Assembly (NCBI RefSeq): GCF_921294215.1
Contig: NZ_CAKLDM010000002.1
Span: forward strand, 558,001 to 622,000
Reading direction: 5' to 3'
DNA: 64,000 nucleotides
Source of the DNA: Vibrio marisflavi CECT 7928
GTDB taxonomy: Bacteria > Pseudomonadota > Gammaproteobacteria > Enterobacterales > Vibrionaceae
This document shows, piece after piece, positions 1-64,000 of this stretch. Made by a program: the position numbers and the translations under genes. The notes under the pieces are model-generated. The model was not told the DNA's origin and ran no database searches. It saw nothing but the letters and a program-made list of their open reading frames with translations. Every line of letters begins with the position of its first letter. Positions within the stretch are counted from its first letter, which is position 1.

Positions 1-453
1 CATCCTGAGCTTGGCAACAATGCCCAATTAGCTGATAGGTTAGGTATTGAGGTTGTTGGTGGGCTTGAAGGACACCCTCAATCTGTTGCTATGTATGGCA
101 AGCTCCATGAGCCTTTGACTGGAGAAGAATTTGCAAAATTAATTGCAAAAAGCTTAGGGCGAACGCCTTTGCATATTGACCCACACGATGCCAAAGAAAA
201 GATATCAACAGTGGGCTGGTGTACTGGTGGTGGGCAGGATTTTATCGACTTAGCTGCTAAGTTCGGTCTAGATGCATTTATCTCTGGCGAGATCTCTGAG
301 CGCACTACACACTCAGCACGTGAGCAGAACATTCACTACTACGCAGCAGGGCACCATGCAACGGAAAGGTACGGTATCAAAGCGTTAGGAGAGTGGCTTG
401 CGCAAGAACATGGCTTTGATGTTGAGTTTGTAGATATTGATAACCCGGTTTAA
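1..453 (+). CDS. ybgI: Nif3-family dinuclear metal-binding protein (YbgI-like), 3' part
   Basis: The reading frame is open from the first base of the window, so the start lies outside; about 150 codons are present. The translation begins HPELGNNAQLADRLG and continues through GGLEGHPQ, a GWCTGGGQDFI segment and SGEISERTTHSAREQ, ending with the GHHATERYG metal-ligand motif typical of the Nif3/YbgI family (often annotated as GTP cyclohydrolase 1 type 2 homologue). Family members form hexameric rings with a two-metal centre; their reaction is not settled, so no substrate is assigned. The gene converges on gltA and shares a terminator with it. Confidence 0.85.
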   Translation, partial: HPELGNNAQLADRLGIEVVGGLEGHPQSVAMYGKLHEPLTGEEFAKLIAKSLGRTPLHIDPHDAKEKISTVGWCTGGGQDFIDLAAKFGLDAFISGEISERTTHSAREQNIHYYAAGHHATERYGIKALGEWLAQEHGFDVEFVDIDNPV

Positions 454-479
454 TAGATAGCGAAATAGGTTAAAAAATG

Positions 480-507
480 AAAGGGCTGCATTTCTGCAGC
501 CCTTTTT
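480..507. terminator. Bidirectional rho-independent terminator between ybgI and gltA
   Basis: Perfect stem GGGCTGCA/TGCAGCCC with a three-base loop. An A-run lies on the left and a T-run on the right, so it can stop transcription from both convergent genes. Confidence 0.8.
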
Positions 508-524
508 AGTCACGTATAGATATA

Positions 525-1814
525 TTATTCACGTTCGTGAATTGGCTTGAAGTCGCGCTTTTTAAGGCCAGTGTATAGCTGGCGTGGGCGTCCAATACGG
601 TTTTCTGGGTCGCTGTGCATTTCATTCCAGTGAGCAATCCAACCGATAGTACGAGACATTGCGAAGATAACCGTAAACATAGATACAGGAATACCAATAG
701 CTTTCAGGATAATGCCTGAGTAGAAATCTACGTTTGGATACAATTTCTTATCTACGAAATACTCATCAGATAGAGCGATACGTTCAAGTTCCATGGCTAC
801 ATCTAGTAGTGGATCTTTAATGTTTAGCTCTTTTAGTACTTCGTGGCATGCTTCGCGCATGACTGTAGCTCGAGGGTCGTAGTTCTTGTATACACGGTGG
901 CCAAAGCCCATTAGACGGAATGGGTCATCTTTGTCTTTAGCTTTGTCGATATACTCAGGAATACTCTCTACAGAACCAATTTCTTCAAGCATCTTCAAAC
1001 ATGCTTCATTAGCACCGCCGTGAGCAGGTCCCCAAAGAGATGCAATACCTGCAGCGATACAAGCGAATGGGTTTGCACCAGACGAGCCAGCTAAACGAAC
1101 AGTAGATGTTGAAGCATTTTGCTCGTGGTCAGCGTGTAGTGTGAAGATTTTATCCATTGCACGTGCAACCACTGGGTTCACTTCATATTCTTCACATGGG
1201 TTAGCGAACATCATGTGTAGGAAGTTCTCAGCGTAGCTTAGGTCGTTACGTGGATAGATGAATGGCTGACCAATAGAGTACTTGTAACACATTGCAGCCA
1301 GTGTTGGCATTTTTGAAATTAGACGGTAAGCCGCGATCTCACGGTGCTCATCATTGTGAACATCCAATGAGTCATGATAGAAGGCAGCAAGAGCACCAAC
1401 CACACCACACATGACAGCCATCGGGTGAGCATCACGACGGAAACCATGGAAAAAGCTCGCGATTTGCTCGTGAACCATTGTGTGGCGAGAAATTGTCTTT
1501 TTAAACTCTTCGTACTCTTCACGATCAGGCGCTTCGCCATAGAGCAAGATATAACATACTTCCAAATAGTCGGCGTTGTTTGCCAACTGATCGATAGCGT
1601 AGCCGCGGTGTAAAAGAACACCCGCACCACCGTCGATATAAGTGATTTGAGATTCACAAGATGCAGTGGCAAGAAATCCTGGGTCAAATGTAAAGTAGCC
1701 ATTTGCTCCCAGCTTTCGAACGTCAATTACCTCTGGGCCTAGCGTCCCACCCATAATTGCTAGCTCGATTGGCGCTTTACCTTCGATTTGAAGGGTCGCT
1801 TTCTTATCTGCCAT
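525..1814 (-). CDS. gltA: Citrate synthase (type II, hexameric)
   Basis: Condenses acetyl-CoA with oxaloacetate to citrate, the entry step of the TCA cycle. The 429-residue product matches the length and sequence of enterobacterial GltA, with the conserved stretches [47 protein letters not shown] and the C-terminal RPRQLYTG. The catalytic histidines sit in the WGPAHGG and GFGHRVYK motifs. I chose the ATG at 1814 ([12 protein letters not shown]) because it follows AAGGAGAT at good spacing and aligns with known GltA starts; an upstream in-frame start at 1841 adds nine unlikely residues. It is transcribed away from the sdh-suc operon across a 399-base intergenic region. Confidence 0.97.
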
Positions 1815-2213
1815 AACCAATCTCCTTTGTTTATATTTCATCCAGTCAGGATAGTTTATGTGCCAATTTTTTACGATTGTTCGTTAGGAAAGTCAATTAT
1901 TGTCGTCTTTTGTGTGCACTTGTAGGGGTTTTTTGTTGATGTATAGTTAAAAACCTGCCCTGTGTAGCAAAAACTGTTGCACGTATTGTATTAGAATGTT
2001 GCGAGCCGTATAGTGGCGCTGAAATTTTTAGGGGAAACCTTTTGAATTCAAGGCTAGACTGTATTACGAAGTTGTTAGTAGTCGCTTTGAATGTTAACTG
2101 AAAATACCACGTTGAATCGCACCATTATGATGCCTTTTTGTGACATTAAAGTTAACTTTTGTAGGTTTTCCATAGAAAATCGTTCTATAACTATAAATGA
2201 ATAATGGAGCTGA
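1815..2213. promoter_or_regulatory. Divergent gltA / sdhC control region
   Basis: About 400 bases without a convincing gene, holding the promoters of both gltA and sdhCDAB. Two GTTAAC-containing segments (2093-2098 and 2151-2156) recall ArcA-type half sites, and ArcA control of sdh and gltA is known in enterobacteria. The match is too short to call binding sites. A minus-strand open frame that runs from here into sdhC has no protein-like features and was dropped. Confidence 0.4.
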
Positions 2214-2606
2214 GTGAGCAAGCCCATGAAAGAAAGAAAGTCTAGACCTGTTAATCTCGATTTACAGACCATCCACTTTCCGATTACCGCGATTGCATCG
2301 ATATTACACCGTATCTCTGGTGTGATAACGTTTGTCGCTATCGGAATCCTCCTCTGGTTACTATCTATATCCCTGTCATCCCCTTTTGGCTTTGTAGAAG
2401 CATATAACATCGTTAATGGTTTCTTCGTCAAGCTAATTCTATGGGGCATACTAACTGCGCTGTCATATCACATTGTCGGCGGAATTCGTCATTTGCTCAT
2501 GGACTTAGGGCATTTTGAAGAGCTGGAGAGCGGAACGAAAAGCGCGAAAGTAGCTTTCGTATTGACGATCATTTTATCTGTATTGGCGGGGGTTCTAGTA
2601 TGGTAA
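2214..2606 (+). CDS. sdhC: Succinate dehydrogenase cytochrome b556 subunit
   Basis: Membrane anchor of complex II that helps bind haem b and ubiquinone. The N-terminal [26 protein letters not shown] is the SdhC signature, including the quinone-site Ser and the Arg of HRISG. Three hydrophobic segments follow, and the haem-ligand histidine lies in the [14 protein letters not shown] region. I take the GTG at 2214, preceded by GGAG; the ATG at 2226 is the alternative. It is the first gene of sdhCDAB and its end overlaps sdhD by seven bases, implying translational coupling. Confidence 0.95.
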
Positions 2607-2947
2607 ACAACGTTTCTACCGTAGGCCGCAACGGAGTTCACGATTTCCTGCTTGTCCGTGGTACGGCTATCATCATGACTTTGTATACATTGTACTTAGT
2701 CTGCTTCTTCGCATTCTCAGGAGAAATCACTTACCAATCTTGGGTTATGTTTTTTGGTGGCACCTTTACTAAAGTGTTTACCATGCTTGCCTTGGTATCT
2801 GTATTAATACATGCCTGGATTGGTTTGTGGCAAGTACTCACCGATTACGTCAAATGCACTAAATTGCGTGGTGGGTTACAGCTTGTAATCATTGCTGTTT
2901 TGCTTGGTTACGTTTTCTCTGGCTTATTTATTTTATGGGGTGTGTAA
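2600..2947 (+). CDS. sdhD: Succinate dehydrogenase hydrophobic membrane anchor
   Basis: Second membrane subunit of complex II, 115 residues with three transmembrane helices. The [19 protein letters not shown] start and [15 protein letters not shown] segment (haem and quinone pocket, His and Asp-Tyr) are typical of SdhD. The ATG lies inside the last codons of sdhC, and the TAA is directly followed by the GTG of sdhA, so the four sdh genes form a tightly packed operon. Confidence 0.94.
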
Positions 2948-4714
2948 GTGTCTATTCCAGTTCGCGAGTTTGATGCCGTAGTTATTGGTGCTGGTGGTGC
3001 AGGAATGCGCGCTGCACTACAAATTTCTGAGCAGGGTTTATCCTGCGCATTACTATCTAAAGTCTTTCCAACCCGTTCTCATACTGTATCTGCCCAGGGC
3101 GGTATCACGGTTGCTCTAGGGAACTCTCACAAAGACAATTGGCAATGGCACATGTATGACACCGTAAAAGGGTCTGATTACATCGGTGACCAAAATGCTA
3201 TTGAATATATGTGTAAAAATGGCCCTGAGTCAGTTATCGAACTAGAAAAAATGGGTCTTCCATTTTCTCGTTTTGATAATGGGTCGATTTATCAACGACC
3301 GTTTGGCGGCCAGTCAAAAGAATTTGGCGGTGAGCAAGCTGCTCGTACCGCGGCGGCTGCTGACCGTACTGGTCATGCTCTACTGCACACTCTTTACCAG
3401 CAAAACATCAAGCATAAAACAACCATCTTCTCAGAGTGGTATGCACTTGATTTGGTTAAAAACCAAGATGGCGCAGTACTAGGCTGTACAGCTATCTGTA
3501 TGGAAACCGGAGAGATGTGCTACTTCAAGTCGAAAGCGACTGTTCTAGCTACTGGTGGCGCAGGCCGTATCTATGCTTCAACGACCAATGCACACATCAA
3601 TACTGGTGATGGTGTGGGTATGGCACTTCGTGCTGGCGTACCAATGCAAGATATGGAAATGTGGCAGTTCCACCCAACGGGCATTGCAGGGGCAGGTGTG
3701 CTTGTCACTGAAGGTTGTCGTGGTGAAGGTGGTTATCTTCTAAACAAAGATGGCGAGCGCTTCATGGAGCGTTATGCGCCAAACGCGAAAGATCTAGCAG
3801 GCCGTGACGTTGTTGCTCGTTCAATGATGATTGAAATTCGTGAAGGGCGCGGCTGCGATGGCCCATGGGGTCCACACATTAAGCTTAAACTTGATCACCT
3901 AGGCAAAGATGTTCTGGAATCTCGCCTACCGGGTATCTGTGAGCTTTCAAGAACATTTGCTCACGTTGATCCAGTTAAAGAGCCAATCCCTGTAATACCT
4001 ACTTGCCACTACATGATGGGTGGTGTTCCGACGCAAGTCTCTGGTCAAGCTATTAAACAAGACGCTTCTGGTACTGACGTTGAAGTACAAGGTCTATTTG
4101 CTTGTGGTGAGATTGCTTCAGTATCTGTGCATGGAGCAAACCGTCTTGGTGGTAACTCGTTACTTGACCTAGTTGTATTCGGTCGTGCGACAGGTCTACA
4201 CCTTGGTGATACGTTAGATGCTCAAGCTGAAGCCCGCCCTGCTACAGAGTCTGATATCGAAGCTTCTCTAGCTCGCACAATGCGCTGGGAAAACAGTACA
4301 GGTGGCGAAGACCCTGTACAAATCCGGAAAGACCTACAAAGCTGCATGCAGAACAGTTTCTCGGTATTTAGAGAAGGCGATGCAATGGCAACAGGGCTTG
4401 AAGAGCTTAAAACTATTCGCGAGCGACTAAAAGACGCGCACTTAGCTGACAAGTCATCAGAGTTCAATACTCAACGTATTGAGTGTCTAGAGCTAGACAA
4501 CTTGATGGAAACAGCTTTCTCCACAGCAGTAGCTGCGAACTATCGAACTGAAAGTCGTGGGGCTCATGCTCGCTTTGATTACCCAGAGCGTGATGATGAA
4601 AACTGGCTATGTCACTCGATCTACAACCCGGAAACTGAGCAAATGGCGAAACGTGATGTCAACATGACACCTGTTCACCGCGAAGCATTTCCACCAAAAA
4701 TCCGCACATACTAA
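2948..4714 (+). CDS. sdhA: Succinate dehydrogenase flavoprotein subunit
   Basis: Oxidises succinate to fumarate at a covalently bound FAD on the cytoplasmic face of complex II. At 588 residues it has the family's usual length. Visible motifs are the dinucleotide fold [11 protein letters not shown] near residue 15, the [10 protein letters not shown] motif whose His carries [25 protein letters not shown] of the active site, HYMMGGV and the flavin-binding [17 protein letters not shown]. The start is a GTG placed immediately after the sdhD stop codon. No internal defects are seen. Confidence 0.97.
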
Positions 4715-4729
4715 GGGAGGCAATCATCA

Positions 4730-5440
4730 ATGAAACTTAACTTCTCTTTGTACCGATATAATCCTGATGTAGACAAAAAGCCTTACATGAAGGATTACAC
4801 GTTAGAAGTGGATGAAGGCTCGGACATGATGTTGCTTGATGCACTCATCCTGTTGAAAGAGCAAGATCCTACGATTGCTTTTCGCCGTTCGTGCCGAGAA
4901 GGTGTCTGCGGTTCTGATGGTCTAAACATGAATGGCAAAAATGGCCTAGCGTGTATTACACCACTTTCAGCACTAGAAGGCGGAAAAATTGTCATTCGTC
5001 CTCTGCCTGGTCTGCCTGTGGTTCGTGACCTTATTGTGGATATGACACAGTTCTATGATAACTACGCAAAAGTGAAGCCATTCTTGATTTCTGACGGTAA
5101 TTTGCCTCCTTCGAGAGAAAATTTGCAAGCTCCGGAAGATAGAGCACATTTAGATGGCTTATATGAGTGCATTATGTGTGCTTGCTGTACCACTTCTTGT
5201 CCGTCCTTCTGGTGGAACCCGGATAAGTTCATTGGTCCTGCTGGTTTATTGGCGGCTTACCGTTGGCTTATTGATAGCCGTGATACAGCAACTGATGAGC
5301 GTTTGTCTGAGCTTGATGATGCATTTAGTGTATTCCGTTGTCATGGAATTATGAATTGCGTCAGTGTTTGTCCAAAAGGGTTGAATCCAACCAAAGCGAT
5401 TGGGCATATTAAATCGATGTTAGTCAATCGTTCTATATAG
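4730..5440 (+). CDS. sdhB: Succinate dehydrogenase iron-sulfur subunit
   Basis: Carries electrons from the SdhA flavin to quinone through three Fe-S clusters. The cysteine motifs are all present: CREGVCGSDG...C for [2Fe-2S], CIMCACCTTSCP for [4Fe-4S] and the CHGIMNC...CPKGLNP set for [3Fe-4S]/[4Fe-4S]. The 236-residue length is normal. An AAGGGAGG ribosome-binding site lies just upstream in the 15-base gap after sdhA. A hairpin separates it from sucA. Confidence 0.97.
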   Translation: MKLNFSLYRYNPDVDKKPYMKDYTLEVDEGSDMMLLDALILLKEQDPTIAFRRSCREGVCGSDGLNMNGKNGLACITPLSALEGGKIVIRPLPGLPVVRDLIVDMTQFYDNYAKVKPFLISDGNLPPSRENLQAPEDRAHLDGLYECIMCACCTTSCPSFWWNPDKFIGPAGLLAAYRWLIDSRDTATDERLSELDDAFSVFRCHGIMNCVSVCPKGLNPTKAIGHIKSMLVNRSI

Positions 5441-5452
5441 TAAAGAAAGCCA

Positions 5453-5475
5453 AGCCAACCTGAACAAGGTTGGCT
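5453..5475 (+). terminator. Stem-loop between sdhB and sucA (attenuator or processing site)
   Basis: Perfect 8-bp stem AGCCAACC/GGTTGGCT with a 7-base loop, followed by AATTTAAAAA rather than a T-run. It is more likely a partial terminator or mRNA-stability element than a full stop, because sdh and suc genes are usually co-transcribed. Confidence 0.45.
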
Positions 5476-5536
5476 AATTTAAAAATAACTCGGCGTAGAC
5501 CGAAGATAATGTGAAAACTACTGGTTAAGGGAAAAT

Positions 5537-8353
5537 ATGCACAATGGTGTGATGAAGGCATGGCTCGAGTCTTCACACTTGGCTGGCGCCAATGCAACAT
5601 ACGTAGAAGAACTCTACGAACTGTATCTAAGTGATCCCGAACAGGTAAGTGAGGAGTGGAAATGTGTATTTGAAGATTTGCCTAAGCAAGCTTCAGAGTC
5701 GGTTGAACAACCGCATTCACGTGTCCGCGAATACTTCCGACGACTCGCAAAAGAAACAAAGCATTTTAGTGCCCAAGTTAGTGACCCAGATGTCGATGCG
5801 AAACAAGTAAAAGTCCTGCAATTTATAAATGCTTATCGATTCCGAGGGCATGAGGCAGCCAACCTCGATCCATTGGGTCTATGGAAACGAGATACGGTCG
5901 CAGAATTAGACCCTTCCTTTCATAATCTGACCGAAGACGACTTCGACGAAACATTTAATGTCGGTTCGTTTGCCATTGGTCAAGAAACAATGGTTCTTAG
6001 AGACCTTCACAAGGCACTTAACCAAACCTACTGTGGCTCGATTGGTGCAGAATACATGCACATGACCAATACCGAGCAAAAACGTTGGATACAACAAAGG
6101 TTAGAGTCAGTATCAGGTCAACCATCTTTTACCCAAGAAGAAAAGAAAACATTCCTAGAAGAGTTAACTGCAGCTGAGGGCCTTGAGCGCTACCTAGGTG
6201 CTAAGTTCCCTGGGGCTAAACGCTTTTCTTTGGAAGGTGGTGATGCGCTTATCCCAATGACTAAAGAGATTATTCGCCATGCTGGTAATGAAGGCATGCG
6301 TGAAGTCGTCGTTGGTATGGCTCACCGTGGCCGCTTAAACATGCTGGTTAACGTACTAGGTAAGAAGCCACAAGATCTGTTTGATGAATTTGCTGGTAAA
6401 CATGATGACACTTGGGGAACAGGTGACGTTAAATATCACCAAGGCTTCTCTGCTGATTTTGCTACAAATGGTGGTAATGTTCACCTAGCGTTGGCATTTA
6501 ACCCTTCTCACCTAGAAATTGTAAACCCAGTGGTCATAGGTTCGGTTCGTGCGCGCCAAGATAGACTCGATGATCATGAAGGTAAGAGTGTTCTGCCAAT
6601 CACAGTTCATGGTGACTCTGCGATTGCTGGACAGGGCGTTGTGCAAGAGACGTTTAATATGTCTCAGGCTCGTGGGTTTAAAGTTGGCGGTACGGTTCGA
6701 ATCGTAGTCAACAACCAAGTGGGTTTCACTACCTCAAACCCAAGAGATACGCGCTCTACAATGTACTGTACCGATATTGCCAAAATGGTACAGGCACCAA
6801 TTTTCCATGTGAACGCAGATGACCCAGAAGCGGTTGCTTTTGTCGCTCGTGTTGCTTTGGACTATAGAAATACGTTCAAGCGCGATGTTGTGATCGATTT
6901 GGTGTGTTATCGCCGCCACGGACACAACGAAGCGGATGAGCCAAATGCAACTCAGCCTTTGATGTATCAAAAGATTAAGAAGCATCCTACGCCTCGTAAA
7001 CTTTATGCAGATGTGCTTATCGACCGTGGTGAGTTTGGTATCGATACAGCCACGCAGCTTGTTAACGAATATCGCGATGCCTTAGATCAAGGTGAGGTTG
7101 TCGTTAAAGAGTGGCGCCCTATGACAATGCACTCAGTCGACTGGGACCCATTCCTAGGTCACGACTGGGATATCGACTGGGCGAGTAAAGTTGATAGCAA
7201 ACGCTTGATCGAGCTTGGCCACAAAACTTGCCAATACCCAGATAGCCATAAACTACAAAGCCGAGTGAATAAGTTATATAACGATCGCTTAGCTATGATG
7301 GGTGGTGAGAAAGCGATTGACTGGGGTATGGCAGAGACTCTGGCTTACGCAACTCTAGTTGATGATGGAAAGCGAGTAAGAATATCTGGTCAAGATTCAG
7401 GCCGTGGTACCTTCTTCCATAGACACTCAGTGCTTCACAATCAATCTGATGCAAGTACATACGTACCTTTAGCTAAGTTGCATGATAAACAAGGTCCATT
7501 TCAGGTCTTTGATTCGGTATTGTCAGAAGAGGCAGTACTAGCATTTGAATACGGCTATGCTACAGCAGAGCCGAGCGGGTTAACGCTGTGGGAAGCTCAA
7601 TTTGGTGATTTTGCTAACGGCGCGCAAGTTGTTATTGACCAGTTTATTTCTTCTGGTGAACAAAAGTGGGCCCGTTTGTGTGGATTGACAATGCTTCTTC
7701 CGCATGGGTATGAAGGTCAAGGTCCTGAACACTCGTCAGCTCGACTAGAGCGATACTTACAGCTGTGTGCTGAGCAAAATATGCAGGTGGTTGTGCCATC
7801 TACACCGGCTCAGGTATACCACATGATAAGAAGACAAGTTGTTCGTCCAATGCGTCGTCCACTTATCGTAATGTCTCCTAAGTCATTGCTGCGTCATCCG
7901 CTATGTACTTCTCAAATTGAGGAATTAGCAGAAGGCACTTTCCAAGCTGCAATAGGTGAGATTGACGAGCTTGAGGCGAGCAAAGTAAAACGTGTCGTTA
8001 TGTGTTCGGGTAAAGTTTATTACGATCTACTGGAGCAAAGACGCAACAACGAACAAGACGATGTAGCAATTATTCGTATTGAGCAGCTTTACCCATTCCC
8101 ATTTGAGGAAGTTAAAGCGGCCATCGCAGAATATACCAATGCCGTCGATTATGTATGGTGCCAAGAAGAGCCACAAAACCAAGGTGCTTGGTACTCTAGC
8201 CAACATAACTTCGTAGCATCGATCCCAGCTGGCTCTAAGCTAACTTATGCAGGGCGTCCGGCTTCGGCATCTCCTGCTGTGGGATACATGTCTGTACACT
8301 TGAAACAACAAAAAGCGTTGGTAGAAGACGCTCTGACCCTAGATAAGAACTAG
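5537..8353 (+). CDS. sucA: 2-oxoglutarate dehydrogenase E1 component
   Basis: Thiamine-diphosphate-dependent decarboxylase of the 2-oxoglutarate dehydrogenase complex, passing the succinyl group to the lipoyl domain of SucB. The 938-residue length matches family members. Visible features are the N-terminal E2-binding segment ([20 protein letters not shown]), the [10 protein letters not shown] motif, the [14 protein letters not shown] and [11 protein letters not shown] thiamine-diphosphate/Mg region, and [14 protein letters not shown] in the transketolase-like domain. The ATG at 5537 follows AAGGGAAA. The gene lies two bases from the sucB leader and is clearly operonic with it. Confidence 0.97.
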
Positions 8354-8372
8354 AGTGAAAGGAAAAAAGAAT

Positions 8373-9581
8373 ATGACAATTGAAATTCTGGTTCCAGATT
8401 TACCTGAATCCGTCGCAGATGCAACAGTTGCAACGTGGCACAAACAACCAGGAGAAGCGGTTGCTCGTGATGAAGTGATCGTTGATATAGAAACAGACAA
8501 AGTGGTCTTAGAAGTACCAGCACCGGATGCAGGCGTATTAGAGGCGATTGTCGAACAAGAGGGTGCGACAGTACTTTCTAAACAGCTTATAGCTAAGCTA
8601 AAGCCTGGTGCTGTTGCTGGTGAGCCAACGAAAGATAAAACTGAAGAACCTGAAGCGTCACCGGATAAAAGACATAAAGCAGCACTTGCTGAAGAGTCGA
8701 ATGATGCTCTTAGCCCTGCAGTTAGACGTTTGCTCGCTGAACACAACTTGCAAGCAAGTCAAATTAAAGGCTCTGGAGTCGGTGGTCGCATTACAAGAGA
8801 AGATGTTGACGCATTCCTAGCATCTAACAAAGCTGGTGCAGCCACTGAAGTTAAACAAGAGCCTGTAGTACCTGCAGCAGCTCGCAGTCAAAAACGTGTT
8901 CCAATGACACGTCTACGTAAGACAGTTGCAAACCGACTGCTAGAAGCAAAAAACAGTACAGCGATGTTGACGACGTTTAACGAAGTCAACATGAAGCCGA
9001 TTATGGACTTGCGTAAGCAGTACAAAGATCAGTTTGAAAAGAGGCATGATGTTCGCCTTGGGTTTATGTCTTTCTACGTTAAAGCGGTAACAGAAGCTCT
9101 TAAACGTTATCCAGAAGTGAATGCTTCAATCGATGGCGAAGATATCGTTTACCACAACTACTTTGATATCAGCATGGCAGTTTCAACTCCTCGTGGCCTG
9201 GTGACTCCAGTACTGAAAGATTGCGATACTTTAGGCTTTGCTGATATCGAAAAAGGCATCAAAGAGCTGGCAGTGAAAGGTCGTGATGGCAAGCTTACCG
9301 TTGATGAGCTCATGGGCGGCAACTTTACCATCACTAATGGCGGTGTATTTGGCTCTCTAATGTCAACACCAATCATTAACCCACCGCAGTCAGCTATCTT
9401 AGGAATGCATAAAATCCAAGAGCGCCCAATGGCGGTTGATGGAAAGGTTGAAATCCTGCCAATGATGTATCTGGCTCTGTCTTATGATCACCGTTTAATC
9501 GATGGTCGTGAATCAGTTGGTTTCTTGGTTACGATAAAAGAGTTGTTGGAAGATCCTGCACGTCTATTGCTGGATGTATAA
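8373..9581 (+). CDS. sucB: Dihydrolipoyllysine succinyltransferase (2-oxoglutarate dehydrogenase E2)
   Basis: Core acyltransferase that moves succinyl groups to CoA. Domain order over 402 residues: one lipoyl domain with the modified lysine in [11 protein letters not shown] (about residues 39-49); a charged linker; a peripheral-subunit-binding domain ([22 protein letters not shown]); and the catalytic domain ending in [11 protein letters not shown] with the HxxxDG motif. I use the ATG at 8373, preceded by AAAGGA. An in-frame GTG at 8355 would extend it by six residues through the ribosome-binding site. No lpd (E3) gene is in this window. Confidence 0.96.
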
Positions 9582-9621
9582 AAGCTCAACTCCCGGTCAA
9601 TAACCAAACAAAAATAGATTT

Positions 9622-9650
9622 AGGGTTAGCCTTGCTCACGGCTAACCCTT
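9622..9650 (+). terminator. Stem-loop between sucB and sucC
   Basis: Perfect 10-bp stem AGGGTTAGCC/GGCTAACCCT with an 8- to 9-base loop, followed by only a short T-run. It probably reduces read-through from the sdh-sucAB message into sucCD, which may have its own promoter in the 130 bases that follow. Confidence 0.6.
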
Positions 9651-9781
9651 TAAAAAGTCAAATTACTTAGTGTCTTAATTTGACTAGTTAAGTAAAGTAA
9701 CCCTACATACATATTGTTCATTTCGATGACTCAATATGAAGAAAATAAATCCTTCAAAGGATCACAAAACGGAATAAAGTA

Positions 9782-10948
9782 ATGAACTTGCATGAATATC
9801 AAGCCAAACAGCTGTTTGCAGAATTCGGTTTGCCAGTGCCAGAAGGCTACGCATGTGATACACCACATGAAGCTGCAGAAGCAGCAGGCAAAATTGGTGG
9901 AACCAAATGGGTCGTAAAATGCCAAGTACACGCAGGCGGGCGTGGCAAAGCTGGTGGTGTTGAACTGCATGATACAAAAGATGGTATCAGAGATTTTGTT
10001 CAGAAATGGATCGGCAAGAATCTTGTTACTTACCAAACTGATGCGAAAGGTCAGCCTGTTTCTAAAATACTAGTTGAAACGGCTTCTGATATAGCAAATG
10101 AGCTGTATCTTGGCGCAGTTGTTGATCGCTCAACAAAACGAATCGTATTTATGGCATCAACTGAAGGTGGTGTTGAGATCGAGAAGGTTGCTGAGGAAAC
10201 GCCTGAGCTTATCCACAAAGCAGCTATCGATCCTTTAGTTGGCCCAATGACTTACCAAGGTCGTGAGCTAGCATTTAAGTTAGGCCTTGAAGGCAATCAA
10301 ATTAAGCAATTTGTTAAGATATTTATGGGTCTTGGCAAAATGTTTAGTGAGCTCGATTTAGCACTACTAGAAATCAACCCATTGGTTGTGACTGGCGATG
10401 GTAACCTAGTGTGCTTGGATGGCAAGATTAACATCGATTCGAATGCTCTTTATCGTCACCCTAAACTTCGTGAAATGCACGATCCTTCGCAAGAAGATGA
10501 GCGTGAAGCGCATGCGGCTAAATGGGAACTAAACTACGTAGCATTAGACGGCAGCATCGGCTGTATGGTTAATGGTGCTGGTCTGGCTATGGGTACGATG
10601 GATATCGTAAACCTACACGGCGGTAAACCTGCAAACTTCCTTGATGTTGGTGGCGGTGCTACTAAAGAGCGCGTAACTGAAGCATTCAAGATCATTCTAT
10701 CTGATACAAACGTTAAAGCGGTATTGGTGAACATCTTTGGTGGTATCGTACGTTGTGACCTTATTGCTGATGGCATCATTGGCGCTGTTGAAGAAGTTGG
10801 TGTTGAAGTACCAGTTGTTGTTCGACTTGAAGGAAATAACGCGCCACTAGGTGCGAAGAAACTGGCTGATAGTGGCCTAAACATCATTGCAGCTACCTCA
10901 CTAACTGAAGCTGCTGAAAAAGTAGTTGCAGCAGCGGAGGGCAAATAA
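9782..10948 (+). CDS. sucC: Succinyl-CoA synthetase beta subunit
   Basis: With SucD converts succinyl-CoA, ADP (or GDP) and phosphate to succinate, ATP and CoA. The 388-residue product has an ATP-grasp fold: [20 protein letters not shown] at the start, [15 protein letters not shown] for nucleotide binding, [12 protein letters not shown] for Mg binding and [16 protein letters not shown] near the C terminus. Length is identical to the usual 388. The stop overlaps the sucD start (TAATG). Confidence 0.97.
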
Positions 10949-11820
10949 TGTCAGTTTTAATAGATAAGAATACTAAAGTTATTTGCCAAGGCTTCACAGG
11001 AGGCCAAGGTACGTTCCACTCAGAGCAAGCGATTGAGTACGGAACGCAAATGGTTGGTGGTGTATCTCCGGGTAAAGGTGGTCAAACTCACTTAGGTTTA
11101 CCAGTATTTAACACGGTTCGTGATGCGGTAGAACAAACAGGTGCAACAGCATCGGTTATCTATGTTCCGGCCCCATTCTGTAAAGATGCAATTCTAGAAG
11201 CAATCGACGCTGGTATTAAGCTAATCGTAACGATTACTGAAGGAATTCCAACACTTGACCTTGTTGAAGTAAAAGAGCGTCTAGATGCATCTGGCGTTGT
11301 TATGATTGGTCCAAACTGCCCGGGTGTTATTACTCCTGACGAGTGCAAGATTGGTATCATGCCTGGCCACATTCATAAGAAAGGTAAAGTTGGCATCGTT
11401 TCTCGCTCTGGCACACTGACTTATGAAGCGGTTAAGCAGACAACTGATGAAGGTTTTGGTCAATCGACTTGTGTTGGTATTGGCGGTGACCCAATCCCTG
11501 GCTCAAACTTCATCGATATTCTGAAGTTGTTTGAAAAAGATCCAGAGACAGAAGCTATCGTTATGATCGGTGAGATCGGTGGTACAGCAGAAGAAGAAGC
11601 GGCTGCGTTCATCAAAGACAATGTCACTAAACCGGTTGTTTCTTACATCGCTGGCGTTACAGCGCCTCCGGGTAAACGTATGGGCCATGCTGGTGCGATT
11701 ATCTCTGGTGGTAAAGGTACAGCTGATGACAAATTCGCAGCGCTAGAAGCAGCTGGTGTTAAGACGGTTAAAAGCTTAGCTGACATCGGCAAAGGTCTTC
11801 GTGAGATCACTGGTTGGTAA
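10948..11820 (+). CDS. sucD: Succinyl-CoA synthetase alpha subunit
   Basis: Binds CoA and carries the phosphohistidine intermediate. The CoA-binding start ([19 protein letters not shown]), the GPNCPGVI motif and the [13 protein letters not shown] motif are intact, with the catalytic histidine at residue 247 counting Met. It overlaps sucC by one base and is closed by a strong terminator. Length of 290 residues is normal. Confidence 0.97.
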
Positions 11821-11847
11821 TTATTTTTACTGACAGCAAGAAAAGAA

Positions 11848-11876
11848 AACCGAGCAATTAATGCTCGGTTTTTTTA
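11848..11876. terminator. Terminator of sucCD, usable in both directions
   Basis: Stem AACCGAGCA/TGCTCGGTT with a 5-base loop and a run of seven T; an A-rich flank on the left also gives a T-run for the convergent antiporter-family gene. Confidence 0.85.
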
Positions 11877-11902
11877 TGCTCATTTGCGCAACATGCTCGT
11901 GG

Positions 11903-13234
11903 CTATAGGACCATTGCCGCTAACCAGCCAAAACCAATGAGTGGAATGTTGTAATGCAGGAAAGTTGGGACAACTGTTTCCCAGATGTGTTCGTGCTGAC
12001 CATCAATATTTAACCCTGAAGTTGGCCCTAATGTTGAGTCTGAAGCCGGAGAGCCGGCATCACCTAGTGCCGCTGCCGTGCCAACCAACGCGACTGTTGC
12101 TAAAGGAGAAAAGCCAAATGCCAAGCATAAAGGTACATATATAGTCGCGATAATAGGGATTGTAGAAAAAGAAGAACCAATCCCCATCGTTACTAGCAAA
12201 CCGACTACAAGCATTAATAGGGCGGCCAATGGTTTGTTGTCACCGATAGTTGAAGAAATCGACTGTACTAAAGATTCAACCCCGCCTGTTTGTTTCATTA
12301 CAGCTGCAAACCCAGCAGCAGTGATCATAATGAAACCAATCATTGCCATCATGTGAACGCCCTTGGTGAAAACATCGTGGGTTTCTTTCCAAGCGATTAC
12401 TCCGCCTAGGGTAAAGACGGTAAAACCAGCTAGAGCACCAATAATCATAGATCCCGTGTAAAGTTGGACAGATAGCGCAGTGACAATACCTAAAATAGCT
12501 ACTTTGATATGCTTGCGATTTGGTTCGGCACTTTGCTTAGATTGCTCTTCAACTAGCTCTGAGTTTTGGTAATAAGTCCGAGGTTTTCGGTAGCTGATAA
12601 ACACAGCGGTCAGCAAGCCAACAAGCATTCCTAGTGCAGGTAAGAGCATTGCTTGTGGAACTTGTGATGCGGCTACGTGTTGCAAGCCATTCTCTTGTAG
12701 GTTTTTGAGTAAGATATTGTTGAGAAAGATTCCACCAAAGCCAATAGGTAACACCATATAAGGGGTGATAAGCCCGAAGGTGAGAATGCAAGCGAGCATT
12801 CTTCGGTCGATTTTGAGTTTATTGAAAACCCCAAGTAGAGGTGGGATCAAGATTGGTATAAATGCGATGTGAACAGGAATGATGTTTTGCGAAGACATAG
12901 TAATCGCAACTAGGGCAAGCAACAACGCGTACTTTAAGCCGTTTGAAGCGAACTCATTGTCTCGGCCCGATAGTTTTCTTATGACGGATCGAGCAAGTAG
13001 GTCGGTAATACCCGATCGCGAAATCGCGACGGCAAACGTACCAAGCATAGCATAGCTTAAGGCGATGGTCGCTCCACCTCCAAGTCCACCTTCAAAGGCT
13101 GCGATAGTATCGTTTAAACTCATTCTGGCGGTCACTCCGCCAACTATTGCACTTAAAGTGAGCGCAATAACTACGTTAACACGCATCAATGCCAGCAACA
13201 GCATCAAGCACACGGAAATAACAACGGGATTCAT
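11903..13234 (-). CDS. Na+/H+ antiporter-family membrane transporter (YuiF/NhaC-like)
   Basis: A 443-residue integral membrane protein with roughly a dozen hydrophobic segments. It shows duplicated glycine-rich loops such as [21 protein letters not shown] (residues about 45-65) and conserved polar stretches [19 protein letters not shown] in the C-terminal half, typical of the ion-transporter superfamily containing NhaC and the Bacillus YuiF permease. YuiF has been proposed to carry histidine, so the substrate (Na+/H+ exchange versus amino acid) stays open. It is convergent with sucD and follows rnt on the same strand with a 28-base gap. Confidence 0.75.
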
Positions 13235-13262
13235 AGTTGTCCTTAACTAATAGGTTTGATTT

Positions 13263-13910
13263 TTATTCGGTATCGTCGCTCAAAGGCCAGCCACCAAGAG
13301 CCTTCCATTTATTCACTATTTTGCAAAAAAGCTCAGCGGTTTTTTGAGTATCATATAGTGCTGAATGGGCTTCTTTATTGTCGAACTCGATTCCTGCACT
13401 TTGGCAGGCTTTCGCGAGAACTGTTTGTCCATACGCAAGCCCACTTAAGGCTGCAGTATCAAAGGTGGCAAATGGGTGGAATGGCACACGTTTAAGCTTA
13501 CTTCTCTCGCTTGCCTCTGAAACGAAGCTATGATCAAACGTTGCGTTGTGGGCAACGATAATTGCTCTATTACAATCCGCAGCCTTCTGCTCCTTACGTA
13601 TCACTTTGTAGATTTCTTTGAGGGCTTCAGATTCGCTCACGGCTCCGCGCAGCGGGCTAAAAGGGTCACGAATACCATTAAATTCAATTGCAGCCTGCTC
13701 TATGTTAGCTCCCTCAAAAGGAGCTACGTGGTAGTGGATAGTTGTGGCAGGGTGAAGATCACCGTTGTCATCCATCTCCAAGGTAATTGCACAAATCTCT
13801 AAAAGTGCATCAGTTTTAGCGTTGAAACCTGCTGTTTCTACATCAATAACGACAGGAAAATAGCCACGAAAGCGCCCTTTAAGTGTCAGAGCGTCATTAT
13901 TAGAAGACAT
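13263..13910 (-). CDS. rnt: Ribonuclease T
   Basis: 3'-5' exoribonuclease of the DEDD superfamily that trims tRNA CCA ends and stable RNA precursors. Exo motifs are visible: [11 protein letters not shown] (ExoI, D and E), [11 protein letters not shown] (ExoII) and the [14 protein letters not shown]xoIII motif with its His and Asp. At 215 residues the length is normal. It is divergent from motY, the arrangement also seen in other vibrios. Confidence 0.95.
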
Positions 13911-14118
13911 GTTCTACCTAGTTTATTCAATATGGCGCCATTATTACAGATTCTCACAAGGAGAAAAACAGGCACCTATAATTAATAGGGATTACACATT
14001 GCTCCCGCAGAGCAGTGACGTGACTAAAGTGGCGAGATTCTTGCATTTATCGGCAATAGAGATGTTAGGTGGCAAATTGCTTCCTACCTTTGCTTTTGGA
14101 TAAAGAGAAAACTAGTTT

Positions 14119-15000
14119 ATGGATAAATGGACTGCAATTGTTTTAAGTGCTTTATTGAGTTTGCCTACTTCTTATGTGGCAGCCTCAAGCAAGCGCTATG
14201 TTGCTTCACCAATCGAATCTAAGTGGGAAATGGCTATCAATACGCCTTTAGAGTGTCGTTTGATCCATACCATTCCACATTATGGCGATGCTCAGTTCAC
14301 ATCCCACGCTAGTAAGAAAATCAACCTAGATTTTGAGCTGAAAATGCGTTTGCCAATGGGGGCAACACGAGATGTGAGCTTAATATCAATGCCTCCAGCT
14401 TGGCGTCCTGGGGATACAGCTGAGCGTATTACTAACTTGAAGTTTTTTAAACAGTTTGACGGGTATGTTGGCGGGCAAACAGCTTGGGGAATATTAAGTG
14501 AGTTAGAAAAAGGGCGTAACCCAACTTTCAGCTATTTGGGGTGGGAGAGTCGCAACCAAAGAGTTGAGGTTTCGCTATCATCTGTTCTATTCCAAAGACA
14601 ATATGACGCGTTTAGTCAGTGTATAAGTAAACTCCTTCCGTATAGCTTTGAAGATATATCGTTCACGATACTTCACTACGATAGAACTAGCGTTCAGTTA
14701 AACAAAGCATCACAAAAGAGATTGTCACAGATAGCGGAGTATATCCGTTACAACAAAGATATAGATTTAGTGTTGGTATCTACTTATACGGATTCGGCAG
14801 ACAGTAAATCGGTTAGCCAAGACTTGTCTGAGAAAAGGGCAGAAGTGCTTAGAAATTACTTCCGGTCGTTAGGCTTGTCTGAGGACAGAATCCAAGTGCA
14901 CGCTTACGGGAAACGCCGTCCTATCGCAGACAATTCATCGCCAATTGGCAAAGACCAAAACCGTCGTGTTGTCATATCGTTGGGTAGAACTCAGGTATAA
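14119..15000 (+). CDS. motY: Sodium-driven polar flagellar motor protein MotY
   Basis: Component of the T-ring that anchors the Na+-driven PomAB stator around the Vibrio polar flagellum basal body. The 293 residues start with a signal peptide ([22 protein letters not shown], cleavage probably after VAA). The N-terminal domain contains the [19 protein letters not shown] and [12 protein letters not shown] stretches characteristic of MotY. The C-terminal OmpA-like peptidoglycan-binding domain (about residues 170-293) includes [21 protein letters not shown] and [10 protein letters not shown]. It stands alone, divergent from rnt. I could not find a good sigma-28 site upstream. Confidence 0.95.
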
Positions 15001-15086
15001 ACTGACAGCTAACAAATCTGTTTAGTTTAGCCGGCCTAGAATAGCGGCGATACTTTCTCAGTTTTACTAAAAAATATTTAGAACTA

Positions 15087-15112
15087 GTATCTACCCAGTT
15101 TTGGGTAGATAC
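15087..15112 (+). other. Perfect 11-bp stem-loop downstream of motY
   Basis: GTATCTACCCA and TGGGTAGATAC are exact inverted copies separated by four bases. No T-run follows, so it is an atypical terminator or a regulatory hairpin ahead of the solute-binding-protein gene. Confidence 0.5.
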
Positions 15113-15194
15113 ATCACGTTCATACCAATTAGTGTGAAAACTCCATTAATGCTTTCTAGTATTAGTATAAAGACTTTATTGCAAGTAAGTGCTT

Positions 15195-16010
15195 ATGTGG
15201 ATTAACGGACTAAAATTACTAATAATTTCAGTGTTAGCTATCAATACAACCAGCAGTTATGCGTTGAATATTTCGGGTGCAGAATTCTCTCCATTTGTAC
15301 AAAAAGACCCTAATGGGAAAATCAGTGGTCCATTTCTTGAGATGATCAAGGATGTTTGTAAAGAAATGAACGAAGAATGCCAATTTAGTTTACTGCCTAA
15401 CAAGCGCCTAAAGCATATGGTTCGTCATGGGCAGGTCGACGCTGGTTTCGCCTATGGCTGGAATGAGAAGAGAGCAGAGTATTTATATTATTCAGTGCCA
15501 TTTATGCTTACGGAATATGGATTCTTTGTTCCTGCTTCTAATCACAAGCAGCTTAAGAGCCCAGTTGACTTCCAAGGGTACAATGTTGGTGTTTCTGGGC
15601 CTAAATCTAATATGTCATACACCTTACACAAAATACGAGAGCAAATGATTAAGGATGAGCTAGAGCCCATTTCAATCTATGAAACTGAAGATAACGCAGG
15701 TAAGTTAATAAGGATGTTAGAGCTTAACCGATTAGACGCTTATTTTAGTAACAAAGCGGCAGGCTTCACTATCGCTAAAAAAGTGGGCGCGACAAAGTTT
15801 AGATATGCTTGGCAGTACAAAGAGTTGCTTTATTTTGTTGTATTTCCGAAAAAGTACATAGATAAAGATACGGTTCGAAAGTTTAATCAAGCGGCACTGC
15901 GAGTATTTGCAAAAAAAGGGTATTTGCTAGATAAGCTGCAACCATGGAGCATTTCTGCTCCGCTGACAGATAAAGCGACACTTGAAAAGTACGATATTAT
16001 CTATGAATAG
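15195..16010 (+). CDS. Periplasmic solute-binding protein, family 3 type
   Basis: The 271-residue product has a signal peptide (LKLLIISVLAINTTSSYA, cleavage probably before LNISGAEF). A type-2 periplasmic binding fold follows, with FSPFVQKDPNGKISGPFLEMIKDV and the RHGQVDAGFAYGWNEKRAEYLYYSVPF substrate-pocket region, and then typical segments such as LNRLDAYFSNKAAG. Such proteins bind polar amino acids or similar small molecules. No permease or ATPase genes are adjacent, so this is an orphan binding protein and may serve sensing rather than ABC uptake. Start: ATG at 15195; an in-frame GTG at 15189 adds two residues; neither has a strong ribosome-binding site. Confidence 0.75.
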   Translation: MWINGLKLLIISVLAINTTSSYALNISGAEFSPFVQKDPNGKISGPFLEMIKDVCKEMNEECQFSLLPNKRLKHMVRHGQVDAGFAYGWNEKRAEYLYYSVPFMLTEYGFFVPASNHKQLKSPVDFQGYNVGVSGPKSNMSYTLHKIREQMIKDELEPISIYETEDNAGKLIRMLELNRLDAYFSNKAAGFTIAKKVGATKFRYAWQYKELLYFVVFPKKYIDKDTVRKFNQAALRVFAKKGYLLDKLQPWSISAPLTDKATLEKYDIIYE

Positions 16011-16021
16011 TTAAGCTAAGA

Positions 16022-16050
16022 AAGCCCAAGTTGGATTAACTTGGGCTTTT
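16022..16050. terminator. Bidirectional terminator between the binding-protein gene and gloA
   Basis: Stem AAGCCCAAGTT/AACTTGGGCTT with a 5-base loop and T-run; A-rich left flank serves the minus-strand rsx-nth-gloA transcript. Confidence 0.85.
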
Positions 16051-16060
16051 AGAGTTTCTG

Positions 16061-16477
16061 CTAGCCGTTTAGACCTTGACTAGCATTTTTATTTTGAATG
16101 AGTTCGATCATGTAACCATCAGGGTCTTTAACAAAAGCAATTTCTGTTGTGCCACCTTTTACTGGCCCTGGTTCACGAGTGACATTTCCGCCTACTTTTT
16201 TGATAGCATCACAGGTTGAGTAAATGTCATCTACACCAATAGCGATATGACCAAATGCAGTGCCTAAGTCATACTCAGAAGTGCCCCAGTTATAAGTTAA
16301 CTCAATGACGGCACCCTCAGATTCATTACCGTAACCTAAAAAGGCGAGAGTATATTCATATTCGGTGTTTTCATTTTTTCTGAGTAAGTTCATACCCATA
16401 ACTTCAGTATAAAACTCGATCGACTTGTCGAGGTCACCGACACGTAACATGGTATGTAGAATACGACCATTAGACAT
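16061..16477 (-). CDS. gloA: Lactoylglutathione lyase (glyoxalase I)
   Basis: Converts the hemithioacetal of methylglyoxal and glutathione to S-lactoylglutathione. The 138-residue protein begins [24 protein letters not shown], containing the first metal ligand His, and ends with [15 protein letters not shown], holding the last metal ligand Glu; GHIAIGVDD supplies the second His. It is the last gene of the minus-strand cluster, 34 bases after nth. Confidence 0.95.
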
Positions 16478-16511
16478 AAGTTGCTCCTAAAATGCGAAGT
16501 TAATAGATAAA

Positions 16512-17144
16512 CTATTCTGTTTTTTCTTTGAATTCACAGAGATCTTCGATGATGCAGCTGCCACATCTGGGTTTTCTGGCAACGCATGTATAACGTCCAT
16601 GAAGAATCAACCAGTGATGGACATCCACTTTGAATTCTTTAGGGACAACTTTCAATAGTTTTTGCTCAACTTGATCAACGTTTTTACCCATCGCAAACTT
16701 GGTTCTGTTTGAGACTCGGTAAATGTGAGTGTCAACAGCGATAGTTGGCCAGCCAAAAGCCGTGTTTAGGACAACGTTCGCGGTTTTTCTGCCAACACCT
16801 GGCAGTGCTTCCAGTGCGTCACGATCTTCTGGCACTTCACCGTTGTGTTGCTCGAGTAGTATTTTGCAGGTCTTAATGACGTTTTCAGCCTTTGAGTTAA
16901 ACAGGCCAATGGTCTTGATATATTCTTTGACACCATCCACACCCAAATCAAAGATGGATTGGGGAGTGTTGGCAATAGGATAAAGTTTATCTGTTGCCTT
17001 GTTAACGCTTACATCAGTGGCTTGAGCTGAGAGCAAAACAGCAATTAAAAGCTCGAAAGGGCTGGACCAATTGAGTTCTGTTTGCGGGTGCGGGTTAGCT
17101 TCTCTCAGTCGTTCTAAGATTTCCACTCTTTTGGTGTTATTCAT
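16512..17144 (-). CDS. nth: Endonuclease III
   Basis: DNA glycosylase/AP lyase for oxidised pyrimidines. Its 210 residues include the helix-hairpin-helix LPGVGRKTANVVL with the catalytic Lys, the VDTHIYRVSNR loop with the catalytic Asp, and the C-terminal [4Fe-4S] ligands in CVARKPRCGSCIIEDLC. It lies directly downstream of rsxE, the same order as in E. coli. Confidence 0.97.
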   Translation of the reverse strand: MNNTKRVEILERLREANPHPQTELNWSSPFELLIAVLLSAQATDVSVNKATDKLYPIANTPQSIFDLGVDGVKEYIKTIGLFNSKAENVIKTCKILLEQHNGEVPEDRDALEALPGVGRKTANVVLNTAFGWPTIAVDTHIYRVSNRTKFAMGKNVDQVEQKLLKVVPKEFKVDVHHWLILHGRYTCVARKPRCGSCIIEDLCEFKEKTE

Positions 17145-17169
17145 TCAAGGAGCTTTCCAGTGATTATTC

Positions 17170-17862
17170 TTATTGGTTAGTGACTCTAACACGTTCAATT
17201 TTAGGTTTTTCAACTTTTGGTTGGCGCTGTTGCATTTTTTTATCAATAACACTTTTTAGGGCAATCAAGAAGCCTAAGCCTATAAAAGCACCAGGAGGAA
17301 GCAAAGCTAACAAAAAGCTGTTGTCCGGGTGGAAAACAACAATTTTCAATGAAGACGCCCATTGACCAAGCAGAATATTCGCACCACCAAATAGAGTGCC
17401 GCTGCCTAACAACTCACGCATACCACCTAGCACAACCAGCACGCTGGTCATGCCCATTCCCATCCAAAAGCCATCTTGAACTGAGGGTAATATTTTATTT
17501 TTAGAAGCAAAGGCTTCTGCGCGACCAATGATGATACAGTTGGTCACAATCAATGGGATAAAAATACCTAGCGACAGGTATAAACCGTAGGCATAGGCAT
17601 TCATTAGTAGTTGCACGCAAGTAACCAGCGCAGCAATGATCATGACAAATACAGGAATGCGTATTTCATTTGGTACATAGTCGCGAACTAGAGATACTGT
17701 GATGTTTGAGCCTACCAGTACAAGCATAGTCGCGATACCAAGACCTAGGCCATTGATAACAGATGTCGATACGGCAAGTAATGGACACAGCCCCAAAATC
17801 TGAACTAAGGCTGGATTATTGTTCCATAAGCCATTTTTCATTAATGTCTTGTTATCATTCAT
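17170..17862 (-). CDS. rsxE: Electron transport complex subunit RsxE (RnfE)
   Basis: Integral membrane subunit of the Rnf/Rsx complex, about 230 residues with six hydrophobic helices. [42 protein letters not shown] and [21 protein letters not shown] are family signatures and place a conserved Cys in helices that bind the intramembrane Fe-S cluster shared with RsxA. The ATG at 17862 overlaps the rsxG stop (TGATG); a GTG one codon upstream is possible. Confidence 0.95.
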
Positions 17863-18491
17863 CACTTAACTCCACAATTGAGTTGCTGAGAAAGGATCTC
17901 TTGCCTATGTTGGTCGACGAATAAAACGGTATTCTTAATCGCTTTTACAACGGCTCTTGGAGTAATAGTAGCACCGGTAAATTGATCAAACTGGCCGCCA
18001 TCTTTTTTCACTTTCCAAGTTGGTAAGTTTTGCTGTGTGACTTTTTTACCTGTGAATTCCAGAATCCAATTTGAGAAACGAAGTTCAATCTTATCACCAA
18101 GGCCTGGAGTCTCATGTTGTGACAGTACGCGAACACCGATAATCGTGCCATCTTGTTTGACACCTACAATAATTTTTATTGCACCGCTATATCCGTCTGG
18201 CGCTATAGATTCAATAGCAATGGCACTTGGTTCTCCGTTTAATGTACCAATGTATGCCGGCATAGCAGATTTCGTCCCAAGTGCTGGGTTAGTGACAAGC
18301 GTGCAAGACTTGTACAACGTGTTGTCGTGTAAGTCTTGTGGCAGCACTTGATTCAGTATCGACATCAACTGTTGTTGCTCTTGATGCTGAATCTGATTTT
18401 GAGTTAGGTAGTGTGTCAAAGCAACGACACCAGTTGAAATAATGGCAAATATCGCTAGCACTAGCCCGTTTTTACGAATTGCATTTAACAT
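17862..18491 (-). CDS. rsxG: Electron transport complex subunit RsxG (RnfG)
   Basis: Periplasm-facing flavoprotein subunit with an N-terminal membrane anchor ([17 protein letters not shown]). The [17 protein letters not shown] stretch and the covalent FMN-attachment motif [12 protein letters not shown] near the C terminus are conserved. I place the start at 18491, four bases after the rsxD stop and aligned with E. coli RsxG; the frame is open for 14 more codons into rsxD but these look non-native. Predicted length is 209 residues. Confidence 0.93.
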
Positions 18492-18495
18492 GGTT

Positions 18496-19542
18496 TTAGT
18501 GCCCATAAGTACGAGGTTTGGTGTAGTAGTCAATCATTGGTACGCACATGTTCGCGAGAAGTACGGAGAAGGCGACACCATCTGGGAAGCCACCAAAACT
18601 GCGAATGATAAATACCATGAAACCAATGAAGAAGCCGTAAATGAGCCGGCCTTTGACCGTAGTAGAGGCTGAGACAGGGTCGGTGGCGATGAAAAAAGCG
18701 CCAAGCATGGTTGCACCTGACAGCAAGTGTATCGTTGGAGAAGCTGTTTCGCCTGGAGAAACCAACATAAACAGAGCCGAGGTAATGAATAGTCCAGCTA
18801 AGAAGCTCACTGGGATATGCCAGCTGATGATTTTTTGTCTGATCATGATCAGGCCGCCTAACAAGTAGGCAATATTCACCCACTCCCACCCGATGCCCGC
18901 TAAGCCGTCAAATTGTGGCTGTTTCAAAGCTTCATATACGGTGTTTCCACTGTGTAAGGCAGTTTTGAACGCATCTAGCGGCGTTGCCATGGTGACACCA
19001 TCTATTCCCGCACGCACTTGTTGAAGTGACATACCATCTAGGTTGAAGTTGGTGAATATCAGTGACAACGAATCAAGAAAAGAGATTGGGTCTTGAGATA
19101 GCTGGTGTGGTGCAATCCAGCTTGTCATTTGTACAGGGAAAGAGATCAGCAAAACAACGTAAGCCACCATTGCCGGGTTAAACAAATTTTGCCCAATTCC
19201 GCCATAAAGGTGCTTAGCAATAACGATAGCGAAGAATAACCCGATCACAATGATCCACCAAGGAGATAAAGGTGGAATGGACACGGCCAATAACCACGCG
19301 GTAACAAGCGCACTGTTATCTCTTATAGCTGATAGCGGAGGTCGTTTGCGAAGTAGCATCACTCCAGCTTCCATCGCCAGCGCAATGAATATAGCGAACA
19401 CGAGTTGAATGATACTGCCCCAACCAAAAAAGTAACTTTGCGCAGCTAAACCGGGTAACGCACAAATCGCCACCCATTTCATAACATCGGGGGTGCTGCG
19501 TTTATTGTGGGCATGTGGGGAGCTGGCAATAAAGAAGGCCAT
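18496..19542 (-). CDS. rsxD: Electron transport complex subunit RsxD (RnfD)
   Basis: A 348-residue membrane subunit with about nine hydrophobic helices. The [19 protein letters not shown] segment carries the S/T-G-A-T motif for covalent FMN attachment. [19 protein letters not shown] and [20 protein letters not shown] are also typical. The start ATG overlaps the rsxC stop (TAATG), indicating coupled translation. Confidence 0.95.
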
Positions 19543-22070
19543 TACTCTTTCTCCTCGAAGTTATTATCTGTGTCTGCTTGTTGAGCCGCTTTTTTAGCTT
19601 TTGCGCGAGCGATAGCTGCAGCCACAGCCGCTTTCTTTGCGTCTTTTTCAGAGTTTTCGTCACTCGTAGGCTCAGATTTCGACTCTTGAGCTGGAGCGTT
19701 AGCTTGCTTCTTAGCTTTTGCGCGAGCGATAGCGGCAGCCACAGCCGCTTTCTTTGCGTCCTTCTCAGCACTTTCGTCGCCCGTAGGTTCAGGCTGTAAC
19801 TCTTGAGCTGGAGCGTTAGCTTGCTTCTTAGCTTTTGCGCGAGCGATAGCGGCAGCCACGGCCGCTTTCTTTGCATCTTTTTCAGAGTTTTCGTCGCCCG
19901 TAGGTTCAGGTTGTGACTCTTGAGCTGGAGAGTTAGCTTGCTTCTTAGCTTTTGCGCGAGCGATAGCAGCAGCTACGGCTGCTTTCTTTGCATCTTTTTC
20001 AGCGCTTTCGTTGCCCGTAGGTTCAGGCTGTGACTCTTGAGCTGGAGCATTAGCTTGCTTCTTAGCTTTCGCGCGAGCGATAGCAGCAGCTACGGCCGCT
20101 TTCTTTGCGTCCTTTTCAGCACTTTCGTCGCCCGTAGGTTCAGGTCTTGACTCTTGAGCTGGAGCGTTAGCTTGCTTCTTAGCTTTCGCGCGAGCGATGG
20201 CTGCGGCAACGGCTGCTTTCTTCGCGTCTTTTTCAGTGCTCTCGTCACTCGTCGTTTGAGAGCCAGAATTTTCAGCTAAAGTGCTTACTTGCTTTTTAGC
20301 TTTCGCACGAGCGATAGCTGCAGCAACGGCATCTTTTTTGGAGTCAGTAGTCTCTGGTTCTTGTTTGTGCTTCTCGGCTTTTCTCTCTCTTGCTTGCCTT
20401 TTACGTTCTTCTCGAAGCTTGGACATTTCAGAGTTATCTGGCTCAGAGTTTCCTGAGCTAGCGGCAGCCGCTTGCTTAGCTTTAGCTCTTGCTATTGCTG
20501 CAGCCACAGCAGATTTTGGTTCATCGCTAACCTTTTTCTTAGAGTTTACACGAGCAATAGCAGCTGCAATTGCATCTTCACCTGAAGATTGTTTCATCTC
20601 TTCACGACGCTTTTCGGCTGCTTTTTTAAAGCGGTTTTCACGTGCTGCTTTTTCTCTTTCTAAGCGAGCTTTTTTCTCTTCAAAACGTAGCCTCGCTCTT
20701 TCTGAAGCTTCAGCTTCGAGTTTACGAGTGCGAATCTCAGCTTTTGCTTGGCGATAATACTGTACAAGAGGGATTTCACTTGGACACACGTAAGCACATG
20801 CACCACACTCGATACAATCTTTTAGATTGAGCTCTTCGCACTTATCATATTCGGCTGCTTTCGCGTGCCATTGCAGCTGTTGGGGCAATAGCGACGCAGG
20901 ACATGCATCTGAACACTGGCCACAACGAATACACGCCATTTCATATCGATTAGCGGAGATCTCTTTGCGAGTAGGAGCAAGAATACAGTTGGTTGTTTTG
21001 GTTACCGGAACATTCGCATGGGGTAAAGTAAAGCCCATCATTGGACCACCCAGAATTAACCTTGGCAGTTTTTTGTCGGCTTTATATTCAAATTCATTCA
21101 GTAAAGCTTGTACTGGCGTACCAATGCGCGCCCATACGTTTCTTGGCTTTTTAAATGTATCACCTGTTAAAGTGACAACGCGGTTGATGAGAGGCTCACC
21201 ATCACAAACGGCACGCTTGATAGCATACAGTGAGCCAACATTTTGCACTAGCATGCCAATATCAGCAGGAATTTTACCATTCGGCACTTCTTGGTTGGTC
21301 AAAATTTTGATTAGTTGCTTCTCGCCACCAGAAGGATATTTGGTTGGAATCACTCGAATGACTAAGTCTTTGTCCTTTGATGCATTTTCTAGTGCGTGAA
21401 TTGCTTCAGGTTTGTTGTCTTCAACACCGACAATGGTCAACCTTGGCTTTAGAATATGCTCAATAATTTCAATGCCTTTGATGATGTCATCTGCGTAGTG
21501 GCGCATCAAGACATCGTCAGCTGTAATATATGGTTCGCATTCAGCCGCATTCACGATAAGAATATCGGTTTTCGCTAATCCAGACTGAATTTTTTTCGCA
21601 GTTGGAAAACCAGCGCCACCCAAGCCAGAAATTCCAGCTTCGCGAATACGTTCAATCAGTTCGTCAGGAGATTCACTCTTAAAGTCAGCACATGGCGAAA
21701 GCGTCGCCCATTCATCTAAGTTGTCGGGTTCGATAACAATACAAGTTTCTTTCAGACCCGACGGGTGAGCAACGGTTCTTGGCTCAATAGCGATAACTTT
21801 ACCTGATGTTGGAGCATGAACAGGTAGCATAAAGCTAGTGTTATAGTTGGTGAGCGCTTGTCCTTTAAGAACTTTGTCTCCAACAGACACTGTGAGATTT
21901 CCTGCGGTTCCAATATGCTGCTTGATTGGCAGCACGATTTCGGAAGGTAGGGAAGCTTCTGTTAGTGGCAACAGAACCGATTGCTTCTTGTTTTCTGGTG
22001 GATGAACGCCTCCGGGAAAGTCCCATAGCGCGCCAGATCTTACTTGTTCAATCAATGACAACATATTCAT
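19542..22070 (-). CDS. rsxC: Electron transport complex subunit RsxC (RnfC) with long repeat tail
   Basis: Cytoplasmic NADH- or ferredoxin-side subunit of the Rsx complex, related to NqrA/Nqo1. The first roughly 450 residues are conserved: [11 protein letters not shown] near the start, the glycine-rich [16 protein letters not shown], and two [4Fe-4S] motifs [12 protein letters not shown] and [12 protein letters not shown]. The remaining residues form a highly charged, alanine-rich tail with seven near-identical [13 protein letters not shown] blocks at a strict 39-residue period plus two degenerate blocks upstream. At 842 residues it is about 100 longer than E. coli RsxC (740), mostly because of the tail. 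The ATG overlaps the rsxB stop. Confidence 0.95.
19590..20340 (-). repeat. 117-bp in-frame tandem repeat in the rsxC tail
   Basis: The sequence GCGCGAGC (GCGCACGA in the last copy) recurs at 19603, 19720, 19837, 19954, 20071, 20188 and 20305, exactly 117 bases apart each time. This gives six complete periods of 39 codons without indels. Copies are near-identical at the DNA level in the middle of the array and diverge at the ends, the pattern expected from unequal recombination or slippage. Confidence 0.95.
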
Positions 22071-22657
22071 CCTTCATTAGCTCTCGGTGGTTGCTCTGGA
22101 GATTCGGATAAATTGACGACGGGAATCGTATTTAGTTGCCATTTCCAGTTTTCAGTAGTGGATTCGACAGGAATCATTTCTATGCAGTCTGTAGGGCATG
22201 GGGAAACACAGAGATCGCAGCCCGTACATTCATCTTTAATGACAGTGTGTACAGCTTTGGTGCCACCAACGATGGCATCGACTGGGCAAGCTTGAATACA
22301 CTTCGTGCAGCCTATACACATGTCTTCGTGGATAAAAGCGACCTTTTTTATTGAGTCTGATAAATCATGAGCGGATTCTTCAGCGTCAACACCCATTAGG
22401 TTAGCCAATTTCTCAATGGTCGCTTGGCCACCAGGAGGGCACTTGTTAATTTTGTCACCGTTTGAGATCGCTTCAGCGTATGGGCGGCAACCGGGATAAC
22501 CACATTGTCCGCATTGAGTTTGCGGCAATATCTCGTCAATTTGATCAACGATTGGGTCTGAGTCGACCTTAAACCTTATGGAGGCAAAACCTAATATCGC
22601 ACCAAAAATAGCAGCTAGGACTGCTAACGCGATAACAGCAAATAAAATAGAGCTCAT
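22067..22657 (-). CDS. rsxB: Electron transport complex subunit RsxB (RnfB)
   Basis: Ferredoxin-like subunit with an N-terminal hydrophobic anchor ([21 protein letters not shown]). It has an Fe-S motif with cysteines in [18 protein letters not shown], then two 2x[4Fe-4S] ferredoxin motifs [16 protein letters not shown] and [16 protein letters not shown]. The 196-residue length is normal. It overlaps both neighbours in the tightly coupled rsxABCDGE operon. Confidence 0.96.
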
Positions 22658-23238
22658 TACACCTTCACCAGACCAGTGAAGCCCATAAAGGCAAGCGACA
22701 TTAAGCCAGCTGTGATCATCGCAATAGAAGCTCCCTTGAATGGTGCAGGAACATCGGCAGCGGCGATCCGCTCACGCATTGAAGCAAACAGAATTAATAC
22801 TAAAGAGAAACCAAGCGCGGCACTAAACCCATAAACAATAGACTGAATAAAGTTGTGGTTCTCATTGATGTTTAAGAGCGCAACACCAAGTACAGCACAG
22901 TTTGTGGTGATCAGAGGAAGGAAGATACCTAGTAAGCGATAGAGCGTCGGGCTAGTTTTGTGCACAACCATTTCAGTGAATTGCACGACGACGGCAATCA
23001 CCAATATAAAGCTCATGGTTCTCAAATAATCAATACCGAGAGGATAAAGAATATAGGTCTCAACAAGGTAAGAGCATATTGAGGCAAGGGTAATAACAAA
23101 GGTGGTAGCAAGGCCCATGCCTATGGCTGTTTCTAGCTTTTTGGACACACCCATAAATGGGCAAAGTCCTAAAAACTTAACAAGTACAAAGTTGTTGACG
23201 AGAACCGTGCCTACCATCAACAAGAGATATTCGGTCAT
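22657..23238 (-). CDS. rsxA: Electron transport complex subunit RsxA (RnfA)
   Basis: First gene of the operon, a 193-residue membrane protein with six helices. [20 protein letters not shown] and [17 protein letters not shown] carry the conserved Cys and the inverted-topology signature shared with RsxE and NqrD/E. The promoter should lie between 23239 and 23472. Confidence 0.96.
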
Positions 23239-23472
23239 AATTGATCAGCGCTAAATTTCGATGGCGATATTATCATGTTTTGCAAAATCAATAACAACCA
23301 AGGAACAATAGGGTTTTATGACCTGAATCAGTAAACGCCCTTAGTTTTTATTCATCGGTGCAAAAATATGTGCGAGCTATTTCAGTCGCTTCATGTATTA
23401 ATTTCAAGCATAAGCCCAAAAAACCACTACGTCAGGTGAATGTGTAGAATTTTCAAGGCATAAATACGAATA

Positions 23473-23498
23473 AGGCCCACTCTTAAAAGAATGGGCCT
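23473..23498 (-). terminator. Terminator of tRNA-Asn
   Basis: AGGCCCA/TGGGCCT stem extended by nearly complementary TCTT/AAGA bases, followed on the minus strand by a T-rich stretch. Confidence 0.65.
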
Positions 23499-23506
23499 AT
23501 AGAATA

Positions 23507-23582
23507 TGGCTCCCCCTGCGGGACTCGAACCTGCGACATACGGATTAACAGTCCGCCGTTCTACCAACTGAACTAAGGGGGA
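23507..23582 (-). tRNA. tRNA-Asn (GTT)
   Basis: 76-base cloverleaf on the minus strand: acceptor stem TCCCCCT pairs with AGGGGGA, discriminator G and encoded CCA at 23509-23507. The D arm contains AGTTCAGTTGGTAGAAC, the anticodon loop is CTGTTAATC with anticodon GTT, and the T arm has GGTTCGAGTCC. All elements match bacterial tRNA-Asn. Confidence 0.97.
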
Positions 23583-24037
23583 ATTGCTCGAAGCGCTGCG
23601 AATATTATCTTCAGGATGAGACCCTGTCAACCTCAAAAATAAGACAAAGAGAAAAATATATTTCTCTAAAAAACCTTTACTTTTTCTAAGCCCTTACAGT
23701 TCTTGCGCTTCATTTACTTATCCACCAAAACTGTGGATAACTGTGTTGGCGACAGGTTGAATGGAATGAATTGTTGAAGAAATCATCGAGCTACGAAAGT
23801 CGCATTGGTGCTTTTGGAATGTATGAATATGATAAATAAAGCTTTTATTCGTCATCTATTCGGTGGGCTTGAAAATAGCACCCAATTGTACAGACTGTGA
23901 CCAGTAGTAATATTGTACACAGATAATATTCTGGTTTGATGTGTGACAAAGATAAAGCGACAATAGATGCAATTGATAGCTAATTACTTTGGTATTCATT
24001 CGTTAGTTGTCGTCAATGGATCAGATTTGAGGTGTAT
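23583..24037. other. AT-rich intergenic region carrying the tRNA-Asn and uvrB promoters
   Basis: About 455 bases with no convincing gene. uvrB is SOS-regulated in many bacteria, but I find no perfect LexA box here; the nearest is CTGT-N7-ACAG at 23742-23756, one base short of the usual spacing. Confidence 0.5.
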
Positions 24038-26068
24038 ATGAGTAAAGTGTTTGATTTGGTATCTGATTATCGCCCATCAGGTGACCAGCCTAGTGCAATT
24101 AATAAATTGCTCGAAGGGTTAGATTCTGGCTTGGCTCATCAAACATTGTTGGGTGTGACTGGGTCGGGCAAAACTTTTACATTGGCAAATGTGATTGCAG
24201 AGGCTCAAAGACCAGCCATTGTTTTAGCGCCAAACAAAACACTCGCGGCACAGCTATATGGAGAGATGAAATCGTTTTTTCCTAATAATGCGGTTGAATA
24301 TTTCGTCTCGTACTATGACTACTATCAACCTGAAGCGTACGTTCCAACGACGGATACATTTATTGAGAAAGACTCTTCGGTGAACGCGCATATTGAACAA
24401 ATGCGCCTTTCCGCCACTAAGGCTCTACTGGAACGTAAAGATGCGATCATTGTTGCTTCTGTTTCTGCCATTTATGGTTTGGGCGATCCGGAATCGTACT
24501 TACAAATGATGCTGCATATTCGTCGTGGAGATATATTAAACCAGCGCGATATTTTACGTCGGCTTGCTGAGCTCCAATACTCACGTAACGAAGTCGCATT
24601 TCAGCGTGGTCAATTTCGTGTGCGTGGCGAAGTAATAGACATCTTTCCTGCCGAATCTGATCAGGATGCAGTGCGCATTGAAATGTTTGATGAAGAAGTG
24701 GAGTGCATCAGTATTTTTGATCCGCTAACAGGGGCAATTAAGCAAAGAGATATTCCGCGTTATACCATTTACCCTAAAACTCACTATGTAGCACCCAGAG
24801 AGCGTATTTTAGAAGCGATAGAGAAAATCAAACAGGAACTACGCCTTAGGCAAACCTATCTGACGGATAACAATAAATTACTGGAAGAACAACGAATAAG
24901 CCAAAGAACGCAATTCGATATTGAGATGATGACGGAACTTGGCTTTTGTTCAGGTATCGAAAACTATTCAAGGCACTTGAGTGGTCGAAACGAAGGAGAG
25001 CCGCCACCGACTTTGTTTGACTATTTGCCACATGATGGCTTGCTCATTATCGATGAGTCACATGTAACCGTTCCTCAAATAGGTGCTATGTACAAAGGAG
25101 ACCGCTCTCGAAAAGAGACACTTGTAGAATTTGGTTTCCGACTTCCATCAGCTTTAGATAACCGACCACTCAAATTTGAAGAGTTTGAATCGCTTGCTCC
25201 TCAAACAATCTTTGTCTCCGCAACCCCTGGTAACTATGAACTTGAAAAATCATCGGATGATGTAGCAGACCAGGTGGTTAGGCCGACAGGCTTACTCGAT
25301 CCTGAGTTGGAAGTACGCCCAGTAGCCACACAGGTTGATGACCTTTTGTCTGAAATCCGTATTCGAGCAGAGAAAGATGAAAGGGTGTTGGTTACGACTT
25401 TAACCAAGCGAATGGCTGAGGACTTAACTGAATACCTTGACGAACATGATGTGAAGGTGCGTTACCTGCACTCCGATATCGATACCGTGGAGCGTGTAGA
25501 GATTATACGAGACTTACGCTTGGGTGAGTTTGATGTATTGGTTGGGATCAACTTGCTCCGTGAGGGGCTTGATATGCCAGAAGTGTCGCTGGTGGCGATT
25601 TTGGATGCAGATAAAGAGGGCTTCCTACGCTCAGAGCGTTCGTTAATACAGACGATTGGCCGTGCAGCAAGGAATATTCAGGGTAAAGCTATCCTATATG
25701 CGGACTCGGTGACGAAATCGATGAAGAAAGCGATGGATGAGACCGATCGCCGTAGGGAAAAGCAGCAAGCCTACAACGAGGAAAATGGCATTACTCCAAC
25801 CGCTCTTAAACGTAGTGTGCAAGATATCATGGAGCTTGGCGATATTGCTAAGTCCAAGAAGCAGAAACCTAGCAAGCAAGTTCCACTATCTAAAGTAGCC
25901 GAACCTTCACAAAGCTATCAATCGTTGTCTCCTCAAGATTTAGAGAAGGAAATATCTAAGCTAGAAGCACAAATGTATCAACACGCGCAAGATCTAGAAT
26001 TTGAACTTGCTGCAGAAAAACGAGATAAAATTGAGGCTTTACGCAAACAGTTTATCTCGAACAGCTAG
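24038..26068 (+). CDS. uvrB: Excinuclease ABC subunit B
   Basis: Damage-verification helicase of nucleotide excision repair, working with UvrA and UvrC. The 676 residues include Walker [11 protein letters not shown], the beta-hairpin segment [12 protein letters not shown], the DEAD-like IDESHVT motif, helicase motifs ATPGNYE and IGRAARN, and a C-terminal UVR domain ([20 protein letters not shown]). I start at the ATG at 24038 ([15 protein letters not shown]), preceded by GAGGTG; a GTG two codons upstream is within the ribosome-binding site. Confidence 0.97.
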
Positions 26069-26084
26069 AATGGATAGATATAGA

Positions 26085-26181
26085 TAAAAAAATAGCCAAT
26101 AGAAAAAGGATCTATTGGCTTATATTTGTGAATACTAAGTTCACTAACAACGTCAGTTGGCTAGGTAACCCGTTAGGGTTA
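26085..26181 (-). ncRNA. qrr1: Quorum-regulatory small RNA Qrr1
   Basis: Hfq-dependent sRNA that relays the LuxO signal to target mRNAs. On the minus strand a 5' hairpin (TAACCC/GGGTTA) is followed by the invariant Qrr pairing segment ACCTAGCCAACTGACG and TTGTTAGTGAAC. A terminator with a 10-bp stem (AGCCAATAGA/TCTATTGGCT) and a U-run closes it. Length is about 96 bases. Position between uvrB and luxO, divergent from luxO, is the known qrr1 position in vibrios. The 5' end is set by the sigma-54 promoter directly upstream. Confidence 0.95.
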
Positions 26182-26191
26182 ATTTATATTC

Positions 26192-26207
26192 AGCATATAT
26201 CGTGCCA
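26192..26207 (-). promoter_or_regulatory. Sigma-54 promoter of qrr1
   Basis: On the minus strand TGGCACGATATATGCT has the GG-N10-GC spacing of the -24/-12 sigma-54 element. The -12 GC lies 12 bases before the predicted first base of Qrr1. Confidence 0.9.
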
Positions 26208-26258
26208 GTTATATATCACGGATAATTGATAGATTTTTGTTATTTTTATTGAAAAAAT

Positions 26259-26271
26259 TTGCAAAATGCAA
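26259..26271. promoter_or_regulatory. LuxO operator between qrr1 and luxO
   Basis: Perfect palindrome TTGCA-AAA-TGCAA, the LuxO-binding motif upstream of qrr genes, centred about 85 bases upstream of the predicted Qrr1 start. A second, half-conserved copy (AGACA-AAA-TGCAA) lies at 26290-26302. Confidence 0.85.
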
Positions 26272-26319
26272 TTCGTAATGCAATCATTTAGACAAAATGC
26301 AAAGCATTATGGCTAGGTT

Positions 26320-27720
26320 ATGCAACAAACAACACTGAATCAAAAAAACAAATATTTGCTGATGGTGGAGGACACCGCATCAGTTGCAGTTTTGTATCGT
26401 TCATATCTAACCCCACTAGGGATAGACATCAATATTGTTGGTACGGGAAGAGAGGCAATTGAAAGCTTAACTTTTCGAACACCAGATCTTATCTTGCTCG
26501 ATCTTCGACTACCCGATATGACAGGTATGGACGTGTTATATGCGGTTAAGCAGACTCACCCTGAAGTTCCTATTATTTTCATGACGGCCCACGGTTCTAT
26601 TGATACCGCAGTTCAAGCAATGCGCCACGGTGCTCAAGATTTTCTGATTAAGCCTTGTGAAGCGGATCGTTTGAGAGTAACGGTGAATAACGCGATTCGT
26701 AAGGCAACGAAGCTTAAGAACGAAGCTGGCGACCCTAATAATCAAAACTATCAAGGTTTTATTGGCAGTAGCCACACTATGCAAGCTGTCTACCGTACGA
26801 TAGACTCGGCAGCATCAAGTAAAGCCAGTATTTTTATCACAGGTGAAAGTGGTACGGGTAAAGAAGTATGTGCCGAAGCGATTCATGCAGCGAGCAAGAG
26901 AGGGGACAAGCCTTTTATTGCGATTAACTGTGCAGCGATCCCAAAAGATTTAATAGAAAGTGAGTTGTTTGGTCACGTGAAAGGTGCCTTTACCGGTGCA
27001 GCAACTGACCGCCAAGGCGCTGCAGAGCTTGCAGATGGTGGAACCTTGTTCCTCGATGAGCTTTGTGAGATGGACTTAGATCTGCAAACCAAGCTGTTGC
27101 GTTTCATTCAGACGGGTACGTTTCAGAAGGTTGGCTCTTCAAAAATGAAGAGTGTTGATGTGCGATTTGTATGTGCAACAAACCGAGACCCTTGGAAAGA
27201 AGTGCAAGAAGGGCGTTTTAGAGAAGACCTTTACTATCGCTTGTATGTTATCCCGCTTCATTTACCACCATTAAGGGATAGAGGCGAGGATGTTATAGAA
27301 ATTGCATATTCACTTTTGGGCTTTATGTCTCATGAAGAAGGAAAAGATTTTATTCGGTTGGCTCCAGAGGTCGTTGAACGCTTTAATGATTATGAATGGC
27401 CGGGTAATGTCCGACAATTGCAGAATGTACTGAGAAATGTAGTGGTGCTGAATAACGGCAAACAAATTGATCTCGATATGCTGCCACCACCACTGAATCA
27501 ACCGAATGACAATTTGATTCGAGTACAGAAACAAGAAATAAAGAGTCTAACTGTTCAAGATATATTTCCACTTTGGATGACTGAGAAAGTGGCAATAGAG
27601 CAAGCGATAGAGGTTTGTGACGGCAATATTCCTAAGGCTGCTGGGTACTTAGATGTCAGCCCTTCGACAATATATCGAAAGTTGCAGGCATGGAATACAA
27701 AAGAAAAGGAAAAATTATAG
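26320..27720 (+). CDS. luxO: Quorum-sensing sigma-54 response regulator LuxO
   Basis: Phosphorylated by LuxU at low cell density; activates qrr transcription with sigma-54. The 466 residues comprise a receiver domain (phospho-acceptor Asp61 in [13 protein letters not shown]), an AAA+ domain with Walker A GESGTGKE, the sigma-54 contact loop [13 protein letters not shown] and Walker [13 protein letters not shown], and a Fis-type helix-turn-helix at the C terminus ([15 protein letters not shown]). The start at 26320 follows a weak AGG. The bases 26310-26318 just before it are exactly complementary to Qrr1. Confidence 0.97.
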
Positions 27721-28068
27721 ATGGCATTGGATGTTCTTAATCAAGAAAAAATTAACCGATTAGCAGCGGAAGTCGGTCAAGAGAATGTACCTGTTCTATT
27801 GGAAATATTTCTTGGTGAGCTGGATGCGTACATCAGCAATCTAGTTTCTAACCCAACAGGAAGCACCTCAGAGTATCTAAAGGACATCAGCCATGCCCTG
27901 AAAAGTAGCGCAGCAAGCTTTGGTGCTGAAGCGCTTTGTGCGATCGCAATTACAATAGATGCTAAAGCGAAGGCAGGCCAGTCCATCGATGAGAAGTTGG
28001 ATACAGATGAGATGCTAGATCTACTACAACAGACCTATCACAGATATCGTGAGCTATTATCACAATAA
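27721..28068 (+). CDS. luxU: Phosphorelay protein LuxU
   Basis: Single-domain histidine phosphotransferase that passes phosphate from the hybrid sensor kinases to LuxO. The 115-residue helical protein has the Hpt motif SHALKSSAASFGAEAL with His58 as the phospho-site. Its ATG follows the luxO stop codon without a gap, so the two are co-transcribed. The last nine bases overlap the convergent yvcK end. Confidence 0.97.
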   Translation: MALDVLNQEKINRLAAEVGQENVPVLLEIFLGELDAYISNLVSNPTGSTSEYLKDISHALKSSAASFGAEALCAIAITIDAKAKAGQSIDEKLDTDEMLDLLQQTYHRYRELLSQ

Positions 28069-28944
28069 GCTTTCTATGGCGTCTTGTAGCTTTGACCTGT
28101 CATGACGCCAGCCTCTGTTAGGAGAGGCCAATTCTACATTTTTACAATTCCAGTTTTCATCTAGTGAAGAATAATCGCCTTCGCCGATGACAGTATCAAT
28201 TTTTCTCGCTTGGCAAGCTCGCTCTACCCATTGTAGTTTTTGTGCTAACGTCATTTTCCCTGCAGGCCCTGACTCTGGGGCTAAGTTGTCGATAAACACA
28301 AATCTCGCTTTGTTGTTATTTGCAATGGCGTAGCCAATATCAGGCAGCAGTAGTGGAGGCATAATACTGGTTAAGAAACTTCCTGGGCCAATGATAATAC
28401 AATCTGCTTGTTCAATAGCTGACACGCCTTCTTTGGTTGCTGGCACTCCAGGTACTAAATCTAGTCGACATAAGTTTTCTTCCATTTCGTCAATACTGGT
28501 CTCTCCAGTCACCCAGCGTCCGTCCACAGACAATGCTGAGAGATCGGATGGGTGTTCAGACATTGGAATGATATTGACACTTACCTTGAGCATGTCTCGA
28601 ATCAAATTGATCGCGTCTAGAGGTCGAACAGATAGATTGTCGAGTCCTGTTAGCATCAAGTTACCAAGGTTGTGCCCATCGAGCTCTCCAGCACCTTTGA
28701 AGCGATATTCAAACATCATCGAGCTGATAGAAGGTTCAGTAATGAGCTGGTTGATGCAGTTACGCGTATCACCCCAAGCAATGCCTCCTTGGCAATCACG
28801 AATGCGTCCGGTAGAACCTCCGTTGTCAGTTGTTGTTACAATGCCAGTTGCATTGCCGCCAAAGTCTTTTAGAGCAGAAAGCACTCTTCCTAGCCCGTGG
28901 CCTCCACCGATTGCCACTATTTTTTTATCTGTGTACTGAGTCAT
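28060..28944 (-). CDS. yvcK: YvcK/CofD-like gluconeogenesis factor
   Basis: A 294-residue protein with an N-terminal nucleotide-binding segment IGGGHGLGRVLSALKDF and TTTDNGGSTGRIR, both typical of the YvcK branch of the CofD-like family. GPGSFLTSIMPPLLLPDI is also conserved. YvcK binds UDP-sugars and affects cell-wall and carbon metabolism in Bacillus; the enzymatic role of the gammaproteobacterial homologue is not established. Location beside luxOU is usual in vibrios. Confidence 0.9.
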   Translation of the reverse strand: MTQYTDKKIVAIGGGHGLGRVLSALKDFGGNATGIVTTTDNGGSTGRIRDCQGGIAWGDTRNCINQLITEPSISSMMFEYRFKGAGELDGHNLGNLMLTGLDNLSVRPLDAINLIRDMLKVSVNIIPMSEHPSDLSALSVDGRWVTGETSIDEMEENLCRLDLVPGVPATKEGVSAIEQADCIIIGPGSFLTSIMPPLLLPDIGYAIANNNKARFVFIDNLAPESGPAGKMTLAQKLQWVERACQARKIDTVIGEGDYSSLDENWNCKNVELASPNRGWRHDRSKLQDAIESLL

Positions 28945-29289
28945 ACTATCTTTCTCGCGCCCACTTCGGATTTTCCTATCTTATTCGAGCGTATTTTTAT
29001 TGTTTTTGGGTCTGCATTCCTGCACCCCCAAAAAGAATAATTTGTTATTGGATAACGTTTGTCAAAGTTCCATTGAGCTAGAGCAATGAAAATGTCGACT
29101 AGCGTTGATATTAATTATCGGCAAAGATATTTGGTTCTTTGGTTTTTTTGGGGCGGTTTTAGAGCTAATATCTATAAGTGAGTAGGTAGTCATTACTTAT
29201 TCGCGGAATATTTTGAGCTAAGTCTGGTATTTTATCAATTGATAGGTAAAATCCCACACTCAAAATAGGTTTAATAGCTACTGTTGGTT
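28945..29289. other. Intergenic region upstream of the moa leader
   Basis: About 345 AT-rich bases without a convincing gene. A short inverted repeat ATTTTATC/GGTAAAAT lies near 29231-29251. The promoters of yvcK (leftward) and moaA (rightward) must lie here. Confidence 0.5.
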
Positions 29290-29423
29290 TTTGACCAATG
29301 GTTGCCATAGCTCCGAGCTCATCGGGCTAAGTTCCTTAGTGAATACGCTTTATGAGCCAGTGACTGAAGTCACCAGGGCATAGTTGGAAATGACTATGCC
29401 TCCCGTGTTTGGAAAGGTGTTGA
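29290..29423 (+). promoter_or_regulatory. Probable molybdenum-cofactor (Moco) riboswitch ahead of moaA
   Basis: The moaA leader folds into a series of perfect helices. GCTCAT (29317-29322) pairs with ATGAGC (29352-29357) and encloses the hairpin CTAAG/CTTAG (29327-29339). Hairpins GTGAC/GTCAC (29360-29373) and GGCATAGT/ACTATGCC (29377-29400) follow, the last with a GGAAA-containing loop. It then runs into CTCCCGTGTTTGGAAAGG just before the start codon. Moco RNA motifs precede moaA in many gammaproteobacteria, and the GGAAA loop with a following CCTCCCG is what I recall of that motif. The assignment rests on position, structure and these short matches; no covariance model was run. Confidence 0.72.
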
Positions 29424-30413
29424 ATGGCGCAACAATTCGAAGATAAATTTCATCGCAAGTTTTATTACTTGCGCTTGTCGGTTACTGACGTTTGTAACTT
29501 TAAATGTACATATTGCCTACCTGAAGGTTATAAACCTGTGGACGGCGAAAAGTCCTCCTTTCTCAGTTTGCCTGAAATCAAACGTGTGGTTAAAGCGTTT
29601 GCTGATTGTGGTACGTCAAAAGTGCGCATTACTGGTGGTGAGCCTAGCCTGAGACGTGATTTCAATGACATTATTCATGCTGTAGCCAGCACTTCCGGAA
29701 TTGACAAAGTGGCGACGACTACCAATGGCTACCGTATGGCTAAGCAAGTTGGGCAGTGGCGCGAGGCTGGTTTAACTCATATCAATGTCAGCGTAGATAG
29801 CCTGAGTCCTAGAATGTTCCACCAGATCACAGGCGAGAATAAATTCGAGCAAGTGATGGCGGGTATCGACAAGGCCTTTGAGGTTGGATACGAACAAGTC
29901 AAAGTGAATGCGGTTTTAATGAACAGCTTTAATTTGCGAGAAGTGCCAGCTTTTCTCAACTGGATTAAAGATAGACCGATCCAATTGAGGTTCATAGAGC
30001 TAATGCAAACTGGTGAGATGGACCATTTTTTCCAGAAAAATCATGTTTCTGGCGCAACGATTCGTACTCAGCTTTTGAATGAAGGGTGGGTTCCTAAAGT
30101 AAGGCAAGCCAACGACGGGCCAGCGCAAGTGTTTGTCCACCCAGACTACAAAGGCGAGATTGGCTTAATCATGCCGTATGAAAAAGGGTTTTGCGAAACC
30201 TGCAATCGCTTAAGAATTTCAGCAAAAGGGAAACTTCATTTGTGTTTGTTTGGTGAGCAAGGTGTTGAACTCCGCGATCTTTTGCAAGAAGATGAGCAAG
30301 AAGCAGATTTAATTGCACGCATTCAAACTCAGTTGGAGTCAAAATCGGTTAGCCACCATCTGCAAGATGGTAACTCAGGAGCGACACCTCACCTAGCTTC
30401 TATTGGCGGGTAG
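29424..30413 (+). CDS. moaA: GTP 3',8-cyclase (molybdenum cofactor biosynthesis protein A)
   Basis: Radical-SAM enzyme that starts molybdopterin synthesis from GTP. The N-terminal [12 protein letters not shown] is the SAM [4Fe-4S] motif. [12 protein letters not shown] follows, and [21 protein letters not shown] carries the second cluster. The protein ends in the conserved GG required by MoaA. The 329-residue length is normal. First gene of moaABCDE. Confidence 0.97.
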
Positions 30414-30519
30414 TGTGTCAACCTTCACGAAGACTTCGTACATTAGAGCAAACTTTTAATTGTTCCGAGCGTCTAAGCTTGGGAAATCTTATACAAATCG
30501 ACTTAAACAGGTAATTACT

Positions 30520-31047
30520 ATGGGCCACGCAGCAAGTGCATTTCAACCAGCAAAAATTGCAGTTTTAACCGTTTCAGATACTCGTACCGAGGAAAACGAT
30601 ACATCAGGTGGTTACTTAGCGGAGCAAGCAAAAGAAACCGGTCATGAAGTAGTCGATAAAAAGATTGTCATTGATGATAAATACAAAATTCGCGCAATCA
30701 TCTCAAACTGGATCGCTGATGAGAATGTACAAGCTGTTCTTATCACAGGTGGTACTGGTTTCACTTCTCGTGACAGCACGCCAGAAGCAATTACGCCGCT
30801 TTTCGACAAACATGTAGAAGGCTTTGGTGAATTGTTCCGTGCGGTATCTTATGAAGAAATCGGCACCTCAACTATCCAGTCTCGCGCGGTTGCTGGTTTC
30901 TCAAATAACACAGTGATATTTGCGATGCCGGGTTCGACTGGTGCATGTCGTACCGCTTGGACGAAAATTATCAAGCAGCAACTTGATGCGACAAACCGTC
31001 CATGTAACTTTATGCCGCACCTTTCAGCAGAATTTTGTCAGGGCTAA
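30520..31047 (+). CDS. moaB: Molybdenum cofactor biosynthesis protein B
   Basis: MoaB/Mog-family protein of 175 residues involved in molybdopterin adenylylation or a related step. IAVLTVSDTRTEENDTSG, the TGGTGFTSRDSTPEAI loop and the FAMPGSTGACRTAW motif are typical. I take the ATG at 30520 (MGHAASAFQPA); the frame is open for 20 codons upstream but these align with nothing in MoaB. Confidence 0.95.
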   Translation: MGHAASAFQPAKIAVLTVSDTRTEENDTSGGYLAEQAKETGHEVVDKKIVIDDKYKIRAIISNWIADENVQAVLITGGTGFTSRDSTPEAITPLFDKHVEGFGELFRAVSYEEIGTSTIQSRAVAGFSNNTVIFAMPGSTGACRTAWTKIIKQQLDATNRPCNFMPHLSAEFCQG

Positions 31048-31050
31048 TCC

Positions 31051-31530
31051 ATGAGTAAACTTTCCCACATCAACTCATCGGGTGAAGCAAACATGGTAGA
31101 CGTTTCCGCGAAAGCGGAAACGGTTCGTGAAGCTCGAGCTGAAGCCTATGTTGAAATGTCTCCAGAAACGCTACAGCTGATTGTTTCAGGTGAACACCAC
31201 AAAGGTGATGTCTTCGCGACAGCCAGAATTGCTGGTATACAAGCGGCGAAGAAAACGTGGGACTTAATTCCGCTATGTCACCCATTGCTACTGTCTAAAG
31301 TTGAAGTTCAACTTGAAGCGTTGGAAAGCGAAAATCGTGTACGCATTGAATCGGTGTGTAAGCTTGCAGGCAAAACAGGTGTCGAGATGGAAGCATTGAC
31401 AGCAGCATCGGTTGCAGCATTAACGATTTATGATATGTGTAAAGCAGTGCAGAAAGATATGGTTATTAGCTCGACAAGGTTGTTAGAGAAAACTGGCGGT
31501 AAGTCGGGTCACTTCAAGGTACAAGAATGA
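31051..31530 (+). CDS. moaC: Cyclic pyranopterin monophosphate synthase
   Basis: Partners MoaA to form cyclic pyranopterin monophosphate. The 159 residues show [18 protein letters not shown], the [15 protein letters not shown] motif with the catalytic His, and [23 protein letters not shown] with the catalytic region. It follows moaB by three bases and overlaps moaD by four. Confidence 0.97.
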
Positions 31531-31772
31531 TTAAAGTGCTTTTTTTCGCTCAAACACGAGAGCTAGTCGGCCAAGACTCAATAGAGTTGGAGCCAGAATT
31601 TGCTACTGTAGAAGAGCTGCGTAGTCATCTTGCCAGTCAGCCGGGTAAATGGGAGCTAGCATTTGAGCAAGGTAAGCTTTTGGCGGCAGTCAATCAGATG
31701 ATTGTGTCGTTTGACAGCCCTGTTGTTGATGGTGATGAAGTCGCGTTTTTCCCTCCGGTCACTGGTGGCTAG
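31527..31772 (+). CDS. moaD: Molybdopterin synthase sulfur-carrier subunit
   Basis: Ubiquitin-like 81-residue sulfur carrier. It begins [15 protein letters not shown] and ends FFPPVTGG, the C-terminal Gly-Gly that is thiocarboxylated and inserted into MoaE. Overlaps moaC at ATGA. Confidence 0.95.
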
Positions 31773-31773
31773 T

Positions 31774-32235
31774 ATGGCAATTAATATTTCTGTTCAATCA
31801 GAACCGTTCTCTATCAATGATGAGTATCAAAGGTTATCTCAAGACTCTTCTGCCGGTTCCGTGGTCACTTTCATCGGTAAGGTTCGTGACATGAATCTTG
31901 GTGACGATGTCAAAGGGCTCCGCTTGGAGCATTACCCGGGGATGACAGAAAAGTGTTTACGCGAAATATGCGATCAAGCAGATGAACGTTGGCCGCTTTC
32001 TGAAATCACAGTGATTCATCGGGTTGGCGACTTAGATGTGGGAGAGCAAATCGTCTTTGTTGGTGTCGCTAGTGCGCACAGAGGTGCTTCGTTCGAGTCA
32101 TGCGAATTTATAATGGACTATTTGAAAACCAAAGCACCGTTTTGGAAGAAAGAGCGCACAAGTGAATCTGAGCGCTGGATAGAGTCCCGAGACACTGACT
32201 TGAAAGCGGCTGAGCGTTGGAAGGAAAAATCGTAG
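31774..32235 (+). CDS. moaE: Molybdopterin synthase catalytic subunit
   Basis: Transfers MoaD sulfur to the pterin precursor. The 153-residue protein contains VVTFIGKVRDMN, LEHYPGMTEKCL, the HRVGDLDVGEQIVFVGVASAHR core and the KTKAPFWKKE motif with the catalytic Lys. The ATG at 31774 lies one base after the moaD stop and gives a normal N terminus; the longer open frame overlapping moaD is not used. Confidence 0.96.
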   Translation: MAINISVQSEPFSINDEYQRLSQDSSAGSVVTFIGKVRDMNLGDDVKGLRLEHYPGMTEKCLREICDQADERWPLSEITVIHRVGDLDVGEQIVFVGVASAHRGASFESCEFIMDYLKTKAPFWKKERTSESERWIESRDTDLKAAERWKEKS

Positions 32236-32268
32236 TACGACGCTGAAACTATTTACCATCGTTCAATT

Positions 32269-32293
32269 GAAATTAGGGTTTTTCCCTAATTTC
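32269..32293 (+). terminator. Stem-loop after moaE
   Basis: Perfect 10-bp stem GAAATTAGGG/CCCTAATTTC with a 5-base T loop. The T-run after it is poor, so it may be an inefficient terminator or a stability element. Confidence 0.55.
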
Positions 32294-32484
32294 ATGATTT
32301 CTATCTACAAACCCCACCTCAACCTAATTCCTTGTTACTGCAATAGCAGTAAATACTCACTCCTTAAAACTTGATAGGCATCACCTATTAGTAATATTTG
32401 CGAAATCCATTTAGTAAAATCAAGAAATTAAACAACAATTAAAGAGTAGCCATTTTGTGTTTTCGCGTATTTAGGAGATGAGGG

Positions 32485-32901
32485 ATGGAATCGCTCAAAG
32501 TTAAAGATTACATGACGACAAAAGCCGTCACATTTACAACAGAAATGTCGTTAAGTGCTGCTCTAGAAAAAGTAATGAAATCTCCCCATATGGGCGGCCC
32601 TGTTATCAATGACAAAGAAGAAGTGATCGGTTTTCTTTCAGAGCAAGACTTATTAGAGAAGCTCGTTAAGGTGAGCTATTTCTGTCAGGACACTCATATT
32701 GTTGGTGATTGTATGCATGGAGAGGTTTTGTCTGTCTCTCCTGAGACCAGTATTATCGAGCTAGCGGACAAAATGAAAGTGGGCAAACCGAAAGCCTACC
32801 CAGTCGTCGACAATGGAAAATTAGTTGGAATTATCACTCGTTCTGATGTATTAAAGGCTATCGGTAAGAATCTAAATGATTGCTTCCAGCACCCCGTTTG
32901 A
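32485..32901 (+). CDS. Two-CBS-domain protein
   Basis: A 138-residue soluble protein made of two CBS domains: residues about 5-65 (VKDYMTTKAVTFTTEMSLSA ... GGPVINDKEEVIGFLSEQDL) and about 75-130 (VGDCMHGEVLSVSPETSI ... YPVVDNGKLVGIITRSDVL). Such stand-alone pairs bind adenine nucleotides and act as energy sensors on partner proteins. No partner is evident: the next gene is a MATE pump. A GGAG-like site (TTTAGGAGATG) precedes the start. Confidence 0.85.
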   Translation: MESLKVKDYMTTKAVTFTTEMSLSAALEKVMKSPHMGGPVINDKEEVIGFLSEQDLLEKLVKVSYFCQDTHIVGDCMHGEVLSVSPETSIIELADKMKVGKPKAYPVVDNGKLVGIITRSDVLKAIGKNLNDCFQHPV

Positions 32902-32957
32902 TCTCGACGCTGCTCTGTTTCTGTAGAGGGGCTTCTCCAAACAATGATTCATGATTG

Positions 32958-32983
32958 AGGCGCTTGTGCGCCTTTTCTTTTTG
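32958..32983 (+). terminator. Rho-independent terminator directly ahead of the MATE gene
   Basis: AGGCGC/GCGCCT stem with TTGT loop followed by TTTTCTTTTT. It ends only nine bases before the chosen MATE start codon, so it lies in the leader of that gene. Confidence 0.8.
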
Positions 32984-32992
32984 GGAATATCT

Positions 32993-34459
32993 ATGTCTAA
33001 TCATGGCGCTAAATTTGTCGAAGGCTCGACAATGAAGCATATCTTAGTGATGACAGGAGCTGGCTCTGTTGGTCTTATGGGCCTTTTTGTCGTCGATCTT
33101 TTGGACATGCTATTTATTAGTATGCTCGGACAGGTAGAGCTAGCGGCCGCTATTGGTTTTGCAGGGACTCTAACATTCTTCTCGACCTCGATATCTATCG
33201 GTACATCCATCGCGATGGGAGCGTTAGTGTCGAAAGCCATCGGAGCAAAACAGAGGCAGAAAGCAAGAGAGTTTGGAACCAGCGTTGTTTTGACCGCGTT
33301 TTTAATAAGCACAATCGTTAGCGTGGTCATGTTTATCTATATTCCAGAACTGCTTCATGCTATCGGAGCTGAAGGTGTTGCGGCAGAAAGAGCGGCAGAC
33401 TATTTGAGAATACTGATTCCTTCTGGACCAATTTTGTCTCTTGCTATGTCTTGTGGTTCTGGCTTAAGGGCTGCAGGGGATGCCAAGCGATCTATGTGGT
33501 CAAAGCTCTATGGCGGTATTGTAAACGCGGCTTTGGATCCACTGTTTATCTTTGTTTTCGGCTGGAATGTTGAAGGTGCTGCGATTGCTTCTGTAATTGC
33601 TAGGTGTACTGTACTGTTTTTCTCTATTTATCCATTGATAAAAGAGTATGACTTACTTGCTATGCCATCTTTATCACGGTGGCTTGGCCACTTAAAGACA
33701 ATTTGTGCTATTGCTGTTCCAGCCATTATAACCAATACCGCTACTCCGATTGGTAACGCCATCATTACCGCATTTATCGCTAAGTTCGGCGAAGATTACG
33801 TTGCTGGATTTGCAGTGATTGGCCGCTTAGTACCGGTTGTGTTCTGTATCGTTTTTGCGCTGTCGGGTGCGATTGGACCTATAATCGGTCAGAATTTCGG
33901 TGCAGAGAGATTCGATAGAATTAAAGATATCTTGAAAAACTCAATTCTCGTGACGGTGTCTTACGTTGTCGTTGTTTGTATCATCCTTTATTTTGCTCAA
34001 GGCTTGATCATCGATGCCTTTAAGTTAACAGGTGATGCTTCCCTTATCGTGGCAACATTTTGTACTTTTATTGCAGTTAGCTACATATTCAACGGAACGT
34101 TGTTCGTTGCCAATGCATCATTTAATAACCTAGGTAAACCCTTGTATTCAACAGCGCTGAATTTGAGTAAAGCGACAATTGGTACTTATCCATTTGTCTA
34201 TTTAGGGTCGCACTTATACGGGGCTGTCGGTGTTCTATACGGTAGTGCAGTTGGAACCGTGTTTTTTGGTTCCTTGGCTATTGTGGTTCTAAGGCGGCAC
34301 ATTACTCATTTGATGCGTGGTGAGGAACTTACCGTTGATGATGACCCTTCTATTAAATGTGTAAACACTCAACCTTTTTGTTCGCACGATGCCATGCTGA
34401 TAGAGGAAGTGACCGCAGCGACGAAAAATAGCGAAGATGAGTATGCAAAGAATGCCTGA
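32993..34459 (+). CDS. MATE-family multidrug/Na+ efflux transporter
   Basis: About 488 residues with twelve hydrophobic helices in two halves, for example SVGLMGLFVVDLLDMLFISMLG at residues about 20-41. The IGTSIAMGALVSKAIGA and IGQNFGAERFDRIKDILKNS loops are MATE-like in both halves. MATE pumps export cationic drugs in exchange for Na+ or H+. Substrate cannot be read from sequence. I use the ATG at 32993 (MSNHGAKFVEGSTMKH); an upstream in-frame start at 32951 would place a terminator hairpin in the coding region. The C terminus carries a long charged tail with two Cys and His residues. Confidence 0.85.
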   Translation: MSNHGAKFVEGSTMKHILVMTGAGSVGLMGLFVVDLLDMLFISMLGQVELAAAIGFAGTLTFFSTSISIGTSIAMGALVSKAIGAKQRQKAREFGTSVVLTAFLISTIVSVVMFIYIPELLHAIGAEGVAAERAADYLRILIPSGPILSLAMSCGSGLRAAGDAKRSMWSKLYGGIVNAALDPLFIFVFGWNVEGAAIASVIARCTVLFFSIYPLIKEYDLLAMPSLSRWLGHLKTICAIAVPAIITNTATPIGNAIITAFIAKFGEDYVAGFAVIGRLVPVVFCIVFALSGAIGPIIGQNFGAERFDRIKDILKNSILVTVSYVVVVCIILYFAQGLIIDAFKLTGDASLIVATFCTFIAVSYIFNGTLFVANASFNNLGKPLYSTALNLSKATIGTYPFVYLGSHLYGAVGVLYGSAVGTVFFGSLAIVVLRRHITHLMRGEELTVDDDPSIKCVNTQPFCSHDAMLIEEVTAATKNSEDEYAKNA

Positions 34460-34483
34460 ATTGGCAGCCGCTTAAATTTTTTC

Positions 34484-34515
34484 TTGACCTTGGAGTATGC
34501 TCCAAGGTTTAAACT
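34484..34515 (+). promoter_or_regulatory. MerR-family (ZntR/CadR-type) operator-promoter of zntA
   Basis: A perfect dyad ACCTTGGAG-TATG-CTCCAAGGT (34487-34508) fills a 20-base spacer between TTGACC (-35) and TAAACT (-10). An overlong spacer with a dyad inside is the hallmark of MerR-type metal-activated promoters; the arms resemble ZntR/CadR/PbrR sites. Confidence 0.85.
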
Positions 34516-34544
34516 TAGTGTACATTCATTAAAGGAGACAGAAT

Positions 34545-36860
34545 ATGTGCACTAAACATCAAGCTTGCCGTTCAAGCAAACAGGTATTGAATTCAGCGTC
34601 TACTGCATCATGTTCATCAGCCAAATTTTCGTCTATTCAAATTGAAGGTGCAACAGCACTGGATTCTTGCTGCAGTAGCAATACATGTGCGACTAGTGAA
34701 GGTACTTCTCTCGACGAGGAAAGTGAGCGGCGAGGCAACTCTGTTAGCTCCATAACGAAAAACTGGCTTGTGGTAGGTATGGATTGTCCATCATGTGCGA
34801 GCAAAATTGAAACCGCAGTATCTAAAGTCGAAGGGGTCATCGACACAAAAGTTCTTTTCGCAACTGAAAAGCTGGTTGTAAAACTAACAGATGATTCTGT
34901 TGTTGAGAAAGTAAAACAGACAATCCAAAAAACGGGTTTTGCCTTAAAAGATGCCTCAATGTCGGCGTCTAAACCCCAAGAAAACTCTGGAAAACTCCAA
35001 TTTCTAAAAGAAAATTTTCACGTAATTTCTGTGGCAGTGGCTGTTGCTATTGCAGCATCTCTCAACCCTTTTTATCCGCTGGTGAGTGAGTGGATCTTTA
35101 TCTTTACCTGCTTGGTTGGTTTATACCCTATTGCTAAGAAAGCGGTACGACTTGCGATATCTGGTACTCCATTTGCCATTGAAACCTTGATGAGTGTTGC
35201 GGCTCTTGGTGCTTTGTACTTAGGGGATACAGCGGAAGCGGCAATGGTGCTTTTGTTATTCCTCGTGGGTGAAAGGCTAGAAGCTTTTGCCGCTTCTCGA
35301 GCTCGCAGTGGTGTGCAAGCACTGATGAAGCTTGTACCTGAAAACGCGGTAAAAATTGTTGCTGGTGAGCGAGTGGAAGTTGCGGCAAGTGAGTTAAAGC
35401 CTGGAGATGTTATTGAGGTCGCACCAGGTGCTAGGTTACCCGCAGACGGAAACCTTATCGATGTCGCTGCCAGTTTCGATGAAAGTGCATTGACCGGAGA
35501 GTCTATTCCAGTAGAGCGATACAAAGATGAAGCGGTAATGGCGGGATCTGTAGTCGTCGATAAAGTTGTTAGATTTACCATTACATCTGAACAGGGCGAA
35601 AATGCAATTGACAGAATTTTGCACCTTATTGAACAGGCGGAGTCCAGAAAAGCACCGTTAGAAAGATTCCTTGATAAGTTCAGCCGTTGGTATACACCGG
35701 CAATGATGCTTCTAGCATTAGCTGTTGTTGTTGTTCCTCCACTATTGTTTGCTCAGCCTTGGGATACTTGGGTGTATCGCGGCCTAGCCATGTTACTTAT
35801 CGCATGTCCATGTGCACTGGTTATTTCTACGCCTGCTGCAATTACTTCTGGGCTTGCAACCGCAGCCCGTAGAGGCGCTCTTATCAAAGGCGGAGCCGCA
35901 CTTGAGCAACTAGGAAAAGTAGAAACCATCGCTTTTGATAAGACAGGAACCTTGACGAAAGGCAAGCCAGATGTAACGGATGTATTACCACTAGCAGGCT
36001 TAACTGAAAGGGAGTTACTGCAAGCGATAGGATCGATTGAGGTTGGTTCAAGTCACCCACTGGCAGTGTCTCTAGTGAAGAAAGCGCAAGGTTTAGGTAT
36101 TCAGTTGCCTGAAGCAGAAGACAAAGAGGCGTTAGTTGGTAGTGGCGTAACTGGTGTAGTTAACGGTATTCGATACAGTGCTGTTGCACCAAGCAAGCTT
36201 GGTTTCCAAGTTGATGAGAGTGTTGAATCTGATATCCAAAGATTAGAAAGTGACGGAAAAACTGTTGTCGTTGCAGTGAAAGAGGCTCAGCAAGTCGTGG
36301 GGATTGTTGCTTGGCAAGATACTCTACGTGAAGACTCACAACAAGCGGTAAACCAGCTAAAAGCTCTTGGTATTCACTCCATCATGTTAACTGGTGACAA
36401 CCCAAGAAGTGCTGCAGCAATGAGCTCTCAAATTGGTATCGACTTTAAAGCAAGCCTACTGCCTCAAGATAAAGTGGACTATGTGGAGCAAATGTCTCAG
36501 CAACACCAAGTTGCGATGGTAGGAGATGGCATCAACGATGCGCCAGCAATGAAAGCTGCAAGCATTGGTATTGCAATGGGAGGTGGTACCGATGTCGCGT
36601 TGGAAACCGCTGATTCGGCTATTACGCACAACCGCTTAGTTGAGCTTGCTAATATGATTGAGCTATCACGTGCGACGCTTGCGAATGTTAAGCAGAATAT
36701 AACGTTGGCGATAGGTACAAAAGCAATCTTCCTTGTTACTAGCTTGCTAGGAGTCACTGGGTTGTGGGCTGCAGTGCTAGCTGATAGTGGTGCGACAGCA
36801 TTGGTGACATTAAACGCATTGAGACTTCTTCAGTTCAAACCTAAATCAAGCAAGAAGTAG
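34545..36860 (+). CDS. zntA: Zn(II)/Cd(II)/Pb(II)-translocating P-type ATPase
   Basis: P1B-type efflux ATPase, 771 residues. The first 70 residues are Cys/Ser-rich (MCTKHQACRSSK, SCCSSNTC) and may collect metal. A heavy-metal-associated domain follows with GMDCPSCAS (Cys81 and Cys84). Then come the actuator motif TGES, the transmembrane CPC at residues 421-423 that defines soft-metal selectivity, the phosphorylation motif DKTGT (Asp465) and the hinge MVGDGINDAPA. Good ribosome-binding site AAAGGAGA. The upstream MerR-type operator supports induction by zinc, cadmium or lead. Confidence 0.94.
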   Translation: MCTKHQACRSSKQVLNSASTASCSSAKFSSIQIEGATALDSCCSSNTCATSEGTSLDEESERRGNSVSSITKNWLVVGMDCPSCASKIETAVSKVEGVIDTKVLFATEKLVVKLTDDSVVEKVKQTIQKTGFALKDASMSASKPQENSGKLQFLKENFHVISVAVAVAIAASLNPFYPLVSEWIFIFTCLVGLYPIAKKAVRLAISGTPFAIETLMSVAALGALYLGDTAEAAMVLLLFLVGERLEAFAASRARSGVQALMKLVPENAVKIVAGERVEVAASELKPGDVIEVAPGARLPADGNLIDVAASFDESALTGESIPVERYKDEAVMAGSVVVDKVVRFTITSEQGENAIDRILHLIEQAESRKAPLERFLDKFSRWYTPAMMLLALAVVVVPPLLFAQPWDTWVYRGLAMLLIACPCALVISTPAAITSGLATAARRGALIKGGAALEQLGKVETIAFDKTGTLTKGKPDVTDVLPLAGLTERELLQAIGSIEVGSSHPLAVSLVKKAQGLGIQLPEAEDKEALVGSGVTGVVNGIRYSAVAPSKLGFQVDESVESDIQRLESDGKTVVVAVKEAQQVVGIVAWQDTLREDSQQAVNQLKALGIHSIMLTGDNPRSAAAMSSQIGIDFKASLLPQDKVDYVEQMSQQHQVAMVGDGINDAPAMKAASIGIAMGGGTDVALETADSAITHNRLVELANMIELSRATLANVKQNITLAIGTKAIFLVTSLLGVTGLWAAVLADSGATALVTLNALRLLQFKPKSSKK

Positions 36861-36911
36861 GCTCGCTATCTGCAAAGTAGCAAGTACGAATTCGTAGGTA
36901 AACCTTAAACA

Positions 36912-36940
36912 AACGCTCACAATTCCATGTGAGCGTTTTT
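36912..36940. terminator. Terminator after zntA
   Basis: Perfect 10-bp stem AACGCTCACA/TGTGAGCGTT with a 6-base loop and T-run. Confidence 0.85.
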
Positions 36941-37119
36941 GCTATTTGTACTAGTTGAATATGACTAAGTGTGATGCAAACCGATTGGCTGTGTAAATGA
37001 AACATGTATGCAGATATTTTATGAGTCACTCATCACATAAAACTGATCGGATAACCTATAAGTTAACAGCCTGAACTATGAATCAATACAAGGCTGAGTT
37101 AGCCGAACAAGGAGTCCAT

Positions 37120-37884
37120 ATGTCCGAAGCTGTATTTCATTTAGGTATCACTCAATCTGATCTGAAGGGCGCTACATTAGCAATTATTCCAGGTGATCCG
37201 GCGAGAGTGTCGAGAATTGCGGAGCTATTGGATAACCCAGTTTTTCTTGCTAGTCACCGCGAGTACACGCTCTATCTTGGTGAGCTTGAGGGTAAATCTG
37301 TTGTTGTTTGCTCTACTGGTATTGGTGGACCTTCGACATCAATTGCAGTTGAAGAGCTAGCTCAACTCGGTGTGACTAACTTCCTTCGAGTTGGTACAAC
37401 AGGTGCGATTCAGCCACATGTGAATGTTGGCGATATCATAGTAACAACTGGCTCAGTTCGCTTGGACGGTGCAAGCCAACACTTCGCTCCAATGGAATTC
37501 CCAGCAGTGCCAGATTTCGACATTGTTATGGCAATGAGAGAGGCGGCACTTGAGTCTGGCAGCAATGTACATATGGGCGTGACTGCCTCTAGCGATACTT
37601 TCTACCCTGGACAAGAAAGATATGACACTTTCTCTGGTCGAGTAGTACGACGCTTCCAAGGTTCGATGAAAGAGTGGCAGTCAATGGGCGTGCTTAACTT
37701 TGAAATGGAATCTGCAACATTGCTTACCATGTGCGCAAGCTCTGGTTTGAAATCAGGTTGTGTTGCCGGTGTTTTGGTAAACCGAACTCAAAAAGAAATC
37801 CCAGATCAAGAAACACTGAAATCCACAGAAGTTCGCACAATCCAAGTTGTTGTAGAAGCCGCTCGTAAGATGTTGAGTGAGTAG
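37120..37884 (+). CDS. udp: Uridine phosphorylase
   Basis: Phosphorolyses uridine to uracil and ribose-1-phosphate. The 254-residue product has the phosphate/ribose loops [25 protein letters not shown] and [12 protein letters not shown], and the [12 protein letters not shown] ribose-binding motif. The chosen ATG at 37120 ([11 protein letters not shown]) follows AAGGAG and matches other Udp proteins; an in-frame ATG 14 codons upstream is less likely. A half-conserved CRP-like element (TGAGT-N6-TCACA, 37022-37037) lies upstream; CRP/CytR control is known for E. coli udp. Confidence 0.95.
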
Positions 37885-37890
37885 CTTACA

Positions 37891-38697
37891 CTAAATAAAA
37901 CTTACCTTTGGTAATGGAGTGAATAGCTGCTCAGTCAGCTCAGATAATATCTGGTCATACACTCTAGCAATATTGAGAGAGATATCGGACGTCAATTGAT
38001 ATAGGCAGTCGATATTTCTCTCATAATGAACGTTGTTAATCAGGTCGTCTAAAGTGTGTAGAGCCTTGCTACATGCAGGAGAGGTTAAGGTTAGTGGCGA
38101 GATAATTGAAAGTTGATTGATCTTCTGACGTAGTTTGTTGCAGTAGTATTTAGACCGTTCGTAGCCTTCAGTGCTATTGATGTCTTGAATCGAAATCCTA
38201 AATTGAGTGAGCACTTCCATTGAGTCTGAAACCTGATGCCAATTTTGATGGTACTCAGTGCTTAAATCCTCCCTACCTGCTTCAACCAGCCATGTAATAA
38301 TGATTTCGTCGATAAGAAATAGGCAATGTCGTATTGCTTTGCCGTGAACCATCTGATTTCTGGCGATGGTACGTTGTTGCCAATCCCTAGTTAACGACTT
38401 AAGCATTAATTGGAATACGCGATAGTTTGCTTTGTATTCTATTGCAGAGCTAGCAATGAGTTGATTTGACTTAATGTCCAATTGTGTAACGATATCTTGA
38501 ATCTCATTGGATAAATCTTTATTTAAAGCAATGCTTTGATGAGTATGACTGCGGCATTGACGTACCAATAGTAAAATCTCGCGAAGAATAACGATAACGT
38601 CATATTTGCGACTGAAAGTTGAGTCGCGCTGCTTAGAAAGGTACATCAAAGAAATTAAAACACTGAAAGACAACAATACCGATATCAATATAAACAT
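37891..38697 (-). CDS. Unknown N-terminally membrane-anchored helical protein
   Basis: I do not recognise this gene. The 268-residue product starts with one hydrophobic helix (MFILISVLLSFSVLISLMYL). The rest is predicted mostly helical and polar, with HTHQSIALNKDLSNEIQDI and KYYCNKLRQKINQLS segments. The topology suggests a periplasmic domain with a membrane anchor, and the helical region recalls nitrate-sensor (NIT)-like or chemoreceptor sensing bundles. No signalling output domain is present, so this is only a guess. I start at 38697 because AAAGGA lies six bases upstream; starts at 38739 (GTG) or 38712 are open. Convergent with udp. Confidence 0.7.
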   Translation of the reverse strand: MFILISVLLSFSVLISLMYLSKQRDSTFSRKYDVIVILREILLLVRQCRSHTHQSIALNKDLSNEIQDIVTQLDIKSNQLIASSAIEYKANYRVFQLMLKSLTRDWQQRTIARNQMVHGKAIRHCLFLIDEIIITWLVEAGREDLSTEYHQNWHQVSDSMEVLTQFRISIQDINSTEGYERSKYYCNKLRQKINQLSIISPLTLTSPACSKALHTLDDLINNVHYERNIDCLYQLTSDISLNIARVYDQILSELTEQLFTPLPKVSFI

Positions 38698-38862
38698 GAG
38701 CATTCCTTTCATCGACGATGTAGTGCAGCTAGCATTCACTGCTTATCTTTAAAAAACTATCTACGCATGTACCGTGCCAATAGTGAACCCTTTGCAAATC
38801 AAATCGTTATATTCAATCTGTCATGTAAAAAGTGTCAAAATGGTGCAAGTTGCCCCAAAATG

Positions 38863-38892
38863 AAAAATCCCCGGCTATAAGGCCAGGGATTT
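38863..38892 (-). terminator. Terminator of metG
   Basis: AAATCCC...GGC / GCC...GGGATTT stem with one mismatch, followed on the minus strand by a run of T. Confidence 0.75.
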
Positions 38893-38912
38893 GGGTAGGG
38901 GGTGAGAATGGA

Positions 38913-40964
38913 TTACATTACTCGCATTCCCGGCTGAGCGCCTTCATGTGGTTCAAGTATCCACAAATCGCTACCACCAGGGCCTGCGGCTAGAATCATA
39001 CCTTCAGACATGCCAAACTTCATTTTACGAGGTTTTAGGTTTGCAACCATCACAGTCAGTTTGCCTTCAAGCTCTTCAGGTTTGTATGCTGACTTTATGC
39101 CAGAGAACACTTGGCGAGTTTCACCACCAATATCCATTTGGAATTTTAGTAGTTTGTTTGCTTTTGGCACTTCTTCACAAGAAATGATTTTAGCAATACG
39201 CATATCTACTTTGGCAAAGGCATCAAACTCGATTTCTTCAGCAATTGGGTCTTTGCTAAGCTCAGTTTCATTTTTAGCAGCGTCTGCTTTTTCCTTCGCA
39301 GCAGCTTCTGCAGCGGCATCTTCTTTTGATGCTTCAACCATCGCTTCCACTTTCTTTGGATCGATACGATTGAATAGAGCTTTAAACTTAGTGATAGTGT
39401 GATCAGTGAGCGGCGACTCGATACCTTGCCAAGTTAGCTCTTCATTCAAGAATGATTCAGAACGAGCAGCAAGTTCAGGCATCACTGGTTTCAGGTAAGT
39501 CATCAGAACGCGGAACAGGTTAATACCTACAGAGCAGATATCTTGTAGCTCTTGGTCTTTTCCTTCTTCTTTGGCCACAACCCAAGGTGCTTTCTCATCC
39601 ACGTATTGGTTTGCTTTATCAGCTAGTGCTGTGATTTCTCGAATTGCGCGGCCAAACTCACGAGTCTCGAAAAGCTCAGCGATGCGGTCTGCTGCTGCAA
39701 CAAATTCATTGTAAAGTTCAGGCTCTGCAAAGTTAGTAGACAGCTTGCCTTCAAAACGTTTACTGATGAAACCAGCATTGCGTGAAGCAAGGTTAACGAT
39801 CTTGTTTACTACGTCTGCATTAACACGCTGAGTGAAGTCTTCTAGATTCAGGTCTAAGTCGTCAATACGGCTGTTTAGCTTCGCTGCGTAGTAGTAACGT
39901 AGACATTCTGGATCTAGGTGATCGAGGTAAGTACTTGCCTTGATAAATGTGCCTTTAGATTTAGACATCTTCGCGCCATTTACCGTTACGTAGCCGTGTA
40001 CGAATACATTGTTTGGTTTACGGAAACCAGAGCCTTCCAACATTGCAGGCCAAAATAGGCTGTGGAAGTAAACGATATCTTTGCCGATGAAGTGATACAG
40101 TTCAGTCTTGCTGTCTTGATTCCAGTACTCATCGAAATCAAGGTCATCACGCTTGTCACATAAGTTTTTAAATGAGCCCATGTAGCCGATAGGAGCATCT
40201 AGCCAAACGTAGAAGAACTTGTCCTTCTCTCCTGGGATTTCAAAACCAAAATAAGGTGCGTCGCGAGAGATGTCCCACTGTTGTAGGCCAGACTCAAACC
40301 ATTCTTGCATCTTGTTAGCAGTTTCGGTTTGCAGGGTGCCAGAACGAGTCCACTCTTTTAGCATGCTTTCGAATTGTGGCAAATCGAAGAAGAAGTGCTC
40401 GGAGTCTTTCATTACTGGTGTGGCGCCCGATACTGCCGATTTCGGATCGATAAGCTCTGTCGGGCTATATGTTTCACCACAGTTGTCACAGTTGTCACCG
40501 TACTGATCTTCTGACTTACACTTCGGGCAAGTTCCTTTTACAAAGCGATCAGGTAGGAACATCTCTTTTTCTGGGTCGTATAGCTGCGAGATAGTACGGC
40601 TTGAGATGAAACCATTCTTTTTCAGCTGAAGATAGATATGAGAAGCTAGCTCTCTGTTTTCGTCAGAGTGCGTGCTGTGGTAATTATCAAAACTGATATC
40701 GAATCCAGCGAAATCTTTTTGGTGCTCTTCGCTAACTGCGGCAATCATTTCTTCTGGAGAAATACCCATCTGCTGTGCTTTTAGCATGATTGGCGTGCCA
40801 TGTGCATCATCTGCACAGATAAAATTCACAGTATTGCCGCGAAGGCGTTGGTAGCGTACCCAGATATCAGCTTGAATATGCTCGAGCATATGGCCAAGGT
40901 GAATCGAACCGTTAGCATACGGAAGGGCGCAAGTTACCAAAAGTTTTCTTGGATCGGTTGCCAT
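38913..40964 (-). CDS. metG: Methionyl-tRNA synthetase
   Basis: Charges tRNA-Met. The 683-residue protein has the class I HLGH-type motif [14 protein letters not shown], a zinc knuckle ([17 protein letters not shown]), the KMSKS motif, and a C-terminal EMAP/Trbp111 dimerisation domain ([13 protein letters not shown] ... [21 protein letters not shown]). The ATG at 40964 ([19 protein letters not shown]) aligns with homologues; an ATG seven codons upstream is possible. Divergent from mrp, as in E. coli. Confidence 0.97.
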
Positions 40965-41087
40965 ACTTATTATTTCGCTTTTCAATAGGTATAAAAATGA
41001 TGGGTAATACTAACCCATGAATCCCCTAAAGACTATGGGTTTTGTCCAAGCTGGCGAGATGTTAGGATTAGGCCAAACGGAGGACTT

Positions 41088-42164
41088 ATGCGTCAGTTAA
41101 TTTCCAAACAAGATTTTTCCCAGTGGCTGAGCCAATTTCAGCACCCTCAACTCATTGAAGATTGGGCTGCACAACCTAATGTTCTATCCGAACCTGAAGG
41201 CAACAACATCACAATCACATTGCCATTTGCATCGAATAGCATTGAAGTACAGTTACAAGAATGGATGAAACAGCAACTCGACGAAAAGCTGGTATCTCCT
41301 GCGAATGTGGCGATAAAAACAGATATCAAAGCGCTTGAGTCACACATCTCGAAATACACTAAAGGCGTGAAAAACATCATAGCGGTAACTTCTGCTAAAG
41401 GTGGTGTAGGCAAGTCAACAACATCAGTGAACCTAGCACTAGCCATTGCTCGTAGTGGTGCAAAAGTTGGCCTACTGGATGCTGATATCTACGGACCATC
41501 TGTACCTATGATGCTTGATCAACAAGACGCGAGTCCTTTGGTAAAAGACAACAAGTGGATGCAGCCAATTAATGCTTACGGATTGTTTACTCATTCTATT
41601 GGTTACTTAGTTGATAAAGAGCAAGCTGCCATTTGGCGAGGCCCAATGGCTTCAAAAGCGCTTGGACAATTGTTGGATGAAACAGAGTGGCCGGATCTTG
41701 ACTACCTTGTGATTGATATGCCGCCGGGTACGGGCGATATTCAGCTGACATTATCACAGCGTTTTCCTGTCACATCTGCAGTAATCGTTACGACTCCACA
41801 AGATTTAGCATTAGCTGATGCCCGCAAAGGGGCAACCATGTTTGAGCAGGTGAATGTGCCAGTATTGGGTGTGGTTGAAAACATGAGCTACCACATTTGC
41901 GGAAACTGCGGGCATCACGAACACATTTTTGGTCACGGCGGTGCAGAAAAAATGGCTAGTGAATATGGTCTTTCACTTTTGGCACAAATCCCACTTCATA
42001 TTTCAATGCGTGAAGACATCGATGCAGGCAAGCCAACGGTTGTGGCAAGGCCGAATAGTGAGCATGCTAAGTATTATTTGGATCTTGCAGATAATGTTTG
42101 TAGTCGAATGTACTGGCAAGGCAAAGAAAAGCCAGATGCGATTCCACTGACTATGGTTGATTAA
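41088..42164 (+). CDS. mrp: Iron-sulfur cluster carrier ATPase (Mrp/ApbC)
   Basis: P-loop NTPase that delivers Fe-S clusters. Over 358 residues: an N-terminal DUF59-like region (residues about 1-90), a deviant Walker A SAKGGVGKSTTSVNLA, a switch region DADIYGPSVPMML, DMPPGTGDIQLT and the cluster-binding CGNCG motif in SYHICGNCGHHEHIFG. GGAGG precedes the ATG. Confidence 0.95.
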   Translation: MRQLISKQDFSQWLSQFQHPQLIEDWAAQPNVLSEPEGNNITITLPFASNSIEVQLQEWMKQQLDEKLVSPANVAIKTDIKALESHISKYTKGVKNIIAVTSAKGGVGKSTTSVNLALAIARSGAKVGLLDADIYGPSVPMMLDQQDASPLVKDNKWMQPINAYGLFTHSIGYLVDKEQAAIWRGPMASKALGQLLDETEWPDLDYLVIDMPPGTGDIQLTLSQRFPVTSAVIVTTPQDLALADARKGATMFEQVNVPVLGVVENMSYHICGNCGHHEHIFGHGGAEKMASEYGLSLLAQIPLHISMREDIDAGKPTVVARPNSEHAKYYLDLADNVCSRMYWQGKEKPDAIPLTMVD

Positions 42165-42376
42165 GCAGAGCCTAACTTAATCAAATTGATCGGAATCATT
42201 TAGCAGGTATATTTGTTTTGAAGAAATGAATAAATCTTGCTGCTAATCTGGTATCTGATGAATGAAGCTCGTATAATCAGGCCGTTTTTATTAAGGGTGT
42301 TGTTAGATCTGTCAATTATGAGTGGTCCAACGATGCCTTTAAATCTTTATCATACTATCATCAGGTGCGATAGATA

Positions 42377-43018
42377 ATGTCTATTAATAATCAATGCGTA
42401 ATCGTCGGTATCGCTGGCGCTTCTGCTTCCGGTAAGAGTTTAATCGCCAACACTATTTACAATGAACTTCGCGCGAAAGTCGGCGACCACCAAATTGGTG
42501 TGATCAAAGAAGATTGTTACTACAACGATCAAAGTCACCTGAGCATGGAAGAACGAGTTAAAACTAACTATGATCATCCAAAAGCAATGGATCATGAGTT
42601 ACTTTGTTCTCACCTTGAGCAGTTGCTACAAGGAAACTCAGTCGAGTTGCCAGAGTATAGCTATGCAGAGCACACTCGAATGGCAGAAACGACTACGATG
42701 ACACCAAAGAAAGTGATCATTTTAGAAGGTATTCTACTGCTTACGGACCCGAGGCTGCGTAATTTGATGCACGCGACTGTATTTATGGATACACCTCTTG
42801 ATATCTGCTTAACTCGTCGTTTGAAGCGTGATGTAGAAGAACGCGATCGTACGATGGAGTCAGTTCTGAAACAGTACCAAGACACAGTTCGTCCAATGTT
42901 CATGCAGTTTATCGAACCTTCAAAGCAATATGCCGATATCATCGTTCCACGTGGTGGTAAAAACAGAATCGCTATCGATGTTCTAAAAGCGCATATCACA
43001 AAGTTGCTTCGATCTTAA
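42377..43018 (+). CDS. udk: Uridine kinase
   Basis: Phosphorylates uridine and cytidine to the monophosphates in the pyrimidine salvage pathway. P-loop [14 protein letters not shown], the nucleoside-binding [16 protein letters not shown] and [12 protein letters not shown] segments, and the C-terminal [17 protein letters not shown] are characteristic. 213 residues, normal length. Together with udp in this window it gives uridine breakdown and salvage. Confidence 0.96.
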
Positions 43019-43056
43019 CGCAGTACTAACTGAGCAATCTTTATTTTTTTCTTGAT

Positions 43057-43089
43057 AAGTGGCACCTTAGGTGCCACTTTCTTTTTTTG
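43057..43089 (+). terminator. Terminator of udk
   Basis: Near-perfect hairpin AAGTGGCACC/GGTGCCACTT with a 3-base loop, followed by TCTTTTTTT. It lies in the leader of the next gene and argues against the upstream start of that ORF. Confidence 0.85.
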
Positions 43090-43118
43090 GTATCAAGAAA
43101 CTTGCAAGGAAAATGCGA

Positions 43119-45302
43119 ATGAAGAAATTGCTGCTGATCGTTGCTATTCTCATAGTTGTCGTTGCTGGAGCTATCACCGCTTTAGTCACTTTAGTCAATC
43201 CCAATCAATTCAAACCTCTCATAGTTGAACAAGTCAAAAAACAAACAGGCTTAGACTTAGTTATTCAAGGTGATATACGTTGGCAGTTTTTTCCATCGAT
43301 AGGCTTTGAGCTAGGCAAGACCGAACTGAAAAATCCGCAAGGGTTCTCAAACCCAGATATGTTTAAAGTTAATCAGGTGGGCATCAATGTTTCCGTTCTT
43401 CCTTTATTGGATAAAGAACTGAAAATAGGCAATGTGACCCTAAAAGGGGCACAGATTGATGTAGAAACATTAAAGGATGGCTCAAAAAACATTGATGCTT
43501 TGCTAAGCGGCAATAAGGCCGATACTAATAGCGAGACGTCTAAACCAGCTCAGACTGATGCTTTCACTCAAGTACAAAGTAGTAAAGTTGATAGCTCAAC
43601 TCAGAAAAATACAGCCGCTGAGAGTTCAGATAAATGGTCGATTGACCTTGAAGGTGTAACCATTGAAAACGCTACGCTGCAAATGACCGATAAGCAAACT
43701 GGAAACTTTACCAAGCTTTCTGATATGTCACTCAACCTTTCGGGATTTGCGGCAAATCAGTGGACAAAAGCAACCTTCTCTGCAAACGGACAAAATAATC
43801 AACAAACCTTTACTTCTAAGGGGAGTTTAGAGTTTAAGTTATCAAAAGATTTTTCTCAGTATGAACTCAGAGATGTATCGATTACTAGCAGTTTTAAGGC
43901 TCCTGATATAGAAGTGGATAAAGTTCACTTGGGGCTAAACACTTTCCAACTTGATAAAGAAAACAAGCTAAATTATGCCGTAGATGGTAAAGCTTCCGGA
44001 GTGTCATTCGCTATTAAGGGAGATGGAATTTTAAGTGTTGACCATACTCTTACTACAGTGGCGTTGAGCAACTTCACTTTGAAAGGGGATTTAGAGGGGA
44101 AATCGCTACCTGAATCGCCAATGAAGTTGGATATTTCTACCGCGCTGAGCTTCGATCTTGAGAAGAAACATTTAACTCTTCAGCTAGAAAAATTGCAAGC
44201 CAATGCATTGGAGCTAGATGGGTCATCAGATGTAACACTGTCTACTATACCTAAGATTCGTTTTGATCTTCATAGCCCAGACATCAATCTAGATGAATTT
44301 CTCAAAGTACAAGAGAAGCCTCAACCTGAGGCATCTCCGGTAAGTGATAAGCAAACTGGTTCCAATCCAAACAGCTCTGTAGATCAAAGTACAAAAAAGT
44401 CTACAGCGGAAGTTGAGCCTGATCTTTCAGCACTAAAATTGCTAGACGTTGCGGGAAAGATAGCAATCGATAAATTTCAAATGCAAAACGCCAAAATGCA
44501 AAATGTTAAGGCGAGCATTTCAGTGAAAGATGGCATTGCAAAGCTGACTTCCTTTACCTCGAACTTATACGATGGAAAAATTTCGGCAAACGCCATTTTG
44601 GACGCTCGTAAGTCGCCAGCAAGTTACAAAATCACTAGTAAGGTTGCGGGTGTTAAAGTCCAGCCACTCCTCAAAGATGTAATGGACAACGACAAACTAG
44701 AAGGTGTCGGGAACATTGAGTTAAACCTACATGGTAAGGGATTAACACCAACGGGGATTAAAAAGAATGTCGCGGGTACGATTGCTATTAAGTTCACTGA
44801 TGGTGCAGTGAATGGAATTAACGTCGCGCAACTTATCCGTACTAACTACGCCAAGTTCAAAGGACAGCCAGTTGAAAATACAAACGAGCCGCAAAAAACG
44901 GATTTCAGCTCAATGCAGGCGACTATCAAGTTAGCGAATGGCGTTGCAAAAACGGATGACTTAAGTGCTAAGTCGCCGCTTCTTCGTGTACATGGTCAGG
45001 GTTCAGCTAACTATATCAATGAAACGGTCGATATGGTGATTCGAACTTCTATCGTAGGCTCTTTGAAAGGTCAAGGTGGGCAAAGCATCAATGAACTTAA
45101 AGATGTGACCATACCGGTTAAGATTACTGGTAGCTGGTCAGATCCGAAGTACAAAGTTGTTTTAGACAATGCTTTAAAACAAAAAGCTAAAAATGAGTTA
45201 GAAAAAGGTATCGATAAGTTAAATAAAAAGCTTGGCGATAAAATTAATAATGAAAAGACAAAGCAAGCCGTAGATAAATTATTAAACAATTTATTTAAGT
45301 AA
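43119..45302 (+). CDS. asmA: AsmA-family protein
   Basis: A 727-residue envelope protein with an N-terminal membrane anchor (MKKLLLIVAILIVVVAGAI) and a periplasmic AsmA domain. PLIVEQVKKQTGLDLVIQGDI at the start, repeated beta-strand stretches and the C-terminal GLTPTGIKKNVAGTIAIKFTDGAVNGINV are family-typical. AsmA-like proteins are implicated in outer-membrane assembly and phospholipid transport. Two Ser/Thr/Gln-rich linkers (near residues 145-175 and 400-440) are low complexity. I use the ATG at 43119 with AAGGA upstream; an ATG at 43113 is also possible. Confidence 0.9.
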   Translation: MKKLLLIVAILIVVVAGAITALVTLVNPNQFKPLIVEQVKKQTGLDLVIQGDIRWQFFPSIGFELGKTELKNPQGFSNPDMFKVNQVGINVSVLPLLDKELKIGNVTLKGAQIDVETLKDGSKNIDALLSGNKADTNSETSKPAQTDAFTQVQSSKVDSSTQKNTAAESSDKWSIDLEGVTIENATLQMTDKQTGNFTKLSDMSLNLSGFAANQWTKATFSANGQNNQQTFTSKGSLEFKLSKDFSQYELRDVSITSSFKAPDIEVDKVHLGLNTFQLDKENKLNYAVDGKASGVSFAIKGDGILSVDHTLTTVALSNFTLKGDLEGKSLPESPMKLDISTALSFDLEKKHLTLQLEKLQANALELDGSSDVTLSTIPKIRFDLHSPDINLDEFLKVQEKPQPEASPVSDKQTGSNPNSSVDQSTKKSTAEVEPDLSALKLLDVAGKIAIDKFQMQNAKMQNVKASISVKDGIAKLTSFTSNLYDGKISANAILDARKSPASYKITSKVAGVKVQPLLKDVMDNDKLEGVGNIELNLHGKGLTPTGIKKNVAGTIAIKFTDGAVNGINVAQLIRTNYAKFKGQPVENTNEPQKTDFSSMQATIKLANGVAKTDDLSAKSPLLRVHGQGSANYINETVDMVIRTSIVGSLKGQGGQSINELKDVTIPVKITGSWSDPKYKVVLDNALKQKAKNELEKGIDKLNKKLGDKINNEKTKQAVDKLLNNLFK

Positions 45303-45308
45303 ATATGT

Positions 45309-45335
45309 AGGCTCGGCAATTATATTGTCGAGCCT
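45309..45335 (+). terminator. Stem-loop after asmA
   Basis: AGGCTCG/CGAGCCT stem extended internally by CAAT/ATTG across a wobble pair; the following stretch ATATATTA is T-poor, so termination strength is uncertain. Confidence 0.6.
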
Positions 45336-45880
45336 ATATATTATGAAACAACACGCCCACCTATCATCACAGATCAATGTAATATTTATGATGTCCAAAT
45401 GTTACGTAAATTATTTGATCTGAATCCCATCCTATTAGCCAAAAATTAACCAGTTTTTTTGATCTGCCACAAATGTTTGTCAACTATTTTTCTAATTCTG
45501 CTCGAAACTGGGTGTTGGATGAAATTTGCCCAAATCGGAAATCGCTCATGACAAATACATTTTGGCAACGAAATTTATATTTTGTAACAAATTAATTTGA
45601 TCATGATCATGTTTGTTTATTTTATGAGCTGCAATTTAATATGAATGCAGATTCATAACTCAGCAAATTTTTTGAGAATAAAGGGGTAAAATTGAAATGA
45701 AAGTATTCATTTTTTGAGACTTTAATCACCTTATCAATAGGGGTATCTTGGTATCGAGCCGATAAAGAATGAGTGCTGGTATCTATATTTTAATGTGTAA
45801 CTGAATGTTAACAAATTTGGTTGCCTAAGTATTTGCGCCACGAATATGTATGCTCATAGCTATGACTGAAGGGTATAGAC
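45336..45880. promoter_or_regulatory. AT-rich leader region of the atp operon
   Basis: About 545 bases with no convincing gene. Visible features are the palindrome TGATCATGATCA (near 45599-45610) and three GGTATC repeats near 45744-45782. A weak extended -10-like TATGCTCAT lies close to the atpI start. The atp promoter should be in this stretch. Confidence 0.45.
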
Positions 45881-47054
<1,174 letters not shown>

Positions 47055-47117
47055 CTGGCCAACTTAATTAACTAATTTATTTAACCTTTATTAACTATTT
47101 ATATATTGGAGTTTTCA

Positions 47118-47354
47118 ATGGATATTGTAAGTGCAGTTCTATACGTTGCTGGTGCTCTACTAATTGGTTTGGGTGCAGCAGGCGCCGCTGCCGGTATCGG
47201 TAATCTAGCTGGTAAATACTTAGAAGGTGTTGCTCGCCAACCAGACCTTACTCCTATGCTACGTACTCAATTCTTCATCATGATGGGTCTTGTTGATGCG
47301 GTTCCTATGATTGGTGTTGGTATCGGTCTATATATCATCTTTGCGGTAGCGTAA
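47118..47354 (+). CDS. atpE: F-type ATP synthase subunit c
   Basis: Proteolipid of the rotating c-ring, 78 residues. Two helices flank the ARQPD loop, and the ion-binding Asp60 sits in [15 protein letters not shown]. The residues around the site are those of proton-type rings; I do not see the Gln and Glu-Ser combination of Na+-binding rings. TTGGAG precedes the ATG. The E. coli-like sequence differs from the c-subunit I recall for Vibrio alginolyticus. Confidence 0.95.
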
Positions 47355-47406
47355 TTTCCTCCCTCGATTCAACTAAAGAGAACCATCAGCGAAAAGAGAG
47401 GACGGG

Positions 47407-47877
47407 ATGAACTTAAATGCAACCATGTTAGGCCAGGCAATATCGTTTGTGATATTTGTCTTGCTATGTATGAAGTATGTCTGGCCGCCGCTTAGCCAAA
47501 TGCTAGAAGAGCGCCAGAAAGACGTTGCCGAAGGCCTTCGTAACACTGAAATGGCAGCTAAAGAATTAGCGCTGGCTAAAGAAAACGGTAGTCAACTTAT
47601 TGAAGATGCAAAAAAAGATGTCAGTAAGATGATTGCTCAAGGCCAGAAACGCCGTGAACAAATTATCGAAGAAGCCATTCAAGAGGCAGAAAAAGAAAAA
47701 GCCCGCATTATTGCTCAGGGTGAAGCCGAAGTAGAAAGCGAGAAGAATCGCGTTCGCCAAGAACTAAAAGACGAAATGGCTGATCTTGTTATCAATAGTG
47801 CGCAGAAACTGATCAATAAAAACTTGGATACGGATTCGAACCGTGCTCTTGTTGATCAATTGATCAAAGATATTTAG
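47407..47877 (+). CDS. atpF: F-type ATP synthase subunit b
   Basis: Peripheral-stalk subunit, 156 residues: one N-terminal helix (LGQAISFVIFVLLCMKYVWPP) followed by a long charged coiled coil (EERQKDVAEGLRNTEMAAKE and onwards) ending in the F1-binding C terminus. Length is identical to E. coli subunit b. Confidence 0.95.
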   Translation: MNLNATMLGQAISFVIFVLLCMKYVWPPLSQMLEERQKDVAEGLRNTEMAAKELALAKENGSQLIEDAKKDVSKMIAQGQKRREQIIEEAIQEAEKEKARIIAQGEAEVESEKNRVRQELKDEMADLVINSAQKLINKNLDTDSNRALVDQLIKDI

Positions 47878-47894
47878 CGCACAAGGGGAGCAAA

Positions 47895-48443
47895 ATGTCC
47901 GATTTAAAAACCATTGCTTACCCATATGCTAAGGCAGCTTTTGAGTTTGCAAAAGAAAAGCAAACTCTTGACGAGTGGCTTTCGATGCTGACAGTTGTTG
48001 TCGATGTAATCGAGCAACCGCAAGTTGCTGCCCAAGTAAAAAACCTTGAACAAGGTGGGAAAACAGAATCTGATGAATTCCTTCATTTTCTATTTTCCGT
48101 GTGCCAAGGCTTTCTCGATGATCATGTGCAAAACCTAGTAAAGGTGATGGCAGAGAACCAACGCTTAATCGCTGTGCGCGATGTACTGAGCGTTTTTGAA
48201 GAGCTAAAGAACGAAAACGACAAAATGTTAGATGCGACCGTTGTTTCCTCTGAGCCGTTGAGCGAAGAGCAACTTGAGGCGCTAACGAAATCTCTAGAGA
48301 AAAAGCTAGATAGAAAAGTTTCGTTAGTGAATGAAGTTGACAGCGAATTGGTCGGCGGCATTGTGGTCAAGGCTGGCGAACTCGTCATCGACGGTTCTTT
48401 GAAGTCTTCTATCCATCGTCTTGCAACTAGCTTGCACATGTAA
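47895..48443 (+). CDS. atpH: F-type ATP synthase subunit delta
   Basis: Links the peripheral stalk to F1. The 182 residues open with TIAYPYAKAAFEFAKE, typical of subunit delta. They end with the conserved SELVGGIVVKAGELVIDGSL and a helix SSIHRLATSL. It follows atpF by 17 bases. Confidence 0.95.
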   Translation: MSDLKTIAYPYAKAAFEFAKEKQTLDEWLSMLTVVVDVIEQPQVAAQVKNLEQGGKTESDEFLHFLFSVCQGFLDDHVQNLVKVMAENQRLIAVRDVLSVFEELKNENDKMLDATVVSSEPLSEEQLEALTKSLEKKLDRKVSLVNEVDSELVGGIVVKAGELVIDGSLKSSIHRLATSLHM

Positions 48444-48455
48444 TAGGTATTTGAA

Positions 48456-49997
48456 ATGCAATTAAATTCAACAGAAATTAGCGATTTAATCAAAGAACGA
48501 ATCGCAACCTTCGATGTGAGCAGTCAAGCCCGCAATGAAGGCACTATCGTGTCAATCAGCGACGGTATCATCACTATCAACGGCCTAGCCGACGTCATGC
48601 AAGGCGAGATGATTGAATTGCCAGGTGGCCGTTACGCACTAGCACTTAACCTTGAGCGTCACTCAGTAGGTGCGGTTGTAATGGGCCCATACGCTGATTT
48701 AAGCGAAGGCATGAAAGTAACAGGTACTGGCCGTATCCTAGAAGTTCCAGTAGGTCCTTCTCTATTAGGTCGTGTAGTAAACACGCTAGGTCAGCCAATT
48801 GATGGCAAAGGCGAAATCAAAACAGATTTATTTAACGCGGTAGAAATCATTGCTCCAGGCGTTATCGATCGTAAATCTGTAGACCAGCCAATCCAAACTG
48901 GTTATAAAGCCGTTGACTCAATGGTGCCAATCGGCCGTGGTCAGCGTGAGCTTATCATCGGTGACCGTCAGACTGGTAAAACAGCAATGGCGATCGATGC
49001 GATCATTAACCAGAAAGATTCTGGCGTTAAATGTGTATACGTTGCAATTGGTCAAAAAGCATCAACTATCGCAAACGTTGTACGCAAGCTAGAAGAGCAC
49101 GGTGCACTGGAAAACACCATTGTTGTTGTAGCATCTGCTTCTGAATCAGCAGCTCTACAATACCTAGCACCTTATGCAGGTTGTACAATGGGTGAATACT
49201 TCCGTGACCGCGGTGAAGATGCACTTATCGTATACGATGATTTGTCAAAGCAAGCTGTTGCTTACCGTCAAATCTCACTTCTTCTAAAACGTCCACCGGG
49301 CCGTGAAGCATTCCCTGGTGACGTATTCTACCTCCACTCACGTCTACTTGAGCGTGCAGCTCGTGTAAACGAAGAGTACGTAGAGCGTTTCACTAACGGT
49401 GAAGTAAAAGGTAAGACTGGTTCTTTAACAGCGCTACCTATCATCGAAACGCAAGCGGGTGACGTATCGGCGTTCGTACCGACTAACGTAATCTCGATTA
49501 CAGATGGTCAGATCTTCTTACAGACTCAGCTATTCAACGCAGGTCTACGCCCAGCTGTTGACCCAGGTATCTCGGTATCTCGTGTTGGTGGTGCTGCGCA
49601 AACTAAGATCATCAAGAAACTATCTGGTGGTATCCGTACCGCACTAGCTCAATATCGTGAATTGGCAGCGTTTGCTCAGTTCTCATCTGACCTAGATGAA
49701 GCAACTAAGAAACAGCTTGACCACGGTGAGCGTGTTACTGAATTGATGAAGCAAAAGCAATACGCACCAATGTCTGTAGCAGAGCAAGCGACTATCGTCT
49801 TCGCAGCTGAAAAAGGCTATCTAACTGGTGTTGAGTTGTCTCGAGTTGGTTCATTTGAAGAAGGTCTTCTAGCGCACGCGAAATCAAACGCGCCTGAGCT
49901 ACTTAAGACTATCAATGAGACTGGAAATTACAACGATGATATCCAAGCTCAGCTAACCAAGCTTCTAGATGATTTTGTTGCTTTGCAGTCATGGTAA
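48456..49997 (+). CDS. atpA: F-type ATP synthase subunit alpha
   Basis: Non-catalytic nucleotide-binding subunit of F1, 513 residues, same length as E. coli. Walker [29 protein letters not shown], and the signature [17 protein letters not shown] are present. It lies 12 bases after atpH. Confidence 0.97.
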
Positions 49998-50034
49998 TCG
50001 CACCAATCTCAATTAATTAAGAGGGGAGCTAACC

Positions 50035-50898
50035 ATGGCCAATACAAAAGAAATTCGCACTAAAATCTCGAGTGTAAAAAGCACTCAGAAGATCACTAGT
50101 GCAATGGAAATGGTGGCAGCCAGTAAAATGCGTAAGGTACAGGACAATATGGAAAAAGCCCGTCCTTACGCTGAAAGCATGCGCAGAGTGATTAGCCATG
50201 TTGCATCAGGCACACTCGAGTATAGCCACCCATATTTAGAAGAGCGTGAAGCCAAACGTGTGGCTTACATTATCATCTCTTCTGATAGAGGTTTGTGCGG
50301 CGGATTGAATACAAACCTGTTTAAGCAAGTGCTGAATGAAATTGCCGACTGGCGTGACAAAGGTGTAGATGTTGAAACTACACTTGTTGGTTCGAAAGCG
50401 ATCGGCTTTTTCCATAGTGCAACCAAAGTGGTCGCGCAAGCATCTGGATTGGGTGATGAACCAAAGGTTGAAGACCTACTTGGTACAGTAAACGCAATGT
50501 TGGAATCGTATAACGAAGGTCAGATTGATCGTCTTTATATCGTTTACAATGAGTTTGTGAATACCATGGTACAAAAACCTACGGTTAAGCAACTGCTGCC
50601 TTATCCAAAAGATGAACAAGACTCAAAGTCAGGAAATGCTCGTTGGGACTATATCTATGAACAAGATCCTCGAGTAATTCTAGATGACTTAGTTCATCGC
50701 TATATTGAGTCTCAAGTGTATCAAGGTACAGTTGAGAACATCGCTTGTGAACAAGCATCTAGAATGGTTGCAATGAAAGCTGCGACAGATAACGCTGGTA
50801 AGTTGATCGAAGATCTACAACTTGTCTACAACAAAGCAAGACAAGCAGCAATCACTCAAGAATTGAGTGAAATCGTGTCGGGTGCGCAAGCGGTTTAA
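50035..50898 (+). CDS. atpG: F-type ATP synthase subunit gamma
   Basis: Central rotor shaft, 287 residues. The N-terminal [20 protein letters not shown] and the C-terminal [20 protein letters not shown] form the coiled coil, and the signature [16 protein letters not shown] is intact. GGGGAGC precedes the ATG. Confidence 0.96.
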
Positions 50899-50913
50899 AG
50901 ATTTCCGAGGTAA

Positions 50914-52323
<1,410 letters not shown>

Positions 52324-52338
52324 CAGCGGGGAGGTAAC

Positions 52339-52779
52339 ATGGCTATAGGTGTAAGTGAGAACACATTTGACCTTCAAATAGTCAGTGCAGAAGGGGTGAT
52401 TTTCTCTGGTCCCGCCCACGCTTTGGCAATTTCTGGTGCGGACGGTGAATTGGGTATTCGTCCTGGTCACTCGCCATTGATCAGTAAGATCAAACCAGGT
52501 GTTGCTAGCTTTGTCGCTGACTTAAAGCAACCAGAAGAAGTACTTTACGTCTCTGGTGGCTTAGTTGAAGTTCAGCCTGAAGTTGTCACTGTAATGGCTG
52601 ATACGGTATTGCATGGTGAAGAGATTGATAAAGCAAGGGCAGAGTCTGCACGTCAGATGGCTCTTGAAAACATCAACCGTCACGATGGTGATATCAACTT
52701 CGCTCAAGCACAACTAGAGCTTGCAAAAGCGCTTGCGCAGTTGCGAGTTGTTGAGCTGACAAGCCAGCGCAGAAGATAA
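52339..52779 (+). CDS. atpC: F-type ATP synthase subunit epsilon
   Basis: Regulatory subunit at the base of the rotor, 146 residues. N-terminal beta-barrel (FDLQIVSAEGVIFSG, LGIRPGHSPLIS) and C-terminal helical hairpin (DKARAESARQMALENIN ... AQAQLELAKALAQLRV). Last gene of atpIBEFHAGDC and followed by a strong terminator. Confidence 0.95.
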   Translation: MAIGVSENTFDLQIVSAEGVIFSGPAHALAISGADGELGIRPGHSPLISKIKPGVASFVADLKQPEEVLYVSGGLVEVQPEVVTVMADTVLHGEEIDKARAESARQMALENINRHDGDINFAQAQLELAKALAQLRVVELTSQRRR

Positions 52780-52797
52780 GCCTGCTTCAATACTAAA

Positions 52798-52827
52798 AAC
52801 CTCTACTTTAAGTAGAGGTTTTTTTCT
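52798..52827. terminator. Terminator between atpC and cobO (both directions)
   Basis: AACCTCTACTT/AGTAGAGGTT stem with short loop, T-run of eight on the right and A-rich left flank. Confidence 0.9.
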
Positions 52828-52856
52828 GCCTGCTATAGCAACAATGAACGACTGTT

Positions 52857-53462
52857 TTACCAGTCAACACCTTTCAAAGCTTTCACGCCTGATTCAAACG
52901 CGTGCTTAACATTCTTCACTTCTGAAACCGTATCTGCCATGTCTATAAGTTGCCTGTGCGCTGCTCGCCCAGTAATGAGTACAGACTGCATTTCAGGCCG
53001 CTTTGATAAAGCATCAACCACTTCATCAAGCTCTATATAGCCGTATGTCACCATATAGGTGAGCTCGTCGAGTAATATGACATCGATAGAGTCGTCTTGG
53101 AGCCAGTTTTGACACTTCTTCCAAACTGCTTGAGCAGCTTCGGTGTCCGTTTGCTTGTTTTGCGTTTCCCAAGTGAAGCCCGTAGCCATTACACTAAACT
53201 CAACACCTAGCTTTTCTAGTAAGTTTTTTTCTCCGTTTTCCCAAGTGCCTTTGATAAATTGTGCCACGGCACACTTTTTCTCATGACCGACAGCACGAGC
53301 AATAGTGCCAAACCCTGATGTTGATTTACCTTTCCCATTTCCAGTAATGACGAGCAGCAAGCCTTTTTCTTCTTGAGCGGCTTCGATCTTTTCATCGACT
53401 TGCTGTTTTACTTTTTGTTGGCGAGCTTTGTAGCGAGAATCTTTACTTTCTTGTGTAGACAT
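52857..53462 (-). CDS. cobO: Corrinoid adenosyltransferase (CobA/BtuR type)
   Basis: Adenosylates cob(I)alamin and cobinamide. The 201 residues show the P-loop VITGNGKGKSTSGFGT, VILLDELTYMV and the C-terminal LITGRAAHRQLIDMADTVSE typical of the family. It is convergent with the atp operon and has a terminator between. Confidence 0.95.
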   Translation of the reverse strand: MSTQESKDSRYKARQQKVKQQVDEKIEAAQEEKGLLLVITGNGKGKSTSGFGTIARAVGHEKKCAVAQFIKGTWENGEKNLLEKLGVEFSVMATGFTWETQNKQTDTEAAQAVWKKCQNWLQDDSIDVILLDELTYMVTYGYIELDEVVDALSKRPEMQSVLITGRAAHRQLIDMADTVSEVKNVKHAFESGVKALKGVDW

Positions 53463-53553
53463 TTTTTGCCCTATTCGAATTTGTTATTTGCTCACATGCT
53501 AAGTTATTCTTTGAATGACAACAAATATATTGGCTTAAAGGAGTGGTACATCA

Positions 53554-54006
53554 ATGAAAAAAATATTGGTCGTTTGTATGGGAAACATTTGCCGCTCGCC
53601 GACGGGAGAAGCGGTATTGAAAGCAAAGGCTGCTGAGCTGAATATTGATGTCGAAGTGGAGTCTGCTGGAACGATTGGCTACCACCAAGGTAACCCTCCA
53701 GATCAAAGGGCGAGAGTTGCTGCAGAAAGTCGAGGCTACTCGTTTGCAGGGATGACTGCTCGTCAGGTCACAGCAGATGATTTTGAGTATTTTGATTTGA
53801 TTCTTGCCGCTGATGAAAATAATTTGTCTGATCTTATGCGAGAGTGTCCTAGCCAGCACCAAGATAAATTGGCGCTTTTCTTGAGCTTTGGTGACAGTGA
53901 TTATCAAGAGATACCCGATCCTTACTACGGCGGAGGTGACGGATTTGAATTAGTGCTCGATCTTATCGAAAACGCCTCAGAGAATGTCCTCAAGTCTTTG
54001 AGTTAA
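53554..54006 (+). CDS. Low-molecular-weight protein-tyrosine phosphatase
   Basis: A 150-residue phosphatase with the N-terminal active-site loop VVCMGNICRSPTGEA (C-X5-R-S) and the C-terminal DPYYGG motif with the general-acid Asp. Relatives act on tyrosine-phosphorylated kinases of polysaccharide export, but no such kinase or capsule genes lie near here. It could also be an arsenate-reductase-like relative, although the DPYY motif favours phosphatase. Confidence 0.9.
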   Translation: MKKILVVCMGNICRSPTGEAVLKAKAAELNIDVEVESAGTIGYHQGNPPDQRARVAAESRGYSFAGMTARQVTADDFEYFDLILAADENNLSDLMRECPSQHQDKLALFLSFGDSDYQEIPDPYYGGGDGFELVLDLIENASENVLKSLS

Positions 54007-54009
54007 AGT

Positions 54010-54050
54010 AAAACAGGAACTCCCACTTTTTAGTCGGGAATTCCTGTTTT
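54010..54050. terminator. Terminator after the phosphatase gene (both directions)
   Basis: Long hairpin AAAACAGGAA...TTCCTGTTTT with an inner TCCC/GGGA pair, flanked by T and A runs. Confidence 0.8.
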
Positions 54051-54184
54051 ATCTTATATTGTAAGAGGCTAAGTGCTGGCTGGTCTCATAAGAGCGAGTA
54101 TGGACTATAGCCTACTTTTCTTAACTGTTGCCGATTTCTTGTACTTAGCGACAGCAGAACACTTATTTGTATTGTGCTAAAAAG

Positions 54185-54751
54185 TTACAGTTCTTCTACG
54201 TTAACTCCGACAGTAACAGCTCCTATCACTTTTCCTGAAGCTGGGTCGGTAATCGCATAGCTCACTTGTGACTGGAACATCTGAGTTGACTCATCTTCCT
54301 CAACTTCACTAATGTGATATGCGTTAGGGCCTACGCTATAGGTTTTTTGCCACTTCGCTTCATCGCCTTGCCAGTAGTCAGACGTTACAGCACTTTGAGC
54401 GACATTTAATCCTTTGTCATCCATAACAAATATTTCGGTAATTTTGCCGCCGCTTGCTTCTTGCATGCCAACAAGCTTTTTCGAAGTAGGGTTAGAAAGT
54501 TTTTCTTGAATGAGAGGCTGGTTACTGGCAGCAACTTGAGCTCGCCACTCCTTATCCAGCGCTATGATTTGGTCTTCAGTGAGGTTTTGGTTAGCGATAT
54601 TTTGCGCTTTTACGGCAGCGATTACGTCTGGATCCGATGCAATTGTTTTAACTTGCCCGTTTGCATAGCCTTTTAGCGCTTCTTCATACTCATTAGCGAT
54701 AGCATTGCAAGATAAACCTAGCGCAGCAATTAATACCAGTAAGTGTTTCAT
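54185..54751 (-). CDS. Secreted PDC/Cache-like sensor domain protein
   Basis: A 188-residue protein with a signal peptide (MKHLLVLIAALGLSCNAIA, cleavage before NEYEE). A single compact domain follows that resembles Cache/PDC sensing domains: a long helix (EALKGYANGQVKTIASDPDVIAAV), then the beta-rich KITEIFVMDDKGLNVAQS, SDYWQGDEAKWQKTYS and the ending SYAITDPASGKVIGAVTVGVNV, as in chemoreceptor dCache modules. There is no transmembrane or output domain. It probably binds a small ligand in the periplasm; the partner is unknown. Confidence 0.75.
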   Translation of the reverse strand: MKHLLVLIAALGLSCNAIANEYEEALKGYANGQVKTIASDPDVIAAVKAQNIANQNLTEDQIIALDKEWRAQVAASNQPLIQEKLSNPTSKKLVGMQEASGGKITEIFVMDDKGLNVAQSAVTSDYWQGDEAKWQKTYSVGPNAYHISEVEEDESTQMFQSQVSYAITDPASGKVIGAVTVGVNVEEL

Positions 54752-54968
54752 GTCGGGTTCCCTCTGTCATGATTCATACCAATTGGTTACTAAAAGAGCG
54801 TAGGTGACATTTTTATATATGTGAAATAAATGAATAGAATTTTGAACTAGTGTGTAAGTGATATCGGCCCATACAAACACCATGTGAAAAACATCGGTAG
54901 GCGATTAATGTCATACAGGGTAACACCCTGCTGACTATGCGGAGTTTTCTTACTTAGTAGAATAGAGA

Positions 54969-55649
54969 CTACATTTCTGCCGACATCACTCTTCCACTAA
55001 AGTATTCATTCGAAACAATATACTCTGTATTACGTATTAGCTCATCTTGCACTTGAGCCCAGTGAAATTGTCTTCCACTCGATGTCGGGTGTAGTGCAGG
55101 TACAACACCACCAACACGAATGTTGAATGGTGTTAACTCTTTTGCCCAGCTCTGAGTAAAACCTGCAATCATCGAGGTAACATTTTCAAATCCAGAAAGG
55201 TCTTGGCAGTCTTCCAATGATGCAACGTTTACAATCACACCTTTCTTATTGTCGGTGCGCATTCTTTCAGCGGTTGCTTGACCAAAATTGAATAACGTAG
55301 AAGCCATAACGGAGACAGCTGTGCTAAATAAATCGTCTGATGAGTCATCAATGAGTTTTGGTAGTTGGTTTCCAGACCAATTGTTGACTAACACGTCTGG
55401 CGAGCTGCCATAGGTAGTACTTACAAAGTCGAACAGTTGGTTGATTGAGTCTTTCGAGTAATCTGAAATATGGAACTGATGAACGTCCCTAGAGATCTTG
55501 AGACAAAGCTCGTAGGTGTTAGTTAGCCTAGTTTGTTGTTGATCACACAGAATGACCTTAGCACCCAATTCACAAAAATGGGCGGCTAATGTTTCTCCTA
55601 GCGTAGAGCCAGCAGAAGTAATGACGACAATTGCGCTTTGTATATTCAT
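54969..55649 (-). CDS. Short-chain dehydrogenase homologue, apparently lacking catalytic residues
   Basis: The 226-residue protein has the overall SDR pattern: N-terminal VVITSAGSTLGETLAAHFCE, the LVNNWSG stretch where NNAG usually stands, VIVNVASLED, and FTQSWAKELTPFNIRVGGVVP. Aligning the last segment with usual SDRs puts Phe and Thr where the catalytic Tyr and Lys of YxxxK normally sit, and the coenzyme loop has Ser and Thr for two glycines. It may bind a nucleotide without catalysis, or the alignment may mislead. No linked pathway genes are seen. Confidence 0.8.
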   Translation of the reverse strand: MNIQSAIVVITSAGSTLGETLAAHFCELGAKVILCDQQQTRLTNTYELCLKISRDVHQFHISDYSKDSINQLFDFVSTTYGSSPDVLVNNWSGNQLPKLIDDSSDDLFSTAVSVMASTLFNFGQATAERMRTDNKKGVIVNVASLEDCQDLSGFENVTSMIAGFTQSWAKELTPFNIRVGGVVPALHPTSSGRQFHWAQVQDELIRNTEYIVSNEYFSGRVMSAEM

Positions 55650-55850
55650 CCTGTTGTGCCTCCAACTCTAGTGATAAATTTATAACTAGAGGCAAAAAAT
55701 GTTCACAAAGAATGGTTGATTAGTTGTGATTTAGTTGTGAATAAGTTCAAAATTATGGTTAGTGAGGAGAGAATTGGTGACATTTGTGGGCTGATTCACA
55801 CATCCGATATTGATAGCTGTTGTTGTGAAACTGGGTGGTTATTTTCTCAG

Positions 55851-56354
55851 TTAAGTACGAATTGACAATTGATCTTTGCGACAGGAAACAAGCAGTTGTT
55901 CATAGAGGTCAAAGGGTAGTAGATCCTCTTTATTCCCCTCTTTAAGCCTTCTTCGTTCATGACCGGACAGATTGTGGTACACCTCTTCAGAAAGGTTACC
56001 AGTATCTTCTAGCTGATATACCAATGGTTCGGAGTGAAGGTAGTGGTTCAATTTTGTGCTGGGTAGACCACCTTGGTGAAAAGCTTCTGCCTGCGTAGCT
56101 GAGAAGGCATATGAGTTTTCATCCGAGGTTAACTTTTGTGGTGCAGAGAGTGAGAACTTTTTGCGTAAGGTTAAGTCTGTTTGCTCTTGTTCGCTGACTT
56201 GCTCAACGGGAGTATTGTCTCTTACATCATCAGAAAACATAGATAGAAGCAGCGAAAAATCAGCACGGCGGCCAGATTGAATAGCTTGGTTGATATTAGT
56301 ACCAACAGTCAGTTCACTAACAATTTCTGCTTTGTCTAAGGTATGAATTTGCAT
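55851..56354 (-). CDS. Unknown 167-residue protein
   Basis: I do not recognise this gene. It starts with a good ribosome-binding site (GGAG six bases upstream of the ATG at 56354). There is no signal peptide or membrane segment. The N-terminal half contains an AIQSGRRADFSLLLSMFSDDV stretch, the middle is Gln/Glu/Thr-rich, and the C-terminal 40 residues (LSGHERRRLKEGNKEDLLP, then DLYEQLLVSC) are charged and probably helical. It could be a small regulator or an effector chaperone; nothing in sequence decides. Confidence 0.7.
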   Translation of the reverse strand: MQIHTLDKAEIVSELTVGTNINQAIQSGRRADFSLLLSMFSDDVRDNTPVEQVSEQEQTDLTLRKKFSLSAPQKLTSDENSYAFSATQAEAFHQGGLPSTKLNHYLHSEPLVYQLEDTGNLSEEVYHNLSGHERRRLKEGNKEDLLPFDLYEQLLVSCRKDQLSIRT

Positions 56355-56551
56355 TTTATTCTCCACATTACAACTCGTTAGCGGTCATGTGGGAGAAAAC
56401 TTTAGTCATTATTAGTTCTTATCCAAGCAGCCGCTTTATAACGGCGATGAACTTTTCAGTTTCTTTTAGGGTAAAAAAACGTAAATTGTCTCGATTTTGC
56501 AGATTAGAACTGCATACTGTTATGCGGTAAGTAACCTAAGTGGTTTAGAGT

Positions 56552-56665
56552 ATGAAAAAACTAATCATAGGGCTTTTGGCAGCAGTAACACTTTTACTCA
56601 GTGGCTGTGTAATGGTCCCGGGGCCCGTTGTAGTGAGGCCTTTACCAAGGGTTGTTGTACTTTAA
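56552..56665 (+). CDS. Tiny lipoprotein A (37 residues)
   Basis: ATG at 56552 to TAA at 56665. It has a complete lipoprotein signal peptide, MKKLIIGLLAAVTLLLSGC, with the lipobox LSGC. The mature part is only 19 residues from the Cys: CVMVPGPVVVRPLPRVVVL, rich in Val, Pro and Arg. It is similar to lipoprotein B 290 bases downstream in signal, length and tail pattern. Function is unknown. It has no strong Shine-Dalgarno sequence. Its AT-rich flank carries a near-inverted repeat (CCAGC/GCTGG at 56687-56713). Confidence 0.72.
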   Translation: MKKLIIGLLAAVTLLLSGCVMVPGPVVVRPLPRVVVL

Positions 56666-56840
56666 AGCAGTGGTTTATTAGATTTTTGCCAGCTTAATAA
56701 AAATATCGCTGGAACTCTATGATTTGTTAATCATGAACTCAGAATATTTATACCGAATTGCTGACAGAATCTTTACTAATCGAACACTGTTTTTATGATA
56801 AAGTCCGGCCTGACTATATTGACAAAGATGTAGGTAAGTT

Positions 56841-56993
56841 ATGAAAAAATTACTAGCAGGAGCTTCCATAGTGGTTGCTTCTTTATTGAGCGGTTGTGTT
56901 GTCGCTCCACCACCACCCGCGAGAACAGTAATCGTAAAGCCTGCTCCTAGGGCAGTCGTTGTTCGACCAATGCGCAGAGTTGTAGTTATTTAA
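56841..56993 (+). CDS. Tiny lipoprotein B (50 residues)
   Basis: ATG at 56841 to TAA at 56993. Signal peptide MKKLLAGASIVVASLLSGC with lipobox LSGC, then CVVAPPPPARTVIVKPAPRA and VVVRPMRRVVVI. Proline-rich start and a basic, valine-rich end are shared with lipoprotein A. The two are likely duplicates. AGGT lies upstream of the ATG. Small cell-surface lipoproteins of this type are often missed by gene finders. Confidence 0.75.
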   Translation: MKKLLAGASIVVASLLSGCVVAPPPPARTVIVKPAPRAVVVRPMRRVVVI

Positions 56994-57311
56994 CGCAATT
57001 TATTAAAGGGATTTAAGCAAGTGATGGAAGGTATCTCAACTCTTAGAGCTCGTTCCAGCTGAGGTATAACCGATGTTGGAACGAGCTTTAATTTTCTGCC
57101 CCTAAACCATCTTCTGTTAAAGTGATGACCGTCCATTGGGGGTATCACCAAGGATACTCAAGTTCAAGAAGTGCTCGTTTGTAGCCAACAAATGAGGAAG
57201 AAAAGGGCATGAGCAATTATTGAACTGCATTTCATGTATATTACCGAAATTAGCACCACTCACAGCATGGTACTGATTATGATATATAAACATTTGAGAC
57301 GGAATAATCAC
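56994..57311. other. Intergenic region with a strong inverted repeat
   Basis: 318 bases without a gene. AGCTCGTTCCA (57047-57057) and TGGAACGAGCT (57077-57087) form a perfect 11-bp stem with a 19-base loop and a following TTAATTTTC. It is likely the terminator of the lipoprotein transcript, possibly serving the convergent large gene. A small GTATC/GATAC hairpin lies near 57140. Confidence 0.6.
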
Positions 57312-60300
57312 TTAGTCATTCTCTGCTAAATAATAAGCTAATCCCATGGAAAAGCCGACCATAGGCACTTGCATGAGTGCAGATGCAGGCGCTAAATATT
57401 CCGTAGGGTCGTCAGCACAGACCCATGCGAAATTAGTATACTTTCCTATGCTCGTAAAAATTGCTTGGACAATTTCTTCTGCTCCTTCTGTCCAGTTTGG
57501 GTCATTTATTTCAGATTCAGATCCAGCATACATTTGACCCACCATGTTTTCTAGCGCGAGAGTCGTAATTATAAAAGCGACAACCTGAGGGGGTAAGCTT
57601 GTGCCATTTAGCTGTAAGGCTCCTTTAAACATACTAAATAATGTCATCCCTAAGTAAAAAAGAGCACTTGAAGTTGATAGAGGTTCTGTATCCTCTGTTT
57701 GCAGTTTTATCACAAATTGAATAGCTGCAATTGAGCTAGTTAATATGTTATCAAGAAGATAGATAGGGTTGCTGCTAGTGTTGCTGTCGCCACTCAACTG
57801 TTTTGCTGTCCACACCAATCCATGCATATAACAATACAGAGCGCTAACAGAGTCGAAAGCAATTGTAGCTTTGTTAGCTGAAGTCGCTCCAAACCCTTCT
57901 TCAGCGGAATCTCCCGTTATATCGCTTAACGATGAATAGGACTTGCCTGTGTCTACATATAAAGTTACCCAGGTTGCTAGGGCTATCGGCCAAAATATCA
58001 GGTCAGTACCAGAAACTGTTAGATTATCGTGGTCACCTGATCCAATTCCGAACAACGCGAATATATCACCGATGAGTCCTAATTTTATAGTAAAGAGATC
58101 TTGGCTAATCATGCTTGTAATAAAGCTTGTGTCATAGCCACCATTATTGCTACCACTCTTAGATGAAAGGCTTACCTTTGTTAGTATTTCTAGTATCGGC
58201 TCTACAATATCTTCTGTATAGGCTGATGTTAAATTGCTAATATTGTCAGTAAAAACTTTTTCAACGCTTGAAGGGCTGTTTGAAACATTAGCAAGTAAAA
58301 CTAGCAGTGATAGCATTTCTTCAGATTGTGTGTCAGTAAGGTTAGCTAGGATGTTGCTAATCATGTTGGCAAGGTCATCTTCAATATCTGAAATGTCTGA
58401 AATAGAAACATCAGGCACACCAAAGTCATCACTCATGGATGAGCTATTGGTTTTTTTCATTATTGGGTGAAGTAGGTAGTTGAGAAATGGATTGTTACTA
58501 ATATTTTGTGATGCTTTATTTGTTGTTGCTTGCGCCGAGACAATGCTAGCAATATCACTTGATATAGTTGAAGAAGTAAATAAGCTGTTAGTGGAAGTTT
58601 GATTCGCTGAGCCAAAATAATTAGAAAAGGTATTATTTACAGCACTCATCCCGCTACTAATAGCCGAAGGTGGAGTGTTGATTAATGTCGAAAACTCAGT
58701 GGCTAAGCTGTTCTTTAGAGACTTAATATCTTCAAAGTACCGAAATAAAGAAATCAGCCAAATGATCAACTCAATAAACTGATACATGAATGACGCTTTG
58801 ATGATAGTCTTCAGCACTTCGACGACGATGCTAGCGAATTGCTCAATAGAATCGATGGTTTCTTGCAGATCTTGATCGAGGCCGTTCACCGCTTTCATAA
58901 TCGACTTGTCAATTTTTACCATATCACTGGCAGAAACATTGATGGCAATCTGTACTCCATTGCTAAGGTCACTGTACGCACTCTCTGACAAATGCTGCAA
59001 ATGATGCAAAGCATCACTCACACCATGACAGACTTTGGAAAATGAGGTGCCGAATGTGTTTTCTTTGCTTGTAGCGACAGCAGACAAACCACCGGGGTTA
59101 TTCGTCACCGTTCCACTGCTGTATGTAAAGGATGTAGTGTTTGACGCTGTTGTTTGCGTGCTCGATGATGAGGTTAAACAAAACAGTGGATTAAGTGTAT
59201 CTGAACTAGCATCAGGGTACAGAGTTTGTCTTGTCACCCCCGGAATGATCAGCATATTGGTACCCGACTGGTTTAAGAAAGTGGCAGTCGGCTGCATTCC
59301 ATCAGATGTTTTTTTAAAGCTGCCTTTGGTGCTGTAGTCCGGCCCAGTACTTGTACTATCAGAACTCACAGTGCTTTTACTATTGGCGATACTAGCGCCT
59401 GTGACATAGACATTGGTATCCATAAATGGAGTTGGGTTGGAGTCATTGGTTTGAACAGTTGTATCGGATGTGTTTCCCATTCGGTATTGAGCTTGCTCAG
59501 TGATATTAATGACTTGCCATGGGTAAGTGATGGCATCGTCTGCTGCAGCGATCAGGCCAATATCGGTGGAGGATGCTTCAAACTGCTTTGAGTTGACTAG
59601 TCGGGCATAAATATTCTGCCCAAATGTAGATGCTTTGAGGACAATGTTCGCTTGCTTAGTCGCTGGATCAACCTGCGCCATAAATGAGGCATACCGATTG
59701 ATGTTGTGGCAATAATTGCTCACGGTATCTGTTACGGTGCAATCAGAATCGGCTCGAATTTCCAACATTAAATCTTGGTTGGCAGTATCACTTAGGCTAG
59801 CGATATTACCATCGCTATCGGCAGGTGAGAGTGTCAGGTGGTAATAATCACCAGTTGCTTGGTCTAATGTTGGGTCATATTCAATTTGACTGGCAATCTC
59901 ATGACTATGCCACTTGCGTTCTAATAACGTGTTAATGGAACGGTAGAGGCCGTAGGTGTTGGTATCTGTAGCACCAAAAGTGGTGGAATCTGCCGTGGAG
60001 TCTGTCATCATGACGGAGCTAATATATTCGCTGTCGTGGTATGTGCGGCGAGGTGTAGTGATGTCGACGATACACCCAGATGCCAAGCATACGGCTTGTG
60101 CGGTACCATCCAGCGTGGAGCTGCTATTGGTTGACGTATTCGTATCAAAGGCCATTAACGTACTTAGTACCAGTTGGATCGGAATGGTAATGTCTTCATC
60201 CGTTGAGGATTTGTAGCAATTGCCTTCAATATAATGCCAATCGTAAGGTGTGTTTTTTACATAGCTAATTGGATTTGACTCAAAGTTTCTTACTGCTCCC

Positions 60301-62015
60301 GTTTCGTCATATGGGCCGTAAATAGGCTTGCCATAGGGTGTATCGCTGCTCGATGCTCTTTGCTGGCGTGCGAGGTAAAGGTTTTTGTTTTCATCCAATA
60401 TGAAGTACCGCATTCCACCAAACTTGCTAAAGCAGCTCGATATTTTTTTTATGTCTCCATTACCTGTAATAGGTTCGGGTAGGCGCAAGGGGTAACTTGC
60501 TTTGTGATACCAGTGACCATTGCCATCAATGTGTTTTAGTACGACGATTGCGGGCATGGCAGCATTCGTCATTTCTAAAAGTTTGACATAGTAGACGTTG
60601 CCTTCAGAATCGGTGTACCTGTATAAGTCGTGTATGCTATTGACATCTTTCCAAACCCAATTCCAAGCGCAATATATTTCTCCGGAAACATTAGGAGCGT
60701 AGGATTGTGGTTTATTTTTAGCGTGGTCATTGTCATCTTTAAATTCAGTATAAGTGCAAGTCGTTGGGAAGCCTGCAGACACTGACTTTGATGAGTCGAC
60801 TTTTGAAAACTCGTAAGATTGAGTCACTAAGTAAGTATTGCCATCTTTGTCATTAGTGGTTTGGTTCCCGTAGACCACCGTGCGAAGCACTCTATTCTCG
60901 CTGCTGTTCCAGTCGATATGAACAACCGGTGCATCGGAGGCGTTGTTGGGATAAAAGACTTTGCTCGATGATAGGTAGCCTTCAGGTGTCATAGTGAGGA
61001 TATGAGCCCCATTTCCTTCATTAAACACAATGTGTTGGTAAGAAGTTTTTTCTTCAAATACGCCTGATGAGGTATATCCAGAGTTTACAAAATGTCGAAC
61101 ACTCGAATAACCAGTATTGATATACATTGATGAAGCGTTTTTAATAGTCCATTGATATTCGCCTATCGTATCTGGTGTTATTGTGAGCGTGTCACTTGGC
61201 GCTGTTGAGGTAACAGTACCATAAATCAAATACCCATCTGACTTGCCTTGATTGAGCTCTACATAAAGTAAACACCTGGCTGTAAACTCCAGGTCACCGT
61301 TATCATTAACTACACCCACATTGTTGGCCCCGGCGATTGAGCTAAATAGTCGAATAGTACTTGGGCCATCGGAAGTTGGCGCATCAACGGTGATACCACT
61401 TTTTATAACTATCCGTTCCAAGCCTTCTGTTCTAGCACCATTTGTAACCGCTCCGATAGGGTGTTGGTAGTGGACTAAATCCCATGTGCTTTGTGTATCG
61501 GTCGTACTTACTTCCTCAAGTTGAACAAAATCGTTGAGTGCAAACGCATGTCCGTTGTCACTAAAGGTGCTTTCAATTGGATTTGAAGAGGTGAGATCTG
61601 ACTGCATTCGTATCGCACGTGCAGATGAATCAATCGTACAATGTAAATAGGTCGTATCTGGTGGAATAACAGACTCGCTATAAACCGTATCTGAAAATAA
61701 CTCTGTCCCGTAGACTATTTGTGTTGCGGTTGGGCCTTGAGCCGGAGTGTAATTAGTCGCCCCAAAAGTTTGCTCAGAATTATCTTTGTTTGGATACTCA
61801 CTGCCCAATTCTTCAGCAATAAGCCCATAAGAGAATAGACCCGAACTTATTAAAGGAGTAGCAACTAGAATAGCAGCGGTACCTTTCAAACATCTGCGCT
61901 TTGACTCTACATGTTGAAAACAATCTACTTCTTTTGGAGTAAGTTTATCTAGCTTCAGTGCTTTTTTTATCGCCTCAGTGATTTGAGTTCTTACTTTAGT
62001 GTTGAATGGATTCAT
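57312..62015 (-). CDS. Unknown 1567-residue membrane-associated or exported protein
   Basis: I do not recognise a family. The ATG at 62015 follows GAGGTG; the open frame extends 23 codons further upstream. Residues 1-43 are basic and cytoplasmic-like, residues 44-66 (KGTAAILVATPLISSGLFSYGLI) form a membrane or signal segment, and the rest follows. Residues about 70-1000 are Ser/Thr/Asn/Asp-rich, probably beta-structured, with scattered Cys and aromatic motifs (CAWNWVWKDVN, HIDGNGHWYHKASYP). Residues about 1000-1567 are helical with hydrophobic stretches near 1070-1095, 1315-1360, 1460-1500 and 1545-1567. FGAT occurs three times (residues 84-87, mid and late). The length, topology and isolation suggest a secreted or surface protein, perhaps adhesive or toxin-like. 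Confidence 0.75.
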   Translation of the reverse strand: MNPFNTKVRTQITEAIKKALKLDKLTPKEVDCFQHVESKRRCLKGTAAILVATPLISSGLFSYGLIAEELGSEYPNKDNSEQTFGATNYTPAQGPTATQIVYGTELFSDTVYSESVIPPDTTYLHCTIDSSARAIRMQSDLTSSNPIESTFSDNGHAFALNDFVQLEEVSTTDTQSTWDLVHYQHPIGAVTNGARTEGLERIVIKSGITVDAPTSDGPSTIRLFSSIAGANNVGVVNDNGDLEFTARCLLYVELNQGKSDGYLIYGTVTSTAPSDTLTITPDTIGEYQWTIKNASSMYINTGYSSVRHFVNSGYTSSGVFEEKTSYQHIVFNEGNGAHILTMTPEGYLSSSKVFYPNNASDAPVVHIDWNSSENRVLRTVVYGNQTTNDKDGNTYLVTQSYEFSKVDSSKSVSAGFPTTCTYTEFKDDNDHAKNKPQSYAPNVSGEIYCAWNWVWKDVNSIHDLYRYTDSEGNVYYVKLLEMTNAAMPAIVVLKHIDGNGHWYHKASYPLRLPEPITGNGDIKKISSCFSKFGGMRYFILDENKNLYLARQQRASSSDTPYGKPIYGPYDETGAVRNFESNPISYVKNTPYDWHYIEGNCYKSSTDEDITIPIQLVLSTLMAFDTNTSTNSSSTLDGTAQAVCLASGCIVDITTPRRTYHDSEYISSVMMTDSTADSTTFGATDTNTYGLYRSINTLLERKWHSHEIASQIEYDPTLDQATGDYYHLTLSPADSDGNIASLSDTANQDLMLEIRADSDCTVTDTVSNYCHNINRYASFMAQVDPATKQANIVLKASTFGQNIYARLVNSKQFEASSTDIGLIAAADDAITYPWQVINITEQAQYRMGNTSDTTVQTNDSNPTPFMDTNVYVTGASIANSKSTVSSDSTSTGPDYSTKGSFKKTSDGMQPTATFLNQSGTNMLIIPGVTRQTLYPDASSDTLNPLFCLTSSSSTQTTASNTTSFTYSSGTVTNNPGGLSAVATSKENTFGTSFSKVCHGVSDALHHLQHLSESAYSDLSNGVQIAINVSASDMVKIDKSIMKAVNGLDQDLQETIDSIEQFASIVVEVLKTIIKASFMYQFIELIIWLISLFRYFEDIKSLKNSLATEFSTLINTPPSAISSGMSAVNNTFSNYFGSANQTSTNSLFTSSTISSDIASIVSAQATTNKASQNISNNPFLNYLLHPIMKKTNSSSMSDDFGVPDVSISDISDIEDDLANMISNILANLTDTQSEEMLSLLVLLANVSNSPSSVEKVFTDNISNLTSAYTEDIVEPILEILTKVSLSSKSGSNNGGYDTSFITSMISQDLFTIKLGLIGDIFALFGIGSGDHDNLTVSGTDLIFWPIALATWVTLYVDTGKSYSSLSDITGDSAEEGFGATSANKATIAFDSVSALYCYMHGLVWTAKQLSGDSNTSSNPIYLLDNILTSSIAAIQFVIKLQTEDTEPLSTSSALFYLGMTLFSMFKGALQLNGTSLPPQVVAFIITTLALENMVGQMYAGSESEINDPNWTEGAEEIVQAIFTSIGKYTNFAWVCADDPTEYLAPASALMQVPMVGFSMGLAYYLAEND

Positions 62016-62213
62016 ACTGCACCTCATAACGTTGCTTACATCAATTGCATATTCAATTAAGTAAATTAATACTACTGATAGCACGTAATGGATGTGTCAG
62101 TTTGCATATAAAAATAATTAAGAATATTAATCTTTTCGTATCAAGTTGTTGCGGGTGATAGGTTTTCTGAATGAGTGTGAGTGAAGGGGCAAACTTAACT
62201 AATGCATTAAATG

Positions 62214-62236
62214 AAAAAAGCCTGCAAATGCAGGCT
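62214..62236 (-). terminator. Terminator of sodB
   Basis: AGCCTGCA/TGCAGGCT stem with a 2-base loop and, on the minus strand, a run of six T. Confidence 0.85.
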
Positions 62237-62265
62237 TAAGAATTATTTATAATTAACCCTGTTAA

Positions 62266-62850
62266 TTACTTCGCTAGGTTTTCTGCTACGAATGACCAGT
62301 TAACTAGAGCCCAGAAACCATTCATGTAGTCTGGACGCACGTTGCGGTAATCGATGTAGTATGCGTGTTCCCATAGGTCAACAGTTAGAAGAGGAGTCAC
62401 ACCTTCTTCTGTTAAAGGAGTCGCAGCGTTAGAAGTGTTAACGATGTCTAGAGAACCATCCGCTTTCTTAACAAGCCAAGTCCAAGAAGAACCGAAGTTG
62501 TTGATTGCTGAGTCAGTGAACTTAGCTTTGAATTCTTCGAATGAACCGAAAGCTGCGTTGATAGCGTCTGCTACAGCACCAGTTGGTTCGCCACCTGCGT
62601 TAGGCGCTAGGCAGTGCCAGTAGAAAGTGTGGTTCCAGATTTGCGCTGCGTTGTTGAATACACCGCCAGTTGAAGTTTTGATGATCTCTTCTAGAGACTT
62701 ACCTTCAAATTCAGTACCAGGAATAAGACCGTTTAGCTTAACAACGTAAGTGTTGTGGTGTTTACCATGGTGGAAATCTAGTGTTTCTGCTGAGATATGA
62801 GGTTCTAGTGCGTCTTTAGCGTAAGGAAGAGCTGGTAGTTCAAATGCCAT
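62266..62850 (-). CDS. sodB: Superoxide dismutase (Fe)
   Basis: Dismutates superoxide in the cytoplasm. The 194 residues contain [27 protein letters not shown] and [13 protein letters not shown], carrying the His and Asp iron ligands. The Gln-position pattern and overall sequence fit the iron enzyme. The ATG at 62850 ([12 protein letters not shown]) follows GGAGAA. Divergent from grxD, as in other gammaproteobacteria. Confidence 0.96.
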
Positions 62851-63013
62851 TGCTCGATTCTCCATATAGATGAAAGAGTTAGTACTTTCGATTGCTTCCG
62901 AAATTTGTTTTTATTGAGTCAATGTGACTGACTTGCGATACAGTTTAGCAAGTTTTTACTTTATTAAAAGGGTAAACCGAGGAAATTTATTGTTTGATTT
63001 CGCACTATACTTT

Positions 63014-63032
63014 ACTAATGATAATTACAAAA
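63014..63032. promoter_or_regulatory. Possible Fur box between sodB and grxD
   Basis: Contains TAATGATAAT, ten consecutive matches to the left side of the 19-base Fur consensus; overall about 12 of 19 positions fit. Iron control of sodB and grxD is plausible but the match is partial. Confidence 0.35.
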
Positions 63033-63123
63033 ATTAAACCATAGAGAATCTAAGCTTTTTATTCTCGTCTAATGGTTTAGAATAGCGGGATTAAGTGTCG
63101 TCCATTTGTACAACGAGGAAGCA

Positions 63124-63459
63124 ATGGAAACTATAGATAAAATTAAACAGCAAATCGCAGAAAACCCAATTCTTTTATACATGAAGGGCTCACCTAAGTT
63201 GCCTAGCTGTGGTTTCTCTTCTCAAGCATCTCAAGCTCTAATGGCTTGTGGCGAAAAATTTGCTTACGTTGATATTCTGCAAAACCCAGACATCCGCTCT
63301 GAGCTTCCTGTATATGCACAATGGCCAACTTTCCCTCAGCTTTGGATTGAAGGTGAGTTAATTGGTGGTTGTGACATTATTCTAGAGATGTTCCAAAAAG
63401 GCGAACTTCAGCCGCTAATCAAAGAAGCTGCTGAGAAAATCGAACAAGACGCTGAATAA
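63124..63459 (+). CDS. grxD: Monothiol glutaredoxin (Grx4 type)
   Basis: Fe-S-cluster-binding monothiol glutaredoxin of 111 residues. LLYMKGSPKLPSCGFSSQ carries the CGFS active site and WPTFPQLWIEGELIGGCD is the glutathione-binding TVP-like region. The ATG at 63124 follows GAGGAAG; a start 18 bases upstream is less likely. Confidence 0.96.
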   Translation: METIDKIKQQIAENPILLYMKGSPKLPSCGFSSQASQALMACGEKFAYVDILQNPDIRSELPVYAQWPTFPQLWIEGELIGGCDIILEMFQKGELQPLIKEAAEKIEQDAE

Positions 63460-63490
63460 TACTGTATAAAATTACAGTTTTTCTTGTTTT

Positions 63491-63518
63491 AGGGCTACAA
63501 TTTCAATATTGTAGCCCT
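63491..63518 (+). terminator. Terminator of grxD
   Basis: Perfect 11-bp stem AGGGCTACAAT/ATTGTAGCCCT with a 6-base loop, followed by a weak T stretch. Confidence 0.7.
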
Positions 63519-63543
63519 AATTATTTCTGCTCAATAAATTTTT

Positions 63544-64000
63544 ATGACTCGCCTTTTTATTGCTGAAAAACCTAGCCTTGGCCGAGCAATCGCCGCTGCA
63601 CTGCCCAACCCTCAAAAGAAAGATCAAGGTTTTATCCGGTGTGGAAATGGTGATGTTGTCACGTGGTGCATTGGTCACTTGTTGGAGCAGGTTGAACCAG
63701 ATGCCTATGATGAGCGATATAAAAAATGGAACATTAACGATTTACCCATCATTCCACCTCAATGGCAGTTGAGACCGCGTAAAACCTCAAGTAAACAGCT
63801 GACCGTCATTCGTAAACTGCTGAAAGAGTCTTCTACTATTGTTCATGCAGGAGACCCCGACCGTGAAGGGCAGCTACTTGTGGACGAAGTGATTGATTAC
63901 TGCAAAGTCAGCAAGGCCAAGAAAGAAAATATTCAGAGGCTGCTGATCAGCGACTTGAACTTGCCTGCGGTTAAAAGAGCACTTGATGGGATGAGAAGTA
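63544..64000 (+). CDS. topB: DNA topoisomerase III, 5' part
   Basis: Type IA topoisomerase with decatenating activity. The in-frame translation from the ATG at 63544 opens [20 protein letters not shown], the Toprim start with AEKPS, and continues through TWCIGHLLE and [16 protein letters not shown], the acidic DPDREGQ motif that binds Mg2+. The reading frame is open to the window edge, so about 150 codons of roughly 640 are present. The catalytic Tyr lies outside. Confidence 0.95.

Follow-up and report, generated by a model that had tools for sequence, protein, structure and literature searches.

A second tatABC set and a family of giant proteins with a predicted Tat-type signal in Vibrio marisflavi

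Introduction

Two standing questions about the Tat pathway are by what means the TatBC receptor selects its cargo and up to what size a folded protein can be passed. The nearest known arrangement to the one described here is that of PhoD with TatAdCd in Bacillus: PhoD of Bacillus subtilis is reported to be specifically secreted by TatAdCd, which is encoded beside it (PMC3827258). In the survey given in that paper, 39 species (~5%) have more than one tatC, and its main text contains no word beginning with Vibrio (PMC3827258).

In the genome of Vibrio marisflavi CECT 7928, we observe a similar layout, in which a second Tat translocase is encoded beside a putative Tat cargo gene. In contrast to Bacillus, the translocase here is a full tatABC set of Vibrio origin, the cargo is a ~170 kDa protein of no known family, six divergent cargos are encoded at scattered sites, and any specificity is putative. 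One of the six, family member A, lies in the stretch of 64,000 nucleotides that was analysed (the window; Table 1). A paralogous TatABC pair, together with a conserved signal and divergent passengers of ~1500 residues, would allow direct signal-swap tests of cargo choice and size.

Table 1. Coordinates of the features discussed in the text (window positions, except where a prefix is given)
Feature	Position	Strand	Remark
Complete giant-protein gene, family member A	57312..62015	-	1567 aa, 171 kDa; aligned with five paralogues
Long basic n-region of signal peptide, residues 1-37	61905..62015	-	Family element KE..CF in 8/10 members
Twin-arginine motif, hydrophobic core and probable cleavage region, residues 38-70	61806..61904	-	SKRRCLKG in member A
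Possible beta-propeller, residues 115-709	59889..61673	-	Low-confidence model
Helical C-terminal part, residues 991-1567	57315..59045	-	Low-confidence model, pLDDT 36
Hydrophobic stretch near start of helical part, residues 1070-1088	58752..58808	-	19-residue Kyte-Doolittle peaks at least 1.3
sodB, upstream flank of insertion site	62266..62865	-	Pfam Sod_Fe_N, Sod_Fe_C
VC2046-family gene, downstream flank of insertion site	55851..56366	-	PF11993
Short stretch similar to IS200/IS605-family transposase region of Vibrio plasmid	57087..57215	.	76.5% identity, 129 bases
Other five members in source genome	C1:588187-592701; C1:675832-680394; C1:945474-949979; C2:423644-428395; C2:2163413-2167939		Profile search

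A family of giant proteins in two Vibrio species

The open frame of member A occupies exactly 57312-62015 of the minus strand (1567 codons, ATG at 62015), in agreement with a preliminary description of the window, which had reported a long intact frame with a good start and gave no strand. An in-frame GTG lies 23 codons upstream, but we favor the ATG because it is preceded by a Shine-Dalgarno-like AGGTG and the family alignment begins there. Five full-length paralogues align over nearly the whole chain, which is beyond chance, and the frame is a real gene. Among the giants, pN (0.28-0.55 in four pairs) is lower than pS (~0.8, where synonymous change is saturated), which argues for selection at the protein level. 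The gene has a GC content of 42.0% versus 43.1% for the window, and its product is rich in Ser, Thr and Asn (29.2% together) and contains several hydrophobic stretches (Kyte-Doolittle peaks), both as previously described. The tetrapeptide FGAT does occur three times, as had been pointed out, but we reject it as a meaningful feature on its frequency in shuffles and its single conserved site: two further 4-mers also occur three times, at least one triple 4-mer arises in 38% of 500 shuffles (three or more in 0.8%), and the FGAT site at residue 84 alone aligns with an FGxT of other members, in 5/9.

With a seven-sequence profile, we find six members and no more in the source genome (4.78 Mb, 8 contigs) and three in Vibrio sinus S4M6, a species of the same genus; these copy numbers come from profile searches of single genomes rather than from the collection scans described below. 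The members are diverged proteins of ~1500 residues (complete precursors of 164-174 kDa), with the other five paralogues 17-19% identical to member A and identities among paralogues reaching 43%. Three protein-database searches, in each of which ~7990 candidates were scored, added P0002, the first relative found (1185 aa, on a 3.8-kb contig, 37% identity), and P0003 and P0004, which come from other sources and are near-copies of two paralogues in shortened form. In the family tree, member A pairs with P0002 (100/100), two V. sinus members group with paralogue C (100/100), and the remaining four paralogues of the source genome form a group of their own (100/100); the deepest split is weakly supported (63/45). 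The clustering of paralogue C with V. sinus sequences indicates that, at least for C, divergence predates the split of the two species. One V. sinus member is located between mnmE and mioC, as named by reading of translations.

Full-length members are found in two sequenced species. Among 329 Vibrionaceae genomes, 3 have a profile match, and only the source genome and V. sinus (2/329) have full-length members. The third match, in G204, spans 98 profile positions (E 1.9e-5) within a 134-aa frame in a genome lacking TatC2, and we judged it a chance helical match. In a class-level sample, matches appear in 3/369 genomes, the source genome and two others in which only signal-peptide positions are covered (E 3.1e-4 and 0.0034). 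Both scans scored at most two candidates per genome, such that a member could be missed. A single-sequence search matched 0/40 relatives, and a scan of the genome collection with one peptide pattern gave 17 matching stretches, of which 1 was confirmed, that of V. sinus; among viral contigs, 2 stretches fit the pattern and 0 were confirmed. Neither member A nor paralogue D matched any of 72,556 plasmid records, and paralogue D matched none of 50,697 phage records. Among the literature matches listed, no title or abstract concerns the giant family or a second Vibrio Tat set.

The family has no counterpart in the libraries searched. At the thresholds applied, member A matches nothing in Pfam, NCBIfam, PADLOC or the PDB sequences, and searches with ten members (Pfam, NCBIfam and PDB profiles) or four members (PADLOC) gave nothing usable. 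Only 8 Pfam families are matched by any of the ten members at E 0.1; SLH, Ig-like, RTX or similar modules are absent among these 8, with the proviso that divergent modules could escape. Baculo_PEP_C (E 3.6e-4, 2/10 members) and, in one member each, Orthopox_F14 (E 0.0013), PTP_N (E 0.0083) and others were set aside as low-complexity or helix matches. The earlier view that the protein belongs to an unknown family with no known toxin, adhesin or enzyme motif thus stands, as the profile searches of ten members yielded no confident family match, but it overlooked that the protein is one of six paralogues in the genome.

A conserved Tat-type signal

At the N-terminus, each of the ten aligned members combines a basic n-region with an arginine pair and a hydrophobic core. 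In the n-region, K28, E29, C32 and F33 are invariant or nearly so across the family, with the KE..CF element missing in P0002 and one V. sinus member (L040) only. In 9/10 members, the motif reads SRRxF followed by L, I or V, whereas member A has SKRRCLKG, with a lysine at the first aligned arginine and the RR pair one residue later. Lysine substitution in the twin-arginine motif is reported to be poorly tolerated (PMC7317946). The core is followed by a P(S/T)AWG-type end in 6/10 members, by PTSWG, PTAWA or PKAWA in three, and by no such end in member A. Library profiles for Tat signals match weakly and in one member each (Pfam TAT_signal, 1/10, E 0.049; TIGR01409, 1/10, E 0.0083).

Signal peptides usually evolve faster than their passengers. 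Here, mean pairwise identity is 49% over residues 38-70 and 32% over residues 1-37, compared with 32% over residues 71-115, 22% in the propeller-like part, 26% over residues 710-850, 18% in the linker and 16-31% across the helical part (36 pairs for the last two blocks and 45 for the others). Among 1388 segments of 33 residues, the most conserved starts at residue 27, while the best beyond residue 75 reaches 40%. A signal more conserved than its passengers, the reverse of the usual pattern, suggests a constrained receptor. We regard the basic segment and membrane segment of the preliminary description, both of which are present, as parts of what that description overlooked: a predicted Tat-type signal in all ten members. 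Tat-type targeting is the best supported step in the putative pathway, and export of the giants, as predicted from this signal, is well supported.

A second tatABC set

The source genome contains two TatC genes and four TatA/B-type genes. By reading of translations, set one lies in a ubiB-tatABC-tatD-hemB neighborhood. Set two follows paralogue C (C1:675832-680394) head to tail on one strand, with 49 bases between the giant gene and tatA, 2 bases between tatA and tatB, and 24 bases between tatB and tatC. The other five giant genes, including member A, are near no tat gene. V. sinus also has two TatC, and its second set is flanked by a TerB gene on one side and a PhoD-like gene on the other, with no giant within the 15 kb fetched around it. 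The V. sinus set ends beside the PhoD-like phosphatase gene, which is convergent (L035:7269-10623; Pfam E 2.2e-10) and in which a Tat signal was not seen.

TatC2 is 89% identical between the two species and 74-76% identical to either TatC1, while between species TatB2 is 55% identical versus 75% for TatB1. With matches listed by score, TatC2 gives bit scores of 521.6 (source genome) and 460.3 (V. sinus), and the next match in the 329 Vibrionaceae genomes is at 394.8; by this gap, the TatC2 clade occurs in the same 2/329 genomes as the full-length giants. In a separate TatC scan of 41 genomes, 38 had a match and three had two matches: the source genome, G007, where the second match is weak and interrupted, and G019, where the two are overlapping parts of one gene. 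In the Vibrionaceae set, at least three more Vibrio genomes (G273, G284 and G303) each show a pair of TatC matches at E 1e-105 or better that score below the TatC2 clade, possibly representing other tat duplications in the genus.

In a TatC tree of 34 rows, in which 13/31 inner branches are unresolved, the TatC2 clade is fully supported (100/100) on a long branch and joins (97/90) the TatC1 proteins of these two species, which pair with each other (92/78). This grouping places the duplication within the lineage, and TatC2 arose from the lineage's own TatC. With a duplication inside one lineage, the two species probably do not count as independent cases.

Predicted architecture

AlphaFold models suggest a propeller followed by a helical part with a hydrophobic stretch, with mean pLDDT of 43.6 for the propeller-like part and 36.0 for the helical part. 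The beta-rich part and helical last third proposed earlier are seen in the models as mostly beta and as helical, both at low confidence. For the propeller-like model, the best Foldseek row has TM-scores of 0.19/0.39 at a model pLDDT of 43.6. By title, nearly all listed matches are propellers, and unrelated WD40-type propellers score like lectins. The PLL-type lectins of Photorhabdus and Chromobacterium (PLL, PHL and CV39L), a class marked by a seven-bladed beta-propeller, match at 6-13% identity, with TM-scores of 0.19/0.39 in the best row, but the model here is of low confidence and unrelated propellers score equally.

At E 0.001, nothing in the PDB matches the helical model, which is no sign of a new fold, and the family profile weakly touches designed helical bundles (E 0.016). 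The hydrophobic stretch of this part is present in 9/10 members. In its long helices and hydrophobic stretch, the low-confidence model would resemble alpha-pore-forming toxins, but there is no sequence or fold match to them, and the giant chain is several times larger than ClyA-like proteins. The family has 17 invariant columns, with no Cys or His among them. A pore-forming, adhesive or S-layer-like protein, as first suggested, is possible, and the models (pLDDT 43.6 and 36.0) are too weak to decide.

Export route and role of the giants

The explanation that we prefer, and consider somewhat probable, is that a Tat translocase that arose by duplication, and is probably dedicated to this task, exports the giant folded proteins of a lineage-restricted, diversifying family. 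A giant would fold in the cytoplasm, its N-terminal Tat signal would dock on the TatBC receptor, and the folded protein would cross the inner membrane to reach the periplasm, the cell surface or, if a further step follows, the medium. There, ligand recognition would probably fall to the propeller-like part and membrane engagement to the helical part, through its hydrophobic stretch. After the duplication of tatABC in the lineage, the second set, which has stayed linked to one cargo gene, would probably serve the giants. The sequences themselves show the family, a Tat-type signal in its members, a duplicated tatABC set linked to one giant gene and, as described below, a single-gene insertion; from these we infer actual export, a preference for Tat2, the propeller fold, final location, binding and membrane activity. 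Dedication of the second set to the giants is moderately supported, a dedicated translocase being plausible given the linkage, the occurrence in the same genomes, the constancy of the signal and the faster change of TatB2. Several observations stand against this explanation: the 15 kb around the V. sinus tatABC2 contain no giant, the motif of member A is the least canonical (SKRR), signal-peptide profiles match weakly and in 1/10 members, the models are of low confidence (best Foldseek TM-scores 0.19/0.39), and the two species look like one lineage, such that the co-occurrence may reflect one historical event. We give distinctly less credence to the alternative that housekeeping TatABC exports the giants as ordinary cargo, with the second tatABC a duplicate that is their neighbor by chance. 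This would fit the ~75% identity that TatC2 retains to TatC1, the V. sinus set without a giant in the fetched 15 kb and the five of six giant genes here that are near no tat gene, but it is at odds with the restriction of the TatC2 clade and full-length giants to the same 2/329 genomes, with the tight same-strand array of giant and tatABC2 and with the greater divergence of TatB2 than of TatB1 between species (55% versus 75% identity). At the other extreme, dedication could amount to a private export system, in which a receptor retuned through TatB2 reads the KE..CF...SRRxF signal of a polymorphic ~170-kDa family; we regard this as rather unlikely. In this same unlikely reading, those ~170-kDa proteins would combine recognition and membrane parts, with passengers diversifying while the address tag stays fixed, as a Tat counterpart of polymorphic toxin delivery.

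As to role, propeller recognition with membrane engagement is our tentative first choice and a structural surface role the next; a toxin or adhesin role is weakly supported. Compatible with the preferred export route, the giants could tentatively be secreted or surface membrane-active toxins, in principle like alpha-pore-forming toxins, with a lectin-like propeller for binding to target cells and an inserting hydrophobic helical hairpin, but none of the ten members matches a toxin family, the helical model is weak and without a PDB counterpart at E 0.001, lectins score no better than unrelated WD40-type propellers, and no activator, immunity or secretion gene was recognized by eye beside the members. 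Slightly less probable is that the giants are adhesins or coat or matrix proteins, with a structural role at the surface or in the envelope and no damage to membranes: very large size, a Ser/Thr/Asn-rich and beta-rich composition, and several divergent copies per genome would suit this, but the Pfam matches of ten members include no adhesin or anchoring domain, and such proteins do not usually leave by Tat in place of Sec. Were the giants periplasmic cofactor enzymes, export of a prefolded chain by Tat would make sense, as many Tat cargos bind cofactors, but we consider this improbable, given that Pfam, NCBIfam and PDB-sequence searches with ten members turned up no enzyme family that is credible and that the invariant columns lack Cys and His.

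Insertion site and surroundings

The gene for member A lies between sodB and a VC2046-family gene. Besides the source genome, we searched 15 genomes of the same genus, 13 of which have a VC2046 match, and in all of these (13/13) sodB is directly beside VC2046, at a spacing of about 115-275 bases measured between aligned parts, with no giant in the fetched stretch. Member A is therefore a single-gene insertion, consistent with the earlier assignment to an accessory stretch, and in these relatives the gene is absent rather than fragmented. In four order-level VC2046 matches, sodB was not seen within the fetched flank.

Within the 945-base gap downstream of the member A gene, a short stretch resembles an IS200/IS605-family transposase region (best of 6 records, with annotation on the first record and none on the others listed) and is possibly the remnant of a mobile element. 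The flanking DNA of nine family members has nothing in common at E 0.01, and no Rfam family reaches its gathering score in window positions 54000-64000. Elsewhere in the genome, a transposase-like gene (L013:1110-2348, by reading of its translation) lies ~3.3 kb from paralogue E. Near the insertion, window positions 54185-54751 encode a small secreted-looking protein with a weak PDC sensor domain match (E 0.042), and the 2-kb step with the lowest GC of the window (35.6%) is at 45001-47000.
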